From: Bacteroidota bacterium
GTDB taxonomy: Bacteria > Bacteroidota > Bacteroidia > Bacteroidales > Prolixibacteraceae
Assembly (NCBI GenBank): GCA_030684645.1
Contig: JAUXUF010000311.1
Coordinates: 1-64,000 of the forward strand
Direction: 5' to 3'
Length of the DNA stretch: 64,000 nucleotides
The position numbers and the translations under genes are program-made. Positions 1-64,000 of this stretch are shown here, piece after piece. Below the pieces are notes generated by a model that did not search any database, was not told the DNA's origin, and worked only from the letters and a program-made list of their open reading frames with translations. Positions within the stretch are counted from its first letter, which is position 1. Each line of letters opens with the position of its first letter.

Positions 1-1080
1 CATTCCAGCCGTGGTGTAGTTTTGCGAAAATGGCGGATTGGCAACCACAATATCGTATTTCCGGAGTTGTCCGTTTTCAACCAGTTTGGGGTCGAGAATC
101 GTATCCCCCTGCTGAATATTGGCGTTGCGGATGTTGTGAAAAATCATGTTCATCACGCACATTTTATAGATGCCATCTTTCAGCTCCTGACCGTGAATGG
201 TGAGGTGTTTGGCGGTTCCGTAACGAGCGTCCACATAGTTCCGCATGTTAATGGCCAAACCACCGGAACCAATCGTTGGATCGCAGATTTCAGCATCCAT
301 CGCCGGTTGCAGAATCTTTCCCATCAAATGCACCACAGGCGAAGGCGTGTAGAATTCGCCGCCTTTTTTCCCGGCGCTTTCAGCAAAGTATTTAATTAGG
401 AATTCGTAAGCAGCGCCCAATAAATCGGGGAATTCAAACTGATCATCGGTCAGCTTCATGCGGTTAAAGTCTTTCAGCATTTGCGAAAGCACTTCGTCGG
501 ACAGTACTTTTTCGCCTTTGGTATTTACCGCGTTAAACTTGGTGGTGCTCAAAATTTCCTGCAAAATTTCTGCATTGGCATCTTCAAGCGCGTTAAGTGC
601 AATACTCAATGCATCGCCAACATTTTCCAAAACGGTTGAAATACCATACCAGGCAACCATTGGTGGTAAACCGATAAGTTCATTGGTTAAAATCAGTTTT
701 TCTTCTTTGCTAAACTTGTCCGACAGGAGTTCATTTTGTATTTCTTTCCGACGTAATTCGATTTGATTTTCTTCGGGAGTTGGCTTAAAGTCAATTTTCC
801 AACGCGCTAATTTGGGTACAAAAAACTCGTATTCGGGGGCTTTTACTTCTTCCAGTTCTTCCTCTATTTCTTCCTGGGACAAATCGGGATACTCCTTTAA
901 TAAGTTACTAGTGCGCTGAATGCGGCCAATTTCAAACTGGTCGTTTACCCGTTTCAGGAACAGCATAGCAATGATGTAATCCTTATATTCTGAGGCATCC
1001 AGACCGGCAGCCCGGAGATTATCGCATTGTAATTTTAAAAAAGTGTTTAATTTGGAGAGTGATATTTTTTTTACAGTCAT
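1..1080 (-). CDS. hsdM: Type I restriction-modification system DNA methyltransferase subunit (HsdM), truncated by the window edge
   Basis: Minus-strand reading frame starts with ATG at 1078-1080 (MTVKKISLSKLNTFLKLQCDNLRAAGLDASEYKDYIIAMLFLKRVNDQFEIGRIQRTSNLLKEYPDL...) and is still open at base 1, where it reads ANPPFSQNYTTAGM, containing the N6-adenine MTase NPPF motif. It is absent from the ORF track because it runs off the edge. Confidence 0.88.
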   Translation of the reverse strand, partial: MTVKKISLSKLNTFLKLQCDNLRAAGLDASEYKDYIIAMLFLKRVNDQFEIGRIQRTSNLLKEYPDLSQEEIEEELEEVKAPEYEFFVPKLARWKIDFKPTPEENQIELRRKEIQNELLSDKFSKEEKLILTNELIGLPPMVAWYGISTVLENVGDALSIALNALEDANAEILQEILSTTKFNAVNTKGEKVLSDEVLSQMLKDFNRMKLTDDQFEFPDLLGAAYEFLIKYFAESAGKKGGEFYTPSPVVHLMGKILQPAMDAEICDPTIGSGGLAINMRNYVDARYGTAKHLTIHGQELKDGIYKMCVMNMIFHNIRNANIQQGDTILDPKLVENGQLRKYDIVVANPPFSQNYTTAGM

Positions 1081-1321
1081 ATTATTTACTGAATTCTGGT
1101 CCAATGGTTATTTGAAATCCAAAGTTAACTTCTTTTCCTAATTTGAGTAATAATAACCTGTAAAATAGCTGTTTCGTATTATTTATTATTTTCTTTATTC
1201 CCTCATTTTGTTCTCCAGTTCATACTCTTTTTCGTAGGGTAGTCCCAGTTCAGCGAGTTGGTTGGGTGTTGAAATAGCAACTCACATAATACCATGCGAA
1301 AATCTGATAGCCGGTAAATTC

Positions 1322-1354
1322 TTTGTCAGGAATGGATGGAAATTTGTATGTTTG
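1322..1354 (+). promoter_or_regulatory. Bacteroidetes-type promoter for the GntR regulator
   Basis: TTTG (1322-1325) - N21 - TATGTTTG (1347-1354), matching the TTTG-N19-21-TAnnTTTG consensus; the ATG at 1388 lies 33 bp downstream. Confidence 0.65.
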
Positions 1355-1370
1355 CATACCAGAACAGAAC
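1354..1370 (+). promoter_or_regulatory. Candidate operator, copy 1 (GCATACCAGAACAGAAC)
   Basis: 17-bp element identical to 2449-2465; both copies begin at or just after the -7 box of a predicted promoter. Confidence 0.55.
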
Positions 1371-1387
1371 ACTTTATCCTGATCATT

Positions 1388-2386
1388 ATGGAAAGCAAAT
1401 TTCATTTTACCGTAAACGATCAATCAAATCTGCTGAAATTTCAGCAGCTGATTGATTCGGTGAATGAAGCGATTAGCCGGAATTTACTTCAGGTTGGCGA
1501 TATGTTGCCTTCGGTAAACCAGTTGTGTAAGGAAAGTTCCTTGTCGCGTGATACGGTTTTTAAAGCCTACGCCGAACTGAAAAACCGCGGAGTGATTGAA
1601 TCGGTACCCAACCGTGGCTATTTTATAGCTAAAGCCGTCACCAAAGTATTTTTATTTCTGGATACGTTTAAGGCTTATAAAGAAGTTTTGTACGGTTCGT
1701 TTCTGGATAATTTGCCTGATACCATAGCTGTCGATCTCCATTTCCATCATTACAACATCGACGACTTTGAAAAAATAATCAAAGAAAGCCTGGGAAAATA
1801 CACCAGGTATATCATCATGAATTTCGATCATGAACGTGTTCCGGAAATAACCAGTCAGATTCCGGCCAGTAAACTACTGGTGATCGACTGGAATGTAAAT
1901 GCTCAGGAAGGTACGTCGTCCATTCACCAGGATTTCGGACAAGCATTATACGATTCGCTGGAAAGCGGTCTTGACCTCATTCGGAAATACGATCAGTTTA
2001 TTTACCTGTATCCTTCGTTTACCTATCATCCAAAGGTTTCTATCCAGTATTTTGAAAAATTCTGCTCCGATCACCAGATCAGTTTTAAAACGATTTACGA
2101 TTTTAAAAAGTTTGACCTTCAAAAAGGAGAACTTTATTTGCTGGTGAGCGACCGTACCCTGGCCAAATTTCTCGACCAGTGTCACCAGAAAAATTTGATA
2201 TTGGGACAGGATGCCGGTGTAATTTCGTACAACGAAACCCCCATGAAAAAGTATGTCAAAGAAGGGATTACTGTTGTCTCCACTGACTTTGAACTGATGG
2301 GACAAAAGATCGCCGAATTTGTGAATACCGGAGAGAAAACCAATCAGGTGATTCCGACTAAACTGACCATCCGGAAATCTCTCTGA
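1388..2386 (+). CDS. GntR-family transcriptional regulator with LacI-like sensor domain, probable xylose regulator
   Basis: N-terminal GntR wHTH (INLLQVGDMLPSVNQLCKESSLSRDTVFKAYAELKNRGVIESVPNRGYFI) and C-terminal periplasmic-binding-like domain. Start moved to MESKFHF at 1388, downstream of the predicted promoter. Adjacent to xyl genes. Confidence 0.85.
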   Translation: MESKFHFTVNDQSNLLKFQQLIDSVNEAISRNLLQVGDMLPSVNQLCKESSLSRDTVFKAYAELKNRGVIESVPNRGYFIAKAVTKVFLFLDTFKAYKEVLYGSFLDNLPDTIAVDLHFHHYNIDDFEKIIKESLGKYTRYIIMNFDHERVPEITSQIPASKLLVIDWNVNAQEGTSSIHQDFGQALYDSLESGLDLIRKYDQFIYLYPSFTYHPKVSIQYFEKFCSDHQISFKTIYDFKKFDLQKGELYLLVSDRTLAKFLDQCHQKNLILGQDAGVISYNETPMKKYVKEGITVVSTDFELMGQKIAEFVNTGEKTNQVIPTKLTIRKSL

Positions 2387-2413
2387 TTAATGTTATAGAA
2401 CAGCAGGTCTAAT

Positions 2414-2444
2414 TTTGAGATTGAGATTGCATCTCCTAGTTTTG
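2414..2444 (+). promoter_or_regulatory. Bacteroidetes-type promoter for the xyl operon
   Basis: TTTG (2414-2417) - N19 - TAGTTTTG (2437-2444). Confidence 0.65.
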
Positions 2445-2448
2445 TCGG

Positions 2449-2465
2449 GCATACCAGAACAGAAC
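2449..2465 (+). promoter_or_regulatory. Candidate operator, copy 2 (GCATACCAGAACAGAAC)
   Basis: Identical to 1354-1370 over 17 bp; immediately downstream of the predicted -7 box. Confidence 0.55.
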
Positions 2466-2511
2466 GGTTCAACTTAGAAAAAAGTCATTAGTCATTAGAA
2501 TAATGTTCCGA

Positions 2512-2572
2512 GTTACGGGATTCGAGTTGCGTAACAACCCGCTCCCGAAACCTGTAACACGAAACCCGTAAC
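2512..2572. repeat. Interspersed-type GTTACGGG/CCCGTAAC imperfect inverted repeat
   Basis: GTTACGGGATTCGAGTTGCG... ends in ...CACGAAACCCGTAAC, an imperfect inverted repeat in the xylB leader. Confidence 0.45.
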
Positions 2573-2592
2573 AACTTTTAAACTTATTTGAT

Positions 2593-4071
2593 ATGTATTT
2601 ATTAGGATTCGACATAGGTAGTTCTTCGGTAAAGGCTTCATTAATCGATGGTCGGTCAGGAGATTGCACCGCATCGGCTTTTTACCCGAAACAGGAAATG
2701 AAAATTACTGCTGTTCTGTCCGGATGGGCCGAACAGGAACCCGAACAATGGTGGGCAAACTTAAAACTGGCGCTTACCGATGTTTTGGCTCAATCGAAAG
2801 TTGATCCCAAAACGATCGATTCCATTGGTATTTCCTACCAGATGCACGGATTAGTGGTGGTTGATAAAAACCAACAGGTGTTGCGACCTTCTATTATTTG
2901 GTGCGACAGCCGTGCTGCCGAAATTGGCAACAAAGCTTTTACTGAAATTGGCGAAGAAAAATGCCTGTCGAGTCTTCTCAATTCACCAGGAAACTTCACC
3001 GCTTCGAAGCTGAAATGGGTGAAAGACAACGAACCTGAGATGTATGCCAAAATCGATAAAATCATGCTTCCGGGCGATTACATCGCTATGAAACTTTCAG
3101 GAGAAATAAAGACAACAGCCAGTGGACTGTCTGAAGGAATTCTCTGGAATTTCAAGGAAAATGCAGTTGCTGACATGCTTCTTGATTATTACGGTTTCGA
3201 AAAATCATTTATTCCTGAAATCGTTCCGACATTCTCTGTTCAGGGAATTGTAAACGCCAAAGCTGCCGTCGAACTTGGATTGGCAGAAGGAACAAAAATC
3301 AGCTACCGTGCAGGCGATCAGCCCAACAACGCTCTTTCACTGAATGTGCTGAATCCCGGTGAAATTGCTACCACAGCCGGAACTTCAGGAGTTGTTTACG
3401 GAGTTAGCGGTGAAGTAAAATACGATCCTTATTCACGGGTAAATACCTTTGCACACGTCAACCATACGGCTGAAGCAAACCGTTTGGGCGTTTTGCTTTG
3501 CATCAACGGAACCGGAATTTTGAACTCTTGGCTGAATAAAAACGTTGGAAATAAAGCCTTTTCGTACGAAGAAATGAACCAAAAAGCTTCGAAAGTGGCT
3601 ATTGGATCAGAAGGATTAAGCATTCTGCCTTTCGGAAATGGTTCTGAACGTGTTCTGCGTAATAAAAATATTGGAGCTCAAATTTCTGGCTTGGGATTCA
3701 ATACACATACCGACGCTCATTTGTTCCGTGCTGCCCAGGAAGGAATCGTTTTCTCGTTCAAATATGGGATGGAAATTATGGAAGAAATTGGCATCAAAGC
3801 TCAGGTTATCCGGGCCGGAAAAGCCAATATGTTCCTGAGTCCGGTTTTCCGTGAAACACTGGCCGGAATTTCCGGAGCAACCATCGAATTGTACAATGCT
3901 GACGGATCGGTTGGCGCTGCCCGCGGCGCAGGTATCGGTTCAGGATATTATGCCTCGGCCAGAGAAGCCTTTGCCAGCCTGAAAAAACTTGACACGGTTT
4001 CTCCGGACCTAAGCAAAAAAGCGGAATACGAGGCAGCATACCAAAACTGGAAAGCTGTGCTGGAAAAATAG
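2593..4071 (+). CDS. xylB: Xylulokinase (FGGY family)
   Basis: FGGY kinase N-terminus YLLGFDIGSSSVKASLID, GISYQMHGLVVVD, and GAARGAGIGSGYY; directly upstream of xylA. Confidence 0.95.
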   Translation: MYLLGFDIGSSSVKASLIDGRSGDCTASAFYPKQEMKITAVLSGWAEQEPEQWWANLKLALTDVLAQSKVDPKTIDSIGISYQMHGLVVVDKNQQVLRPSIIWCDSRAAEIGNKAFTEIGEEKCLSSLLNSPGNFTASKLKWVKDNEPEMYAKIDKIMLPGDYIAMKLSGEIKTTASGLSEGILWNFKENAVADMLLDYYGFEKSFIPEIVPTFSVQGIVNAKAAVELGLAEGTKISYRAGDQPNNALSLNVLNPGEIATTAGTSGVVYGVSGEVKYDPYSRVNTFAHVNHTAEANRLGVLLCINGTGILNSWLNKNVGNKAFSYEEMNQKASKVAIGSEGLSILPFGNGSERVLRNKNIGAQISGLGFNTHTDAHLFRAAQEGIVFSFKYGMEIMEEIGIKAQVIRAGKANMFLSPVFRETLAGISGATIELYNADGSVGAARGAGIGSGYYASAREAFASLKKLDTVSPDLSKKAEYEAAYQNWKAVLEK

Positions 4072-4190
4072 CCCCCTCCCAACCTCCCCCACAAGGGGGA
4101 GGAGAAAAGAGTAGTTATGAAGAAAAAATCTATTTCAATTAATAACCTGCCTTTTCAGTTCTCCCCCTCCGGGGGAGTTAGAGGGGGCCT
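4071..4190. repeat. MITE/REP-like palindromic intergenic element, copy A
   Basis: GCCCCCTCCCAACCTCCCCC...GGGGGAGTTAGAGGGGGCCT imperfect terminal inverted repeats, each arm carrying an internal hairpin (CCTCCCCCacaaGGGGGAGG; CTCCCCCtccGGGGGAG). Related to 15861-15993. Confidence 0.7.
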
Positions 4191-4204
4191 CAAAATTTAA
4201 TAAA

Positions 4205-5530
4205 ATGACAGTTTTTAAAGGAAACAAAGAGTATTTCCCTGGTATTGACCAGATTAAATACGAGGGGCCGGATTCAAAAAATCCAATGGCATTCAAATGG
4301 TACGATGCCAATCAGGTAGTTTTAGGCAAAACCATGAAAGAGTATCTTCGTTTTGCAGTGGCCTACTGGCATACTTTCTGTGGCGATGGCGGCGACCCGT
4401 TCGGTTCCGGAACACAGATTTTTCCTTGGGTTGGCGCTTCTGATCCGATGACTGCCGCCAAAGAAAAAATGGATGCAGCTTTCGAATTCATCAGCAAAAT
4501 CGGCGCTCCTTTTTATTGTTTCCACGACACCGACGTAGTTGGTAACGGTACAGTTTTCGAAATTGAAAAACGGCTGGCCAACATGATCGACTTTGCCAAA
4601 GAACGGCAGCAGGCTACCGGAATCAAACTATTATGGGGTACCGCCAATGTTTTCTCTGATCCACGTTACATGAACGGCGCTTCAACCAATCCTGATTTTG
4701 ATGTGGTCGCCAATGCAGCTGTTCAGATCAAAAATGCGATGGAAGCTACCATCGCCCTGGGCGGAACCAACTATGTATTCTGGGGCGGACGCGAAGGTTA
4801 CATGAGCCTTCACAATACCGACACCAAACGCGAATTGGAACACATGGGTAAATTCCTCGGAATGGCCCGCGATTATGCCCGTTCAAAAGGATTTACAGGA
4901 ACCTTTCTGGTCGAGCCTAAACCAATGGAACCAATGAAACACCAGTATGATTTCGATACTGCAACTGTTGTTGGCTTCCTGAAAGCTCACGGTCTGGACA
5001 AAGATTTCAAGATGAATATTGAAGTAAACCACGCCACATTGGCTGGCCATTCTTTTGCTCATGAATTGCGCGTAGCCCGCGACACTGGCATGTTTGGTTC
5101 GATTGACGCCAACAAAGGCGACTATCAGAACGGTTGGGACACCGACGAATTTCCAACCAACATTTACGAAGTGACTGAAGCCATGATCGAAATTATTCAG
5201 AATGGTGGATTCACGACAGGAGGTATAAATTTCGATGCAAAAACCCGTCGTAATTCAACCGACCTGGAAGATATTTTTATTGCTCATGTTTCAGGAATGG
5301 ACACGTTTGCCCGTTCGTTGGTCATTGCCGACAAATTGCTGAAAGATTCAGATTACCTGAAATTGAAAGCCAACCGTTATGCTTCTTTCGATTCAGGCAA
5401 AGGCGCTGAATTTGACAAGGGTAAACTGACTTTGGTTGATTTGTATAACCACGCCAAAGTAGTTGGCGAACCCAAACAGATCAGTGGCAAACAGGAAATG
5501 CTGGAACAACTGATCAACAGTTACATTTAA
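4205..5530 (+). CDS. xylA: Xylose isomerase
   Basis: Highly characteristic sequence: [31 protein letters not shown]-like motif, [44 protein letters not shown]. Confidence 0.97.
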
Positions 5531-5534
5531 GCCG

Positions 5535-6914
5535 ATGAAAGATCGTAATACCTTATTTATTATAGGAATCACCTTGGTGGCTACATTGGGCGGTCTTTTA
5601 TTTGGATACGATACTGCTGTAATTTCAGGTGCCGAAAAATCTGTTCAGGCTTATCTGATTACTAGTCTTGGATTGAGTTCACTCGTTCATGGAGCGACCA
5701 TATCAAGCGCTTTGATCGGGTGTATTATTGGAGGGGTGCTTTCAGGATTGCTGGCTTCGAAAATGGGCCGGAAAAGAGCCCTGATGCTGGCAGCAGTATT
5801 TTTCTTCCTTTCAGCGCTGGGCTCAGGTTATCCTGAATTTTTATTCTTCAAAAAAGGAGTGCCTACCATGGGTCTGTTATACATGTTCAACTTCTACCGG
5901 ATATTGGGTGGTGTTGGAGTTGGACTTGCTTCAGCAATCAGTCCGATGTATATCGGTGAAATCTCTCCGGCTGACATACGGGGCCGCCTGGTTTCAGTCA
6001 ATCAGTTTGCAATTATTTTTGGTATGCTGGTCGTTTATTTTGTAAACTACTTTATTGCTCATGGAAAAACCATCGAATTCATCAATGAAACAGGGTGGCG
6101 ATGGATGTTTTTGTCAGAGGCGATACCTGCGGGTATTTTTGGAATTTTGTTGTTTTTTGTTCCTGAAACTCCACGCTATCTGGCTTTAACCAACAGAAAT
6201 GACAAAGCTCTTGAAATCCTGACTCGTATAAATGGGGTACAACAGGCCAAACTCATTATGGCAGATATCAAAAAATCCGTTGAGGCCGCGTCTGAAAAAT
6301 TATTTGCTTTTGGTAAAGTTGTGATCATTATTGGTGTTCTGCTTTCTGTGTTCCAGCAGTTTGTAGGCATAAACGTCGCACTTTATTATGCACCCCGTAT
6401 TTTCGAAAGTATGGGTGCAGCCAAAGATGCATCGATGCTTCAAACGGTGGTTATGGGACTGATCAACGTGATTTTTACGGTAATTGCGATTCTTACTGTT
6501 GATAAATATGGCCGTAAAATTTTACTGATGATCGGTTCAATCGGGATGGCCATTGGTATGTTTGCCATTGGGGGATTAGCTTTCATGAAAGTGATAGGCA
6601 TCAGCACACTGGTATTTATTATCATTTATACCGCTTCGTTCATGATGTCGTGGGGACCGATTTGCTGGGTGTTGATTTCTGAAATATTCCCAAACAAGAT
6701 CAGAGGTCGGGCAATTGCCATTGCAGTTGCGGCGCAGTGGGCTGCCAACTACTTCATTTCATCAACTTATCCGGCCATGATGGAATTCAGCGGTGGACTA
6801 ACTTACAGTTTTTATGGATTGATGAGTGTGCTTTCGTTTGTGTTTGTTTGGAAAATGGTTCCTGAAACCAAAGGAAAAACCCTGGAAGAAATGGAAAAAC
6901 TCTGGAAAAAATAA
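5535..6914 (+). CDS. MFS sugar:proton symporter, xylose transporter-like
   Basis: Sugar-porter motifs: GGLLFGYDTAVISG, ASKMGRKRAL, PETPRYL, VPETKGKTLEEME; 4 bp after xylA. Confidence 0.9.
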   Translation: MKDRNTLFIIGITLVATLGGLLFGYDTAVISGAEKSVQAYLITSLGLSSLVHGATISSALIGCIIGGVLSGLLASKMGRKRALMLAAVFFFLSALGSGYPEFLFFKKGVPTMGLLYMFNFYRILGGVGVGLASAISPMYIGEISPADIRGRLVSVNQFAIIFGMLVVYFVNYFIAHGKTIEFINETGWRWMFLSEAIPAGIFGILLFFVPETPRYLALTNRNDKALEILTRINGVQQAKLIMADIKKSVEAASEKLFAFGKVVIIIGVLLSVFQQFVGINVALYYAPRIFESMGAAKDASMLQTVVMGLINVIFTVIAILTVDKYGRKILLMIGSIGMAIGMFAIGGLAFMKVIGISTLVFIIIYTASFMMSWGPICWVLISEIFPNKIRGRAIAIAVAAQWAANYFISSTYPAMMEFSGGLTYSFYGLMSVLSFVFVWKMVPETKGKTLEEMEKLWKK

Positions 6915-6940
6915 TAACCAAATTCATACAAGTCTATTTC

Positions 6941-6977
6941 AAAGCCGCTGCTTCTTAGGAAAAGCGGCTTTTTTTAT
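6941..6977 (+). terminator. Rho-independent terminator of the xyl operon
   Basis: AAAGCCGCTgcttcttaggaaAAGCGGCTTTTTTT. Confidence 0.8.
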
Positions 6978-7199
6978 TTTCAGGATTTCCCATAAAACAG
7001 AAAAGGGGAATCATTCATTACCGGAATCTCAAGCTAAATACGTCGATTCCAGGCAAATTTTCTACCCTTCATTTTCTTTTGAAAATGAACTTCAGTTTTT
7101 TTTCAATCTCCGATTTTTTTATATTTCTTTAGTATCATTTTCTTGGAAGAATTGAACATTTCGGCCTTGGGAAAGTATAAAGGATGAACTGCTGAACGT

Positions 7200-10160
7200 A
7201 TGATTAAAAGGCCATATAAGAGTACTACCATGACGAGTAAAAGTCTCACCAATAGAATTTCATTCCGGGAATTACTAATTCTTATTCTGTTGTTTTTTTC
7301 AGGTATTGCATTTATCATGTACATCTGGGATGATACAAAAAAACAAGAGGCTGAAAAGGTATTACAAAACGCCAGGTCTATTGCAGCCAGTCTCCCCAAG
7401 GATGCGTTAAATAACTTGCCGGAGAATCCTGAAGATCTTAAATTCAAGGATTTCAATCAATTAAAGAAAACACTTCACGAGGTTATTGTAGTAAACAAGA
7501 ATGCCAAATTTGCTTATTTTTATCTGCAACGAAACGATAAACTGTTCTTTATTGTAGATTCTGAACCTGAATCGTCGGCTGACTATTCGCCTCCCGGACA
7601 GGAATTTACAGAAGCCGACCCATCCGACAAGAAACCCTTTCAGAATGGGAAAGCTCTGGTAACTAAACCTGTGACTGATCGCTGGGGTACCTGGGTAAGT
7701 GCTGAGGTGCCTGTAAAAGATACCCGAACTGGTGAGGTAATTGCAGTATTTGGAATGGACTATAATGCCAATTCGTGGAAAAACAGGCTTCTGTTTGAAG
7801 TATCCGAATCGGTTATCCTGGTTCTTATTGTACTGTTTTTAATATTTATTTCACAGAAGGGTCTGAGGAAAAACATCCTGTTAAATAAAGAAATTACCCA
7901 GAGGAAAAAAGCCGAAAAAGCCTTATTGGAAAGAGAGATGTACTACCGCCTGTTGTTCGAACTGAATCCTCAGCCAATGTTTGTGTACGATTTGGAATCG
8001 ATGATGATACTGGAAGTAAACCGCGCAGCTATTAAAATTTATGGGTATTCCGTTGATGAATTTCTATCCATGTCGATCATTGGCTTGAAAGTCCAGCAAG
8101 ATTTTACCAGGTTATGGAAAAATTCGATGGAAGATCCAAATCCATTTCATCATACCGAAGTTTGGAATCACTGTACGAAAAGTGGCCAGATCATCCAGGT
8201 TGAGGTTCATTCGCACAATCTGGATTTCAGGCATAAGAATGCAAGACTGGTACTTTTGATCGATATTACCGACAAAATAAGAACTGAAGATATTTTGCGT
8301 GAAAACAAGCTGACCTTATCGAACCTGATTGGGAACCTGCCTGGAATGGTATATCGCTGCGCACCCGATGAAAATTACACCATGGATTATATTAGCGAGG
8401 GTTGTACCCGTATCACCGGTTATTCGCCTGATGAATTCGTGACCCAAAAGACCATTGCTTTCAATGATATAATTCTACCCGAATACCGGGAATTCATCTG
8501 GCTAAAATGGCTGGAAATAATCAATACAAAGAATGTTTTCGAAGAAGAATATCCGATAAAAACCTCATCCGGAGAAATCAAATGGGTTTGGGAACGGGGC
8601 AGAGGCGTGTATAATGAAAAAGAAGAACTTCAATATTTGGAAGGTTATATCGAAGACATTACCAATTGGAAACTTTCGGAAGAAAAACTCCTGAAAACGG
8701 AAACCAATTTTAAACGTTCGATTGAAGAATCACCTTTTGGTGTGCGCATTATTTCAAATGATGGTCAAACGATTTATGCGAATGCAACGTTGCTTCGTAT
8801 TTTCAGTTTCGAAAGTCTGGACGATTTCAATCAAATTCCTGCAACGAAATGGTACACTCCAAAGAGCTATTCGGAACACCTGATCCGGGAAGAAAAACGA
8901 AAAAACAAATTACCTGTTGAATCAGAATACGAAATCAAAATCATCCGGACTAATCAGGAAATCAGGTATTTACAGGTATTCAGATCTGAGATTTTATGGA
9001 ATAGAGAGCAAAAAATTCAAATCATCTACCTGGATATTACCGAACGAAAATTGGCAGAAAAAGAATTAAGAAAACTCTCACAGGCAATTGAGCAAAATCC
9101 GGTCTCAGTATTCATTACCAATTCTGATGGAATTATTGAATATATTAATCCAAGGTTTACCGAGATTACTGGATTTGAAGCTTCTGAAGCTATCGGGAAA
9201 AGTCCGGTAATCCTGAAGTCAGGAAAAATGGGCAATGAATTCTACTCCAACATGTGGAAAACGATAACCACCGGGAATATATGGAATGGCGAAATCATCA
9301 ACAAGAACAAAGCCGGAAAATTGTATTGGACCAATAAATCAATTTCGCCAATTCATGACAATCAGGGTCAGATTACCAATTTCGTTGCCATTGATGAAGA
9401 AATTACAGAAAAGAAATTTATCGAAGCTGAACTTATCAAGGCGAAAGAAAAAGCAGAAGAAAGCGATAGGCTGAAATCGGCATTTCTGGCTAACATCAGT
9501 CATGAAATCAGAACTCCAATGAATGGCATTCTGGGATTTGCCGAATTGTTGAAATCACCCGATCTTTCACCCGAAAACCAACAGGAATTTATTGAGGTGA
9601 TTGAAAAGAGCGGCCAACGCATGCTCAACATTATCCACGATTTGATAGATATTTCAAAAATTGAGGCGGGCGAAACAACTCTAAGAATCAGAAATACAAA
9701 CATTAACAAAATGCTTAAGGAAATCCACTTGTTTTTTATGCCTGAAGTTAACCAGAAAAATATTCACCTCGATTACCATTGCGATCTGACTGAAGAAGAA
9801 AGTATGATCGAAACAGATAGCGTCAAAATCAACCAGACACTAGTAAATCTGATCAAGAATGCAGTGAAATTTACGAAAGAAGGATCAATCACTTTCGGAT
9901 ATATCAGTAAGGAATCAACATTTGATTTTTATGTTTCGGATACCGGTCCCGGAATTCCTCCGGAACAAAAAGACTTGATTTTCGAACGTTTTATGCAAGG
10001 GACAATGAGTCTGAAGCGAAACTACGAAGGTGCCGGTTTGGGACTGGCCATTTCGAAAGCCTACGTCGAACTGCTTGGAGGTTCAATCCGGGTTGAATCA
10101 GAAATTGGCAAAGGATCAACCTTTTGGATTGAATTACCAATTGCCTATCAAAGGAACTGA
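7200..10160 (+). CDS. Membrane sensor histidine kinase with extracytoplasmic sensor and multiple PAS domains (no receiver domain)
   Basis: N-terminal TM, periplasmic segment, TM, four PAS/PAC-like blocks, HisKA H-box (FLANISHEIRTPMNGILGFAELL), and HATPase N/G boxes (NLIKNAVKFT, DTGPGIP, GAGLGLAISK). True start may be downstream at 7230. Confidence 0.9.
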   Translation: MIKRPYKSTTMTSKSLTNRISFRELLILILLFFSGIAFIMYIWDDTKKQEAEKVLQNARSIAASLPKDALNNLPENPEDLKFKDFNQLKKTLHEVIVVNKNAKFAYFYLQRNDKLFFIVDSEPESSADYSPPGQEFTEADPSDKKPFQNGKALVTKPVTDRWGTWVSAEVPVKDTRTGEVIAVFGMDYNANSWKNRLLFEVSESVILVLIVLFLIFISQKGLRKNILLNKEITQRKKAEKALLEREMYYRLLFELNPQPMFVYDLESMMILEVNRAAIKIYGYSVDEFLSMSIIGLKVQQDFTRLWKNSMEDPNPFHHTEVWNHCTKSGQIIQVEVHSHNLDFRHKNARLVLLIDITDKIRTEDILRENKLTLSNLIGNLPGMVYRCAPDENYTMDYISEGCTRITGYSPDEFVTQKTIAFNDIILPEYREFIWLKWLEIINTKNVFEEEYPIKTSSGEIKWVWERGRGVYNEKEELQYLEGYIEDITNWKLSEEKLLKTETNFKRSIEESPFGVRIISNDGQTIYANATLLRIFSFESLDDFNQIPATKWYTPKSYSEHLIREEKRKNKLPVESEYEIKIIRTNQEIRYLQVFRSEILWNREQKIQIIYLDITERKLAEKELRKLSQAIEQNPVSVFITNSDGIIEYINPRFTEITGFEASEAIGKSPVILKSGKMGNEFYSNMWKTITTGNIWNGEIINKNKAGKLYWTNKSISPIHDNQGQITNFVAIDEEITEKKFIEAELIKAKEKAEESDRLKSAFLANISHEIRTPMNGILGFAELLKSPDLSPENQQEFIEVIEKSGQRMLNIIHDLIDISKIEAGETTLRIRNTNINKMLKEIHLFFMPEVNQKNIHLDYHCDLTEEESMIETDSVKINQTLVNLIKNAVKFTKEGSITFGYISKESTFDFYVSDTGPGIPPEQKDLIFERFMQGTMSLKRNYEGAGLGLAISKAYVELLGGSIRVESEIGKGSTFWIELPIAYQRN

Positions 10161-10209
10161 TTGATAACTCAACGAATTTAGTATTGTCTCTGCTTTTTAC
10201 TGGCGCAAA

Positions 10210-13200
10210 TTACTCCCAACTTGCAAAAATCCGGCTCCCGGCTTCTTCCTGATTCACAATTCGCAAATGGGTATCAATTTCCTGCTGCATTTCCTCGACA
10301 TGCGAGATAACACCAACTATCCGGTTCTCCTTTCGAAGTGATTTTAGCGTATCGAAAACCACTGCCAGAGAATCTTTGTCGAGCGAGCCAAACCCTTCGT
10401 CTAAAAAGAAGAAATTCTGGTTCGAATCGGTGATCTTCTGGATGTTATCGGCCAATGCAAGTGCCAATGACAAGGCTGCCTGAAAAGTTTGCCCACCGGA
10501 AAGCGTTTTCACGCTGCGAACCTTACCACCATTTAGAAAATCGCGCACCTGGAAACTGTTGTCTTCAGTAATTTCAAGGCTCAGTTTTTGGCGGGTGAGT
10601 TGAAAAAACCGGTCGTTGGCCGCATTGCACAAATTCTGAAGGTAAACCGACGAAATGTAGTTCACGAAACCACTGGCCTTGAACAGCGACTTCATCGTTT
10701 TGATATTTTCTGCCCTCAACTCAATGTTTTCAAGATTTTTTCTCAGGCTGGCTTGCGATTCAAGTGCTTTTCGCAGATCCTGTAGCGATTTTTCCACAAT
10801 TCCGTATTCTTTGTTCCGAAGGTTTATCAATTCAGTGTCCTTTTCAATTTCCAGGTGCAGATTCTCGTGGGTCATTGCATCATATTGCCGGTCACCAATT
10901 TCTCTGATGAGCAAATCTAACTGATTTCGGGTCAATGAAATGTCCTGTTTAAACGCACTTACTTTCTGTTTTTCTGCAACGGGATTAATTCCTAACTTCA
11001 ATATTTCCTTCACCGCCTCATCCAACTGAAAAGCAGAATCCTTCAGTTCTTTCTCAATCCTGACCTGAATTTCAGCCAGATTATTTTTTTCTTGAGCCAA
11101 TTGCAACTGGTTAGCCGCAATACTTCCGGAGAGAATATCCTTGTTTTTCCGAAGCTCAACAAGCTGATTATTCAGTTGTGTGTATTGTCTTTCAATGTCC
11201 AAAAGTTTTTGCATGACGGCTTTCTTTTCAGCGGCAATCCCGTCCTTCGTTTTTCCATCGTACAGAGTTGCATCAAGCAGGTTGATCTGTCCGGTAAGGG
11301 TGTTCCGTTCAGTTTGGGCAACGGTCAGTTCCGTTTTGATTTTCTCAATTTCCTGAAGGTATTTTTCCTTGTTAACTGTTTCCTGATCTATCCTTTTCGA
11401 CAATTCATCCAACTGTTTTTCAAGCAGATGAATCCCTTTTCTTAAAGATTCAGAAACAGCAAAAGCAGTAACAACAGTTTCTTCTTTCCGGTAGTTTTCC
11501 CACCGAAACTGATTTTCGTGGATAACAACTTTCTCTTCGAGTTCTTTTTGCCTGACCAAAAGTCCGCACATATACTGCTCGTTCAGCTTTCGACGGCTAT
11601 CAAGCTCATTGAATCGACTGATCTGCAGCTCACAGGCGGCAATCTGTTTTTCAAATTCCGATTTTCGGTTCAGGGCTTTTGTCAGTGCACCCGAAACATT
11701 CCCGGCGCTGAAAATTCCGGGATGATGCAGCGACCCACATAACGGACAAGCTTCATCGCCCTTCAGATTGACGGCATATTCCTCCAATTTTAGTTGCACC
11801 CTGAAATGCTGAATCTCTGAATCGAGTTCCGCATTTTGAGCTTTCATCTGTTCAATCCTTTCCGCTAAAAACCGAATACCTGCTTCCTTATTAAAATCCC
11901 CTGAAAAATCATATAAAACGACCTCTTCAAACTGTTTAGCAATAGACTGATCAACTGCGGCAAGCTCCTTTTTAAATTTCTCTATTTCGCCGTTACCAGC
12001 CACCACTTGCTGCAATAGATTTTTATTCACATCATGCCAGCTTTTCGCATTCGAAAGCGCCACCATATCCGGCTGCTTTGCCTTTTCTTCCTTTAGCTGA
12101 AGCTCAATCCGTTTCTTTTCCAGTTTTAATTTTTCTATGGAAGAATTCGCATTCTGAATAAAAACATCTCCTTTTTTGATTCGGTCTTCCGAGTGAATAA
12201 TCAATTGTTTCAACTCAGCCAGCCGAATCAATTTGTCCAACTCCTCGGCCTGTTGTTTAAGCATATCACGACAGTCATAGGCTACTTTAATAGCTGCGTA
12301 AGACTGTTCTGAGGCGGCAATCTGATCTTCGGCATTCTTCAGATTGAGCATTTCAATACCCATTTTTTCGTTTAATTGCTGAACTTTCTTTGTTCCTGAA
12401 TCGGCTGCATCAAACAGATTTTTAAAATGGATCAGGCAATATTCGTAATCAGCAATCTTTTGTTCGAGCAACTGTATTTCAGGTAGTTTTTCATTCAGCG
12501 CATTTAATTTCTTCTGATTATCTTCCTTCTTTCTAACTAAATCCTGCAAAAGTCTGAATTCAGATTCTTTCTTCTGATTTTCAGAGCTTTGTTTACTCAA
12601 TCGTTCAATCTCCAATTTCAGTTCGGCAAGTCGGACGGTGTACTGATTCACCTGTTCCGGATCAACTTCCCCCAATTGCTGCAACTGACCTTCAATGTTT
12701 TGTTTTTGCGCGTTGTTCTTGTTTTCAAGAGAAGTGACCCTTGACGAAAGTTCAAATCGTCCAAGATTAAATAACTCCTTCATCATCTGAGTTCGCTCCA
12801 ATTTCCCGAGCTGTAGAAACTCCTGGAACTGACCTTGTGGAATGATGATGGTTCGTTTAAAATTGTCGTAACTCAGGCCAATTGCCTTTCCAAGCGATTC
12901 TGGTTCAATAGGAATCCAACGTCCATTTTCTTGACGGTAGGCCGTTCTTTCCAGCGTTTTGACTTCTTCAAACTTTTTACCGTTTCTCTTGCCTTTTACT
13001 ACTGCCTGATAAGCCGTCTGATCTTTCCCTGTTTCGAAGATAAACTCAATCAGCAAGTCGTTCGATTTCAGGTTCATCATGTTGTAGTTGCGGCTATCTC
13101 TAGAATTCAACCGGTCAGTCTCGCCATAAATAGCAAAAGTAATGGCTTCGAGAATGCTTGATTTTCCGCTTCCAACCGTGCCAAAAATGCCAAACAGATT

Positions 13201-13284
13201 GGCCTCAGTCAACCGGGGAAAGTCGATGGTCTGTTTCTCCTGATAGGAATACAAACCTTGTATGGTCAGTTTTACTGGTATCAT
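10210..13284 (-). CDS. sbcC: SMC-like exonuclease subunit SbcC
   Basis: Walker A GTVGSGKSSILEAITFAIYG, zinc-hook CPLCGSLHHPG, C-terminal LSGGQTFQAALSLALALA...FFLDEGFGSLD. ATG at 13284 preferred over the upstream GTG. Confidence 0.93.
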   Translation of the reverse strand: MIPVKLTIQGLYSYQEKQTIDFPRLTEANLFGIFGTVGSGKSSILEAITFAIYGETDRLNSRDSRNYNMMNLKSNDLLIEFIFETGKDQTAYQAVVKGKRNGKKFEEVKTLERTAYRQENGRWIPIEPESLGKAIGLSYDNFKRTIIIPQGQFQEFLQLGKLERTQMMKELFNLGRFELSSRVTSLENKNNAQKQNIEGQLQQLGEVDPEQVNQYTVRLAELKLEIERLSKQSSENQKKESEFRLLQDLVRKKEDNQKKLNALNEKLPEIQLLEQKIADYEYCLIHFKNLFDAADSGTKKVQQLNEKMGIEMLNLKNAEDQIAASEQSYAAIKVAYDCRDMLKQQAEELDKLIRLAELKQLIIHSEDRIKKGDVFIQNANSSIEKLKLEKKRIELQLKEEKAKQPDMVALSNAKSWHDVNKNLLQQVVAGNGEIEKFKKELAAVDQSIAKQFEEVVLYDFSGDFNKEAGIRFLAERIEQMKAQNAELDSEIQHFRVQLKLEEYAVNLKGDEACPLCGSLHHPGIFSAGNVSGALTKALNRKSEFEKQIAACELQISRFNELDSRRKLNEQYMCGLLVRQKELEEKVVIHENQFRWENYRKEETVVTAFAVSESLRKGIHLLEKQLDELSKRIDQETVNKEKYLQEIEKIKTELTVAQTERNTLTGQINLLDATLYDGKTKDGIAAEKKAVMQKLLDIERQYTQLNNQLVELRKNKDILSGSIAANQLQLAQEKNNLAEIQVRIEKELKDSAFQLDEAVKEILKLGINPVAEKQKVSAFKQDISLTRNQLDLLIREIGDRQYDAMTHENLHLEIEKDTELINLRNKEYGIVEKSLQDLRKALESQASLRKNLENIELRAENIKTMKSLFKASGFVNYISSVYLQNLCNAANDRFFQLTRQKLSLEITEDNSFQVRDFLNGGKVRSVKTLSGGQTFQAALSLALALADNIQKITDSNQNFFFLDEGFGSLDKDSLAVVFDTLKSLRKENRIVGVISHVEEMQQEIDTHLRIVNQEEAGSRIFASWE

Positions 13285-13298
13285 ATTTTGAGTTTTCA

Positions 13299-13416
13299 CC
13301 ACAGATTACTCAGATGAACACAGATTGAAAAAAATATTCTAAATAATCTGCGCTAATCTGTGCTATCTGTGTTTTAAACTTTTATTTTTCTCTGTGGCCA
13401 TCTGTGTAATCTGTGG
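13299..13416. repeat. Interspersed CCACAGATTACnCAGAT inverted-repeat element between sbcD and sbcC
   Basis: Left arm CCACAGATTACTCAGATGAACACAGATT; reverse complement of the right arm CCACAGATTACACAGATGGCCACAGAG; internal AATCTGTGC/ATCTGTG sub-repeats. Confidence 0.65.
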
Positions 13417-13443
13417 TTTATATTTTTTCTTATTATTCTGTGG

Positions 13444-14670
13444 TCAATCATCGCTGGATTCGGCCAGTATCTCGATAAACAAATTCATCACTTCCGCATT
13501 GGGCTTCTGTCCTTTGGTGTGCCTGAAATAATCGGTGAACAGCTCTTCAATACTTCTGGATAAATCGATACTTTTTTTGCTTCCAGTTGAAAATTCAATC
13601 GCATTTCTGACTTCAGGAATAATCGTGACTATTCCATTGTGGGTACTACTCAATTGTTTTCGTTCCTGAGCGGTGAGATAGGTATCGGTTACCATGGTCA
13701 GTTCTACCAGGCAATCCTGATTATCACTTAGCCACAGTAACGCCTCATCAATTCCTTCGGCCCGTTTCCGGAGTAATTTCTTGCCTTTGGTGAGTTCAAC
13801 TTCGCGAACATTTGCTTCCTTCCCAGGCTCTGCCTCTATTAGCATCACATATTTTTTCTGGTTGGCTTCGGCAAAACTGTATGATATCGGACTTCCGCTG
13901 TAATAAACCGGACAGGGTGCCGAATCGACCCGGTGCATCCGGTGTAAATGACCTATAGCCGTATATTGAATTTGTTTCGGAATGTTCTCTGAATAAATAA
14001 CCTGTGCGCCCCCAACATGCAAAACAGGCTTTTCATCAGCTGGTTCTTCGGGCATTTCACCGCCTTTTTTCATCATATAAAGATGGTTAACAAGCACGTT
14101 AATGCCACGATTATCGCAATATTTTGTTGCCAGTTCCTGCCATTTTTGCTGAAGCACCGAACGCAATTCTTCTTCGCTGTTTTCCTGCCCCAGGTATGTT
14201 TTTAGCCGAAACTCGTTGGCATAAGGCGTTAGCAGCAATCTCAAAGGAGCATCAACTTCGGGAAACTTTAACTCGATAAACCCTTCGGAACTTTCAATCA
14301 CTTTTAAGCCCGATTCCAGTTCAAATAACGGGACAAGCGAATTGGGATAACCGGCAAAAATGATCCCGCACTCCCGGGCCAGCGGATCGGGGGCCTCAAT
14401 GCGATCGGGTGAATCATGGTTTCCTGCAATGGCAATTACCGCGCGTTTCCCATTGCTTGCGAGGCGTTTCAACGTCCGGTAAAACAAATCAACAGCTTCG
14501 GTGGGTGGATTGAAGGTATCGAACAAATCCCCGGCAACGATAACCGCATCAACTTGCTCGCGATCAGCTATTTCACATATTTCCTGTAAAACAGCCTGTT
14601 GTTCTTCAATTCGCGAAAAATCTTCGAGACGTTTTCCAAGGTGCCAGTCAGAGGTATGGAGGAGTTTCAT
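13444..14670 (-). CDS. sbcD: Exonuclease subunit SbcD
   Basis: Metallophosphoesterase motifs MKLLHTSDWHLGKRL, VIVAGDLFD, IAGNHDS, GHLHRMHRV. Confidence 0.94.
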   Translation of the reverse strand: MKLLHTSDWHLGKRLEDFSRIEEQQAVLQEICEIADREQVDAVIVAGDLFDTFNPPTEAVDLFYRTLKRLASNGKRAVIAIAGNHDSPDRIEAPDPLARECGIIFAGYPNSLVPLFELESGLKVIESSEGFIELKFPEVDAPLRLLLTPYANEFRLKTYLGQENSEEELRSVLQQKWQELATKYCDNRGINVLVNHLYMMKKGGEMPEEPADEKPVLHVGGAQVIYSENIPKQIQYTAIGHLHRMHRVDSAPCPVYYSGSPISYSFAEANQKKYVMLIEAEPGKEANVREVELTKGKKLLRKRAEGIDEALLWLSDNQDCLVELTMVTDTYLTAQERKQLSSTHNGIVTIIPEVRNAIEFSTGSKKSIDLSRSIEELFTDYFRHTKGQKPNAEVMNLFIEILAESSDD

Positions 14671-14800
14671 TATTTAATGAATGTAAGAATGCTTTATTGA
14701 GTTTTGAATTAATTGTCTCAAAGCTATCCAAAATTCATAAAAATTTGAGTTCTTTCAACCCAATTTTCAAAGTGAATCGAAATCTTCAGCCATAAAAAAA

Positions 14801-14826
14801 GCCGCTGATCCTTTCAAATCAGCGGC
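14801..14826. terminator. Bidirectional-looking hairpin terminator
   Basis: AAAAAAAGCCGCTGATcctttcaaATCAGCGGCCTTTT. Confidence 0.7.
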
Positions 14827-14841
14827 CTTTTCAATCTCATT

Positions 14842-15024
14842 TCAGGAATATTTTTTAACTTCCCAGCAACAGCGTACCGGAGAAACAATTTTCCCCTCCG
14901 CTTTCAGGGTATTCATGGCTTTTTCAACCACTTTTTTATCCAATCCTGATAATTCTGCTATTTCACCGGCCTTCAAAGGTTTTCCGGACGCAGATAAAAC
15001 TGCCAATACTTTTTCTACGCTCAT
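14842..15024 (-). CDS. Small winged-helix DNA-binding-like protein
   Basis: MSVEKVLAVLSASGKPLKAGEIAELSGLDKKVVEKAMNTLKAEGKIVSPVRCCWEVKKYS; wHTH-like pattern. ATG at 15024 preferred over the longer ORF start. Confidence 0.6.
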   Translation of the reverse strand: MSVEKVLAVLSASGKPLKAGEIAELSGLDKKVVEKAMNTLKAEGKIVSPVRCCWEVKKYS

Positions 15025-15157
15025 AAAACAAAAGATTAAATGATTTACAATTTTTCCATTTTCCATTTACTATTTGCCGTGGTGGGCAAGCGATTGACTA
15101 CCAAACCAACTGCCCGATGCAGGTGGGTGAAATAGTAAATCGTCAATAGCTGAATGG

Positions 15158-15739
15158 TCAATAATCCATCCTTCCTTCAACCACTTTCCAGTCGGTAATT
15201 TTCCAGAAATCGGCAATGTATGCCGGACGAAGGTTTTGCTTGTCGAGATAATAAGCATGTTCCCAAACGTCGCAGGTCAAAAGTGGAGTCAGTCCATCGC
15301 GAACGGGGCAGCCAGCATTGCTGGTTTGAACGATGCTCAGTTTCCCGGCATCATCTTTCACCAACCAGGCCCAACCCGATCCGAATTGAGTGGCAGCAGC
15401 TTTATTAAATGCTTCTTTGAAAGCATCAAGCGATCCAAAAGCACCTTCGATGGCAGCTTTTAAAACCACTGAAGGTTCAGTAGCGGGCGTAGCAGAAAAT
15501 TGTTCGAAGTAAAAAGTGTGGTTGAAAACCTGTGCTCCGTTATTGAAGATACCACCTTCAGCTTTTTTAATGATGGTTTCCAGATCAGCATTTTCGAATT
15601 CAGTTCCAACAATCAGGTTGTTGAGGTTGGTCACGTATGCCTGATGGTGCTTGCCGTGATGAAACTCCAGTGTCCGGGCACTAATGTAAGGTTCAAGGGC
15701 ATCTTTTGCATAGGGTAATGCGGGTAGTGTAAAACTCAT
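15158..15739 (-). CDS. sodB: Superoxide dismutase, Fe-type-like
   Basis: SOD ligand motifs [27 protein letters not shown]; Fe-type-associated Gln in NNGAQVFNH and SNAGCP. Confidence 0.93.
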   Translation of the reverse strand: MSFTLPALPYAKDALEPYISARTLEFHHGKHHQAYVTNLNNLIVGTEFENADLETIIKKAEGGIFNNGAQVFNHTFYFEQFSATPATEPSVVLKAAIEGAFGSLDAFKEAFNKAAATQFGSGWAWLVKDDAGKLSIVQTSNAGCPVRDGLTPLLTCDVWEHAYYLDKQNLRPAYIADFWKITDWKVVEGRMDY

Positions 15740-15860
15740 TTTGGTTATCTTTTTTGGTTAAACAATGAATTGTTCGATTTTGGTAAGATAACAGAAACAA
15801 GATTCAAAAGGTTTGCAGAATATGTATTCCCGGAGTAATTTAGATTAATTCTGAATAAGG

Positions 15861-15993
15861 GAGGCCCCTATCCAACCTTTCCCCCTAAGGGAAAGGCTTT
15901 AGGCATTGAAAACTTCGTATAATATCTCTTTTATTGACACTTTTGTTTTTTACACTACCTAAAAGCCCCTCCTGAGGAGGGGTTGGGGAGGCT
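15861..15993. repeat. MITE/REP-like palindromic intergenic element, copy B
   Basis: GAGGCCCCTATCCAACCTTTCCCCCTAAGGGAAAGGCTTT...AAAAGCCCCTCCTGAGGAGGGGTTGGGGAGGCT: imperfect inverted arms, each with an internal hairpin, in the same architecture as 4071-4190. Confidence 0.65.
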
Positions 15994-16003
15994 AATAACA
16001 AAA

Positions 16004-16029
16004 CCGCCCGGTACCTCTGTACCGGGCGG
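16004..16029 (-). terminator. Terminator of the downstream-facing SOD gene
   Basis: CCGCCCGGTACctctGTACCGGGCGG; the minus-strand read ends in TTTTGTTATT. Confidence 0.7.
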
Positions 16030-16047
16030 AAAAAAACCAAAAATCAA

Positions 16048-16647
16048 CTAACCTTTAAACCGTCGGGCAACTTCGTCCCAATTAACCACGTTGAAAAAGG
16101 CATTGACATAGTCGGGTCGCCGGTTTTGATACTTGAGATAATAGGCATGTTCCCACACATCCACTCCAAGTACCGGTGTTCCTTTTACATCGGCCAGATC
16201 CATTAACGGGTTATCCTGATTTGGGGTAGATGAAATCACCAAACCGTCGCCTTGCTTTACCAGCCATGCCCACCCAGACCCAAACCGGGTGAGAGCTGCT
16301 TTTGTAAATGCTTCTTTAAAATTCTGATACGATCCAAATGAAGCGTCGATTGCTTTCTGCAAATCACCTTCAGGATTTTTGGCGCCTCCGGGAGCCATCA
16401 TTTCCCAAAATAAATTATGATTGTAAAAGCCACCTCCATTGTTGCGGACTGCAACCGGATGAGCCGAGATATCGGCTAAAATTTTTTCAATACTTTGCCC
16501 TTCAAGAGCTGTACCCAACACTGCAGCATTCAAATTGCCGGTATATGCTGCATGATGTTTATCGTGATGGATTTCCATCGTTTGTGCATCGATGTATGGT
16601 TCGAGTGCATCGTATGCATAGGGAAGTTTTTGTAATTCGAATGCCAT
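16048..16647 (-). CDS. Superoxide dismutase, Mn-type-like
   Basis: [50 protein letters not shown]; Mn-type-associated Gly and NQD patterns. Confidence 0.92.
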
Positions 16648-16770
16648 GTTTATTTGATTATAGAATTTAAGACACTTTTATCTTCTATACAAACATAACA
16701 CCTATTTAGATTTATTCCAAATAAGATTGAAAGTTTTTACATCAAATTTTTCGATAGGATATAGGCAGTG

Positions 16771-18435
16771 TCAATAAATAAAACTACTTCCCCCTAAAAA
16801 TTCACGAATGACAGAAGTTGGAGGAATCTCGTGATCATCGATGGCCTTGAAATACGATAAGAATTTCAGCAACCGATTACTCTCACTGAATTCAGGCTGA
16901 CTTTCGGTTACTGACTGAAGAAGCAAATCGGCATATTTTTTCAAAACGGACAGTTCGTAAACCATAGCCGAATTAAACATGACATCAGCATTTTCCTGGT
17001 AAGGGAATATATTTTTGTCTTCGCCGGCCCGAACGCTTGGCCAGCGGCGAATGGTATCTGCTGCAGAATAATTACGGTATTTGCTGTCACGGATCATCCG
17101 TCGGATCATCCGGTTGTCGGTTGTTGAAATGTGATTCTGATCGTCGATCGAAATCTGGGTAAGAGCTGAAAGAAATATTTTAAATGTATTTTCAGGTTTT
17201 ATATGAGGCACCAACCCGGGGTTCATGCCGTGGATTCCTTCTACAATCAGAATACTGCCAGGCGCTAATTGCAGGTTCTTACCTGAATGCAACCGTTGTC
17301 CGAGAGTGAAATTGAACTTGGGTAATTCAATGGTTTCTCCATTGAAAAGCTGAATAAGTTGCTGATTAAAAAACTCCACATCAATGGCTTCGATGGCTTC
17401 AAAATCGAATTCGCCATGCTCGTCTAAGGGTGTCTTTTCACGGTCAACGAAATAGTTGTCAAGCGAAATCATAGTTGGTTTTAGGCCATTTACAGCCAAT
17501 TGTACCATCAGCCGTTTGCTGAACGTAGTTTTTCCTGAAGCAGACGGTCCGGCGATCAAAACAATTTTCACCTGGTCCCTGCGGTCGCGGATCAAATTGG
17601 CTATTTCAGCAATTTTTTTCTCATGCAGCGCCTCCGATATTTTAATGATATCGCCACTTTGACCATCCATGGCATATTCATTCAGGTTAGCCACATTTGG
17701 TACATTTAAAATCTCAGCCCAATCTTTATGTTCCTGAAAAACGCCGAACAACTTATCGAGTTTTGAATAAGGCTGAACCTCACTGAAATTGTTCGGGTTT
17801 GGAATTCGAAGCAACAATCCGTCGTAATAGGAAACTAAATCGAAAACCTGTAAATATCCGGTTGAGGGAACCATGTGTCCGTAGAAATAATTGGCCAGAC
17901 CATCCATAAAATACAGATATGAAAACAGATTACCCTGTTGTCCAAAAAGTTTGGCTTTATATATCAGGTTCTGTTTCCTGCAAATATCAATCGCCTCCTC
18001 GGTTGGCAATCCGACTTTCCGAAAAGGAATATCTTTTTCAACCATCTGCCGCATTTCATTTTTAATCGCAGAAATGTCAGAATCGGTAATCTGCCGGTAC
18101 AAACCCGAAAGTTCGCAATAATAACCCCGCGAAATTCCGTGCATCATTTTCAGCTTTACCTGCGGGAACACCTCTCGAACAGCGGCATACAGAATAAAGA
18201 ACAGTGAACGGACGTACAAGCGCAGACCATCAGGATGAGAATAATCGATGAACTCCACTTTCTTGGTTTTCACAAATACGAAAGAGAGTTCCTTCACCTT
18301 GTTATTCACCAAAGCTCCAATAATCGGATTATCAAGTTTGAACTGAAAATCATCTTTGACGTCCATCAAGGTCACACCCAGCGGATATGTTTTCCGGGCC
18401 CCTGTGTTGACGCAGTAAATATCGATTGTGCTCAT
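16771..18435 (-). CDS. Nucleoside (uridine-like) kinase with TGS/ThrRS-like N-terminal region
   Basis: P-loop VLIAGPSASGKTTFSKRL; SLDNYFVDREKTPLDEHGEFDFEAIEAIDVE; ILIVEGIHGMNP; N-terminal TYPLGVTLMDV segment. Confidence 0.85.
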   Translation of the reverse strand: MSTIDIYCVNTGARKTYPLGVTLMDVKDDFQFKLDNPIIGALVNNKVKELSFVFVKTKKVEFIDYSHPDGLRLYVRSLFFILYAAVREVFPQVKLKMMHGISRGYYCELSGLYRQITDSDISAIKNEMRQMVEKDIPFRKVGLPTEEAIDICRKQNLIYKAKLFGQQGNLFSYLYFMDGLANYFYGHMVPSTGYLQVFDLVSYYDGLLLRIPNPNNFSEVQPYSKLDKLFGVFQEHKDWAEILNVPNVANLNEYAMDGQSGDIIKISEALHEKKIAEIANLIRDRRDQVKIVLIAGPSASGKTTFSKRLMVQLAVNGLKPTMISLDNYFVDREKTPLDEHGEFDFEAIEAIDVEFFNQQLIQLFNGETIELPKFNFTLGQRLHSGKNLQLAPGSILIVEGIHGMNPGLVPHIKPENTFKIFLSALTQISIDDQNHISTTDNRMIRRMIRDSKYRNYSAADTIRRWPSVRAGEDKNIFPYQENADVMFNSAMVYELSVLKKYADLLLQSVTESQPEFSESNRLLKFLSYFKAIDDHEIPPTSVIREFLGGSSFIY

Positions 18436-18443
18436 ATTTGTCT

Positions 18444-19280
18444 TTATTCTAGCTCATTATTATTTTTACTCTCAAGTTTTTTGGCATTCCGGGCAGTTAC
18501 AATTTTATCGCCTGTTTTAGCTTCAATTTGCCGACGGGTATTGCCGGCAATAGTTCCCCCTTGCTTTGCGATGCGTTTACTTTCATCAAATGTTTTAGGA
18601 ACCTTCTTTTTTGAGATTTCGGTTGTGGTGGCTTCGGCAAGCATATTTAACACCAATTCCAGATTGGTCATGTGATCGCGCAAATTCTCTTTTTTCAGGT
18701 CTTTCAGGTTTTTGTATTGTTTGGTAGAAAGGCCCGCCCAGGCTTTGGTAATTTCATCGGTTAGTATAGCATATTCCTGTCCCTTTTTAACACCACGATT
18801 GTCCCACTCATCGGTAAGTTCTTTGCGGACTTCGATACTTTTCAGCCGTTGGTTTACCCATTCTTTGGAGTATCCCTTTTTCAGATAAGTTTCCATTAAC
18901 CGGTCAAAACCAATTTCAGGATCTTCAATTTCGTCTATTCTTTCACGGGCAATTTTAGCCAACCATAATTTAAAGGGCTCTGCTTTTGGAGAAGGAACGG
19001 ATTGGATTAATCGAAAGAGTTGTTGAGTATCGGCAACATCGGTTTTGTAAAATTTCCCATCAGCCGATAGCATTTTCAGTTGTCCGATTTTTTCGGACAA
19101 CTCACTCCCTTCCTTTTTCAACTTTGCTTTTAAATCACTCCAATATTTACGCGGGCGGTCTGTTTCTGTAAGTACTTCAATTACATCAATGATTGAAAAA
19201 TACCATTTTTCTTCATCTGCATCCCACAGAGAACGAATTTGTTTTGATTCGAAAAGTTTTATTGCATTTTGCTTTTCCAT
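18444..19280 (-). CDS. BRO family N-terminal domain protein (phage-antirepressor-like)
   Basis: N-terminus FESKQIRSLWDADEEKWYFSIIDVIEVLTETDRPRKYWSDLKAKLKKEGSEL...GKFYKTDVADTQQLFRLIQSVPSPKAEPFKLWLAKIARERIDE is typical of Bro-N/antirepressor proteins. Confidence 0.8.
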   Translation of the reverse strand: MEKQNAIKLFESKQIRSLWDADEEKWYFSIIDVIEVLTETDRPRKYWSDLKAKLKKEGSELSEKIGQLKMLSADGKFYKTDVADTQQLFRLIQSVPSPKAEPFKLWLAKIARERIDEIEDPEIGFDRLMETYLKKGYSKEWVNQRLKSIEVRKELTDEWDNRGVKKGQEYAILTDEITKAWAGLSTKQYKNLKDLKKENLRDHMTNLELVLNMLAEATTTEISKKKVPKTFDESKRIAKQGGTIAGNTRRQIEAKTGDKIVTARNAKKLESKNNNELE

Positions 19281-19350
19281 TACATTAATCTTTTTCCATT
19301 ACTATATGAAGACCTAATATAAGCATAAAACATTTCAACTTTTAAACAAT

Positions 19351-22218
19351 CTAATGTACTTCCAATTCCTGTTTCAAATATTCTGCGGTAAACGAATCTT
19401 TATTTTGGATAACTTGTTCAGGAGTACCGAAACAGACCACACTTCCACCCTCTCTTCCACCTTCAGGCCCAATATCAATGATGTGGTCGGCCACCTTAAT
19501 CACATCCATATTGTGTTCGATAACAATGACGGTATTTCCCCTTTCAACCAGTTTATTCAGGACTTCGAGCAATACGCGGATGTCTTCAAAATGAAGTCCG
19601 GTAGTTGGTTCATCGAGAATGTACATGGTTTCGCCAGTGTCTTTTTTGGCCAGTTCGGTAGCCAGTTTCACCCGCTGCGATTCGCCTCCCGAAAGTGTGG
19701 TTGACGATTGTCCCAGGGTAATGTATCCAAGCCCCACATCCTGAATGGTTTTCAACTTATGGGCTATCGACGGAATGTGTTCAAAAAATTCAACTCCCTG
19801 GTTGATGGTCATATCCAGCACATCGCCTATTGATTTGCCTTTGTACCTCACTTCGAGGGTTTCCCGGTTGTAGCGGCGGCCATTGCAGGTATCGCAATGA
19901 ACATACACATCAGGAAGAAAATTCATCTCGATCTGTTTTAATCCGCCACCCTGGCAGTCTTCGCAGCGACCGCCTTTTACATTGAACGAAAACCGCCCGG
20001 GTTTATAATCCCTGATTTTTGCTTCAGGTAAAAGTGCGAATAAATTACGGATATCGGAAAAAACACCGGTATAAGTCACAGGATTGCTGCGCGGGGTTCG
20101 CCCCAGTGGCGACTGATCGACCTGTACCACTTTATCGATGTGGTTCAACCCGGTTATTTCTGAATAGGCAAGCGGATCTTTGACCGATCCGTAAAAATGC
20201 TGGCTTAAAATCGGTTGCAAAGTTGAATTGATCAAACTGGACTTTCCGCTTCCGGAAACGCCGGTGACACAAATCAATTTTCCAAGCGGAAAATCAACGG
20301 AAATATTTTTCAGGTTATTGCCTGTGCAGCCTTTCAGCGAAAGTACCTTGCCGTTTCCTTTCCTTCGTTGTTCTGGAATTCTGATTTGTGCTTCTCCCAG
20401 CAGGTACTTGGAGGTGAGCGTTCCGGCTGTCAGGATTTGCTGTGGCGTGCCCGATGCCACCACATGGCCGCCATGAACCCCGGCAAAAGGCCCCATGTCA
20501 ATCACATAATCGGCATTCATCATCATATCTTTGTCGTGTTCCACCACAATCACCGAGTTGCCGGTATCGCGCAACTGCTCCAGAGAATGTATCAGCCGGA
20601 GATTATCGCGGTGGTGCAGTCCGATGCTTGGCTCATCAAGAATATACAACACATTCACCAGTTGAGAGCCAATTTGGGTCGCCAGGCGGATGCGCTGCGT
20701 TTCGCCTCCCGACAAGGTCCGTGAAGTGCGGTTGAGCGACAGGTAATTTAAACCGACATCTTCCAGAAAACGAATCCGGTCGCGGATTTCCTTGACCACT
20801 TCAACGGCAATTTTTTTCTGACGGTCGGTCAGGCGATCCTCCAAATTAACCAGCCATTGGCTGAGTTCAGCGATGTCGAGTTGTGCCAGTTCAGAAATAT
20901 TTTTTCCGTCGATTTTGAAATACAACGATTCTTTTTTGAGCCGTTGTCCGTTACATTCGGGGCAAGGTGTTTCGCGTACAAACTGATTGGCCCATTTCTG
21001 AGCTTTCTGCGATGGGTTGTCGTCCTTTTGCGCATCGATGTATTTGATCACACCCTCGTAAGTCATCATGTAATTCATGGAAACCCCGAGTGGTGAGTTT
21101 TTAAGTTGAATCCGTTCGTTGGTCCCGAATAGTATGGCATTCAGGCCATCTTCTGGAATATCTTTAATAGGTGTTTTCAGGTTAAAACCAAATAGTTCGC
21201 CCAAAGCTTCAATTTGCCAGAAAACCAGCGTATTCTTGTGTGCCCCAAGCGGAGCAATTCCTCCGTTTTGAATGCTTTTGGTATTATCCGGAACAATTTT
21301 CTCCAAGTCGATTTCACTGATCATGCCCAACCCATTGCATTTCGGGCAAGCGCCCTGCGGTGAATTAAACGAAAAATTATGAGGCGCCGGTTCGTTATAC
21401 GAAATGCCGGTAGTTGGACACATCAGCTGACGGCTGTAATACTTGGCCTCTTGAGTGTCGTGATCCAGGATCATACAAATGCCATGTCCGTTTTTCATGG
21501 CAACCTGGAGTGAATCGTGGAGCCGCTTGTCGCTTGCTTCGTCAACCAGCAACCGGTCGATCACGATTTCGATGAAGTGGTTCTTGTAGCGATCCAGCCG
21601 CATGGCAGCCTTCAGTTCGGTTACTTCACCGTCAATCCTTGCATTCAGAAAGCCTTTTTTCAGGATTTGCTCAAACAACTCGCGGTAATGACCTTTACGG
21701 CCTTTCACTACCGGAGCCAAAATCAGGATTTTTTTCCCGGAGAAAGAAGATTTAATCAGCGATAAAATCTGATCGTCGGTGTATTTCACCATTTTTTCGC
21801 CGGTATTGTACGAATAGGCTTCGCTGGCCCTTGCATACAACAGACGCAGAAAATCGTAGATTTCGGTAACAGTACCAACCGTTGATCGCGGATTTTTATT
21901 GGTGGTTTTCTGTTCGATGGCAATTACAGGACTTAAGCCGGTAATCAGATCCACATCAGGACGCTCCATGTTGCCCAGGAAAGAGCGCGCATAGGCCGAA
22001 AACGTTTCGATGTACCGGCGCTGCCCTTCGGCATAAATGGTATCGAATGCCAGCGACGATTTGCCGCTGCCGCTTAACCCGGTAATAACCGTGAGTTTAT
22101 TTCGTGGAATTTCGACATTTACATTCTGCAAATTGTGGACACGGGCGCCATGAACCACAATTTTCCCGTCTTCCTCATCTAATTCTTCAGGAGTATGTAT
22201 ATTTTCAGCTCGTAGCAT
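19351..22218 (-). CDS. uvrA: Excinuclease ABC subunit A
   Basis: Two Walker A motifs ([27 protein letters not shown]), two signature motifs ([24 protein letters not shown]), zinc-finger CxxC. Confidence 0.97.
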
Positions 22219-23151
22219 TTAATTCGTTTTTGTTCTGAAACCTTCTTCCGGAATTTTCAGGATATAAGTCTTTCGGGCCGTGTTTTTCAATAATGTGTCC
22301 CTCAACCAGGGGTTAAACATTTTCAAAATTTTATAATTGATCCCTTTTTGAAGGGCAAAGTCCGCCCAATCCAAAACCGGGCCATTTACTTCAACAGATT
22401 TGGTTTCGATAATAGGATAAATCTGATCTTTTCCGATACTGAACCCATATTTTTCAGGGTCTTCCATCACAAGTTTAAATGCAAGAATGCGGAATACATA
22501 ACGGGTAGTTTCTTCAACGAACAACAAATCGTAATAACTTCTAACTTTTTGATTGTTGATTTGGGCGACAACCCGGGTCCTGCCGCCATTGTATGCCGCA
22601 GCAACCAGCGACCAGCTTCCGAATTTCTCATAAGCCGATTTCAGGATACGACATGCGACTTCAGTTGATTTTTCGATGTGATATCGCTCGTCAACTTCAG
22701 TATTGATTTCGAGCCCATTTTCTTTTGCGGTTGATTCAAGCAATTGCCACAATCCAACAGCTTTGGCCGGCGAAACTGCGCGAACATCAAATCCACTTTC
22801 GGCCACACACAGGTATTTGAAATCTTCAGGAATTCCATTTGATTTCAGAATGGGCTCGATGATGGAAAAGTAGCGTGGCATAGTTTTAATGTACCGGATG
22901 GTTTGCGAATGAAAATAAACCGCTGACAATAATTCGCGGTCAAGATTTTCGCGTACATCGTAATATTCCATTGGAACTTCTTCTCCGGCAAAAGTGAGTT
23001 TTTCGGGCAGTTCAACCGGGGTAAACAAGTGGGTTCCGATTGAATCATGTTGTTGACGTGTTGTGCCGGAACAGCCGGTTAAGGCCGAAAACATGAACAC
23101 AGGGACAACAGAAATCAATTGAAAGAACCGGACGGATATTTTAAACTTCAT
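22219..23151 (-). CDS. Lytic transglycosylase (SLT domain) lipoprotein
   Basis: LTGC lipobox; CVAESGFDVRAVSPAKAVGLWQLLESTAKENGL...VAAAYNGGRTRV SLT motifs. Start taken at MKFKIS. Confidence 0.87.
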   Translation of the reverse strand: MKFKISVRFFQLISVVPVFMFSALTGCSGTTRQQHDSIGTHLFTPVELPEKLTFAGEEVPMEYYDVRENLDRELLSAVYFHSQTIRYIKTMPRYFSIIEPILKSNGIPEDFKYLCVAESGFDVRAVSPAKAVGLWQLLESTAKENGLEINTEVDERYHIEKSTEVACRILKSAYEKFGSWSLVAAAYNGGRTRVVAQINNQKVRSYYDLLFVEETTRYVFRILAFKLVMEDPEKYGFSIGKDQIYPIIETKSVEVNGPVLDWADFALQKGINYKILKMFNPWLRDTLLKNTARKTYILKIPEEGFRTKTN

Positions 23152-23233
23152 AATTTGCTTTTCAAAATTTGACAATTCGCAAAAATAGCTGATTTATACT
23201 CCACTGTCAACTATGCTTGCTTTTTATTCAAAC

Positions 23234-23267
23234 AAAAAACCGGTTGAAAAGATCAACCGGTTTTTTT
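23234..23267 (-). terminator. Rho-independent terminator
   Basis: AAAAAACCGGTTGaaaagatCAACCGGTTTTTTT between convergent-spacing genes; symmetric A/T flanks. Confidence 0.75.
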
Positions 23268-23310
23268 AGAGGATACCACAGTACTTCAGTGTCCTTGATT
23301 TGCGGACGGA

Positions 23311-24606
23311 TTAGATTTTCTTTACTACAGGAATTATGCCAATTTGTTTAATGTTCTGAATATTTGAATAATCGTATAACATAAATCCTTTTTCTCCGAT
23401 CATGAACAGGTAATTGTTCATCGGAATAACATCGTACGCATTAATTAACGGAAAACTTGCAATCATATTGTTCGAAATGTTGTACGGATTGGATGCGTTG
23501 TAAATTTTCAGTCCGGCATCGCCATCGCAGATAAACAGCAGGTCATCGTCAATTCCAAGGCCTTGCGGGCCATACATGGGATAGGTTGCCAGCAGTTCAA
23601 ATTTTGAATAGCCATTGCTCATGCGAACCACATCAAGCTGGTTGACTGTTCCCCGGCAGGAGGTTCCTCCTTTCAGTGTGACGAAGGCCAAATCGCCTTT
23701 GATAACAACAGGATCACAGGCAGTTATGTGCGTGAAATTACCAATTTGTGAAGGTCTTTCAGGAATTTCGAGTGAAAGTACAATCATGCCACTTTGCGTA
23801 CCCAGAAACATGTGTTTGTCGGTAATAAAAATGGTTTCCATATTCCAACCTATATTTTTGGTATCAAGCAAAGTAGCTTCAGAAGTAGAATTCAGTTTGA
23901 ATGTTAACAAACTATTCTGATTAACGACATAAAGCATATCCTTGTATAAACCAAAACGAGCCATACTGCCACCAACGCCGTATGTTGTTCCAGATGTTCC
24001 TGAAGATCCGCTGACACCCCCCAATGAGGTATAGTTTTTATCCATCGACATACTTTCGTAGCCATAATAAATTGGATAATAACGTTGTTCCAATTCCTGA
24101 CGAACACTTTTCTCCTCCCATGCGGTTATGACTCCTTTTGACTCATCCAATTTGGCAAGAGGCAGTTTTTCGTTGTATTTGGGCAAGGTGTAAGGGAAAA
24201 CTTTTTGTACCCGACCAACTTCTTTAATACCTGAGAAGTTGGATACATCGATGGAAACCAGGTCGATGTAACTGTCGGCATACAAAATATTGTCTTTGAT
24301 GGCAATGTCAACATTACCTGGAATTTCGATAAAACCCTTGTTTTGAGGATTTTTCGGGTCGCTCACATCATAGACATGCACCCCTTTCATCTTTTCGTTG
24401 ATGAAAATGTACTGATCTTTGAAATAGATTTTCCCGGGGTTGTTCATTTCACGGGCAGCAGTCATTTTCACAGCCGATCGTAAATCGGTATAACTCAGGT
24501 AAACAGGAGCATTTGCTGTAAATGTTTCGAAAACCTTGTCGGTACAAGCTGATGCAACGATCAGAAGAAGTACCAGAACGGTATATATATTTTTTGTCTG
24601 ATTCAT
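23311..24606 (-). CDS. LVIVD-repeat lipoprotein
   Basis: Lipobox LLIVASAC; repeated V.VYDVSDPKNP / LVSIDVSN / LKIYNASNPYN beta-propeller-like units. Confidence 0.75.
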   Translation of the reverse strand: MNQTKNIYTVLVLLLIVASACTDKVFETFTANAPVYLSYTDLRSAVKMTAAREMNNPGKIYFKDQYIFINEKMKGVHVYDVSDPKNPQNKGFIEIPGNVDIAIKDNILYADSYIDLVSIDVSNFSGIKEVGRVQKVFPYTLPKYNEKLPLAKLDESKGVITAWEEKSVRQELEQRYYPIYYGYESMSMDKNYTSLGGVSGSSGTSGTTYGVGGSMARFGLYKDMLYVVNQNSLLTFKLNSTSEATLLDTKNIGWNMETIFITDKHMFLGTQSGMIVLSLEIPERPSQIGNFTHITACDPVVIKGDLAFVTLKGGTSCRGTVNQLDVVRMSNGYSKFELLATYPMYGPQGLGIDDDLLFICDGDAGLKIYNASNPYNISNNMIASFPLINAYDVIPMNNYLFMIGEKGFMLYDYSNIQNIKQIGIIPVVKKI

Positions 24607-24614
24607 GGCCGCGA

Positions 24615-25373
24615 TTAATTAAAGATAAATCCGATTTTCAGTGAAAGGCGCGAATAGTTTGTTTCAAGCTTATAGGCATTTTCTCCGGAATAATTTAACT
24701 GATGATGCCGGTATCCAAAGGAAAAAAACCAGCCGAAATTTTCTGAAGTGAATCCCTGAAAACCAACAGATGGGTTAATGAAATAACCGCCTTCAGCATT
24801 GAGCTTCTCACTGGTTTGCGGATAATAAACGGATGAAGATGGTGAATAATAATTGGTATAATGTTGACGGTTCCCATCTTCAAGCGGCACCATATATCCG
24901 GTTTGTAAATTGATGAACGGTGTAAATTTGGTATCGCGAAATTTATATTGAATCTGGCCAAATGCAGGCATGTACGATTCGTCCAGAAACTCGGTTCCCA
25001 GGCCAGCGCCAACATACAATTTATCTTTAACCCGGAAGTTTAAGGAGGTTATGAATGAAAACGGCGCTTTCTGGTTGTTTCCGGAGTTACCAACCAAAAC
25101 GCCAAAAGAGGTGTCGAAGAAATAGTCTTTAGATAAGGTCGTTTCAGACTTGGTTCGCGAATACCTGGAAATGCTGTCAACCTCAGAGTTTTTGAAAACC
25201 CATTCATTTCCGGCTGAATTAATCTTGGTTATACCAACATCATGAGTTATAAGCTGACCTCGAATAATACCTCCTGATTTCAGGTAAACCAGATCTTTAT
25301 TGCTTTTCTGGGCAAATGCCGGAACCAGAAACAAGCCGGCCAGCAGAATGAATAAGAGTTTTTTCATTTTCAT
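24615..25373 (-). CDS. Outer-membrane beta-barrel hypothetical protein
   Basis: Signal peptide MKMKKLLFILLAGLFLVPAFAQ; barrel-like alternation ending in LSLKIGFIFN; co-directional with the LVIVD lipoprotein. Confidence 0.65.
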   Translation of the reverse strand: MKMKKLLFILLAGLFLVPAFAQKSNKDLVYLKSGGIIRGQLITHDVGITKINSAGNEWVFKNSEVDSISRYSRTKSETTLSKDYFFDTSFGVLVGNSGNNQKAPFSFITSLNFRVKDKLYVGAGLGTEFLDESYMPAFGQIQYKFRDTKFTPFINLQTGYMVPLEDGNRQHYTNYYSPSSSVYYPQTSEKLNAEGGYFINPSVGFQGFTSENFGWFFSFGYRHHQLNYSGENAYKLETNYSRLSLKIGFIFN

Positions 25374-25612
25374 TTTTGGTTTTAAAGTTTTATCACGTTG
25401 GGTGACGTTCGTATTCTGTTTTCAGTTGTTTGTGCTGTAAAGAAGATGTGTTGACTGAAAAAAAGGTTGCGCGGGGAAAGTGAAATTTGTCTTCTGCAAT
25501 TTTTTTGTTTACTCGTTAGGATTGGCATTGGCAAATCTCTATTTTTGAAGTTTAATTCTAAACTCTAATAAATCATTAACCGACCCTTTGCGGGGTTTCA
25601 AAAAATTAAATC

Positions 25613-26350
25613 ATGAAAAGGAACATTTTAATGACGATGTCATTAGCTGTTGCAATGCTGATCGCTCTCCCGGGTTTTTCCCAAACAGTGAATGAACTCT
25701 CGAAAAAAGAGAAGAAAGAGGGTTGGGTACTGTTGTTTAACGGTAAGGACTTCGACGGGTGGAGACAATGCAACGGGACAGCGATGCCGGCAAACTGGGT
25801 GCTTGAAGAAAATGCGATGAAAGTTTTCACTGCAGCGGATAAAAATCCAGGACAGGGATCCAACGGAGACATTCTCTTTTCAGGTAAAAAATTCAAAAAC
25901 TTCGAACTTTCAATCGATTGGAAAGCCAGCAAAATGGCCAATTCAGGAATTTTTTACAATGTACGCGAAGTTCCGGGAAAACCCATTTATTATGCGGCGC
26001 CTGAAGTTCAGGTACTCGACAATGCAGATGCTACCGACAATAAAATCGATAGCCATCTGGCCGGTTCACTTTACGACATGCTGCCCGCCGATCCAAAAAC
26101 GGTACATCCGGCCGGTTCGTGGAATACAATTGTCATAAAGGTTATAGATGGAAAGGTAACCCATATCCAGAATGGTGTGGAAGTGTGTACCTATACCTTA
26201 TGGACTCCAGAGTGGGACGCGATGGTTGCAAAAAGCAAATTCAAAACATTCCCCGGTTTTACTGAGGGAATCGCGAAAGAAGGCTACATCGGACTTCAGG
26301 ATCACGGATACCCGGTATGGTTCCGTAACATCAAGATACGCGAACTTTAG
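25613..26350 (+). CDS. DUF1080 (3-keto-disaccharide hydrolase-like) secreted protein
   Basis: GWVLLFNGKDFDGWRQCNG...NFELSIDWKASKMANSGIFYNVRE...EGYIGLQDHGYPVWFRNIKIREL; signal peptide. Confidence 0.88.
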   Translation: MKRNILMTMSLAVAMLIALPGFSQTVNELSKKEKKEGWVLLFNGKDFDGWRQCNGTAMPANWVLEENAMKVFTAADKNPGQGSNGDILFSGKKFKNFELSIDWKASKMANSGIFYNVREVPGKPIYYAAPEVQVLDNADATDNKIDSHLAGSLYDMLPADPKTVHPAGSWNTIVIKVIDGKVTHIQNGVEVCTYTLWTPEWDAMVAKSKFKTFPGFTEGIAKEGYIGLQDHGYPVWFRNIKIREL

Positions 26351-26363
26351 TTCTTAATTCTAC

Positions 26364-26418
26364 AATTCGCCCTGCCCAGTTTCACATCGGATAAGATTTG
26401 AACTGGGCAGGGCGAATT
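26364..26418 (+). terminator. Strong hairpin terminator
   Basis: 18-bp perfect stem AATTCGCCCTGCCCAGTT...AACTGGGCAGGGCGAATT. Confidence 0.75.
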
Positions 26419-26503
26419 TCTATTTATACCTGTGTCATTTCAAAGCACCGGGATTGGACAAAGGAAAATAGAAACGAAAGATATTCAAAAGGATTTTAGG
26501 ATT

Positions 26504-27907
26504 CTAGAATTCGTAGCTTAAGCCGGAATAAACCCCGATGGTATAAGGTTTATAGCTTACATCAGAGTTGCTGTTTAGCGAATTCAGGAAATATTTAATG
26601 CGGGGTTCAACATTCAGGAAAATTCGTTTCGACAAGCCATATTTCAGTCCGATTCCCAACGTTCCGCTGTAATTCAGAGATTGCATGTCATTCGTTTTGC
26701 CAACCAGACTTCGGATGTTGCTGCTTTCCATAAAAGTTTGGTTTCCAATCAGCAGATTTGAGCTGATTCCACCAAGCAATTCCACATCAAACCTCGAATC
26801 AAGAATCGTATAACGCAGATACAACGGGATTTCGATGTATTCGAAATTCTGAATAAAGCTTGCATCCGAAACAACAACTGCAGAAACCATTGTATTAGCT
26901 TCAAGATTAGTTCCCAGTACAATTCCTGAAGGAATACTGCTGAATTCAATGACTCCCGCTGAACTGTTCATGTTCATTTTGCTCGTATTGGCTTCGATAT
27001 TCACCGGGGCGTTAAAATATTTTGATCCGTTGTCAGCCATAGCGAGATTTTTTCCAGAGGAGGAAGTGGTATTTCCGGAAGTTTGACCCAAAGCGGAATA
27101 ATAAACCCCGCTTTGTAAGCTCCAACGTTTGCCTGATTTAACTTCAACCGAAACACCACCACCCAATTCGACTGGTTTGTTTGATGATGAACTCAGCATA
27201 TTGCTTGCATAAACCTGTGAATGACTGCTCCTTGACACACTGTATGCGGGCGAAACCTGCGCTCCAACCAGCCAGCGGGTTTTCTTCTGTGATTCGTCCT
27301 GTGCCAGCATCATTTCCTTGTTCTGGTTCATGATCTGCTGATCGATTGATAATTCTTCCTGTTCCTTGCTGGTTTTAACAATCTTCTTTTCCAGTAACAA
27401 TCCTGCAAACCGATCCTCTTGTTTGATCAGGCGTGTCAATCTTTTCAGCGGTTTTATAACCTCTGTTTCATCTGTCTGTAAAAAAACAGCAGTTTTCGGA
27501 GTCGTTATCTGTCTTTCATTCTTGAATCGGCTGACAACCAAAAGGGTTTTATTGGCTGCGGAATGGTTCGTTATTTCAGGAGAGTTTTGTGTTTGACTGA
27601 TTTGATTTGGTTCTTTCCGGAACTCATCAATCACTTTTTTTGAATTCATTTCCGGCTTGCTGTTCTGACTGATACTAGTTGGTTGCACAGCTAGTTCGCC
27701 AGACCTGTCATTTAATTGCCATCCGGCAACAAAAGCTAAAAGCACTGCAGCGGCAATACCTGCAACCCTCCAGAAAACCATTTTCCGTTTCCGGCGGGCT
27801 CCGGCAGCACCGACCAATATATTCTGCAGGATATAAGCAGGAGGTTCCTGCTCATGATTCAGAAGTTTATTTCGGAACAATTCATCTATATTGTTATCTT
27901 TAATCAT
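26504..27907 (-). CDS. TM-anchored, anti-sigma-like protein with C-terminal OM-beta-barrel-like domain
   Basis: Short cytosolic N-terminus, one TM (FWRVAGIAAAVLLAFVAGWQL), then a barrel-like C-terminus ending in GVYSGLSYEF. Overlaps the ECF sigma gene by 4 bp. Confidence 0.7.
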   Translation of the reverse strand: MIKDNNIDELFRNKLLNHEQEPPAYILQNILVGAAGARRKRKMVFWRVAGIAAAVLLAFVAGWQLNDRSGELAVQPTSISQNSKPEMNSKKVIDEFRKEPNQISQTQNSPEITNHSAANKTLLVVSRFKNERQITTPKTAVFLQTDETEVIKPLKRLTRLIKQEDRFAGLLLEKKIVKTSKEQEELSIDQQIMNQNKEMMLAQDESQKKTRWLVGAQVSPAYSVSRSSHSQVYASNMLSSSSNKPVELGGGVSVEVKSGKRWSLQSGVYYSALGQTSGNTTSSSGKNLAMADNGSKYFNAPVNIEANTSKMNMNSSAGVIEFSSIPSGIVLGTNLEANTMVSAVVVSDASFIQNFEYIEIPLYLRYTILDSRFDVELLGGISSNLLIGNQTFMESSNIRSLVGKTNDMQSLNYSGTLGIGLKYGLSKRIFLNVEPRIKYFLNSLNSNSDVSYKPYTIGVYSGLSYEF

Positions 27908-28464
27908 GCCGTATAATTGTTTTTGGCATCCAACTCACCAAAGTTTTCCTGAACTTTCTTTTTTAAAATTTCCCTGGCTCTTGACAGGTTTGATTTAGAG
28001 GTTCCCTGCGTGATCGACATTTCGCTGGCAATCTCCTGGTGCGAAAATCCTTCTATCACATAAAGGTTAAAAACCATCTGGTAGCGCGGTGGTAATTCCT
28101 GGATCAGTTTTATCAGGTCGTCAGCCGAAATTTTCGATATCACATCATCCGAAAAATTGACTGTATCATAAATTGTAACGTCTTCAACAGGGTACAGCAA
28201 ATGTTGTTTTCGGATCTTCTCAAGCGAAACATTAATCATGATCCGTCGTATCCAGCCTTCCAAAGAACCATCGTTCCGAAACGTCTTCAGGTTGGTGAAA
28301 ACCTTGATAAAGCCTTCCTGTAAATTATCTTCAGCTTCTGTTCTATCTTTGGCATAACGCAAACATACCCCGAACATTTTCGGTGCAAACTGCTGATATA
28401 GTTTTGCCTGAGCTTTTGGGTTTCCGGCAATACAATCGGATATGATTGGTCTAAAATCTTCCAA
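27904..28464 (-). CDS. ECF-family RNA polymerase sigma factor
   Basis: Sigma70 r2 (YAKDRTEAEDNLQEGFIKVFTNLKTF) and r4 (LPPRYQMVFNLYVIEGFSHQEIASEMSITQGTSKSNLSRAREIL). Confidence 0.93.
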   Translation of the reverse strand: MEDFRPIISDCIAGNPKAQAKLYQQFAPKMFGVCLRYAKDRTEAEDNLQEGFIKVFTNLKTFRNDGSLEGWIRRIMINVSLEKIRKQHLLYPVEDVTIYDTVNFSDDVISKISADDLIKLIQELPPRYQMVFNLYVIEGFSHQEIASEMSITQGTSKSNLSRAREILKKKVQENFGELDAKNNYTA

Positions 28465-28688
28465 GTGTGCGCAAATTTCTGATTATCCAAAATTAACCCA
28501 ATTAATCCGACTTTGTGCGATAGAACCTTTTTTCATTCCAGATAATCTTCAATTAACAATGGTCTGGCTTTGTACAATTTCGCCTGAAACAGAACTCGAT
28601 TTCTACTAAGATGGAGCTGGGTTGGGAATAGTTGCGTTGAGGAAGAATATTTTGTAAATGTTTGAGACCGAGTCTATAGAAGAACATG

Positions 28689-29183
28689 CTAAAACTGTTC
28701 ACCAAGCTGTCTGAACATCTCAATTGTATTCATGTAATGAATACCAAATGGGATGCATGCGTCAGGAATTTTTATTTTATTCTTTTTTTCAGGTTGAAGT
28801 ATTTCTTGGGTAATAATAGTGTTATGGTTAGCAAAAGAATATGAAATCAGCCACGCATCTGCTTCATCAGCATCTAAAAATTCATCTAATGCTTTTTGTT
28901 GAAAATGACTTCTTCTTGATACAGCCCAATTAACAATCTGAGTGTATTCTGGTATTACCTGTGATGTATCTTTAAAAAAGATATCTGGCAAATTAACCAC
29001 ACACCATTTCTTTAATTCATCATCATTTTGGTATATCTCATTTTTTACTTTATCAATACTGATGATTTTTCCGTCTAAAGCCAGCTGTTTTACCTTTCCC
29101 CGGAAGCTAACAGCAACATCTAATGGGTAAGTAGCTCGATGTGCCTGTATGAAGAAATTGCTATCAACAACAAATGGTCCCAT
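28689..29183 (-). CDS. DUF4411 (PIN-like) protein, candidate toxin
   Basis: PIN-like acidic residues VVDSNFFIQAH, DADEADAWLISYS, KIPDAC; 3 bp downstream of the XRE-ImmA gene. Confidence 0.82.
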   Translation of the reverse strand: MGPFVVDSNFFIQAHRATYPLDVAVSFRGKVKQLALDGKIISIDKVKNEIYQNDDELKKWCVVNLPDIFFKDTSQVIPEYTQIVNWAVSRRSHFQQKALDEFLDADEADAWLISYSFANHNTIITQEILQPEKKNKIKIPDACIPFGIHYMNTIEMFRQLGEQF

Positions 29184-29186
29184 TGG

Positions 29187-30317
29187 CTAATAGAGATATT
29201 TCTTGATGAAATTTTGATAAGTATCTCCTTTAAGACCAGTTAATTTACATGCATCACGATAGAGAAGTTTATTTTCTTTTACAGCCCGGTTAATATGTGC
29301 AGCAAACTGGATACTTAGTCTTTTCTTCGTAGTAGCAAAAAAATCTCCACCATCACTTTGATTATCCTTTTTATACTGAACCTGATCAGTATAATCGTTG
29401 TAAAAAACAAAAAACGCAGCTCTGCTTAGTTTGCCTAAATCCAAAGCCCTCCTTGCAATAACAATAGGACTTACTTTAAAATACTTCGCCACAACTTTAA
29501 TATCTGGCCGTTCATTCCAAACTCTGTTAAAAGAATCTTCAGGAACTAGAAATTCGGCTGCGACTTTATCACACAATTGTTCATTGGGGTCGTTAGCTGG
29601 CTGCAATTGACGAAAATCAAACCCGGCACTATGTCCAGTCCAGATATGAGCCAATTCGTGAACGATAGTAAAAAGCTGGGCAGCCTTACCATCTGCAGCA
29701 TTTATAAACATAAAAGGAGCAATTGTATCAACTAATACAAAGCCCCTACACTCTTCAACTTTAATTGGACGATGGGTATTATTTTCTACAACTCCATTAA
29801 AATTAACGATTATTCTTACTTCTTCAATTTTCAGAGTAAGATGTTCCAATGCTTCTTCCCATGTTCGAAATTGACTCGCCCACTCTACTTCTAAATTAAG
29901 AGTTCTTCTTATATCTGCGACAATGTCATGATAATTATTTGTGGATCTATATTTACCAACAAAACTTAATTTTTCGAAATCATTGTCGACTAAATAATCG
30001 ACAAGCCATTCTTGTCGCCTTTGAATTAAAAGAATGGTGTCATAAACGTTGATGCTGACACCAGTAGGCTTAGAATTACCAGTGCGAAAAAAAGGTATAG
30101 GTAAATTCTCTTGCGGTGGTTCTTGTAGAAAGAGATAACCAAATGGCAAGTGAACTTTATTCGAAAAATTTTCCAACTGCTTTATGGTAGGCTTTTTTGT
30201 ATCCTCCAACCAGTCCTGAACTTTTGGAAATTTTTGAGCAAAATCCTGCAATTCATAACCTGCCCGAGTAATTGCCCAGGTAATCATGTCTGCACTAATC
30301 TTAACTTCTGTATTCAT
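29187..30317 (-). CDS. XRE-HTH plus ImmA/IrrE-family metallopeptidase, candidate antitoxin/regulator
   Basis: N-terminal HTH-like region and zinc motif VHELAHIWTGHSAG with the downstream E in CDKVAAEFLVPEDSF. Start taken at MNTEVKIS. Confidence 0.85.
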   Translation of the reverse strand: MNTEVKISADMITWAITRAGYELQDFAQKFPKVQDWLEDTKKPTIKQLENFSNKVHLPFGYLFLQEPPQENLPIPFFRTGNSKPTGVSINVYDTILLIQRRQEWLVDYLVDNDFEKLSFVGKYRSTNNYHDIVADIRRTLNLEVEWASQFRTWEEALEHLTLKIEEVRIIVNFNGVVENNTHRPIKVEECRGFVLVDTIAPFMFINAADGKAAQLFTIVHELAHIWTGHSAGFDFRQLQPANDPNEQLCDKVAAEFLVPEDSFNRVWNERPDIKVVAKYFKVSPIVIARRALDLGKLSRAAFFVFYNDYTDQVQYKKDNQSDGGDFFATTKKRLSIQFAAHINRAVKENKLLYRDACKLTGLKGDTYQNFIKKYLY

Positions 30318-30445
30318 TTGAAGCAAATTTACCATTTCCCTGAATTTTTCCTATACCCTCGAGTAAATTCAATAGAAGTAATATCATTTTATAGTAATCT
30401 CTTAATTTGACCAGAAGCCTCATCGCTAAATTAAACTTACAACGC

Positions 30446-30471
30446 AACCCTTACCGGTTTCAATCCGTCTA
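30446..30471 (+). promoter_or_regulatory. Candidate ECF-sigma promoter upstream of the serpin gene
   Basis: AACC (30446-30449) - N16 - CGTCTA (30466-30471), resembling ECF -35 AAC and -10 CGTC elements. Confidence 0.4.
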
Positions 30472-30489
30472 ATTCAAAAAACAACTGTT

Positions 30490-31716
30490 ATGAAACGATT
30501 CTTTTCTTTTTGGACAATTGCATTCCTGGTCTTGGCTTGCACTGACGTTCAACCAAATCCGGAAGTTTCTGATTTAACCACTACCGAAAAATCAGCAAAA
30601 ATTATTGCCGCCGATAACCAGTTTGGACTGGAAATATTTCAGAAAGTCAATGCTTCGCTTGAAGAGCTAAAGAACACAATGATCTCACCCCTAAGTGTTT
30701 CTTTGGCGCTGGCAATGGTTTACAACGGTACCGACGGCAACACCAAGAAACAAATGGAAGACATGTTGCACAAGGCCAATCTGGCTCCTGAAGATATCAA
30801 TCAAAGTTACAAAGACCTGGTTGCCGGGCTGGTCAGCCACGATCCGAAGGTGGAACTCTCGATTTCGAATGCCATTTTTTACCGGAATTCATTCAGTATC
30901 AAGAATAATTTTATCACCACCAACCAAAACTATTATCAGGCCGAAGTTTCAGGCCTTGACTTTACAAAAACCACCGAAGCCCTGAATACAGTGAATGGCT
31001 GGGTCAATACTGCAACCAAAGGGAAAATCGATAAAATCATTGAAGAGGTTAAACCCGAGGATATGATGTATCTGTTGAATGCCATTTATTTTAACGGCGA
31101 ATGGAAATACAAGTTTGACACAAAGGAAACTACTGATATGCCTTTCACAAAAGAAGACAAAACCGTGATCCATATTCCTACCATGACGATTGAAAATCCA
31201 TTTAATACATACAGTCATCAAACCTTCGATCTGCTTGAATTGCCCTATGGAAGCGGAAAATATTCGATGCTGATCTTCCTGCCTGTTTCAGGAAAAAACG
31301 TCAATGATGTGATTTCGCTGATGACCGCTGACCATGTAAACGACTGGAATACAAAAATGACCGGGCAAAAGAAAAGGGTATTTCTTCCGAAATTCGAGTT
31401 TAAATTTGATAACAGTTTGGTCGATGAACTGAAAGCGTTGGGAATGACCGATGCTTTCAACGATGCCAAAGCCAACCTGAGCGGTATTTCAAATGATGCC
31501 AAACTTATTATTTCGGAAGTGATGCACAAAACTTACATCAAGGTTGATGAGCGTGGAACCGAAGCCGCGGCAGTGACCGGAATTACTGTGGGCGTCACTT
31601 CCATCGGACCTGACAATAGTTTCAGGGTTGATCATCCGTTTGTATTTGCCATCCGCGAGAAAGACACCAAAGCCATCTTGTTTGTAGGGAAAATAATGAA
31701 TCCGAACTTAAATTAG
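30490..31716 (+). CDS. Serpin (serine protease inhibitor) lipoprotein
   Basis: LVLAC lipobox; serpin fold motifs NTMISPLSVSLALAMVYNGTDGNT, LNAIYFNGEWKYKFD, hinge VDERGTEAAAVT, FRVDHPFVFAIRE. Confidence 0.94.
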   Translation: MKRFFSFWTIAFLVLACTDVQPNPEVSDLTTTEKSAKIIAADNQFGLEIFQKVNASLEELKNTMISPLSVSLALAMVYNGTDGNTKKQMEDMLHKANLAPEDINQSYKDLVAGLVSHDPKVELSISNAIFYRNSFSIKNNFITTNQNYYQAEVSGLDFTKTTEALNTVNGWVNTATKGKIDKIIEEVKPEDMMYLLNAIYFNGEWKYKFDTKETTDMPFTKEDKTVIHIPTMTIENPFNTYSHQTFDLLELPYGSGKYSMLIFLPVSGKNVNDVISLMTADHVNDWNTKMTGQKKRVFLPKFEFKFDNSLVDELKALGMTDAFNDAKANLSGISNDAKLIISEVMHKTYIKVDERGTEAAAVTGITVGVTSIGPDNSFRVDHPFVFAIREKDTKAILFVGKIMNPNLN

Positions 31717-31741
31717 GATTTTCCGGTTTGCTTCACTTCCT

Positions 31742-31838
31742 CATATCGGCGTAAATTTAGCACTCAAATGTCTCATATCGGCGTAAATTTAGTACTTCAA
31801 TGTCCAATATCGGCGTAAATTTGGTACTTAGGTGATTT
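31742..31838. repeat. Three tandem 32-bp direct repeats
   Basis: CATATCGGCGTAAATTTAGCACTCAAATGTCT / CATATCGGCGTAAATTTAGTACTTCAATGTCC / AATATCGGCGTAAATTTGGTACTTAGGTG...; exact 32-bp period, no spacers. Confidence 0.88.
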
Positions 31839-31886
31839 TATCTGGCAAAAAAAATTTAACTTTGTGCCAAATAAATATACGACGAG

Positions 31887-33137
31887 ATGATAAGAAACAG
31901 GAAAATAGCAGGCATCGTCCTGCAAAAAAGCGCTTCCAGATTCGGACGAATCATCGTGTTTACAGGTGCAAGGCAAACCGGGAAAACAACACTTGCCCGT
32001 AAACTTTTTCCGGAATACGAATACATTTCGGTTGAAGACCCAATCATGCGTAGCAAATATGCGCAACTTACTGCTCAGCAGTGGACAACTCTTTTTCCTT
32101 TTGCCATACTCGATGAGGTACAAAAAGAACCAGTCTTGATTGAAAGCATCAAGTCAGTTTACGATCAATGGCCAGAGCCTAAGTATTTACTTTTAGGTTC
32201 AAGCCAGCTTCTGTTGCTCGAAAAAGTAAAAGAAAGCCTTGCCGGACGATGTACCATTATGGAGATTTTCCCGCTTACCATACCCGAACTCCGCACCCAA
32301 AACTGGGAGGAAAAAGTCGAAGATTCACTTTTCCAGCAGCTTATTATAGGTGAAAGACAGGATGAATTTCTACCTTCATTCTTGTTCGATAAACAAATGA
32401 CTGAAAAACAACAGGCATGGGATCATTATCTGAAGTTTGGAGGTTATCCGGCAGTTTCGGATACAGAACTTTCCGATGAAGAAAAATATGATTGGTTAAA
32501 AAACTATGTCCAAACGTATCTGGAACGCGATATCCGCGACCTGGCTTCATTTCGTGATTTGGAACCTTTCGTGAAACTTCAGCGATATTTGGCGATCAAT
32601 ACCGGGAACCTCGTCAATGTTTCGGCCATTGCTACCCAACTAGGCTTAGGTGCAAAAACAGTAAGTCGCTATCTTCGCTACTTTGAAATTAGTTATCAGG
32701 CTGTTTCACTTCAGTCGTGGTCGGGAAACGAAACCAAACGACTGGTTAAAATGCCTAAAATCCATTATCTCGACAATGGCATTATTCAAACCATCCTTCA
32801 AAAAAGAGGTGGTATTACAGGAAATGAGTTTGAAAGTCTGGTTATCGCCGAAATCTACAAACAGACAAGGACCTTGCAGAATTCAGCTAACTTTTATCAT
32901 TTACGGACCCATGACGGAAAAGAAGTAGATTTAATTATTGAATTGCCTGAAGGATACCTTGCTTTTGAGATTAAAATGAAAGATATTGTTGGGAAACAAG
33001 ACGTCAGGCACCTGATTAACCTGGCTGAAATGCTTGACAAACCATTGATCAAAGCATTCGTTTTATCAAACGATCCTCAAACTAAGTACTTTGGCGATCA
33101 AATTGTTGCTTTAAATGCAGCCTATTTTCTGGGATAG
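31887..33137 (+). CDS. AAA-family ATPase with DUF4143 C-terminal domain
   Basis: FTGARQTGKTTLARKLF, FAILDEVQKEP, YLLLGSSQLLLLEKVKESLAGR, DLIIELPEGYLAFEIK. Confidence 0.9.
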   Translation: MIRNRKIAGIVLQKSASRFGRIIVFTGARQTGKTTLARKLFPEYEYISVEDPIMRSKYAQLTAQQWTTLFPFAILDEVQKEPVLIESIKSVYDQWPEPKYLLLGSSQLLLLEKVKESLAGRCTIMEIFPLTIPELRTQNWEEKVEDSLFQQLIIGERQDEFLPSFLFDKQMTEKQQAWDHYLKFGGYPAVSDTELSDEEKYDWLKNYVQTYLERDIRDLASFRDLEPFVKLQRYLAINTGNLVNVSAIATQLGLGAKTVSRYLRYFEISYQAVSLQSWSGNETKRLVKMPKIHYLDNGIIQTILQKRGGITGNEFESLVIAEIYKQTRTLQNSANFYHLRTHDGKEVDLIIELPEGYLAFEIKMKDIVGKQDVRHLINLAEMLDKPLIKAFVLSNDPQTKYFGDQIVALNAAYFLG

Positions 33138-33275
33138 TTTCATTGATTCAACAAAATCCAACCAAAAAACACACTTCTTATTCAGGTTTTAATTCAAACC
33201 GCAATGAATTAGTTTAATTTTGACCAATCAAAAGCGTACTAAAATTTCAGTATGTTATATTTGTCCAATGATTAC

Positions 33276-33974
33276 ATGGTTACAATGGGTATAAATTTTT
33301 CAAGTAAAACTTCCGGGATTCATAAGCTAATTTGGGAAAACAAGAATTTTCTTGTTCCATTTTTTCTGCTTTCTGCTTATTTTATAGTCCTTATAATGAT
33401 ATACGGCAATGCCGTTTTATTCCTTCATATCAATAGTTACAACTCCTGGCTTGCCGATCATTTGTTTCTGTATATTACCAATCTGGGCGATGGGTTCATT
33501 TCTTATGTTCTGGTTCTGATTTTACTTTTGTTTTCCTTTCGTGAAGCGCTCACGTTCTTGTCGATAACCCTGGTCATTGCGATTCTGGTCACTTTATTGA
33601 AAAGACACTTCTTTCCTGAATTTAATCGACCCGTAATTTATTTTGAATATTTTGAGGTTTTGCGATTGGTTCCAGGTTATGATCCCCCCTTGCTTTATAC
33701 TTTTCCATCTGGACATACGGCTACTTCAATCAGTGTTTTTTTGTATTTGTCTATGTTGAGCAAAAACAGCTATCTGAAATTCGGCATGTTTTGTATTGCT
33801 ACTCTGATAAGCTTTTCACGGGTTTATCTTTCCGCCCATTTCCCTTTGGATGTCGTTGTAGGTTCTTATATTGCAGTTACGATAACCATTTTGGGCTTTT
33901 ATTTCAGCAGACGGATTGAAGGTTCATGGATAAACAAAAAAATTGTTTTTAAACCTAAGATTTCCATCAGATAA
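33276..33974 (+). CDS. PAP2-family membrane phosphatase
   Basis: Motifs LLKRHFFPEFNRP, LLYTFPSGHTATSISVFLYL, SRVYLSAHFPLDVVVGS. Confidence 0.88.
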   Translation: MVTMGINFSSKTSGIHKLIWENKNFLVPFFLLSAYFIVLIMIYGNAVLFLHINSYNSWLADHLFLYITNLGDGFISYVLVLILLLFSFREALTFLSITLVIAILVTLLKRHFFPEFNRPVIYFEYFEVLRLVPGYDPPLLYTFPSGHTATSISVFLYLSMLSKNSYLKFGMFCIATLISFSRVYLSAHFPLDVVVGSYIAVTITILGFYFSRRIEGSWINKKIVFKPKISIR

Positions 33975-33994
33975 CGAACCATAAGATTCAAAAT

Positions 33995-35626
33995 ATGTCG
34001 ATAGAAAACCGGATCAGAATATTCATTATTCTCATAGCCCTTCTTTTGTTCTTACCTTTTAATGGATTAGTCCATTTGTTTGACTGGGATGAAATCAATT
34101 TTGCAGAATCGGCCCGTGAGATGATAACGACCGGGGATTACAGTACTGTACGAATCAATTTTATCCCTTTCTGGGAAAAACCGCCCTTTTTTATTTGGAT
34201 GCAAGTGATTAGCATGCAGCTGTTTGGTATTAATGAGTTTGCCGCCCGGTTCCCGAATGCAATTTGCGGAGTGTTAAGTTTGCTGGTTTTGTTTGAAATT
34301 GGAACCGGATTAAAGAACTACAAATTTGGATTGGCCTGGACCATGGCTTATGGCGCATCGATTCTGCCTTTCTTGTATTTCAAATCAGGAATTATCGATC
34401 CCTGGTTTAACCTGTTTATTTTCTCAGCCATCTATTTCGCGTTCAAATACCTCACTCAACGGGAAGCGAACCGAAAGGCAACTATCAATATGATTTTATC
34501 GGCTGGTATCCTTGGTTTGGCAACCCTGACGAAAGGCCCGGTGGCCATCTTGTTGTTCGGAGTTCCCATATTCCTGTTTTTACTGATCGAACGAAAATTT
34601 AAACTTTTGAAATGGGTTGATATCTTACTATTTTCTCTGGTATTATTTTTTACCGGAGGCGCCTATCACCTCTATCAGATTTTCTCTGGAAACTGGAAAT
34701 TGGTCGTTGATTTTATCGATTACCAGTTGAAACTGATGAAAACAGAAGATGCCGGACATGGTGGCAGTATCTTTTATCATCCATTGGTACTGTTTGTCGG
34801 AATGTTTCCAACTTCAATTTTGGCTTTCCGGGCTTTCTTCAATAAAAGCATTGAAAACAATGACTACCGAAAATTGATGATTGTATTATTTTGTGTTGTA
34901 TTGGTAATTTTTAGTTTAATCAAAACTAAGATTGTCCATTACAGCTCATTATGCTATTTCCCTTTGAGTTACCTGGCAGCAGTTTCGATTTATGATATTT
35001 ATATTAACAAGGCAACCTTAAGTAAGCTGGGGAAAACATTTATTCTAGTGGTAGGATCAATTTGGGCCATCACTCCGGGTATCGTACAACTCGTTGCAAC
35101 CAGAATCCCTGCCGATGTCCTTAAAAAATATATAAAAGATGATTTTGCCATTGCTTGTATTGATACTGCCGTTCATTGGAGCGGGTTCGAGTTTCTGATA
35201 GGGTTGGCGTTTGGAATAGGTCTGATCGTAGCTGTTTTTTACCTGAAAGGTACCAAACAAATTTTAGCCATATACGGCAGTACTGCCTTGTTCGTTTTTC
35301 TGTTCATGTTACTGTTGGTTCCCAAAATTGAAAAGTATTCACAAGGACCGGCTATCGGGTTTATTTCTGCGTTTGAAGGAAAACCTGTTTGGATTTCAAC
35401 TTTGGGTTATAAAAGTTATGCTCCTTATTTCTACTCCGGAAAAACCAGTAGAGCCTGTCCCGAAGGTGATGAGGAAGAATTTTTGTTGCATGGCAAAACC
35501 GGCCGCGAAGTCTATTTTGTCGCCAAAATAACAGGAGTGCAGGAGTTTATGGATAAAAATCCTCAATTGGTTATTATTGAAAAAAAAGGTGGTTTTGTAT
35601 TGATTAAACGAGTTGTCATTCAATAA
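33995..35626 (+). CDS. Glycosyltransferase family 39 / ArnT-like membrane protein
   Basis: LFDWDEINFAESAREMITTGDYSTVRINFIPFWEKPPFFIWMQ with multiple TM segments. Confidence 0.9.
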   Translation: MSIENRIRIFIILIALLLFLPFNGLVHLFDWDEINFAESAREMITTGDYSTVRINFIPFWEKPPFFIWMQVISMQLFGINEFAARFPNAICGVLSLLVLFEIGTGLKNYKFGLAWTMAYGASILPFLYFKSGIIDPWFNLFIFSAIYFAFKYLTQREANRKATINMILSAGILGLATLTKGPVAILLFGVPIFLFLLIERKFKLLKWVDILLFSLVLFFTGGAYHLYQIFSGNWKLVVDFIDYQLKLMKTEDAGHGGSIFYHPLVLFVGMFPTSILAFRAFFNKSIENNDYRKLMIVLFCVVLVIFSLIKTKIVHYSSLCYFPLSYLAAVSIYDIYINKATLSKLGKTFILVVGSIWAITPGIVQLVATRIPADVLKKYIKDDFAIACIDTAVHWSGFEFLIGLAFGIGLIVAVFYLKGTKQILAIYGSTALFVFLFMLLLVPKIEKYSQGPAIGFISAFEGKPVWISTLGYKSYAPYFYSGKTSRACPEGDEEEFLLHGKTGREVYFVAKITGVQEFMDKNPQLVIIEKKGGFVLIKRVVIQ

Positions 35627-35776
35627 TTGGTGAATTGGAAACAGGCCAACCCGAAACCTCTATTTCAGATACAAGTCAGTTTTTGTCTAAAACGACACCG
35701 CTTTTAAATTTCAGGGATCACAAAAGATAAATCAATTTTTAGCGTTAATATTGTGAACTGTTAAAGAATTTAAGGA

Positions 35777-37081
35777 ATGAATAGATATAAAATTTTAGTT
35801 GGAATACTTTTTATTAGCTGTTTTATTTTGGTTTCAGAAACCGGGTTTGCCCAGATTACATCTGATGCTGATGCGGTTGTGCCAACAGAATATTCATCCG
35901 GAAGTCAGGATAAAATCCATGTTTTTTGTGGCGCCAAGGGCGATCAGAACGCTTCGTTAACAGCAACCGCACCAAACGGAGAAACCGGAAGTTTTGAATG
36001 GCTGAAATACAATTCCCTGACTGGAATTTTTGATTTTTTCTCCAGCGATTTGTCGGGCAATACCACTTCAACGATTTCGAATCTTGCAGATGGCTGTTAC
36101 CGGGTACATATTACTTCCACTTCCGGAGTAAAGACTTATACAGCCTGGGGTTTTAATAATTATATTGAAGCAAAGGCTGAGATTACGGAATCGGATTGCA
36201 CTTCGTTTACCTTGAAAGGAACTATTGATCCGCTTGCAACATTGACTTATGTCGATCTGCCGACCGGGCAATCGAAGGTATTAGCTAAAGATATTCAAGT
36301 CAAATGGCTGGATGGAAATGTTGTAGTTAGTCGGGTGATTGTTTCAAAAGTATATGATCCTCCGACAAAAGATACCGGTTATACTCTTGACGTTACCGAT
36401 AGGTTTGGATGTATGGTCACGGCTGAAGCCACATACATTTCAATCGTCACCAAAGCGCTGTTTTCGGTAAGTGTTGATAAGGGAGAAGCGCCGCTGGAAG
36501 TTACTTTCAACAATGAGTCGGAGAATGGCGATCCCGGTAAATATGAATGGTTTATATTCAAAGATATAGACGAAATAAAGCGGGAGGCTTTAAAAAACCC
36601 GGGTTCGGTCATCGACAGTATTCTTGAGAAAATGACTAATGATAGCCCGGTTTATACCTTCGAAAACTCCGGAAAATACCAGGTTAAACTGGTTTCCCAA
36701 AAAAAATCTGAATTTCATACTTGTTACGATATTGTTTATTTTAAATATATCGTTGCAGATACTTCGTTTGTTGACGCCCCCAATGTGTTTACGCCCAATG
36801 GCGATGGAGTGAATGATGAATTTATCGTCAAATTCTGGTCGATGAAAGAAATCAAAATTTCAATCTTTAATCGCTGGGGTAAATTGCTTCATGTTTGGGA
36901 AAGCAATAATGTGCTGGGTTTCGGCCCGACCATTGAATCGGTTCCTCAATCGGTTTGGGACGGGAAAGTTGGCGGTAAATATGCTACGCCAGGAGTTTAT
37001 TATTATGTGGTTGAAGGTCGTGGTCGTGATAACCTGCGAAAGCGAACGAGCGGATTCTTTCATCTCTTCAGGGATAAGTAG
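35777..37081 (+). CDS. Secreted protein with PKD-like domain and gliding-motility/T9SS type B C-terminal domain
   Basis: Signal peptide; C-terminus VFTPNGDGVNDEFIVKFWSMKEIKISIFNRWGKLLHVW...VWDGKVGGKYATPGVYYYVVEGRG. Confidence 0.9.
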   Translation: MNRYKILVGILFISCFILVSETGFAQITSDADAVVPTEYSSGSQDKIHVFCGAKGDQNASLTATAPNGETGSFEWLKYNSLTGIFDFFSSDLSGNTTSTISNLADGCYRVHITSTSGVKTYTAWGFNNYIEAKAEITESDCTSFTLKGTIDPLATLTYVDLPTGQSKVLAKDIQVKWLDGNVVVSRVIVSKVYDPPTKDTGYTLDVTDRFGCMVTAEATYISIVTKALFSVSVDKGEAPLEVTFNNESENGDPGKYEWFIFKDIDEIKREALKNPGSVIDSILEKMTNDSPVYTFENSGKYQVKLVSQKKSEFHTCYDIVYFKYIVADTSFVDAPNVFTPNGDGVNDEFIVKFWSMKEIKISIFNRWGKLLHVWESNNVLGFGPTIESVPQSVWDGKVGGKYATPGVYYYVVEGRGRDNLRKRTSGFFHLFRDK

Positions 37082-37242
37082 AAGATTAAATACAAACTGG
37101 CTTCTGGTAAAAGAGATGTTGGTTTTTTTTATAACCCCGACAGGGTTAGTCAGTACGGATGGCGCATCAAAGCTTGAATTTCCATAGAAATTTTCTTTAT
37201 GACTGGGCAAAATAATATCAACTTGATTTAATATTCTGGAAA

Positions 37243-38379
37243 ATGGAAATCAGCACCGTCGCTTTTTTGACATCCTCCCACTCTCCATTTGATGATCGTA
37301 TTTTTTATCATCAGGCGAAATCTCTTTCCAAGATGTTTAAGGTTGTTATTATTTCGAGTACTGAGAACTTAATAACAACGATTGGAAATATTTCTATTTT
37401 AAGTGACAATAGATACGCATTAGACAAGAAAAAGAAAATCGAATTTTTCAACCAATCTTTAAGTCAATTCGAACCAGAAATAATTATCTGTTCTGAGCCC
37501 TTGCCCATACTTGCAGCTCTCAAATACAAAAAAAATCATAAGAAAGTTAAAATTATTTATGATGTTACGGAGTGGTATCCGTCTAAAAAAAATTTGGAAG
37601 GCCTTCAGTACCATAAAAAGATTTTAACTTTTTTCAAGTTGTTAGGTTTTAATATATATACTTCATCGCATTGCGATGGATTTATCTTCGGAGAATATTA
37701 CAAAAGTTTACCATTTAGATTTTTATTCTGGTTCAAAAAGCAATCTTTAATTAGTTATTATCCCGATTTGTCCTATATTAACTACCAGGAGTCAAAGCTA
37801 AAACCTGGTGAAATTTGCTTAGGTTATACCGGAACAATAAGTGTTGAAAAAGGAATAGGGAATTTTTTTACAGTTGCAACCACATTAAAACGTAAAAAAC
37901 CGGAGATTGCGGTTAAGTTGAAAATTATCGGATGGTGCTTTAATGTTACAGATAAAAATAGCTTCGACAAGTTATGTCAGGAGGCTAAAAATATTGATAT
38001 TGAAATACTTGGCAAGCAAGACTTTGAAACGTTTTCAGACCAGTTGTTGGACGTTGATATCCTTTTTGATCTTCGGGATTTAGATTTTGAAAACAATCAT
38101 TGTTTAGCTATTAAGGTCTTTTATTATGCAGCCTGCGGTAAACCAGTAATTTACTCAGGTATTAAAGCGATTAAGCGTGAGATTGATGTTAATAAATTTG
38201 GTTGTTTTGTAAATCCGACTGATACAGAATTGATATCTGACTATGTGATCAACTATATTGAACATCCAGATTTATACCGTCATCACAGTCAGGTGGCGAG
38301 AAAATTGGCGGAAGAAAATTACAACTGGGAAATTATTGAGCCTCAGTTTATAGATTTTATATCTACGTTTCAATCTTGA
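37243..38379 (+). CDS. Glycosyltransferase (GT-B, group 1-like)
   Basis: TSSHSPFDDRIFYHQAKSLSK N-terminus; LGYTGTISVEKGIGNF...IIGWCF; YYAACGKPVIYSGIKAIKREI. Confidence 0.8.
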   Translation: MEISTVAFLTSSHSPFDDRIFYHQAKSLSKMFKVVIISSTENLITTIGNISILSDNRYALDKKKKIEFFNQSLSQFEPEIIICSEPLPILAALKYKKNHKKVKIIYDVTEWYPSKKNLEGLQYHKKILTFFKLLGFNIYTSSHCDGFIFGEYYKSLPFRFLFWFKKQSLISYYPDLSYINYQESKLKPGEICLGYTGTISVEKGIGNFFTVATTLKRKKPEIAVKLKIIGWCFNVTDKNSFDKLCQEAKNIDIEILGKQDFETFSDQLLDVDILFDLRDLDFENNHCLAIKVFYYAACGKPVIYSGIKAIKREIDVNKFGCFVNPTDTELISDYVINYIEHPDLYRHHSQVARKLAEENYNWEIIEPQFIDFISTFQS

Positions 38380-38386
38380 AAGTCCT

Positions 38387-39643
38387 ATGTTTCTTCAAAA
38401 CATCTTCAAAACCTTTCTCTCCAAAGTTCTTATACTTTTAATAAACTTTGCAGTACTTACTTTTACAACCAATTATTTTGGGCTGGAGGGACGAGGCCTG
38501 ATTTCAATAATTATGGCAGATTTGGCCATTATCGTAATCTTTAATAATATTCTGGGAGGTAACAGTATTGTTTACTTTATGAACAAGGTAGGATTGTCAC
38601 GGTTAATTTTGCCTGCATTGATTTGGATCATTCTTTCAACCACAATTATTTCATTTGTCTTTTCAATTCTTCATACGCAACAAAGCTATTTTATTCTTTT
38701 GCCAATCACATTGATAACCTCCTTTCTGTCACTTAATTTATTGATATTTATTGGAAAAGAAAAAATACAACTCTTTAATATTTTCAGTCTTCTTCCACCA
38801 TTCTTATTGCTGATTTTCAATCTTGGTTTTATCTACCTGTTCAAAAACAGAACCGTGAACGGCTATTTGTTTTGTTATTTTTTATCGCAGGCTGTTGTGT
38901 TTGTTATTAGTCTGATAATTATAAAACCTTATCTGATAAAACACGAAATAGGAATATCGAAGGGTTTGGTAATAAAGGCATTCAGCTACGGGTGGAAAAA
39001 TGAACTGAGCTCTTTTATTCAGTTTTTAAATTACAGGTTATCCTATTTTTTCATATTGTATTATCAGGACATTACTTCTGTTGGCTTATTTTCTGTTGCA
39101 ATTGTTGTTTCTGAGTCTATTTGGTTGATAGCTAAAAGTATAACAACGGTACAGTATTCAAAAATCGTAAACCTCGATAATCCAAACGGTGCAATTGAAC
39201 TTACAAAAAAGTCAGCCAAACTAAGTCTTTACGCAACTCTTTTTATGCTTATTGTTTTGGCATTAATTCCTTCATGGGTTTTTGGCTTTGTCTTTGGAAA
39301 AGATTTTAGCACGATCAAGCAATTGTTGTTTTTATTGATGCCCGGTATTCTCTCAATTGCTGTATCTAATGTTTACGGACACTATTTCGCCGCGTTAAAT
39401 CAAATGAGAGTCCTAATTATAAAATCCACAATAGGATTAGTATTTACGGTCCTGCTTTCAATCATTTTAATTCCATTGTGGAGCCTTAATGGAGCTTGTA
39501 TTGTTACATCCGTTTCGTATTTAAGCTCTTCAATTTATTTGTTGATCGCCTTTTATAAAACCAGCAAAAACATTCCTGATCTAGAAATAACTGGGCTACC
39601 CGATCCGGAGTATTTAAACTATCCCGACAACTTATCAAAGTAG
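38387..39643 (+). CDS. Polysaccharide/oligosaccharide flippase (Wzx-like)
   Basis: Polytopic membrane protein, FTTNYFGLEGRGLISI motif; adjacent to the glycosyltransferase. Confidence 0.82.
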   Translation: MFLQNIFKTFLSKVLILLINFAVLTFTTNYFGLEGRGLISIIMADLAIIVIFNNILGGNSIVYFMNKVGLSRLILPALIWIILSTTIISFVFSILHTQQSYFILLPITLITSFLSLNLLIFIGKEKIQLFNIFSLLPPFLLLIFNLGFIYLFKNRTVNGYLFCYFLSQAVVFVISLIIIKPYLIKHEIGISKGLVIKAFSYGWKNELSSFIQFLNYRLSYFFILYYQDITSVGLFSVAIVVSESIWLIAKSITTVQYSKIVNLDNPNGAIELTKKSAKLSLYATLFMLIVLALIPSWVFGFVFGKDFSTIKQLLFLLMPGILSIAVSNVYGHYFAALNQMRVLIIKSTIGLVFTVLLSIILIPLWSLNGACIVTSVSYLSSSIYLLIAFYKTSKNIPDLEITGLPDPEYLNYPDNLSK

Positions 39644-39724
39644 TTTGATCCTGAATGAGTTCATAGGAAACAGGTAGTTAATAAGAATCAAATGTTTCTT
39701 TGCCTTGGTTGCTCCAAAAAACAG

Positions 39725-39751
39725 AAAACCCGGGTGGCATTCCCGGGGTTT
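39725..39751. terminator. Hairpin terminator between convergent genes
   Basis: AAACCCGGGtggcatTCCCGGGGTTT. Confidence 0.6.
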
Positions 39752-39791
39752 CGTTTTAGTAAAAGAATAGGCATCAGATAGAACTAGGTAT

Positions 39792-41948
39792 TTATTCTTC
39801 TTTTTCTTCGGCTGCGTAGGCTGTCAAAAGTTCGTCCTGTACCTCCTGAGGTACTTTTTCGTAGGCAGCGAATTTCATGTTGAAAACGCCACGTCCACCG
39901 GTAAGTGAACTCAATGAAGTGGAGTATTTGTTCATTTCCTTTAGCGGAACGCGGGCCGTAATTTTTTCATAGCCTTTTTCGCTTCCCATACCCATGATCA
40001 ATGCGCGGCGGCCTTGCAGGTCGCTCATTACATCGCCCATCCGGTCGCCCTGTACCCAAACATCCAGATCATAAATTGGTTCCAGAATTTTTGCCCCGGC
40101 ATTTTTAAAAGCAATACTGAAGGCATTACGACCTGCCAAACGGAAAGATATTTCGTTTGAATCAACCGGGTGCATTTTGCCGTCATAAACGTAAACCCGA
40201 ATATCGCGGGCATACGAACCGGTAAGCGGACCTTCTTCCATTTTTTCCATGATACCTTTAACAATGGCCGGAAGAAAACGGGTGTCAATCGAACCTCCTA
40301 CAATGCAGTTGTGAAAAACCAGTTTGCCTCCCCATGCCATTGGAAATTCCTGAGTGTCGCGAACAGATATTTTTTGCTCCTTGCCGTTCATGATAAACAT
40401 GTTTTTTGGCTGGCTGCCTTCTTCAAACGGTTCAATAATCAGGTGAACTTCGCCAAACTGACCGGAACCGCCCGATTGTTTTTTATGCCTGTAATCACCC
40501 ATTGCCGATTTCGTAATGGTTTCGCGGTATGGAATTTTCGGAGTTTTAAATTCGATGGCGATTTTATGAATGTGGTCGAAGTACCATTTCAAGGTGTTTA
40601 GATGGTATTCTCCCTGACCTTCAACAATTAACTGCTTCAATTCTTTAAAATAATTCACAATATAAGTTGGGTCTTCATCCTTAACTTTGTGCAGGATTTC
40701 ACCCACTTTTTCATCATCAGTTTCTGATAGCGCTTTTATTGCTACCCTGAATTTAGGTTCTGGAAATATGATCGGGGCAAATTTCAGGTCCAATTCTTTT
40801 TCACAAAGCGTTTGGTTGAATTTGGTATCTTTCAGCTTTACGGTGCAACCGATATCCCCGGCAACCAGTTCAGGAACACTGGTGCGATTTTTCCCGGCGG
40901 TTACAAAAAGTTGCGAGATTCTTTCTTTACCATTATTGAAGGTGTTGTACAGATCTTTTCCTTCAGTAACTTTCCCCGACATGACTTTAAAGTACGTAAC
41001 CTCGCCAACATGTGGTTCCAATGCCGTTTTAAACACGAATAATGAAGTTGGATTTGATTCGTTCATTTCAACAGGTTTACCCTGAGTAATTTCCCGCATG
41101 GGTACTTGTGAAGGAGCAGGGGCGATGTTACAAACAAATTCGAGTAATCGGCCAACGCCCATATTTTTCTTGGCAGAAACGCAGAATACAGGGAATAAAT
41201 CGCGTTTGGTCATCCCAATTCTCATTCCTCTGCGCATATCATCTTCTGACAACGAACCCTGTTCAAAATAGAGTTCCATCAATGATTCTTCATTTTCAGC
41301 GGCCATTTCAGCCAGTTCGTTGTGCAATTTATCAGCGCGTACTTTTTCCGAAGCAGGAATATCAAGTACTTCCGGTTTTCCTCCATCAGGGCCGTATTTG
41401 TACAATTTCATTGTTAACACATCAACAATAGAGTTAAATCCGATGCCTGTTTCAACGGGATACTGTACAACGGTTACTTTATTCCCGAATTTGCTTTTTA
41501 AATTATCGACATCCTGGTCATAATTGGCATTCTCATTATCGAGGTGGTTCAATACAAAAATCAGCTTACTATTAGCTGCTTCGGCGTGGCGAAAGGCCGA
41601 TTCTGTTCCGGCGCCAATCCCGGTTGAAGCATCGATAACCATCAGGGCAAGTCCGGCAACCTGAAGGGAAGAAACTACACCCCCGCAAAAATCATCCATC
41701 CCGGGGTTGTCCAGAATATTAATTTTTTTGCCGTTAATTTCGGCATACATGAGCGAGGAAAATACAGAATTGCCGTATTCCTGCTCAATCAGATGATAGT
41801 CGGAAACGGTATTCTTGCTTCCAACATCACCTCTACGGTTTATTACTCCACCCTCGAAAAGCATAGCTTCTGCGAGGGTGGTTTTCCCACTGCCAGCATT
41901 ACCGATTAATGTAATGTTGCGAATTTCTCCAGTTTTATAGACTTTCAT
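39792..41948 (-). CDS. Elongation factor G paralog (EF-G2-like) with divergent GTPase motifs
   Basis: EF-G domain layout. P-loop GNAGSGKTT; G3 DNPGMDDF instead of DTPGHVDF; G4 NHLD instead of NKMD. Canonical fusA is separately at 47329. Confidence 0.9.
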   Translation of the reverse strand: MKVYKTGEIRNITLIGNAGSGKTTLAEAMLFEGGVINRRGDVGSKNTVSDYHLIEQEYGNSVFSSLMYAEINGKKINILDNPGMDDFCGGVVSSLQVAGLALMVIDASTGIGAGTESAFRHAEAANSKLIFVLNHLDNENANYDQDVDNLKSKFGNKVTVVQYPVETGIGFNSIVDVLTMKLYKYGPDGGKPEVLDIPASEKVRADKLHNELAEMAAENEESLMELYFEQGSLSEDDMRRGMRIGMTKRDLFPVFCVSAKKNMGVGRLLEFVCNIAPAPSQVPMREITQGKPVEMNESNPTSLFVFKTALEPHVGEVTYFKVMSGKVTEGKDLYNTFNNGKERISQLFVTAGKNRTSVPELVAGDIGCTVKLKDTKFNQTLCEKELDLKFAPIIFPEPKFRVAIKALSETDDEKVGEILHKVKDEDPTYIVNYFKELKQLIVEGQGEYHLNTLKWYFDHIHKIAIEFKTPKIPYRETITKSAMGDYRHKKQSGGSGQFGEVHLIIEPFEEGSQPKNMFIMNGKEQKISVRDTQEFPMAWGGKLVFHNCIVGGSIDTRFLPAIVKGIMEKMEEGPLTGSYARDIRVYVYDGKMHPVDSNEISFRLAGRNAFSIAFKNAGAKILEPIYDLDVWVQGDRMGDVMSDLQGRRALIMGMGSEKGYEKITARVPLKEMNKYSTSLSSLTGGRGVFNMKFAAYEKVPQEVQDELLTAYAAEEKEE

Positions 41949-42495
41949 ATTGACATAGTTAATGGGTTTTTACTCCTTCATTATCAGCTATCTCAGGCTG
42001 TGATTAACAGAGAGGATCAAATTTAGTAATAATTAATTAACAACCAAGATGCAGTTGGGTAAGCTGGAATTGTTATAAAAAGTGAAGTTTGTTCCTGAAT
42101 TTAAAGGTTAAGAAAATCAGGTGATTGTGTTTTTAAGGATAATTAACTATTGGCTATAAAAGGCAGTAATACAGTAGAATGTAAAGATAATATGTTGTTG
42201 AATATTTTTTTTAATCGTTCGAAAAATATATTGCGTCAGAATGCTGAGGGTACAACAGGTGTGTGGAAAGTAAGGTGCTGGAAAGCAGTAAAATATACTA
42301 TATTTGAATTTATGCAATATTATGATTTCCCTTATCGAAGATTTTTTTTGATTTCTAAAAGTGTTTAGAAATCTGATCTCCCAATATTTCTGTTTCGCTT
42401 GGCAAGCAGGTCGTTCCACAATTTTAGTAAGATTTTGATTTGGAAATTAGTTGTTTCATATAATTCTGTTATTTTTGAGCATCCTAGAACGCGGT

Positions 42496-44682
42496 ATGTC
42501 AAAATTTCCCTTCTTCAAACAATACGATGCCATGGATTGCGGACCAGCGTGTCTCCGCATGATAGCTGCATTCTATGGGAAAACATATTCACTTCAGAAA
42601 CTTCGTGATCTGGCACACATTACCCGTGAAGGTGTTTCACTGCTTGGTTTGAGTGAAGCAGCCGAAACCATTGGTTTTCGTACGATCGGTGCCCGCATTA
42701 CCCTCGAACAATTGATGGAAGCCCCGAAACCCTGCGTTGTTCACTGGGACCAGGATCATTTTGTAGTCGTTTACAACTACCGGAAAGGCAGGATATCTGT
42801 ATCAGATCCGGCATTCGGACTGGTTGAATACACCGAAGCAGAATTTAAAAAACACTGGCTGGCGACTGTCCGTCAGGGCGAACAGAAGGGAATTTGCCTG
42901 TTGTTTGAACCAACCCCGAAGTTCTTTGAGCTGGAAGGTGAGACAATTAATCGTGGCAATTTCAAATTTCTCCTGAAATACCTGAAACCTCACCGAAGAC
43001 TGGTTATTCAGTTGGTGCTGGGATTTTTTGTTGGCAGCCTGATTCAGCTGATTTTTCCTTTTCTGACACAGAGCATTGTTGATGTTGGTATCAATACCCA
43101 GGACATCAACTTTATATATCTGATTCTGGCAGCGCAGATGATGCTTTTCCTGAGCCGGATGACCGTGGATTTTATCCGGTCATGGATTCTGCTTCACATC
43201 AGCACACGAATTAATATCAGCATCATCTCCGATTTCCTGATTAAGCTGATGAAAATGCCGATTGGCTTTTTCGATACCAAAATGATTGGCGATTTGCTTC
43301 AGCGCATAGGAGATCATCGTCGAATCGAACGGTTTTTGACCTCACAATCGCTCAATGTTATTTTTTCTGTTTTCAATATAGTGATATTCAGTATTGTACT
43401 TGTCCTGTACAATTTGGGTATCTTCCTTGTATTTCTGTTTGGTTCAGTAATGTACATTGGTTGGATTTTTTTATTTCTCCGGAAACGGCGCGAGCTCGAT
43501 TTTAAACGGTTCGCTCAACTGGCCGACAATCAAAGCAAGCTGATCCAGTTAATCAACGGGATGCAGGAAATAAAACTGAACAACTACGAACGTCAGAAAA
43601 GGTGGGAGTGGGAGAGGATTCAGGCCCGGTTATTCAAAGTAAATGTAAATAACCTTTCCTTACAGCAATATCAGCAGGCAGGCTCGGTCTTCATCAACGA
43701 AACCAAGAATATTGTAATAACCATCCTGGCAGCCACTGCAGTTGTTAACGGACACATGACTTTGGGTATGATGCTGGCCGTACAATATATAATAGGCCAG
43801 ATGAACAGCCCGCTCGATCAGATGATTGAGTTTGTGCAGGTATCACAGGACGCCAAAATTAGTCTGGAACGGTTGGCCGAGATTCATAGCAACAAAGATG
43901 AAGACCAGGATCAGGAAGGAAAACTGACCACCTTACCGGCATCGGCTGATATTCGTATTTCGGATTTGGTTTTCCAGTACGAAGGGCCGCATTCTCCTAA
44001 AGTGCTTAATAATTTGAATCTGGTTCTTCCGCAAGGAAAAGTTACTGCCATTGTCGGGACCAGCGGAAGTGGCAAAACCACATTAGTGAAACTACTTCTT
44101 GGATTCTATCCACCGGTTTCCGGCTCTATCAAAATTGGCGATTCTGACTTATCGGCCTACCAGCAGCATTGGTGGCGTGCTAAATGCGGTGCGGTGATGC
44201 AGGATGGTTTTATCTTTTCAGATTCCATTGCATCCAACATTGCCATTGGCGATGAGGAACCCGACAAGGAAAGACTGAGCTATGCGGTTAGAATGGCCAA
44301 TATTCAGGAATTTATCGAAACTTTACCTTTAAATTACAATACCAAAATCGGGCCCGAAGGAGTTGGGATAAGCCAGGGGCAGAAACAGCGCATTCTAATA
44401 GCCCGGGCCATTTATAAAAATCCTGAATTTATTTTCTTCGATGAAGCGACCAACTCATTGGATGCGAACAACGAAAAAGTTATTCTGGAGAACCTGGATG
44501 AATTTTTTGCCGGAAAAACGGTTGTCGTTGTTGCCCACCGATTAAGTACCGTTAAAAATGCCCATCAGATCATTGTTATTGAAAAAGGAAATATCGTTGA
44601 AATTGGCACCCACGAAGAATTGACCCGAATAAAAGGCGCCTATTATCAATTGGTGAAGAACCAGCTTGAACTTGGGAACTAA
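42496..44682 (+). CDS. Peptidase C39-domain-containing ABC transporter (PCAT)
   Basis: N-terminal C39: KQYDAMDCGPACLRMIAAFYGK, VHWDQDHFVVVYN, SDPAFGLVEY. ABC Walker A GTSGSGKTT, ISQGQKQRILIARAI, FFDEATNSLD. Start set at MSKFPFF (42496). Confidence 0.94.
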   Translation: MSKFPFFKQYDAMDCGPACLRMIAAFYGKTYSLQKLRDLAHITREGVSLLGLSEAAETIGFRTIGARITLEQLMEAPKPCVVHWDQDHFVVVYNYRKGRISVSDPAFGLVEYTEAEFKKHWLATVRQGEQKGICLLFEPTPKFFELEGETINRGNFKFLLKYLKPHRRLVIQLVLGFFVGSLIQLIFPFLTQSIVDVGINTQDINFIYLILAAQMMLFLSRMTVDFIRSWILLHISTRINISIISDFLIKLMKMPIGFFDTKMIGDLLQRIGDHRRIERFLTSQSLNVIFSVFNIVIFSIVLVLYNLGIFLVFLFGSVMYIGWIFLFLRKRRELDFKRFAQLADNQSKLIQLINGMQEIKLNNYERQKRWEWERIQARLFKVNVNNLSLQQYQQAGSVFINETKNIVITILAATAVVNGHMTLGMMLAVQYIIGQMNSPLDQMIEFVQVSQDAKISLERLAEIHSNKDEDQDQEGKLTTLPASADIRISDLVFQYEGPHSPKVLNNLNLVLPQGKVTAIVGTSGSGKTTLVKLLLGFYPPVSGSIKIGDSDLSAYQQHWWRAKCGAVMQDGFIFSDSIASNIAIGDEEPDKERLSYAVRMANIQEFIETLPLNYNTKIGPEGVGISQGQKQRILIARAIYKNPEFIFFDEATNSLDANNEKVILENLDEFFAGKTVVVVAHRLSTVKNAHQIIVIEKGNIVEIGTHEELTRIKGAYYQLVKNQLELGN

Positions 44683-44739
44683 AACGAAGGGCTGAAGGAT
44701 TGATTTTATACTGAGACTGAATACTGAGACTAGTTTATC

Positions 44740-46059
44740 ATGGATAAGGAGAAAAAAAATTTTGAAATAGAATTGAGAAGCGATGAATTCCAGGAGATTG
44801 TGCAGCAATCGCCCCGGTGGATGATTCGTTCCGGTATTTTCCTCATTTTCGGGATTGTAATCCTTTTGCTGGCTGGAAGTTACTTTTTTCGTTATCCGGA
44901 TGCCATCAATGCCAACATTGTGGTTCTGTCCGAAAATCCACCTGCATACCTGGCTGCCCGCACCACTGCCCGGATTGATTCACTGATGGCAGCCGACCAG
45001 CAACTGGTTTCCGAAGGTCAAATTATCGCCATACTCGAAAGTACGGCCAAATTTGAAGATGCCATGAAGTTGAAAGAGCTTTTTCTCCGTTTGGAACCGT
45101 TTATGCTGACTTTTGACACCCTGAATGTATCTGTACCTGAATTTGATTTGCAATTGGGTGATATTCAGTCGGATTATTCCAGTTTCGTAAGGTTGTACAA
45201 CGACTATTTTTCATTTCTGCGCCTGAAATTATATCCTAAGAAAATTAAATCGTTGAAGCAGCAAGTTGCGATGAACCGCATTTATTACGACCGGCTTTGG
45301 GCGCAAAAACAAGATATGGAAGCAGATTTTCGTTTAACCAATAGTCAGTTTAAACGCGATTCTTTGCTTCAGATGAAGGGTGTACTTTCTGATCTGGATT
45401 TGGAAAAAACCAAAGCCATCCTGATTCAGAAAAAATTCAATTTAAACAGTGCACGCACAAAACTTGCTGAAACCCAAAGTTCAACCATAAAGATAGAACA
45501 GGATGTGGTTGATGCCGAAATGGAATTTGCCAATCAGACTAAAAAAGCTCAGAGTACATTGGTTGAAGCCATGAATGTTCTGAAAAGCCGGTTGGCCTTT
45601 TGGGAACAAACCTATATTGTCAGGAGCCCAATTTCAGGCAAAGTAAGTTTTACCAATTTCTGGAGTAACAATCAGCAAGTCAAAAAAGATGAGATTGTAT
45701 TTTCTGTTATTCCTGAAAAACAATCCCAAATCATTGGCCGGATCAGCCTGGCATTTAAAGGAGCCGGAAAGGTAGCTGTTGGTCAAAGAGTCAATATCAG
45801 GTTCGAAAATTTTCCGTATATGGAATATGGCTTTATCAAAGGCACGGTTAAAAGCATTTCGCTAATTCCAAACAATGAAAATTACATTGTTGAAGTGGAG
45901 TTGCCCCAGGACCTGATGACCAATTACAACATACCATTAAAATTCAGTCAGGAGATGAAAGGATCAGCCGAAATAATAACAGAAGATTTAAGACTCATCC
46001 AACGATTTTTTAATCCGGTAAAATCGCTGCTTAAACACCGGGTTTCCCAATCAGAATAA
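44740..46059 (+). CDS. HlyD-family membrane fusion/adaptor protein
   Basis: Single N-terminal TM, long coiled coil, VRSPISGKVSFTNFW lipoyl-like motif; directly downstream of the PCAT. Confidence 0.9.
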   Translation: MDKEKKNFEIELRSDEFQEIVQQSPRWMIRSGIFLIFGIVILLLAGSYFFRYPDAINANIVVLSENPPAYLAARTTARIDSLMAADQQLVSEGQIIAILESTAKFEDAMKLKELFLRLEPFMLTFDTLNVSVPEFDLQLGDIQSDYSSFVRLYNDYFSFLRLKLYPKKIKSLKQQVAMNRIYYDRLWAQKQDMEADFRLTNSQFKRDSLLQMKGVLSDLDLEKTKAILIQKKFNLNSARTKLAETQSSTIKIEQDVVDAEMEFANQTKKAQSTLVEAMNVLKSRLAFWEQTYIVRSPISGKVSFTNFWSNNQQVKKDEIVFSVIPEKQSQIIGRISLAFKGAGKVAVGQRVNIRFENFPYMEYGFIKGTVKSISLIPNNENYIVEVELPQDLMTNYNIPLKFSQEMKGSAEIITEDLRLIQRFFNPVKSLLKHRVSQSE

Positions 46060-46130
46060 GACATCCTGCCAATTTAATATTTCCTACGTTAAGAATAATT
46101 GAAAAAAGATCAATTATTTTCCGGGTTTTA

Positions 46131-46161
46131 TTGGGTTTTCTATTGGCAATTAGTACTTTTG
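46131..46161 (+). promoter_or_regulatory. Promoter P1 of the ribosomal supercluster
   Basis: TTG (46131-46133) - N20 - TACTTTTG (46154-46161). Confidence 0.6.
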
Positions 46162-46206
46162 CGAGCCGTTTAAAAGGGAAAACTCTTTTGACCGGTGTGT
46201 AAGGTA

Positions 46207-46236
46207 TTGGAATTGATGAAAATTACGATACCTTTG
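46207..46236 (+). promoter_or_regulatory. Promoter P2 of the ribosomal supercluster
   Basis: TTG (46207-46209) - N19 - TACCTTTG (46229-46236). Confidence 0.55.
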
Positions 46237-46282
46237 CAAACCAATTTTTTGCGTAAGTAATATTTAAATTAAGAGTAGCTAT

Positions 46283-46663
46283 ATGCCAACGATTCAGCAG
46301 TTAGTTAGAAAAGGAAGACAAAGTAATGCGGAGAAAAGTAAGTCTCCGGCATTGGATTCTTGCCCACAGAGAAGGGGAGTATGTGTTCGTGTTTATACCA
46401 CAACTCCTAAAAAACCAAACTCAGCGATGCGTAAAGTAGCCAGGGTTCGGTTGACAAATGGCAAGGAAGTGAACGCTTACATTCCGGGAGAAGGTCATAA
46501 CCTTCAGGAACATTCTATTGTATTGGTACGCGGTGGTAGGGTAAAAGACCTTCCGGGAGTTCGTTACCATTTAATTCGTGGCGCTTTGGATACCGCCGGT
46601 GTTGAAGGTCGTACTCAAAGACGGTCGAAATACGGTACCAAAAGACCAAAAGTGAAAAAATAA
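46283..46663 (+). CDS. rpsL: 30S ribosomal protein S12
   Basis: [12 protein letters not shown]...[34 protein letters not shown]. Confidence 0.99.
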
Positions 46664-46789
46664 GATTTTCACTGATTTATTTATTTAATTGACGTTCTAG
46701 CTTAGTGGTTTGAGTTGAGTAAAGAGGCCCCAGAGCCGATTGAAGCCCACAAACGACAGCGAATTTAATTAACACTTAAGCATTACATA

Positions 46790-47266
46790 ATGAGAAAATC
46801 GAAACCAAAGAAGCGGATCATTCTGCCCGATCCAAAATTTAATGACGTACTGGTTACACGTTTCGTCAACGACTTGATGTATGACGGTAAAAAATCCATC
46901 GCGTATCAAATATTCTACGACGCCATGGATATCGTTGAGAAAAAAATGAAGGACTCTGAAGTTAGTCCGGTGGATGTGTTTAAAAAAGCGCTCGAAAAAA
47001 TTACCCCTCACGTTGAAGTGAAAAGCAGAAGAGTTGGTGGAGCTACATTCCAGGTTCCTATGGAAATCCGCCCCGAAAGAAAAACCTCAATCTCAGTCAA
47101 AAACTTAATCTTATATTCCCGCAAACGTTCAGGCCGTTCGATGGCTGAAAAACTTGCAGGCGAAATTGTTGCAGCTTATAACGAAGAAGGTGGAGCTTTC
47201 AAAAAGAAAGAAGACACACACCGTATGGCTGAAGCAAACCGCGCATTTGCACATTTCCGTTTTTAG
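46790..47266 (+). CDS. rpsG: 30S ribosomal protein S7
   Basis: MRKSKPKKR...[17 protein letters not shown]. Confidence 0.99.
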
Positions 47267-47328
47267 TTTTTAGAAAAGGATTAGAAGAATAGAAAGCGTT
47301 TTAGTAAAAGGAAAGATATTGGTAAAAA

Positions 47329-49440
47329 ATGGCAAAAGACTTAAGATATACTAGAAATATTGGCATCATGGCTCACATTGATGCCGGCAAAACGACCACT
47401 TCGGAGCGCATCCTGTATTATACAGGTATCACGCACCGTATTGGAGAAGTCCACGATGGGGCTGCCACCATGGACTGGATGGAGCAGGAGCAGGAACGTG
47501 GTATTACCATTACCTCGGCTGCTACGACAACTTTCTGGACATATCAGGATATAGAACATAAAATTAACATCATCGATACTCCCGGACACGTTGACTTTAC
47601 TGTTGAAGTAGAGCGTTCGTTAAGGGTTTTGGATGGCGCTGTTGCTCTTTTTTGTGCTGTTGGTGGTGTTGAAGCTCAATCGGAAACGGTTTGGCGTCAG
47701 GCTGAAAAATATGGTGTTCCACGTATCGGGTTCGTGAATAAAATGGACCGTTCGGGAGCCGATTTTTATAATGTGCTTAATGAGGTAAGAGAGAAACTAG
47801 GGGCAAACCCGATTCCGATCACCATCCCAATTGGCGCTGAAGAAACTTTTGAAGGCGTGGTTGACTTGATCGAAATGAAAGCCATTCGCTGGAGAGACGA
47901 TGCAACATTGGGTACTACGTTTTATCTGGAAGAAATTCCAGCTGACATGAAAGAAATTGCCGATGAGTATCGTGCAAAACTGGTTGAAGCTGTTGCTGAA
48001 TTTGATGATGATTTGCTCGAACGTTTTTTCGAGGATCCGGAATCAATTACGGTTGATCAGATGTTGACTGTAATTCGTAAAGCAACCATCAGTGGTTCAA
48101 TCGTACCAATGATGTGTGGTTCGGCATTCAAAAACAAGGGTGTTCAGCGTTTGCTCGATGCCGTTTGTTCTTTCCTCCCAAGCCCACTTGATAAAGGCGA
48201 AATTGTTGGAGTTGAATATGATGATCCGGATGTTGAAATTATTCGTCATGCTGATGTGAACGAACCTCTTTCAGCTCTGGCATTCAAAATTGCTACCGAC
48301 CCTTATGTCGGTCGTTTGTGTTTTATTCGTGTTTATTCAGGTAAAATTACTGCAGGTGACTCGGTCTTTAATTCCAGGACAGGAAAAAAAGAACGCATCT
48401 CGCGTATTTACCAGATGCACTCCAACAAACAAAATCCGATTGATGTAATTGAAGCAGGTGATATTTGTGCAGCTGTTGGATTTAAAGATATCCGTACAGG
48501 CGATACTTTGTCTGATTTAGACAATCCTGTTGTTCTTGAAAGTATGGACTTTCCGGAACCAGTTATCGGCATTGCCATTGAGCCTAAAACTCAAAAAGAT
48601 CTCGATAAATTGAATTTGGGTTTATATAAGCTTGCCGAAGAAGATCCAACGTTTAAAGTAAATACCGATCAGGATTCAGGCCAGACCATCATTAGAGGAA
48701 TGGGTGAACTTCACCTTGAAATTATTGTTGACCGTCTTCGTCGTGAATTTAAAGTGGAATGTAACCAGGGAGCTCCCCAGGTTGCTTATAAAGAATGTAT
48801 CACCAAATCGGTTGAAATCCGTGAAGTGTTCAAGAAACAATCCGGAGGCCGTGGTAAATTCGCTGATATTAGTGTTCGCGTTGAGCCAGCCGATGAAGGT
48901 AAAATCGGACTTCAGTTTGTTGATGCTGTCAAAGGCGGAAACATTCCACGCGAATATATCCCATCCGTACAAAAAGGATTCGAATCTGCTTTGTTGAACG
49001 GTCCGCTGGCAGGGTTCAATGTCGATAGCCTGAAGGTTACACTGCTCGATGGTAGTTTCCATGCAGTTGACTCCGATCAGTTGTCATTTGAAATCTGCGC
49101 ACGTCAGGCATTTAAAACTGCTGCCGGTAAAGCAGGTCCAAGATTGCTTGAACCTATTATGAAATGCGAAATTGTTACTCCTGAAGAATACATGGGTGAC
49201 ATTATCGGTGACCTTAACCGACGTCGGGGGCAAATTGAAGGTATGGAAGAAAAAGCGGGCGCCCGTGTGATCAAAGCATTGGTTCCGCTTTCTGAATTAT
49301 TCGGATATGTAACTGTCCTCCGGACTTTATCGTCTGGTCGTGCAACATCGTCAATGGAATTCGCGAAATACGTTGAATTACCGAAACTATTGGCAATTAA
49401 AGTTCTTGATGATTTAAAAGGAAGAACAGACCTATTATAA
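47329..49440 (+). CDS. fusA: Elongation factor G (canonical)
   Basis: [36 protein letters not shown]; between rpsG and rpsJ. Confidence 0.99.
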
Positions 49441-49467
49441 TTACAAACTGTATTATTATTTCTCATT

Positions 49468-49773
49468 ATGAGTCAAAAGATCAGAATTAAGCTGAAATCG
49501 TATGATCACAACTTAGTGGACAAGTCGGCCGAAAAGATCGTAAAAACAGTTAAAACAACAGGTGCAATAGTAAGCGGACCAATTCCGCTTCCTACTCACA
49601 AACGTATTTTTACTGTATTACGCTCAACCTTTGTGAATAAAAAATCAAGGGAACAATTCGAGCTGTCGTCATACAAACGTTTGATTGACATTTACAGTTC
49701 AACAGCAAAAACCATCGACGCCTTAATGAAGCTTGAATTACCAAGTGGCGTTGAAGTAGAAATTAAAGTTTGA
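49468..49773 (+). CDS. rpsJ: 30S ribosomal protein S10
   Basis: [25 protein letters not shown]. Confidence 0.99.
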
Positions 49774-49794
49774 TAACCTGTAAAAAACAAAAAA

Positions 49795-50412
49795 ATGGCA
49801 GGATTAATCGGTAAAAAAATCGGAATGACTTCCGTATTCAGTGTTGAGGGGAAAAACATCCCATGCACTGTGATTCAAGCCGGTCCTTGTGTGGTAACAC
49901 AAGTGAAATCGGTGGGAACTGACGGCTATGATTCTATTCAGTTGGGCTTTGAAGACAAAAAGGAAAAGCACACCAACAAAGCTGAAATGGGTCATTTCAA
50001 AAAAGCCACCACAGAACCCAAAAGAAAAATTATTGAGTTCAAGGAACTGGAAGGCGAATTTAAACTTGGTGACATCGTTACAGTTGATTCTTTCATTGAA
50101 GAAGGATGGGTTGACGTTCAGGGTGTGACAAAAGGTAAAGGATTCCAGGGGGTAGTAAAACGTCATGGTTTTGCTGGTGTTGGCGATGCCACACACGGAC
50201 AGCACAACCGTTTGAGAGCTCCTGGTTCAGTGGGTGCATCTTCTTATCCATCCCGCGTTTTCAAAGGAATGCGCATGGCTGGTAACGATGGCAATGACAA
50301 TGTTACGATTCAGAACCTGAAAGTTTTGAAAATCATTCCAGAGTCAAATTTATTGATAGTTAAAGGATCAGTTCCTGGTTGTAAAGGTTCATATGTAATT
50401 ATTTATCAGTAA
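49795..50412 (+). CDS. rplC: 50S ribosomal protein L3
   Basis: [15 protein letters not shown]...[18 protein letters not shown]. Confidence 0.99.
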
Positions 50413-51041
50413 TGGAAATAAAAGTATTAAATACAGCAGGACAAGAAACCGGAAGAACTGTTACGTTAGACGAACAAATTTTCGGTATTGAGCCAAATGA
50501 CCATGCCATTTATCTGGATGTCAAACAAATTCTGGCCAATAAAAGACAAGGAACCCACAGTTCGAAAGAGCGAGGCGAAGTATCAGGAAGTACCCGGAAG
50601 CTGAAAAAGCAAAAAGGTACCGGTACTGCACGTGCAGGTAGTATTAAATCACCGGTTTTCCGTGGCGGGGGCCGTGTTTTTGGACCACGTCCGAGAAGCT
50701 ACGATTTTAAATTGAACAAGAAGGTCAAATCTCTTGCACGCAAATCCGCATTAACATACAAAGCCCTGGAAGAAGCAATTCTGGTCATTGAAGATTTCTC
50801 TTTTGAATCTCCAAAAACCCGCGAAATGGTGCAAATCAGTAATAATCTGAAAATTAATGATAAAAAGTCACTTTTCGTTTTACCGGAAGAAAATAAAAAT
50901 ATATATTTGTCCTCCAGAAATTTGCAGGCTATTTCTGTTATAACTGCTTCAGAATTAAATACTTATCAAATTCTGAACGCAAAAAAAGTAATAGTTTTGG
51001 AAAGTTCAGTGAGCAAGATTGAAGAATTGTTTAAGATATAA
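50412..51041 (+). CDS. rplD: 50S ribosomal protein L4
   Basis: [32 protein letters not shown]. Confidence 0.99.
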
Positions 51042-51052
51042 AAGGCTTGAAA

Positions 51053-51343
51053 ATGGAAATTTTAATTAAACCCATCGTAACCGAAAAGATGACAGGTCAG
51101 GCCGAAGGTCTTAACCGCTACGGCTTTATCGTCAATCGGAGCGCTAATAAATTACAGATAAGAAGAGCCATTGAAAGTTTATACAATGTTTCAGTACAAT
51201 CTGTGAATACATTAATTAACGGTGGTAAACGGAAATCTCGTTTTACCAAAGCCGGGGTCATTTCCGGAAGTACCGGAATGAGCAAAAAAGCTATTGTTAC
51301 AATAGCAAAAGGAGAATCTATTGATTTTTACAGTAATATTTAA
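51053..51343 (+). CDS. rplW: 50S ribosomal protein L23
   Basis: MEILIKPIVTEKMT...; operon position. Start at the second Met. Confidence 0.97.
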   Translation: MEILIKPIVTEKMTGQAEGLNRYGFIVNRSANKLQIRRAIESLYNVSVQSVNTLINGGKRKSRFTKAGVISGSTGMSKKAIVTIAKGESIDFYSNI

Positions 51344-51349
51344 TTTAAA

Positions 51350-52174
51350 ATGGCAGTAAGAAAATTAAATCCAGTTACTCCGGGTCAAAGGCACAAGATT
51401 GCCGGGACCTTTGAGTCCATTACTGCATCAACACCTGAAAAATCATTGTTGAAGCCCATGACGAGATCTGGCGGTCGAAATGGCCAGGGTCGCATGACAA
51501 TGAGGTATATAGGTGGTGGCCACAAACGAAAATACCGCTTTATCGATTTTAAGAGAGATAAAGATGGTATTGTCGCTGTTGTAGAATCTATTCAGTATGA
51601 TCCAAACCGTACCGCTCGAATTGCACTGCTGGTTTTTCCAGATGGTGAAAAAAGGTACATGCTGGCACCCAACGGATTAAAAGTTGGCCAGAAAGTCGAG
51701 AGCGGAACCGGTGTGGCGCCTGAAATTGGTAATACACTACCACTTGCTGAAATACCTTTAGGAACCTTGGTTCACAACATTGAACTTCATCCCAGTCAGG
51801 GAGGTGTGATGGCTCGTAGTGCCGGAACGTACGCTCAGTTAACTTCCAGAGAAGGAAAGTATGCTATCGTGAAATTGCCTTCGGGCGAATCCAGAATGGT
51901 GCTTGTAACTTGTCGTGCTACAGTAGGTATCGTTGGAAATACCGAACACAACTTGGAACGGTCAGGTAAAGCTGGTCGCTCAAGATGGTTAGGTAGAAGA
52001 CCTCGCGTCAGAGGTGTTGCTATGAACCCTGTCGATCACCCAATGGGTGGTGGAGAAGGTCGTTCTTCAGGTGGACATCCACGTTCACGGAAAGGCTTGT
52101 TAGCAAAAGGCTTCAAAACCCGTTCGCTCAAGAAAGCTTCCAACAGGTATATTGTAGAAAAACGCAAGAAATAA
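51350..52174 (+). CDS. rplB: 50S ribosomal protein L2
   Basis: [16 protein letters not shown]...[30 protein letters not shown]. Confidence 0.99.
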
Positions 52175-52190
52175 TTAAAAGGAGAAGAAT

Positions 52191-52457
52191 ATGAGTCGTT
52201 CATTAAAGAAAGGGCCTTTTATCGATTTCAAGCTCGAACGTAAAGTTCTAGCTATGGTTGAAACCAATAAAAAATCGGTAATCAAAACCTGGGCCAGAGC
52301 ATCAGTAATTTCTCCTGACTTTGTAGGGCAGACCATTGCAGTTCACAACGGGAACAAATTTATTCCGGTTTATGTAACTGAAAACATGGTCGGTCATAAA
52401 TTTGGTGAATTTGCACCTACAAGAACCTTCAGGGGACATGCCAAAGGAAGAAAATAA
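52191..52457 (+). CDS. rpsS: 30S ribosomal protein S19
   Basis: [15 protein letters not shown]. Confidence 0.99.
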
Positions 52458-52494
52458 GGCATGAGATTCTCATTAACTATTAAAAGAATTCACG

Positions 52495-52908
52495 ATGGGT
52501 GCTAGAAAAAGAAATAGTGCAACCGAAAGTAAGGAAGCTAAAAAACAGCAATTTTTTGCAGTTTTGAAGAATTGTCCTACTTCACCGCGAAAAATGAGGC
52601 TTGTAGCCGATATGGTCCGCGGAATGGAAGTGAACAGAGCTCTTGATGTACTAAAGTTTTCCTCTAAGGAATCTTCGCGCAGACTCGAAAAATTAGTCAT
52701 GTCGGCCATTGCAAACTGGCAGGCAAAAAACGAAGGAACCCGCCTGGAAGAAAGCAATTTGTATGTGAAAACTATCGCTGTTGATTCAGGAAGAATATTG
52801 AAAAGACTTAGCCCTGCACCACAGGGACGTGCTCACCGGATCAAGAAAAGATCGAATCACGTGACCGTTAGTCTGGGTAGTTTAATTCAAGTAAAAGAAA
52901 CAGAATAA
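52495..52908 (+). CDS. rplV: 50S ribosomal protein L22
   Basis: [26 protein letters not shown]; operon position. Confidence 0.98.
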
Positions 52909-52918
52909 ATAATAATAC

Positions 52919-53635
52919 ATGGGACAAAAAGTTAATCCAATCGCTAATCGTTTAGGAATCATCAAAGGATGGGATTCCAATTGGTTCGGTGGAAACAACT
53001 ATGGCGATAAGCTCGTGGAAGATTTTAAAATCAGGGAATATCTGAATGCCCGTTTGGCAAAAGCAAGTATTTCCAAGATTATTATTGAACGTACACTGAA
53101 GCTTATTACTATCACTGTTCACACCTCAAGGCCCGGTATTATTATTGGCAAAGGTGGTCAGGAAGTTGATAAACTGAAAGAAGAGTTGAAGAAGATCACC
53201 AACAAGGAAGTTCAGATCAACATTTTTGAAATTAAACGTCCGGAATTAGATGCTAAAATTGTAGCCGTTAACATTGCACGTCAGATCGAAGGTAAAATTG
53301 CCTACCGTCGTGCGACCAAAATGGCTATCGCTTCCACCATGAGAATGGGAGCACAAGGCATCAAGATTCAGGTTTCAGGCCGGTTAAACGGAGCTGAAAT
53401 GGCACGTTCAGAAATGTATAAAGATGGTCGTACTCCTTTGCATACTCTGAGAGCTGATATAGATTATGCTCTTGCAGAAGCCTTAACCAAGACCGGTTTA
53501 CTCGGTGTAAAAGTTTGGATCTGCAAAGGCGAGATTTATGGAAAGCGTGACCTTTCACCAAATGTTGGCCAGAAACCTGGCCGTCCGACAGAAGGTGGCC
53601 CAAAAGGTGGCGGATTTAAGAAAAGAAGAAAATAA
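52919..53635 (+). CDS. rpsC: 30S ribosomal protein S3
   Basis: [16 protein letters not shown] domain [14 protein letters not shown]. Confidence 0.99.
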
Positions 53636-53663
53636 TTTGTAAACCTTTCAGAATTAAAGAAGG

Positions 53664-54098
53664 ATGTTACAACCGAAAAAGACAAAATTCAGAAGAGTAC
53701 AAAAGGGAAAAATGAAAGGACTGGCCCAAAGAGGTAACCAGTTGGCATTTGGAACTTTCGGTATAAAAGCGTTGCAGGAAACATGGCTTACCGGGCGCCA
53801 GATCGAGGCTGCCAGGGTTGCGGTAACCCGTCACATGCAACGTCAGGGTCAAATTTGGATCCGAGTTTTCCCCGACAAACCGATTACTAAAAAACCTGCA
53901 GAGGTACGTATGGGTAAAGGTAAAGGTGCCCCGGAAGCATTCGTTGCTCCGATTACACCAGGTAGAATATTGATTGAAGCAGATGGAGTTCCTTTTGTGG
54001 TTGCTAAGGAAGCGCTACGTCTGGCCGCTCAAAAACTACCGGTAACTACTAAGTTTATTGTTAGACGTGACTATGTTGAATCCGAAATCGCAGAATAA
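53664..54098 (+). CDS. rplP: 50S ribosomal protein L16
   Basis: [30 protein letters not shown]. Confidence 0.99.
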
Positions 54099-54304
54099 TG
54101 AAGACATCAGAAATTCAAGAATTATCAAAAGCTGAGATTCTGGAAAGAATCCAGACCGATCAGGATTCCTTATTGCGGATGAAAATGAACCATGCAATTT
54201 CTCCCATGGACAACCCACAAGTCATTGTGAGGGTCAGAAGAAATATTGCACGACTTAAGACCATTATACGTCAAAGGGAAATTAACACCAAACAGAGTTC
54301 GTAA
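54098..54304 (+). CDS. rpmC: 50S ribosomal protein L29
   Basis: [18 protein letters not shown]...[16 protein letters not shown]. Confidence 0.97.
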
Positions 54305-54561
54305 TGGAATCAAGAAATCTAAGAAAGGAGCGTGTTGGAGTTGTTGTGAGCAACAAAATGGAATGCACCATCGTTGTGGCTGAAAAGCGCAAGGAAAAAC
54401 ATCCCATTTATGGTAAGTTCGTCAACAAAACTTCCAAGTTTTACGCCCACGATGAAAAGAACAGCTGCAACATCGGCGATACTGTAAAGATCATGGAAAC
54501 ACGACCAATCAGTAAACAGAAATGTTGGAGATTAGTGGAAATTATAGAAAGAGCTAAGTAA
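54304..54561 (+). CDS. rpsQ: 30S ribosomal protein S17
   Basis: [34 protein letters not shown]. Confidence 0.99.
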
Positions 54562-54563
54562 TC

Positions 54564-54929
54564 ATGATACAACAGGAATCAAGATGTAGCGTTGCCGATA
54601 ATAGTGGGGCCAAAGAAGTGCTTTGTATTCGTGTATTGGGCGGAACAAGAAAGCGCTATGCAACATTAGGCGATACCATTGTAGTCACAGTAAAAAGTGC
54701 TATACCGGGAAGTGATATGAAAAAAGGTGCCGTTTCTAAAGCAATTGTTGTTCGTACAACTAAAGAAGTTCGTCGTCAGGATGGAACATATATCCGTTTT
54801 GATGATAACGCAGTAGTTTTACTGAACAATACTGGTGAAATGCGCGGAACTCGTATATTCGGGCCCGTAGCAAGAGAACTTCGTGATAAAAACATGAAGA
54901 TTATTTCACTTGCCCCTGAAGTACTTTAA
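54564..54929 (+). CDS. rplN: 50S ribosomal protein L14
   Basis: [27 protein letters not shown]. Confidence 0.99.
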
Positions 54930-54946
54930 TGCATAAAATCAGAACA

Positions 54947-55270
54947 ATGCAGAGAAAATTACACATTAAGAAAGGCGACGCTGTATTTGTAATTGCTGGC
55001 AATTACAAAGGACGGGAAGGCAAAGTGCTTGAAGTAATAAGAGCCACCGAGAAAGCTATTGTGGAAGGTGTTAATATGGTTAAAAAACACACAAAACCGA
55101 ATGCGACACATCCGCAGGGTGGTATTGTGGAGAAGGAAGCACCGATTCACATTTCTAACCTCATGAACAAGGATCCTAAAACAGGGAAACCTACTCGTAT
55201 TGGAAGGAAGCTGAATGATAAAGGAAAATTAGTTCGTTACAGTAAAAAATCAGGAGAGGAGATTAAGTAA
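54947..55270 (+). CDS. rplX: 50S ribosomal protein L24
   Basis: [30 protein letters not shown]; alternative in-frame start at 54929 overlapping the rplN stop. Confidence 0.96.
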
Positions 55271-55827
55271 TGGCTTACGTACCAACACTTAAGAAAAAAT
55301 ACCAAGACGAGGTTGTCCCTGCGTTAGTGAAGGAATTTTCCTACAAAAACGCAATGCAGGCACCAAAGTTAGATAAGATTGTCATCAACCAGGGAGTTGG
55401 AGCTGCTATCGCTGATAAAAAGTTAATCGAAGTCGCTACCGACGAGATTACAAATATCACCGGTCAAAAGGCAGTCCAAACCAAATCTAAGAAAGACATC
55501 TCTAACTTCAAACTAAGGAAAAAAATGCCTATCGGGGTTCGTGTTACCCTAAGAAGAGAACGCATGTATGAATTCCTTGATCGTTTAATCAGTGTGTCTC
55601 TTCCCCGGATCCGTGATTTCAAAGGGATTGAAAGTAAAATGGATGGCCGTGGTAATTATACCCTCGGTATTCCTGAGCAGATTATCTTCCCTGAAATCAT
55701 TATGGACAAAGTTTCCCGTATTAACGGAATGAATATTACTTTCGTCACTTCAGCTGAGACTGATGAAGAAGGCTACGCATTATTGAAAGAGTTAGGTTTA
55801 CCGTTTAAAAACGCTAAAAAGATTTAA
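55270..55827 (+). CDS. rplE: 50S ribosomal protein L5
   Basis: [44 protein letters not shown]. Confidence 0.99.
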
Positions 55828-55830
55828 GAT

Positions 55831-56100
55831 ATGGCTAAGGAATCAATGAAAGCTCGGGAAGTAAAAAGAGCAAAACTTGTTGAAAAATATGCCGCAAAAA
55901 GGGCCATACTTAAGGCAGAAGGTGATTCTGCCGGGCTTCAGAAGTTGCCTAAGAACTCTTCCCGTGTTCGCATGCACAACAGGTGCAAATTAACCGGTCG
56001 TCCGAAAGGATATATGCGTCAGTTTGGCGTCAGCAGGATCAATTTCAGAGAAATGGCTTCTTCTGGTCTAATCCCGGGTGTTAAAAAAGCAAGTTGGTAA
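55831..56100 (+). CDS. rpsN: 30S ribosomal protein S14 (89 aa, zinc-independent type)
   Basis: [25 protein letters not shown]...[28 protein letters not shown]; lacks a CxxC-X-CxxC zinc finger. Confidence 0.99.
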
Positions 56101-56117
56101 TATCTAATTAAGAAGTA

Positions 56118-56525
56118 ATGAGCAAAATTACAGATCCAATAGCAGATTATCTGACACGAATCAGAAATGCCCAAAAGGCAAAACATCGTGTAGTCGATAT
56201 TCCTGCATCCAATATCAAGAAAGAAATTACCAAAATTTTGAAAGATAAAGGATATATCCTCAACTATAAGTTTGAGGAAGAAGTGAATTTTCAGGGCAAC
56301 ATTAAAATTGCATTGAAATATAATCCAGAGACACGGATTCCTGCGATTAAAGCAATCAAAAGAATCAGTAAACCAGGGTTACGTAAATATTGTCATATCG
56401 ATAGTATCCCACGTGTACTCAATGGTTTGGGAATTGCAGTAATTTCAACCTCTAAGGGCGTAGTTACCGACAAAGAAGCTCGGGAATTAGGCGTTGGCGG
56501 TGAAGTCTTATGTTACGTTTATTAA
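56118..56525 (+). CDS. rpsH: 30S ribosomal protein S8
   Basis: [18 protein letters not shown]; ...[33 protein letters not shown]. Confidence 0.99.
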
Positions 56526-56541
56526 TCTAGGAGGAATAAGC

Positions 56542-57099
56542 ATGTCAAGGATAGGTAAACTACCCATTGAAATACCAGCTGGTGTTAAATTTACAGTAAG
56601 CGATACAAATCTGGTTACCGTAAAAGGTCCGCTGGGTGAACTCACACAACAGGTTGATCCGGATATTACCTTCTCATTGGATGGTGATATCTTAACCGTA
56701 ATTCGTCCGTCAGATGAGAAAAAACACCGTGCCATTCATGGTTTGTACCGTTCATTGGTCAACAACATGGTAGTTGGTGTCTCTAAAGGTTACGAATTGA
56801 AGCTCGAGTTGGTCGGTGTTGGTTATCGTGCCGAACACGATGGTCAGGTACTCGATTTGGTTTTAGGTTATTCACATCATACTTACCTGCAACTTCCGGC
56901 TGAAGTACAGGTAGAAGCGAAAAGTGATAAACGTAGTAATCCGATCGTAACTCTGAAAAGCTGTGACAAACAACTTATTGGACACATCGCGGCTAAAATC
57001 AGATCCTTCAGGAAACCTGAACCTTACAAAGGAAAAGGTGTTAAATTTGTTGGTGAAGTTATTAGGCGCAAGGCCGGTAAATCAGCGGGTGCTAAATAG
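56542..57099 (+). CDS. rplF: 50S ribosomal protein L6
   Basis: MSRIGKLPIEIPAGV, preceded by AGGAGG; ATG at 56542, not 56494. Confidence 0.99.
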   Translation: MSRIGKLPIEIPAGVKFTVSDTNLVTVKGPLGELTQQVDPDITFSLDGDILTVIRPSDEKKHRAIHGLYRSLVNNMVVGVSKGYELKLELVGVGYRAEHDGQVLDLVLGYSHHTYLQLPAEVQVEAKSDKRSNPIVTLKSCDKQLIGHIAAKIRSFRKPEPYKGKGVKFVGEVIRRKAGKSAGAK

Positions 57100-57114
57100 T
57101 TAAATTTTAAAACC

Positions 57115-57471
57115 ATGGCTTTAACGAAGCAAGAAAGAAGATATAGGATTAAGAAGAGAATCCGGAAAATCGTTTCCGGAACTGCCGAAAGACCTCGTTT
57201 AAATGTATTCAGAAGCAACAAGCAGATTTATGCTCAGTTGATTGATGATTTATCAGGAAAAACCTTGATGGCGGTATCTTCAATTAATAAAGATTTCGCA
57301 GGTACCGAGGGTACTAAAATCGAAATAGCTGCTATTATTGGTAAAGCAATTGCTGAAAAAGCATTGGCAGCCGGTATTTCAGCTGTCGTATTCGATCGGA
57401 ATGGTTATTTGTATCACGGAAGAGTTAAACAATTAGCTGAAGCTGCCCGTGAAGGCGGCCTTAAATTTTAA
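57115..57471 (+). CDS. rplR: 50S ribosomal protein L18
   Basis: [38 protein letters not shown]. Confidence 0.99.
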
Positions 57472-57476
57472 TAGTT

Positions 57477-57992
57477 ATGACAGGAGATATCAGAAAAGTA
57501 AAAACCAGTGATTTGGAACTGAAAGACCGGTTGGTAGCTATTAACCGTGTTACCAAAGTAACCAAAGGAGGCCGCACATTTAGCTTCTCAGCAATTGTTG
57601 TTGTTGGAAACGAAGATGGTGTCGTAGGCTGGGGCCTCGGTAAAGCAAGCGAAGTTACCACTGCAATATCTAAAGGTGTTGATGCAGCAAAAAAGAACCT
57701 GATTAAGGTCCCAATTTTTAAGGGCACAATTCCTCACGAACAGGAAGCTAAATTTGGCGGCGCCCGTGTATTTTTAAAACCAGCCACTTCAGGTACCGGG
57801 GTAAAAGCCGGAGGTGCTATGCGCTCTGTATTGGAAAGTGTTGGCATTCATAACATCCTTGCAAAATCAAAAGGATCGTCAAACCCACACAATTTGGTAA
57901 AAGCTACAATCAATGCACTTCTCGAATTACGCGATGCGCATACTGTTGCAGAACACCGTGGAGTAACTTTGGATAAAGTATTTAATGGATAA
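57477..57992 (+). CDS. rpsE: 30S ribosomal protein S5
   Basis: [43 protein letters not shown]. Confidence 0.99.
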
Positions 57993-57998
57993 GGAGTT

Positions 57999-58178
57999 AT
58001 GGCTAAGATAAAAATTACACAAGTTAGAAGTGGTATTGGTTCTGATAAAACGCAAAAAGCTACACTTATTGCATTAGGAATCAAAAAACTTAACCATTCG
58101 GTGGTACATGAAGTAACTCCACAAATTATGGGGATGGTCAATAAATTGCAACATCTCGTAATTGTTGAAGAAGTTTAA
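57999..58178 (+). CDS. rpmD: 50S ribosomal protein L30
   Basis: Below the ORF-track length cutoff. Translated here: [59 protein letters not shown]. Confidence 0.97.
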
Positions 58179-58198
58179 ACTTATTAAGAACAAGAAAT

Positions 58199-58645
58199 AT
58201 GGATTTAAGTAATCTTAAACCTGCTGAAGGTTCAACAAAGAGCGTAAAGCGAATTGGCCGGGGACAGGGCTCCGGACACGGAGGTACCTCTACCAGAGGA
58301 AACAAGGGTGCCAAATCGAGATCAGGTTATAAAAGCCGTCGTGGTTTCGAAGGTGGTCAGATGCCTTTACAGCGTGCTGTACCTAAATCTGGTTTTAAAA
58401 ATATCAACCGGAAAGAGTTTAAAGCGATCAACCTGGATGTTATTCAGGAATTGGCTGAAAACTTAAAGCTGACCTGTGTTGATGTCGATACTTTAGTTGA
58501 AGCTGGAATGGCTTCCAAAAGGGATAAAGTGAAGATATTGGGAGATGGTGTATTGACCCTTAAACTGGAAATTAAAGCCCATGCTTTTTCTAAAAGAGCT
58601 AAAGAGACTATCGAGAAACTAGAAGGAACCACCGAAATACTTTAA
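58199..58645 (+). CDS. rplO: 50S ribosomal protein L15
   Basis: [43 protein letters not shown]. Confidence 0.99.
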
Positions 58646-58652
58646 ACCTGAT

Positions 58653-59993
58653 ATGAAAAAGTTTATTGAAACCCTAAAGAATATTTATAAGATTGAAGAC
58701 TTGCGGTCCCGGTTGGGGATCACTTTGTTCTTGCTTTTAATTTATCGTTTAGGTTCGTATGTTTCCTTACCTGGAGTTGATCCGGCACAGCTGGGCCAAC
58801 TTAAAAGCCAAACATCTGAGGGGTTGCTCGGATTGTTGGATATGTTTTCAGGAGGCGCATTTTCAAAAGCATCAATCTTTGCTTTGGGAATTATGCCTTA
58901 CATTTCTGCTTCTATTGTAATTCAGTTGATGGGTATTGCGGTACCTTATTTCCAGCGGTTACAAAAAGAAGGTGAATCAGGACGTCGTAAAATCAATCAG
59001 TTAACCCGTTATCTGACTGTAGTCATCCTGCTCTTCCAGGCGCCAGCATATTTAGCAAACCTTCATTATCAATTGCCCGCGTCAGCTTTTGCTATTACCG
59101 GAGCTCTATTTACAGTAACATCAACCATCATCTTAACGGCTGGTTCGATGTTCGTAATGTGGCTTGGTGAACGTATTACCGATAAAGGGATTGGAAATGG
59201 TATTTCGCTGATCATCATGATCGGAATTATAGCACGTCTTCCACATTCTGTTGTTGCTGAATTCATTTCACGCATCGAACAACAAGGTGGAGGTATGGTC
59301 ATGTTCCTTTTAGAGTTTGTCATCTTAACCGTTGTATTCATGGGTGCGATTTTACTGGTTCAGGGAACCCGTAAAATACCCGTTCAATACGCTAAACGGA
59401 TTGTAGGCAACAAACAATATGGTGGTGTGCGTCAGTATATACCTTTGAAAGTAAATGCTGCTGGAGTTATGCCTATTATTTTTGCGCAGGCAATCATGTT
59501 TATTCCGATTAGTCTGGCCGGTTTTGCCAAATCTGATAGTTTAAGTGGTTTTGCGGCTGCTTTTTCAAATCATACCGGATTTTGGTACAACCTCACTCAA
59601 TTTTTGCTCGTTATCATCTTTACGTATTTTTATACTGCAATTACCGTTAATCCTTTGCAAATGGCTGAAGATATGAAGAAAAACGGAGGATTTATTCCCG
59701 GTGTAAAACCTGGGAAAAAGACAGTTGAATTTCTTGATACCATCATGTCCAGAATTACTCTTCCCGGATCTGTATTTTTGGGAATAATTACGATTCTGCC
59801 TGCCTTTGCAATGATAGCCGGGATTAATCAACAGTTCGCCTATTTCTTTGGCGGTACATCGCTGTTAATTCTGGTTGGTGTTGTACTGGATACACTGCAA
59901 CAAATTGAAAGTCATCTTTTGATGCGTCACTACGATGGTTTGATGAAATCAGGCAGGATCAAAGGACGTACCGGAAGTGGAGCAGCGTACTAA
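58653..59993 (+). CDS. secY: Preprotein translocase subunit SecY
   Basis: LRSRLGITLFLLLIYRLGSYVSLPGVDP; SKASIFALGIMPYISASIVIQLM. Confidence 0.99.
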   Translation: MKKFIETLKNIYKIEDLRSRLGITLFLLLIYRLGSYVSLPGVDPAQLGQLKSQTSEGLLGLLDMFSGGAFSKASIFALGIMPYISASIVIQLMGIAVPYFQRLQKEGESGRRKINQLTRYLTVVILLFQAPAYLANLHYQLPASAFAITGALFTVTSTIILTAGSMFVMWLGERITDKGIGNGISLIIMIGIIARLPHSVVAEFISRIEQQGGGMVMFLLEFVILTVVFMGAILLVQGTRKIPVQYAKRIVGNKQYGGVRQYIPLKVNAAGVMPIIFAQAIMFIPISLAGFAKSDSLSGFAAAFSNHTGFWYNLTQFLLVIIFTYFYTAITVNPLQMAEDMKKNGGFIPGVKPGKKTVEFLDTIMSRITLPGSVFLGIITILPAFAMIAGINQQFAYFFGGTSLLILVGVVLDTLQQIESHLLMRHYDGLMKSGRIKGRTGSGAAY

Positions 59994-60076
59994 TAACTAT
60001 TTAGACATTTATTTGTCTCGGATTGGTGAAAGTTCTAAACTTGTTGAATTTAATTCATAATAATTAGGCTATATTT

Positions 60077-60298
60077 ATGGCAAAACAGTCTTCAATAGAA
60101 CAAGACGGAACAATCATTGAATCATTATCGAATGCAATGTTCAGGGTTGAATTGGAAAATGGGCATATTGTAACTGCACATATTTCAGGAAAAATGAGGA
60201 TGCACTACATCAAAATTTTACCTGGTGATAAAGTGAAAGTTGAAATGTCGCCATACGACCTGACAAAAGGAAGAATTACTTTTAGATACAAAAACTAA
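60077..60298 (+). CDS. infA: Translation initiation factor IF-1
   Basis: [73 protein letters not shown]. Confidence 0.99.
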
Positions 60299-60309
60299 AG
60301 CACCCAATA

Positions 60310-60426
60310 ATGAAAGTAAGAACATCCATTAAGAAGCGTAGCGCCGACTGCAAAATTGTTCGCAGAAAAGGCCGTTTGTACGTGATTAACAAAAAAAATC
60401 CTAAGTACAAACAACGTCAGGGATAA
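60310..60426 (+). CDS. rpmJ: 50S ribosomal protein L36 (zinc-ligand-depleted type)
   Basis: Below the ORF-track cutoff. Translated here: [38 protein letters not shown]. Confidence 0.97.
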
Positions 60427-60454
60427 TTAATTAACTTTGTAAAAAATTTATTTT

Positions 60455-60832
60455 ATGGCTCGTATAAGTGGTGTTGACATCCCTAACAATAAGAGAGGCG
60501 AGATAGCATTAACCTATATTTACGGTATTGGTCGCAATCTTTCTGTTACCCTCCTTGAAAAAGCCGGCGTTGACAAAAACATCAAAGTTCAGGATTGGAC
60601 TGATGATCATCTGGCTGCAATTCGTGCAGCTATCAGTGGAAGCATCAAGGTGGAAGGAGAATTACGTTCTGAAACCCAGATGAATATTAAACGATTGATG
60701 GACATCGGTTGTTACCGTGGTATCCGTCACCGTGTTGGTTTACCTGTTCGTGGACAAAGTACTAAAAACAATGCCCGTACTCGTAAAGGAAAGAGAAAAA
60801 CAGTTGCTAATAAGAAAAAAGCCACTAAATAA
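60455..60832 (+). CDS. rpsM: 30S ribosomal protein S13
   Basis: [26 protein letters not shown]. Confidence 0.99.
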
Positions 60833-60846
60833 TTGATATTTGAATT

Positions 60847-61236
60847 ATGGCAAAAAAGACTGGTTCTACAAAAAAACGAGTTGTTATCGTTGAAGCAATC
60901 GGACAGGCACACATTCACTCTTCATTCAATAACATCATTGTGTCGTTGACCAATGGTAATGGTGAAGTTATTTCGTGGTCGTCTGCCGGTAAAAAAGGAT
61001 TCAGAGGTTCTAAAAAGAATACTCCCTATGCAGCTCAGGTAGCTTCCGAAGAATGTGCCAAGACCGCTTATGATCTTGGGCTCCGAAAAGTTAAAGTATA
61101 TGTAAAAGGTCCAGGAAATGGTCGTGAATCTGCTATTCGTGCTATTAGCAGCGTTGGCATTCAGGTAAGTGAAATTGTTGACGTTACCCCACTACCACAC
61201 AATGGATGTCGTCCTGCAAAAAGAAGACGTGTTTAA
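60847..61236 (+). CDS. rpsK: 30S ribosomal protein S11
   Basis: [44 protein letters not shown]. Confidence 0.99.
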
Positions 61237-61256
61237 TCTAATTAATTGAAACAGTA

Positions 61257-61865
61257 ATGGCAAGATATAGAGGACCACAATCCAGAATCGCCCGAAAATT
61301 TGGTGAACCAATTTTCGGACCTGATAAAGCATTTGAAAAGAAAAATTACCCACCAGGGGTACACGGTGTCGCTAGCCGCAGACGTAAAAAGTCTGAATAC
61401 GGGACACAGTTGAAAGAGAAGCAGAAAGTAAAATACATGTATGGTGTTTTGGAACGTCAATTCGCCAATTTATTCAAAAAAGCTTCTGCCTCTAAGGGAG
61501 TAACCGGTGAAGTTCTCCTGCAAATGCTGGAAGGCCGCCTTGATAATGTTGTATTCCGTTTAGGAATTGCTCCTACACGTGCTGCAGCACGTCAATTGGT
61601 TACTCATAAACACATCAATGTGAATGGTGAAGTATTAAATATTCCATCATACCAGGTTCGTCCCGGTGACGTTGTTGGCGTTCGTGAAAAATCAAGATCG
61701 CTGGAAGTTATTACAGCTGCGCTGAACTCGCGTCGTTATACTAAATTTGCATGGTTGGAATGGGATAATACAACTTTGGCCGGTAAATATCTGAACCGTC
61801 CGGAAAGAGCAGAAATTCCTGAAAACATTAAAGAACAGCTCATCGTAGAGTTGTATTCTAAATAA
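61257..61865 (+). CDS. rpsD: 30S ribosomal protein S4
   Basis: [37 protein letters not shown]. Confidence 0.99.
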
Positions 61866-61884
61866 TCAATTACTCAGTATTATT

Positions 61885-62877
61885 ATGGCAATATTAGCGT
61901 TCCAGAAACCCGACAAAGTTATAATGGTTGAAACCGATGAGAAGTACGGTAAATTTGAATTCCGTCCATTGGAACCAGGTTATGGTATTACAATTGGTAA
62001 TGCCTTACGAAGAATTCTGTTATCCTCTTTGGAAGGTTATGCAATCACAACTGTTAAAATTGATAAAGTTGATCACGAATTCGCTACTGTTAAAGGAGTT
62101 ATGGAAGACGTAACTGAAATAATCCTTAACATGAAGCAGATCAGGTTTAAACGTGAAGTTGAAGATTTTGACAGCGAAAAGGTTTCGATCTCGATTACCG
62201 GACAGGATACATTTACTGCCGGAGATATTAACAAATTTATGACCGGCTTCCGTGTTTTAAATCCGGATTTAATTATCTGCCGGATGGAACCTGAAGTGAA
62301 ATTGCAGATGGATCTTACCATCAACAAAGGTCGCGGATATGTCCCTAGCGGCGAAAACAAGCCGATCGATGCTGAGTTTGGAGTAATTCCGATCGATTCA
62401 ATTTTCACTCCCATTAAGAATGTGAAATATGCTATCGAAAATTACCGTGTTGAGCAAAAAACTGACTACGAAAAGTTAGTTTTTGAAATCACAACCGATG
62501 GTTCCATTCACCCGAAAGATGCATTGAAAGAAGCTGCAAAAATCCTGATTTATCACTTCATGTTATTTTCTGACGAAAAAATTACCATTGATTCGGATGA
62601 AAAATTTGCAAACGAAGAATTTGATGAGGAAGTATTGCATATGCGTCAGCTCCTGAAAACCAAGTTGGTTGACATGGATCTTTCAGTTCGCGCATTGAAC
62701 TGCCTGAAAGCTGCCGATGTGGAAACTTTGGGAGAACTGGTTACTTACAACCGGAACGATTTGCTCAAATTCCGTAATTTCGGTAAAAAATCACTCACCG
62801 AATTGGATGACTTGTTGGTGAGCTTGAATTTGACCTTCGGGATGGATATCAGTAAATATAAACTTGATAAGGAATAA
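61885..62877 (+). CDS. rpoA: DNA-directed RNA polymerase subunit alpha
   Basis: [30 protein letters not shown]...C-terminal [16 protein letters not shown]-like alphaCTD. Confidence 0.99.
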
Positions 62878-62883
62878 TTAAAA

Positions 62884-63375
62884 ATGAGACATAGTAAAAA
62901 ATTCAACCATTTAGGAAGAACCAGCTCTCATCGGAAAGCATTGTTGTCCAATATGGCCAATTCATTGATTTTTCATAAACGGATTGCAACGACTGTAGCA
63001 AAAGCAAAAGCCTTAAGAATATATGTTGAGCCTCTTATTTCCAAAGCGAAAGATGATTCAACTCATTCTCGCAGGGTAGTTTTTGAATACCTGAAGAGCA
63101 AAACTGCTGTTGCCATGTTATTTAGAGAAGTGGCTGAAAAAGTAGCTGATCGGCCAGGTGGTTATACCCGGATTCTTAAAACCGGTAACAGATTGGGTGA
63201 CAACGCAGAAATGTGTATCATCGAGTTAGTTGACTTCAACGAAAACTTGCTGGCTGCTAAAGAAAGCAAAGCAAAACCAGTTCGTTCACGTCGCGGAGGT
63301 AAGAAAAAGGCTGATGCTCCCAAAACTGAGGCTGCCAAAAACGTAGCTGCTCCTGAGGTTAAAGACGAAGAATAA
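62884..63375 (+). CDS. rplQ: 50S ribosomal protein L17 with charged Ala/Lys-rich C-terminal tail
   Basis: [29 protein letters not shown]. Confidence 0.99.
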
Positions 63376-63392
63376 GACAAATTAAAAGAATA

Positions 63393-63424
63393 AAAAAAGG
63401 CTGATATTTTATCAGCCTTTTTTA
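63393..63424 (+). terminator. Terminator of the ribosomal supercluster
   Basis: AAAAAAAGGCTGATattttATCAGCCTTTTTTA immediately after rplQ. Confidence 0.85.
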
Positions 63425-63492
63425 TTACCTTTTTTAAAATTGCAATAACCAGAAGTATTGAAGATATTCTGGTGTTTTTTTATCTGTAAAAA

Positions 63493-63873
63493 CTACAGAC
63501 TTTCTTGTTTTTTATGGAGATGAAACTCAATTTTTGATAATAACTCCTCGATATCAATGGGCTTAATTAAATAGTCGTCCCCGCCATTTTTCAAACAACG
63601 CACCCGCTCATGTTCAAAATCGTTTGTTGTAACAAATAAGATGGGTATATGCTTGTTCCTAAAACACGCTGATTGTCGTATTAGGAGCGTAGCTTCTGCA
63701 CCATCCATCACAGGCATCGATAAATCCATTAATACCACATCAAAATCTTGCTCATTCAATATATTTAGAGCTTCGAGTCCATTATTCGCTGTTTCCAGCT
63801 CGTAATGTTTTTTGAGCGAATAATATAGAAACTTTCTATTTATGGGATTGTCGTCAACAATTAATAGCTTCAC
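63493..63873 (-). CDS. Single-domain response regulator (CheY-like receiver)
   Basis: LLIVDDNPINRKFLYYSL, VVLMDLSMPVMDG, LFVTTND, GGDDYLIKPI; no output domain. Confidence 0.93.
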   Translation of the reverse strand: MKLLIVDDNPINRKFLYYSLKKHYELETANNGLEALNILNEQDFDVVLMDLSMPVMDGAEATLLIRQSACFRNKHIPILFVTTNDFEHERVRCLKNGGDDYLIKPIDIEELLSKIEFHLHKKQESL

Positions 63874-64000
63874 AATACAAATTTTGGATACTTCATTTTC
63901 TTACTGATAAAACTAGTGAATTTGCTGATTAAAAAGCACTATTTTTGATAACTCAAATCCTGTATTGGATAACTGAATAGTTACGTTTGATTTAATAACC

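Follow-up and report, generated by a model that had tools for sequence, protein, structure and literature searches.

A Bacteroidales ortholog of Bacteroides EF-G2 encoded close to the str operon in a Prolixibacteraceae genome

Elongation factor G2 of Bacteroides thetaiotaomicron (Bt EF-G2; gene fusA2, BT2167; PDB 8dmf and 7uvp) catalyses translocation without GTP hydrolysis (PMC12775393) and has been associated with GTP-independent translation (PMC10294740). At carbon limitation its gene is induced 238-fold via BT4338 (Cur) bound to CCTTATGTTACATAACATTGTT (PMC6989115). The protein carries the residues of the EFG II subfamily described by Margus et al. in 2011 (PMC3150367). Two other EFG II proteins are useful for comparison. 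Thermus thermophilus EF-G-2 (PDB 1wdt and 2dy1) reportedly binds GTP, hydrolyses it and supports poly(Phe) synthesis (Connell et al., as cited in passages of PMC3150367). EF-G2 of Mycobacterium smegmatis, ribosome-bound in PDB 9k0z, is reported to be devoid of ribosome-dependent GTPase activity (also according to citing passages of PMC3150367).

Here, we describe an EF-G paralog encoded in a 64,000-nucleotide stretch of a Prolixibacteraceae genome, referred to below as the window. We regard four points as new: a two-step history of the domain IV insert, the universal loss of the switch II histidine in Bacteroidota EFG II, the linkage of the gene to the str operon and the spread of Cur-like sites.

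Relationship to Bacteroides EF-G2

The paralog gene, fusA2, is located at positions 39792-41948 on the minus strand. Its reading frame starts with ATG and is intact. The 718-residue product contains all five EF-G domains. The genome holds one fusA2 and one canonical fusA (47329-49440, plus strand, 703 residues), the remaining matches being distant translational GTPases. The product is recognised by the NCBIfam model NF058620 (EFG2_Bacteroid; elongation factor G2, Bacteroidota) with 1245.6 bits for a cut-off of 1000, residues 1-717 covering profile positions 1-717. Alignment with the 718-residue Bt EF-G2 is collinear over the full length, with 59.5% identity over 718 columns. Domains IV (75%) and V (73%) are the most conserved, and the G domain is 53% identical. 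Identity to the window's own canonical EF-G is 28-37%, depending on the domain. Bt EF-G2 is the nearest solved chain (7uvp and 8dmf, 718 residues) and matches over its whole length. An AlphaFold model of the protein has a mean pLDDT of 83.9. Search for structural similarities using Foldseek gave 8dmf, entitled 'ribosome-bound Bacteroides thetaiotaomicron EF-G2', as the top match, with a TM score of 0.94. Canonical EF-Gs score about 0.8 and T. thermophilus EF-G-2, which has the same fold, 0.82. M. smegmatis EF-G2 is also an EFG II protein but is only about 29% identical and has QQRSV as its G2 motif.

For the phylogeny, EF-G2 and EF-G sequences were collected from related records as well as from the phylum at large. 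Outgroup EFG II proteins were obtained by plasmid and phage searches. In a first phylum-wide tree of 99 rows, two long branches (L140 and L142) fell together. A more careful tree of 54 rows was built with these two left out and with the domain IV insert and the histidine column removed. Both trees place canonical EF-G on one side (support 100) and EFG II on the other, and in both the window protein sits in a Prolixibacteraceae clade. This clade and Bt EF-G2 form one Bacteroidales clade in both trees (100/100 in the 54-row tree). The nearest named relatives are Prolixibacteraceae metagenome-assembled genomes (90-93% identity) and Maribellus sediminis (71%). All eight tested EFG II type I and type II positions carry the residue of the subfamily (Gly16, Leu25, Ser61, Thr308, Gly352, Lys371, Lys489 and Lys490), and the G2 motif YGNSV resembles YGYSV, the form listed for Bacteroidetes in PMC3150367. 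Profile, structure and tree thus strongly support the assignment of 39792-41948 as fusA2, a vertically inherited Bacteroidales ortholog of Bacteroides EF-G2. The first-pass annotation had proposed this orthology as plausible and had named a phylogeny with motif mapping as the way to check it. The proposal is borne out, since the protein groups with Bt EF-G2 inside EFG II, and not with canonical EF-G or with a tetracycline-resistance clade.

The GTPase centre and the missing switch II histidine

The G domain motifs, all encoded on the minus strand, are as follows. The P-loop is GNAGSGKT (residues 16-23; 41880-41903), in which the nucleotide-binding Lys22 is retained and Gly16 replaces the canonical Ala. 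Switch I reads EYGNSVFSS (residues 57-65; 41754-41780), with Ser61, an EFG II marker (PMC3150367), in place of the Mg-binding Thr. Switch II reads DNPGMDDF (residues 80-87; 41688-41711), with Met84 (codon ATG) at the position of the catalytic His, His87 in T. thermophilus EF-G. The G4 motif is NHLD (residues 134-137; 41538-41549), in which a His stands for Lys135 of NKxD. The canonical EF-G of the window shares the five-domain translational GTPase fold and the conserved domain IV tip, but its His, NKxD and RGITI are intact (AHIDAGKTT / ERGITITSA / DTPGHVDF / NKMD) and it has no insert in domain IV. The contrast between these motifs and GNAGSGKTT / GNSVFSS / DNPGMDDF / NHLD, including the replacement of His by Met, had been drawn in the first-pass annotation, and the sequences read exactly so. 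Its description of the protein as lacking the canonical NKxD needs a nuance, because the Lys alone is gone. Nucleotide binding is expected to persist, given that Asn134, Asp137, Lys22, Asp80 and Gly83 of DxPG, and Ser61 are all retained.

The missing His is no sequencing accident. Met occupies this position in all close relatives (L008-L024) and dN/dS, calculated against 11 close relatives, is 0.04-0.06, indicating strong purifying selection. The catalytic His is present in 11 of 11 canonical EF-G proteins counted and in none of the 115 Bacteroidota EFG II proteins examined. These have Tyr (48), Met (34), Ser (10), Leu (7), Thr (7), Phe (6), Ala (2) or Pro (1) instead. Met characterises the window's part of the Bacteroidales, Ser the Bacteroides side. 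Accordingly, Bt EF-G2 has Ser where the window protein has Met, and it has NQLD where the window protein has NHLD. No variation was seen among the same 115 proteins in the P-loop Lys or in the Asp and Gly of DxPG, while the NKxD Lys position is occupied by Lys (43), His (40), Gln (31) or Ala (1). The two remote EFG II proteins also lack the His, with DAPGYGDF in T. thermophilus EF-G-2 and DTPGYADF in the M. smegmatis EF-G2 chain. The careful tree explains its absence by one change, which puts the loss of the His in the ancestry of the EFG II subfamily.

The missing His therefore accompanies both outcomes, since the Thermus protein, as cited, hydrolyses GTP and the mycobacterial one has no ribosome-dependent GTPase activity. 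Loss of the His does not by itself show that a protein is non-hydrolysing, because T. thermophilus EF-G-2, with a Tyr there, is reported as a GTP-hydrolysing factor in the passages of PMC3150367 that cite it. The step from His loss to non-hydrolysis, taken in the first-pass annotation, thus fails. Its conclusion may nevertheless be right by orthology. Regarding NKxD, conservation in EFG II is given as general, and not as a defining mark, in PMC3150367. The window protein differs in having NHLD, and by phylogeny this is a loss of the Lys inside EFG II that does not exclude the protein from the subfamily.

The domain IV insert and the proposed function

Domain IV contains an insert of 30 residues (513-542; 40323-40412, minus strand), seen in the alignment and in the AlphaFold model, where canonical EF-G has 3. 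In the model it is predicted to fold as a beta-hairpin (517-526) followed by a strand (531-536). Its length equals that of the Bt EF-G2 insert, and 14 of the 30 residues are identical. Han et al. reportedly described in Bt EF-G2 a unique region of 26 residues, required for activity and responsible for the lack of GTPase. By its size, this region may be the domain IV insert.

To compare proteins, we measured the segment between EPxxxGx and xVFxN in domain IV. In canonical EF-G it mostly has 3 residues, with up to 12 in a few proteins, and it likewise has 3 in those EFG II proteins of the phylum that carry no insert (L106-L121). The segment is 21 residues long in most Bacteroidota EF-G2 and 30 in Bacteroidales EF-G2, including the window protein and Bt EF-G2. 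On the 54-row tree this distribution requires two changes only, one gain and one extension. Two proteins of the Bacteroidales side that lie outside this tree (L022 and L040) are exceptions, with 21 residues. L022 may be chimeric, its source genome having two EF-G2 fragments. T. thermophilus EF-G-2 has no insert, its alignment jumping from 492 to 497 where the window protein runs from 510 to 546. Compared with EFG II as described in PMC3150367, the window protein has the insert and lacks the NKxD Lys given there as conserved. The insert, which reportedly underlies the missing GTPase activity in Bacteroides, is a better marker than His loss. The diagnostic should be corrected so that a missing switch II His marks all EFG II and the domain IV insert the Bacteroidota branch. 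The phylum also offers a natural series to find out which change abolishes hydrolysis: proteins lacking both the His and the insert, and proteins lacking the His but having a segment of 21 or of 30 residues. The answer bears on the debate over the role of GTP in translocation.

Taken with the orthology, these features make it likely that EF-G2 of the window is a nucleotide-binding translocase that works without hydrolysis and serves under energy or carbon shortage. With the P-loop Lys, the Asp and Gly of DxPG and the Asn and Asp of NKxD in place, the five-domain protein should bind guanine nucleotide. It would then dock on the ribosome and promote tRNA-mRNA translocation via the domain IV tip loops, as Bt EF-G2 does. 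These loops are intact (HKKQSGGSGQFG and KMHPVDSNE). As in the reports on Bt EF-G2, translocation would probably need no GTP hydrolysis triggered by the ribosome, since the catalytic His is missing and the domain IV insert has the same length. EF-G2 would most likely serve slow protein synthesis at energy or carbon shortage, and the EF-G of the str operon fast growth. We count against this explanation the poor diagnostic value of His loss, as seen with T. thermophilus EF-G-2, the limited insert identity with Bt EF-G2 (14/30) and the P value of 0.135 for the upstream Cur-type site.

A rather unlikely alternative, though the strongest one, is that EF-G2 still hydrolyses GTP slowly, perhaps intrinsically, as T. 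thermophilus EF-G-2 does, with a specialised role in another step (ribosome recycling or splitting, hibernation, special mRNAs) and not in saving energy. The GTP-binding residues are all retained under purifying selection, and Gly16, proposed to raise intrinsic GTPase activity (PMC3150367), occurs in the window protein. The Thermus protein is without the same His and is nonetheless GTP-hydrolysing and poly(Phe)-competent, as far as the citing passages of PMC3150367 report. However, it has no domain IV insert, whereas the window protein has one of the Bt length, and the closest relative tested so far, Bt EF-G2, reportedly has no GTPase activity. These two points argue against the alternative.

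Decay of a fusA duplicate toward a pseudogene would account for the catalytic His and the NKxD Lys both being gone, and the residue at the His position does differ among members of the subfamily (Y, M, S, L, T, F, A, P). This is very improbable and is rejected on the dN/dS given above. Moreover, 58 of the 60 family genomes have a full-length frame that exceeds the cut-off, the domain IV loops are invariant, and the tree makes fusA2 an ancient gene and no recent duplicate. A ribosomal-protection (tetracycline resistance) protein, hinted at by the PDB molecule name 'Tetracycline resistance protein TetQ' of chains 7uvp and 8dmf, has a practically negligible probability, being ruled out by profile scores (Tet(Q) model, 100.2 bits for a cut-off of 1425; generic tet_protect, 229 for 775) and by the grouping with EFG II in the tree, and the title of 8dmf itself says EF-G2. 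Such a label on the Bt EF-G2 chain can mislead sequence annotation.

Genomic setting, upstream region and distribution

fusA2 is divergent from the start of the str operon, rpsL-rpsG-fusA (46283-49440, plus strand), with an ABC/HlyD secretion pair (42451-46059) between them. Of 44 family genomes with fusA2 and fusA on the same contig, 42 have fusA2 within 1.4-23 kb upstream of fusA and in divergent orientation, the genes having been paired by hand from coordinates. It is immediately head-to-head with rpsL-rpsG-fusA in three loci (L146, L147 and L148). A C39-type ABC transporter and an HlyD-like protein intervene in the window and in two others (L149 and L151). From coordinates, the same close divergent pairing occurs in nine genomes of other Bacteroidales families. 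We found no mention of this linkage in the literature searched, whose coverage was partial. A tRNA scan of the window found none.

The promoter of fusA2 was located on the minus strand. The Bacteroidota -7 promoter consensus is TAnnTTTG. The -7 box TAAATTTG (42018-42025) lies within the best conserved upstream block, and a -33 element TTG (42045-42047) is found 19 nt from it. Further upstream, the block AATATTCAACAACATA (42191-42206, minus strand) is conserved among close relatives and contains an AACATA half-site. With 3 mismatches, it resembles a half-site of Cur/BT4338, for which the pattern wwwTATGTTnTAnAACATAwww was used. This best Cur-like site upstream of the window's fusA2 (at -258) is by itself not above chance (P=0.135 by shuffling), and a scan of the window gave 5 matches for 5.9 expected, hence no enrichment. 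The window gene thus differs from Bt fusA2 in its head-to-head linkage to the str operon and in having no demonstrable upstream Cur site, so that starvation control of the Bacteroides type is not established for it. Of 40 other Bacteroidales genomes, 9 have a Cur-like site with at most 2 mismatches in front of fusA2 (0.36 expected), several of these sites being near -100 to -130. Several families have such sites. Cur-type control of fusA2 therefore probably reaches beyond Bacteroides, though not demonstrably to the window's family. Near-perfect sites (0-1 mismatch) occur upstream of fusA2 in six loci (L043, L159, L161, L162, L163 and L167), one of which belongs to a Dysgonamonadaceae metagenome-assembled genome.

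All 60 genomes sampled from the window's family have EF-G2; 58 of these proteins exceed the cut-off, and in two genomes the gene is broken by contig ends or a frameshift. It scores above the cut-off in 46 of 50 sampled Bacteroidales genera, with one further partial match. Among 393 genomes of the phylum, at least 150 have it. EF-G2 thus belongs to the core genes of the Bacteroidales, environmental lineages included. Therefore, the reported energy-sparing translation may reach far beyond the gut. The occurrence of the ortholog outside Bacteroides, suggested at first pass, is correct but not new, as it was already recognised in the 'Bacterioidetes' group of EFG II (PMC3150367) and in the NCBIfam model EFG2_Bacteroid.

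More tentatively, and with considerable doubt on our part, hydrolysis-free elongation could be a trait of nearly all Bacteroidota EF-G2. It would have arisen by two insert steps on an already His-less GTPase centre, first the gain of 18 residues in domain IV close to the base of the group and then a 9-residue hairpin extension in the Bacteroidales. The shared fusA2/str intergenic region could then switch between a GTP-burning and a GTP-sparing EF-G. If true, hydrolysis-free elongation would be no peculiarity of gut Bacteroides.

Several minor observations concern individual records. One EF-G2 match contains an in-frame TAA (L066, G297:C4:86664-88763) and another a frameshift (L153, G396:C185); both may reflect assembly error or rare decay. 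A 277-kb Parabacteroides distasonis 'plasmid' (L138, NZ_OY725790.1) has hemW and a lipid A gene as neighbours of its EF-G2 gene, which suggests a mislabelled piece of chromosome.

Some genomes of the phylum contain pairs of EF-G genes, mostly adjacent (L129, L131, L133, L135 and L137, with neighbours L128, L130, L132, L134 and L136). One EF-G of each pair has EKGITIQSA as switch I and, in most pairs, also the KDG-type insert. Among solved structures, L135 is closest to mitochondrial EF-G1 (825 bits, versus 695 for T. thermophilus EF-G). These pairs look like the spdEFG1/spdEFG2 pair, reported only from spirochaetes, planctomycetes and delta-proteobacteria (PMC3150367).

Full EF-G genes were also found in phage-labelled records (L143, MT836755.1; L145, OR847439.1; L144, LR756508.1). 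The phage matches mostly look like bacterial EF-G in phage-labelled records, and L143 and L145 seem to be contaminating bacterial sequence. The EF-G of L144, an uncultured phage assembly of 484 kb, has canonical motifs.
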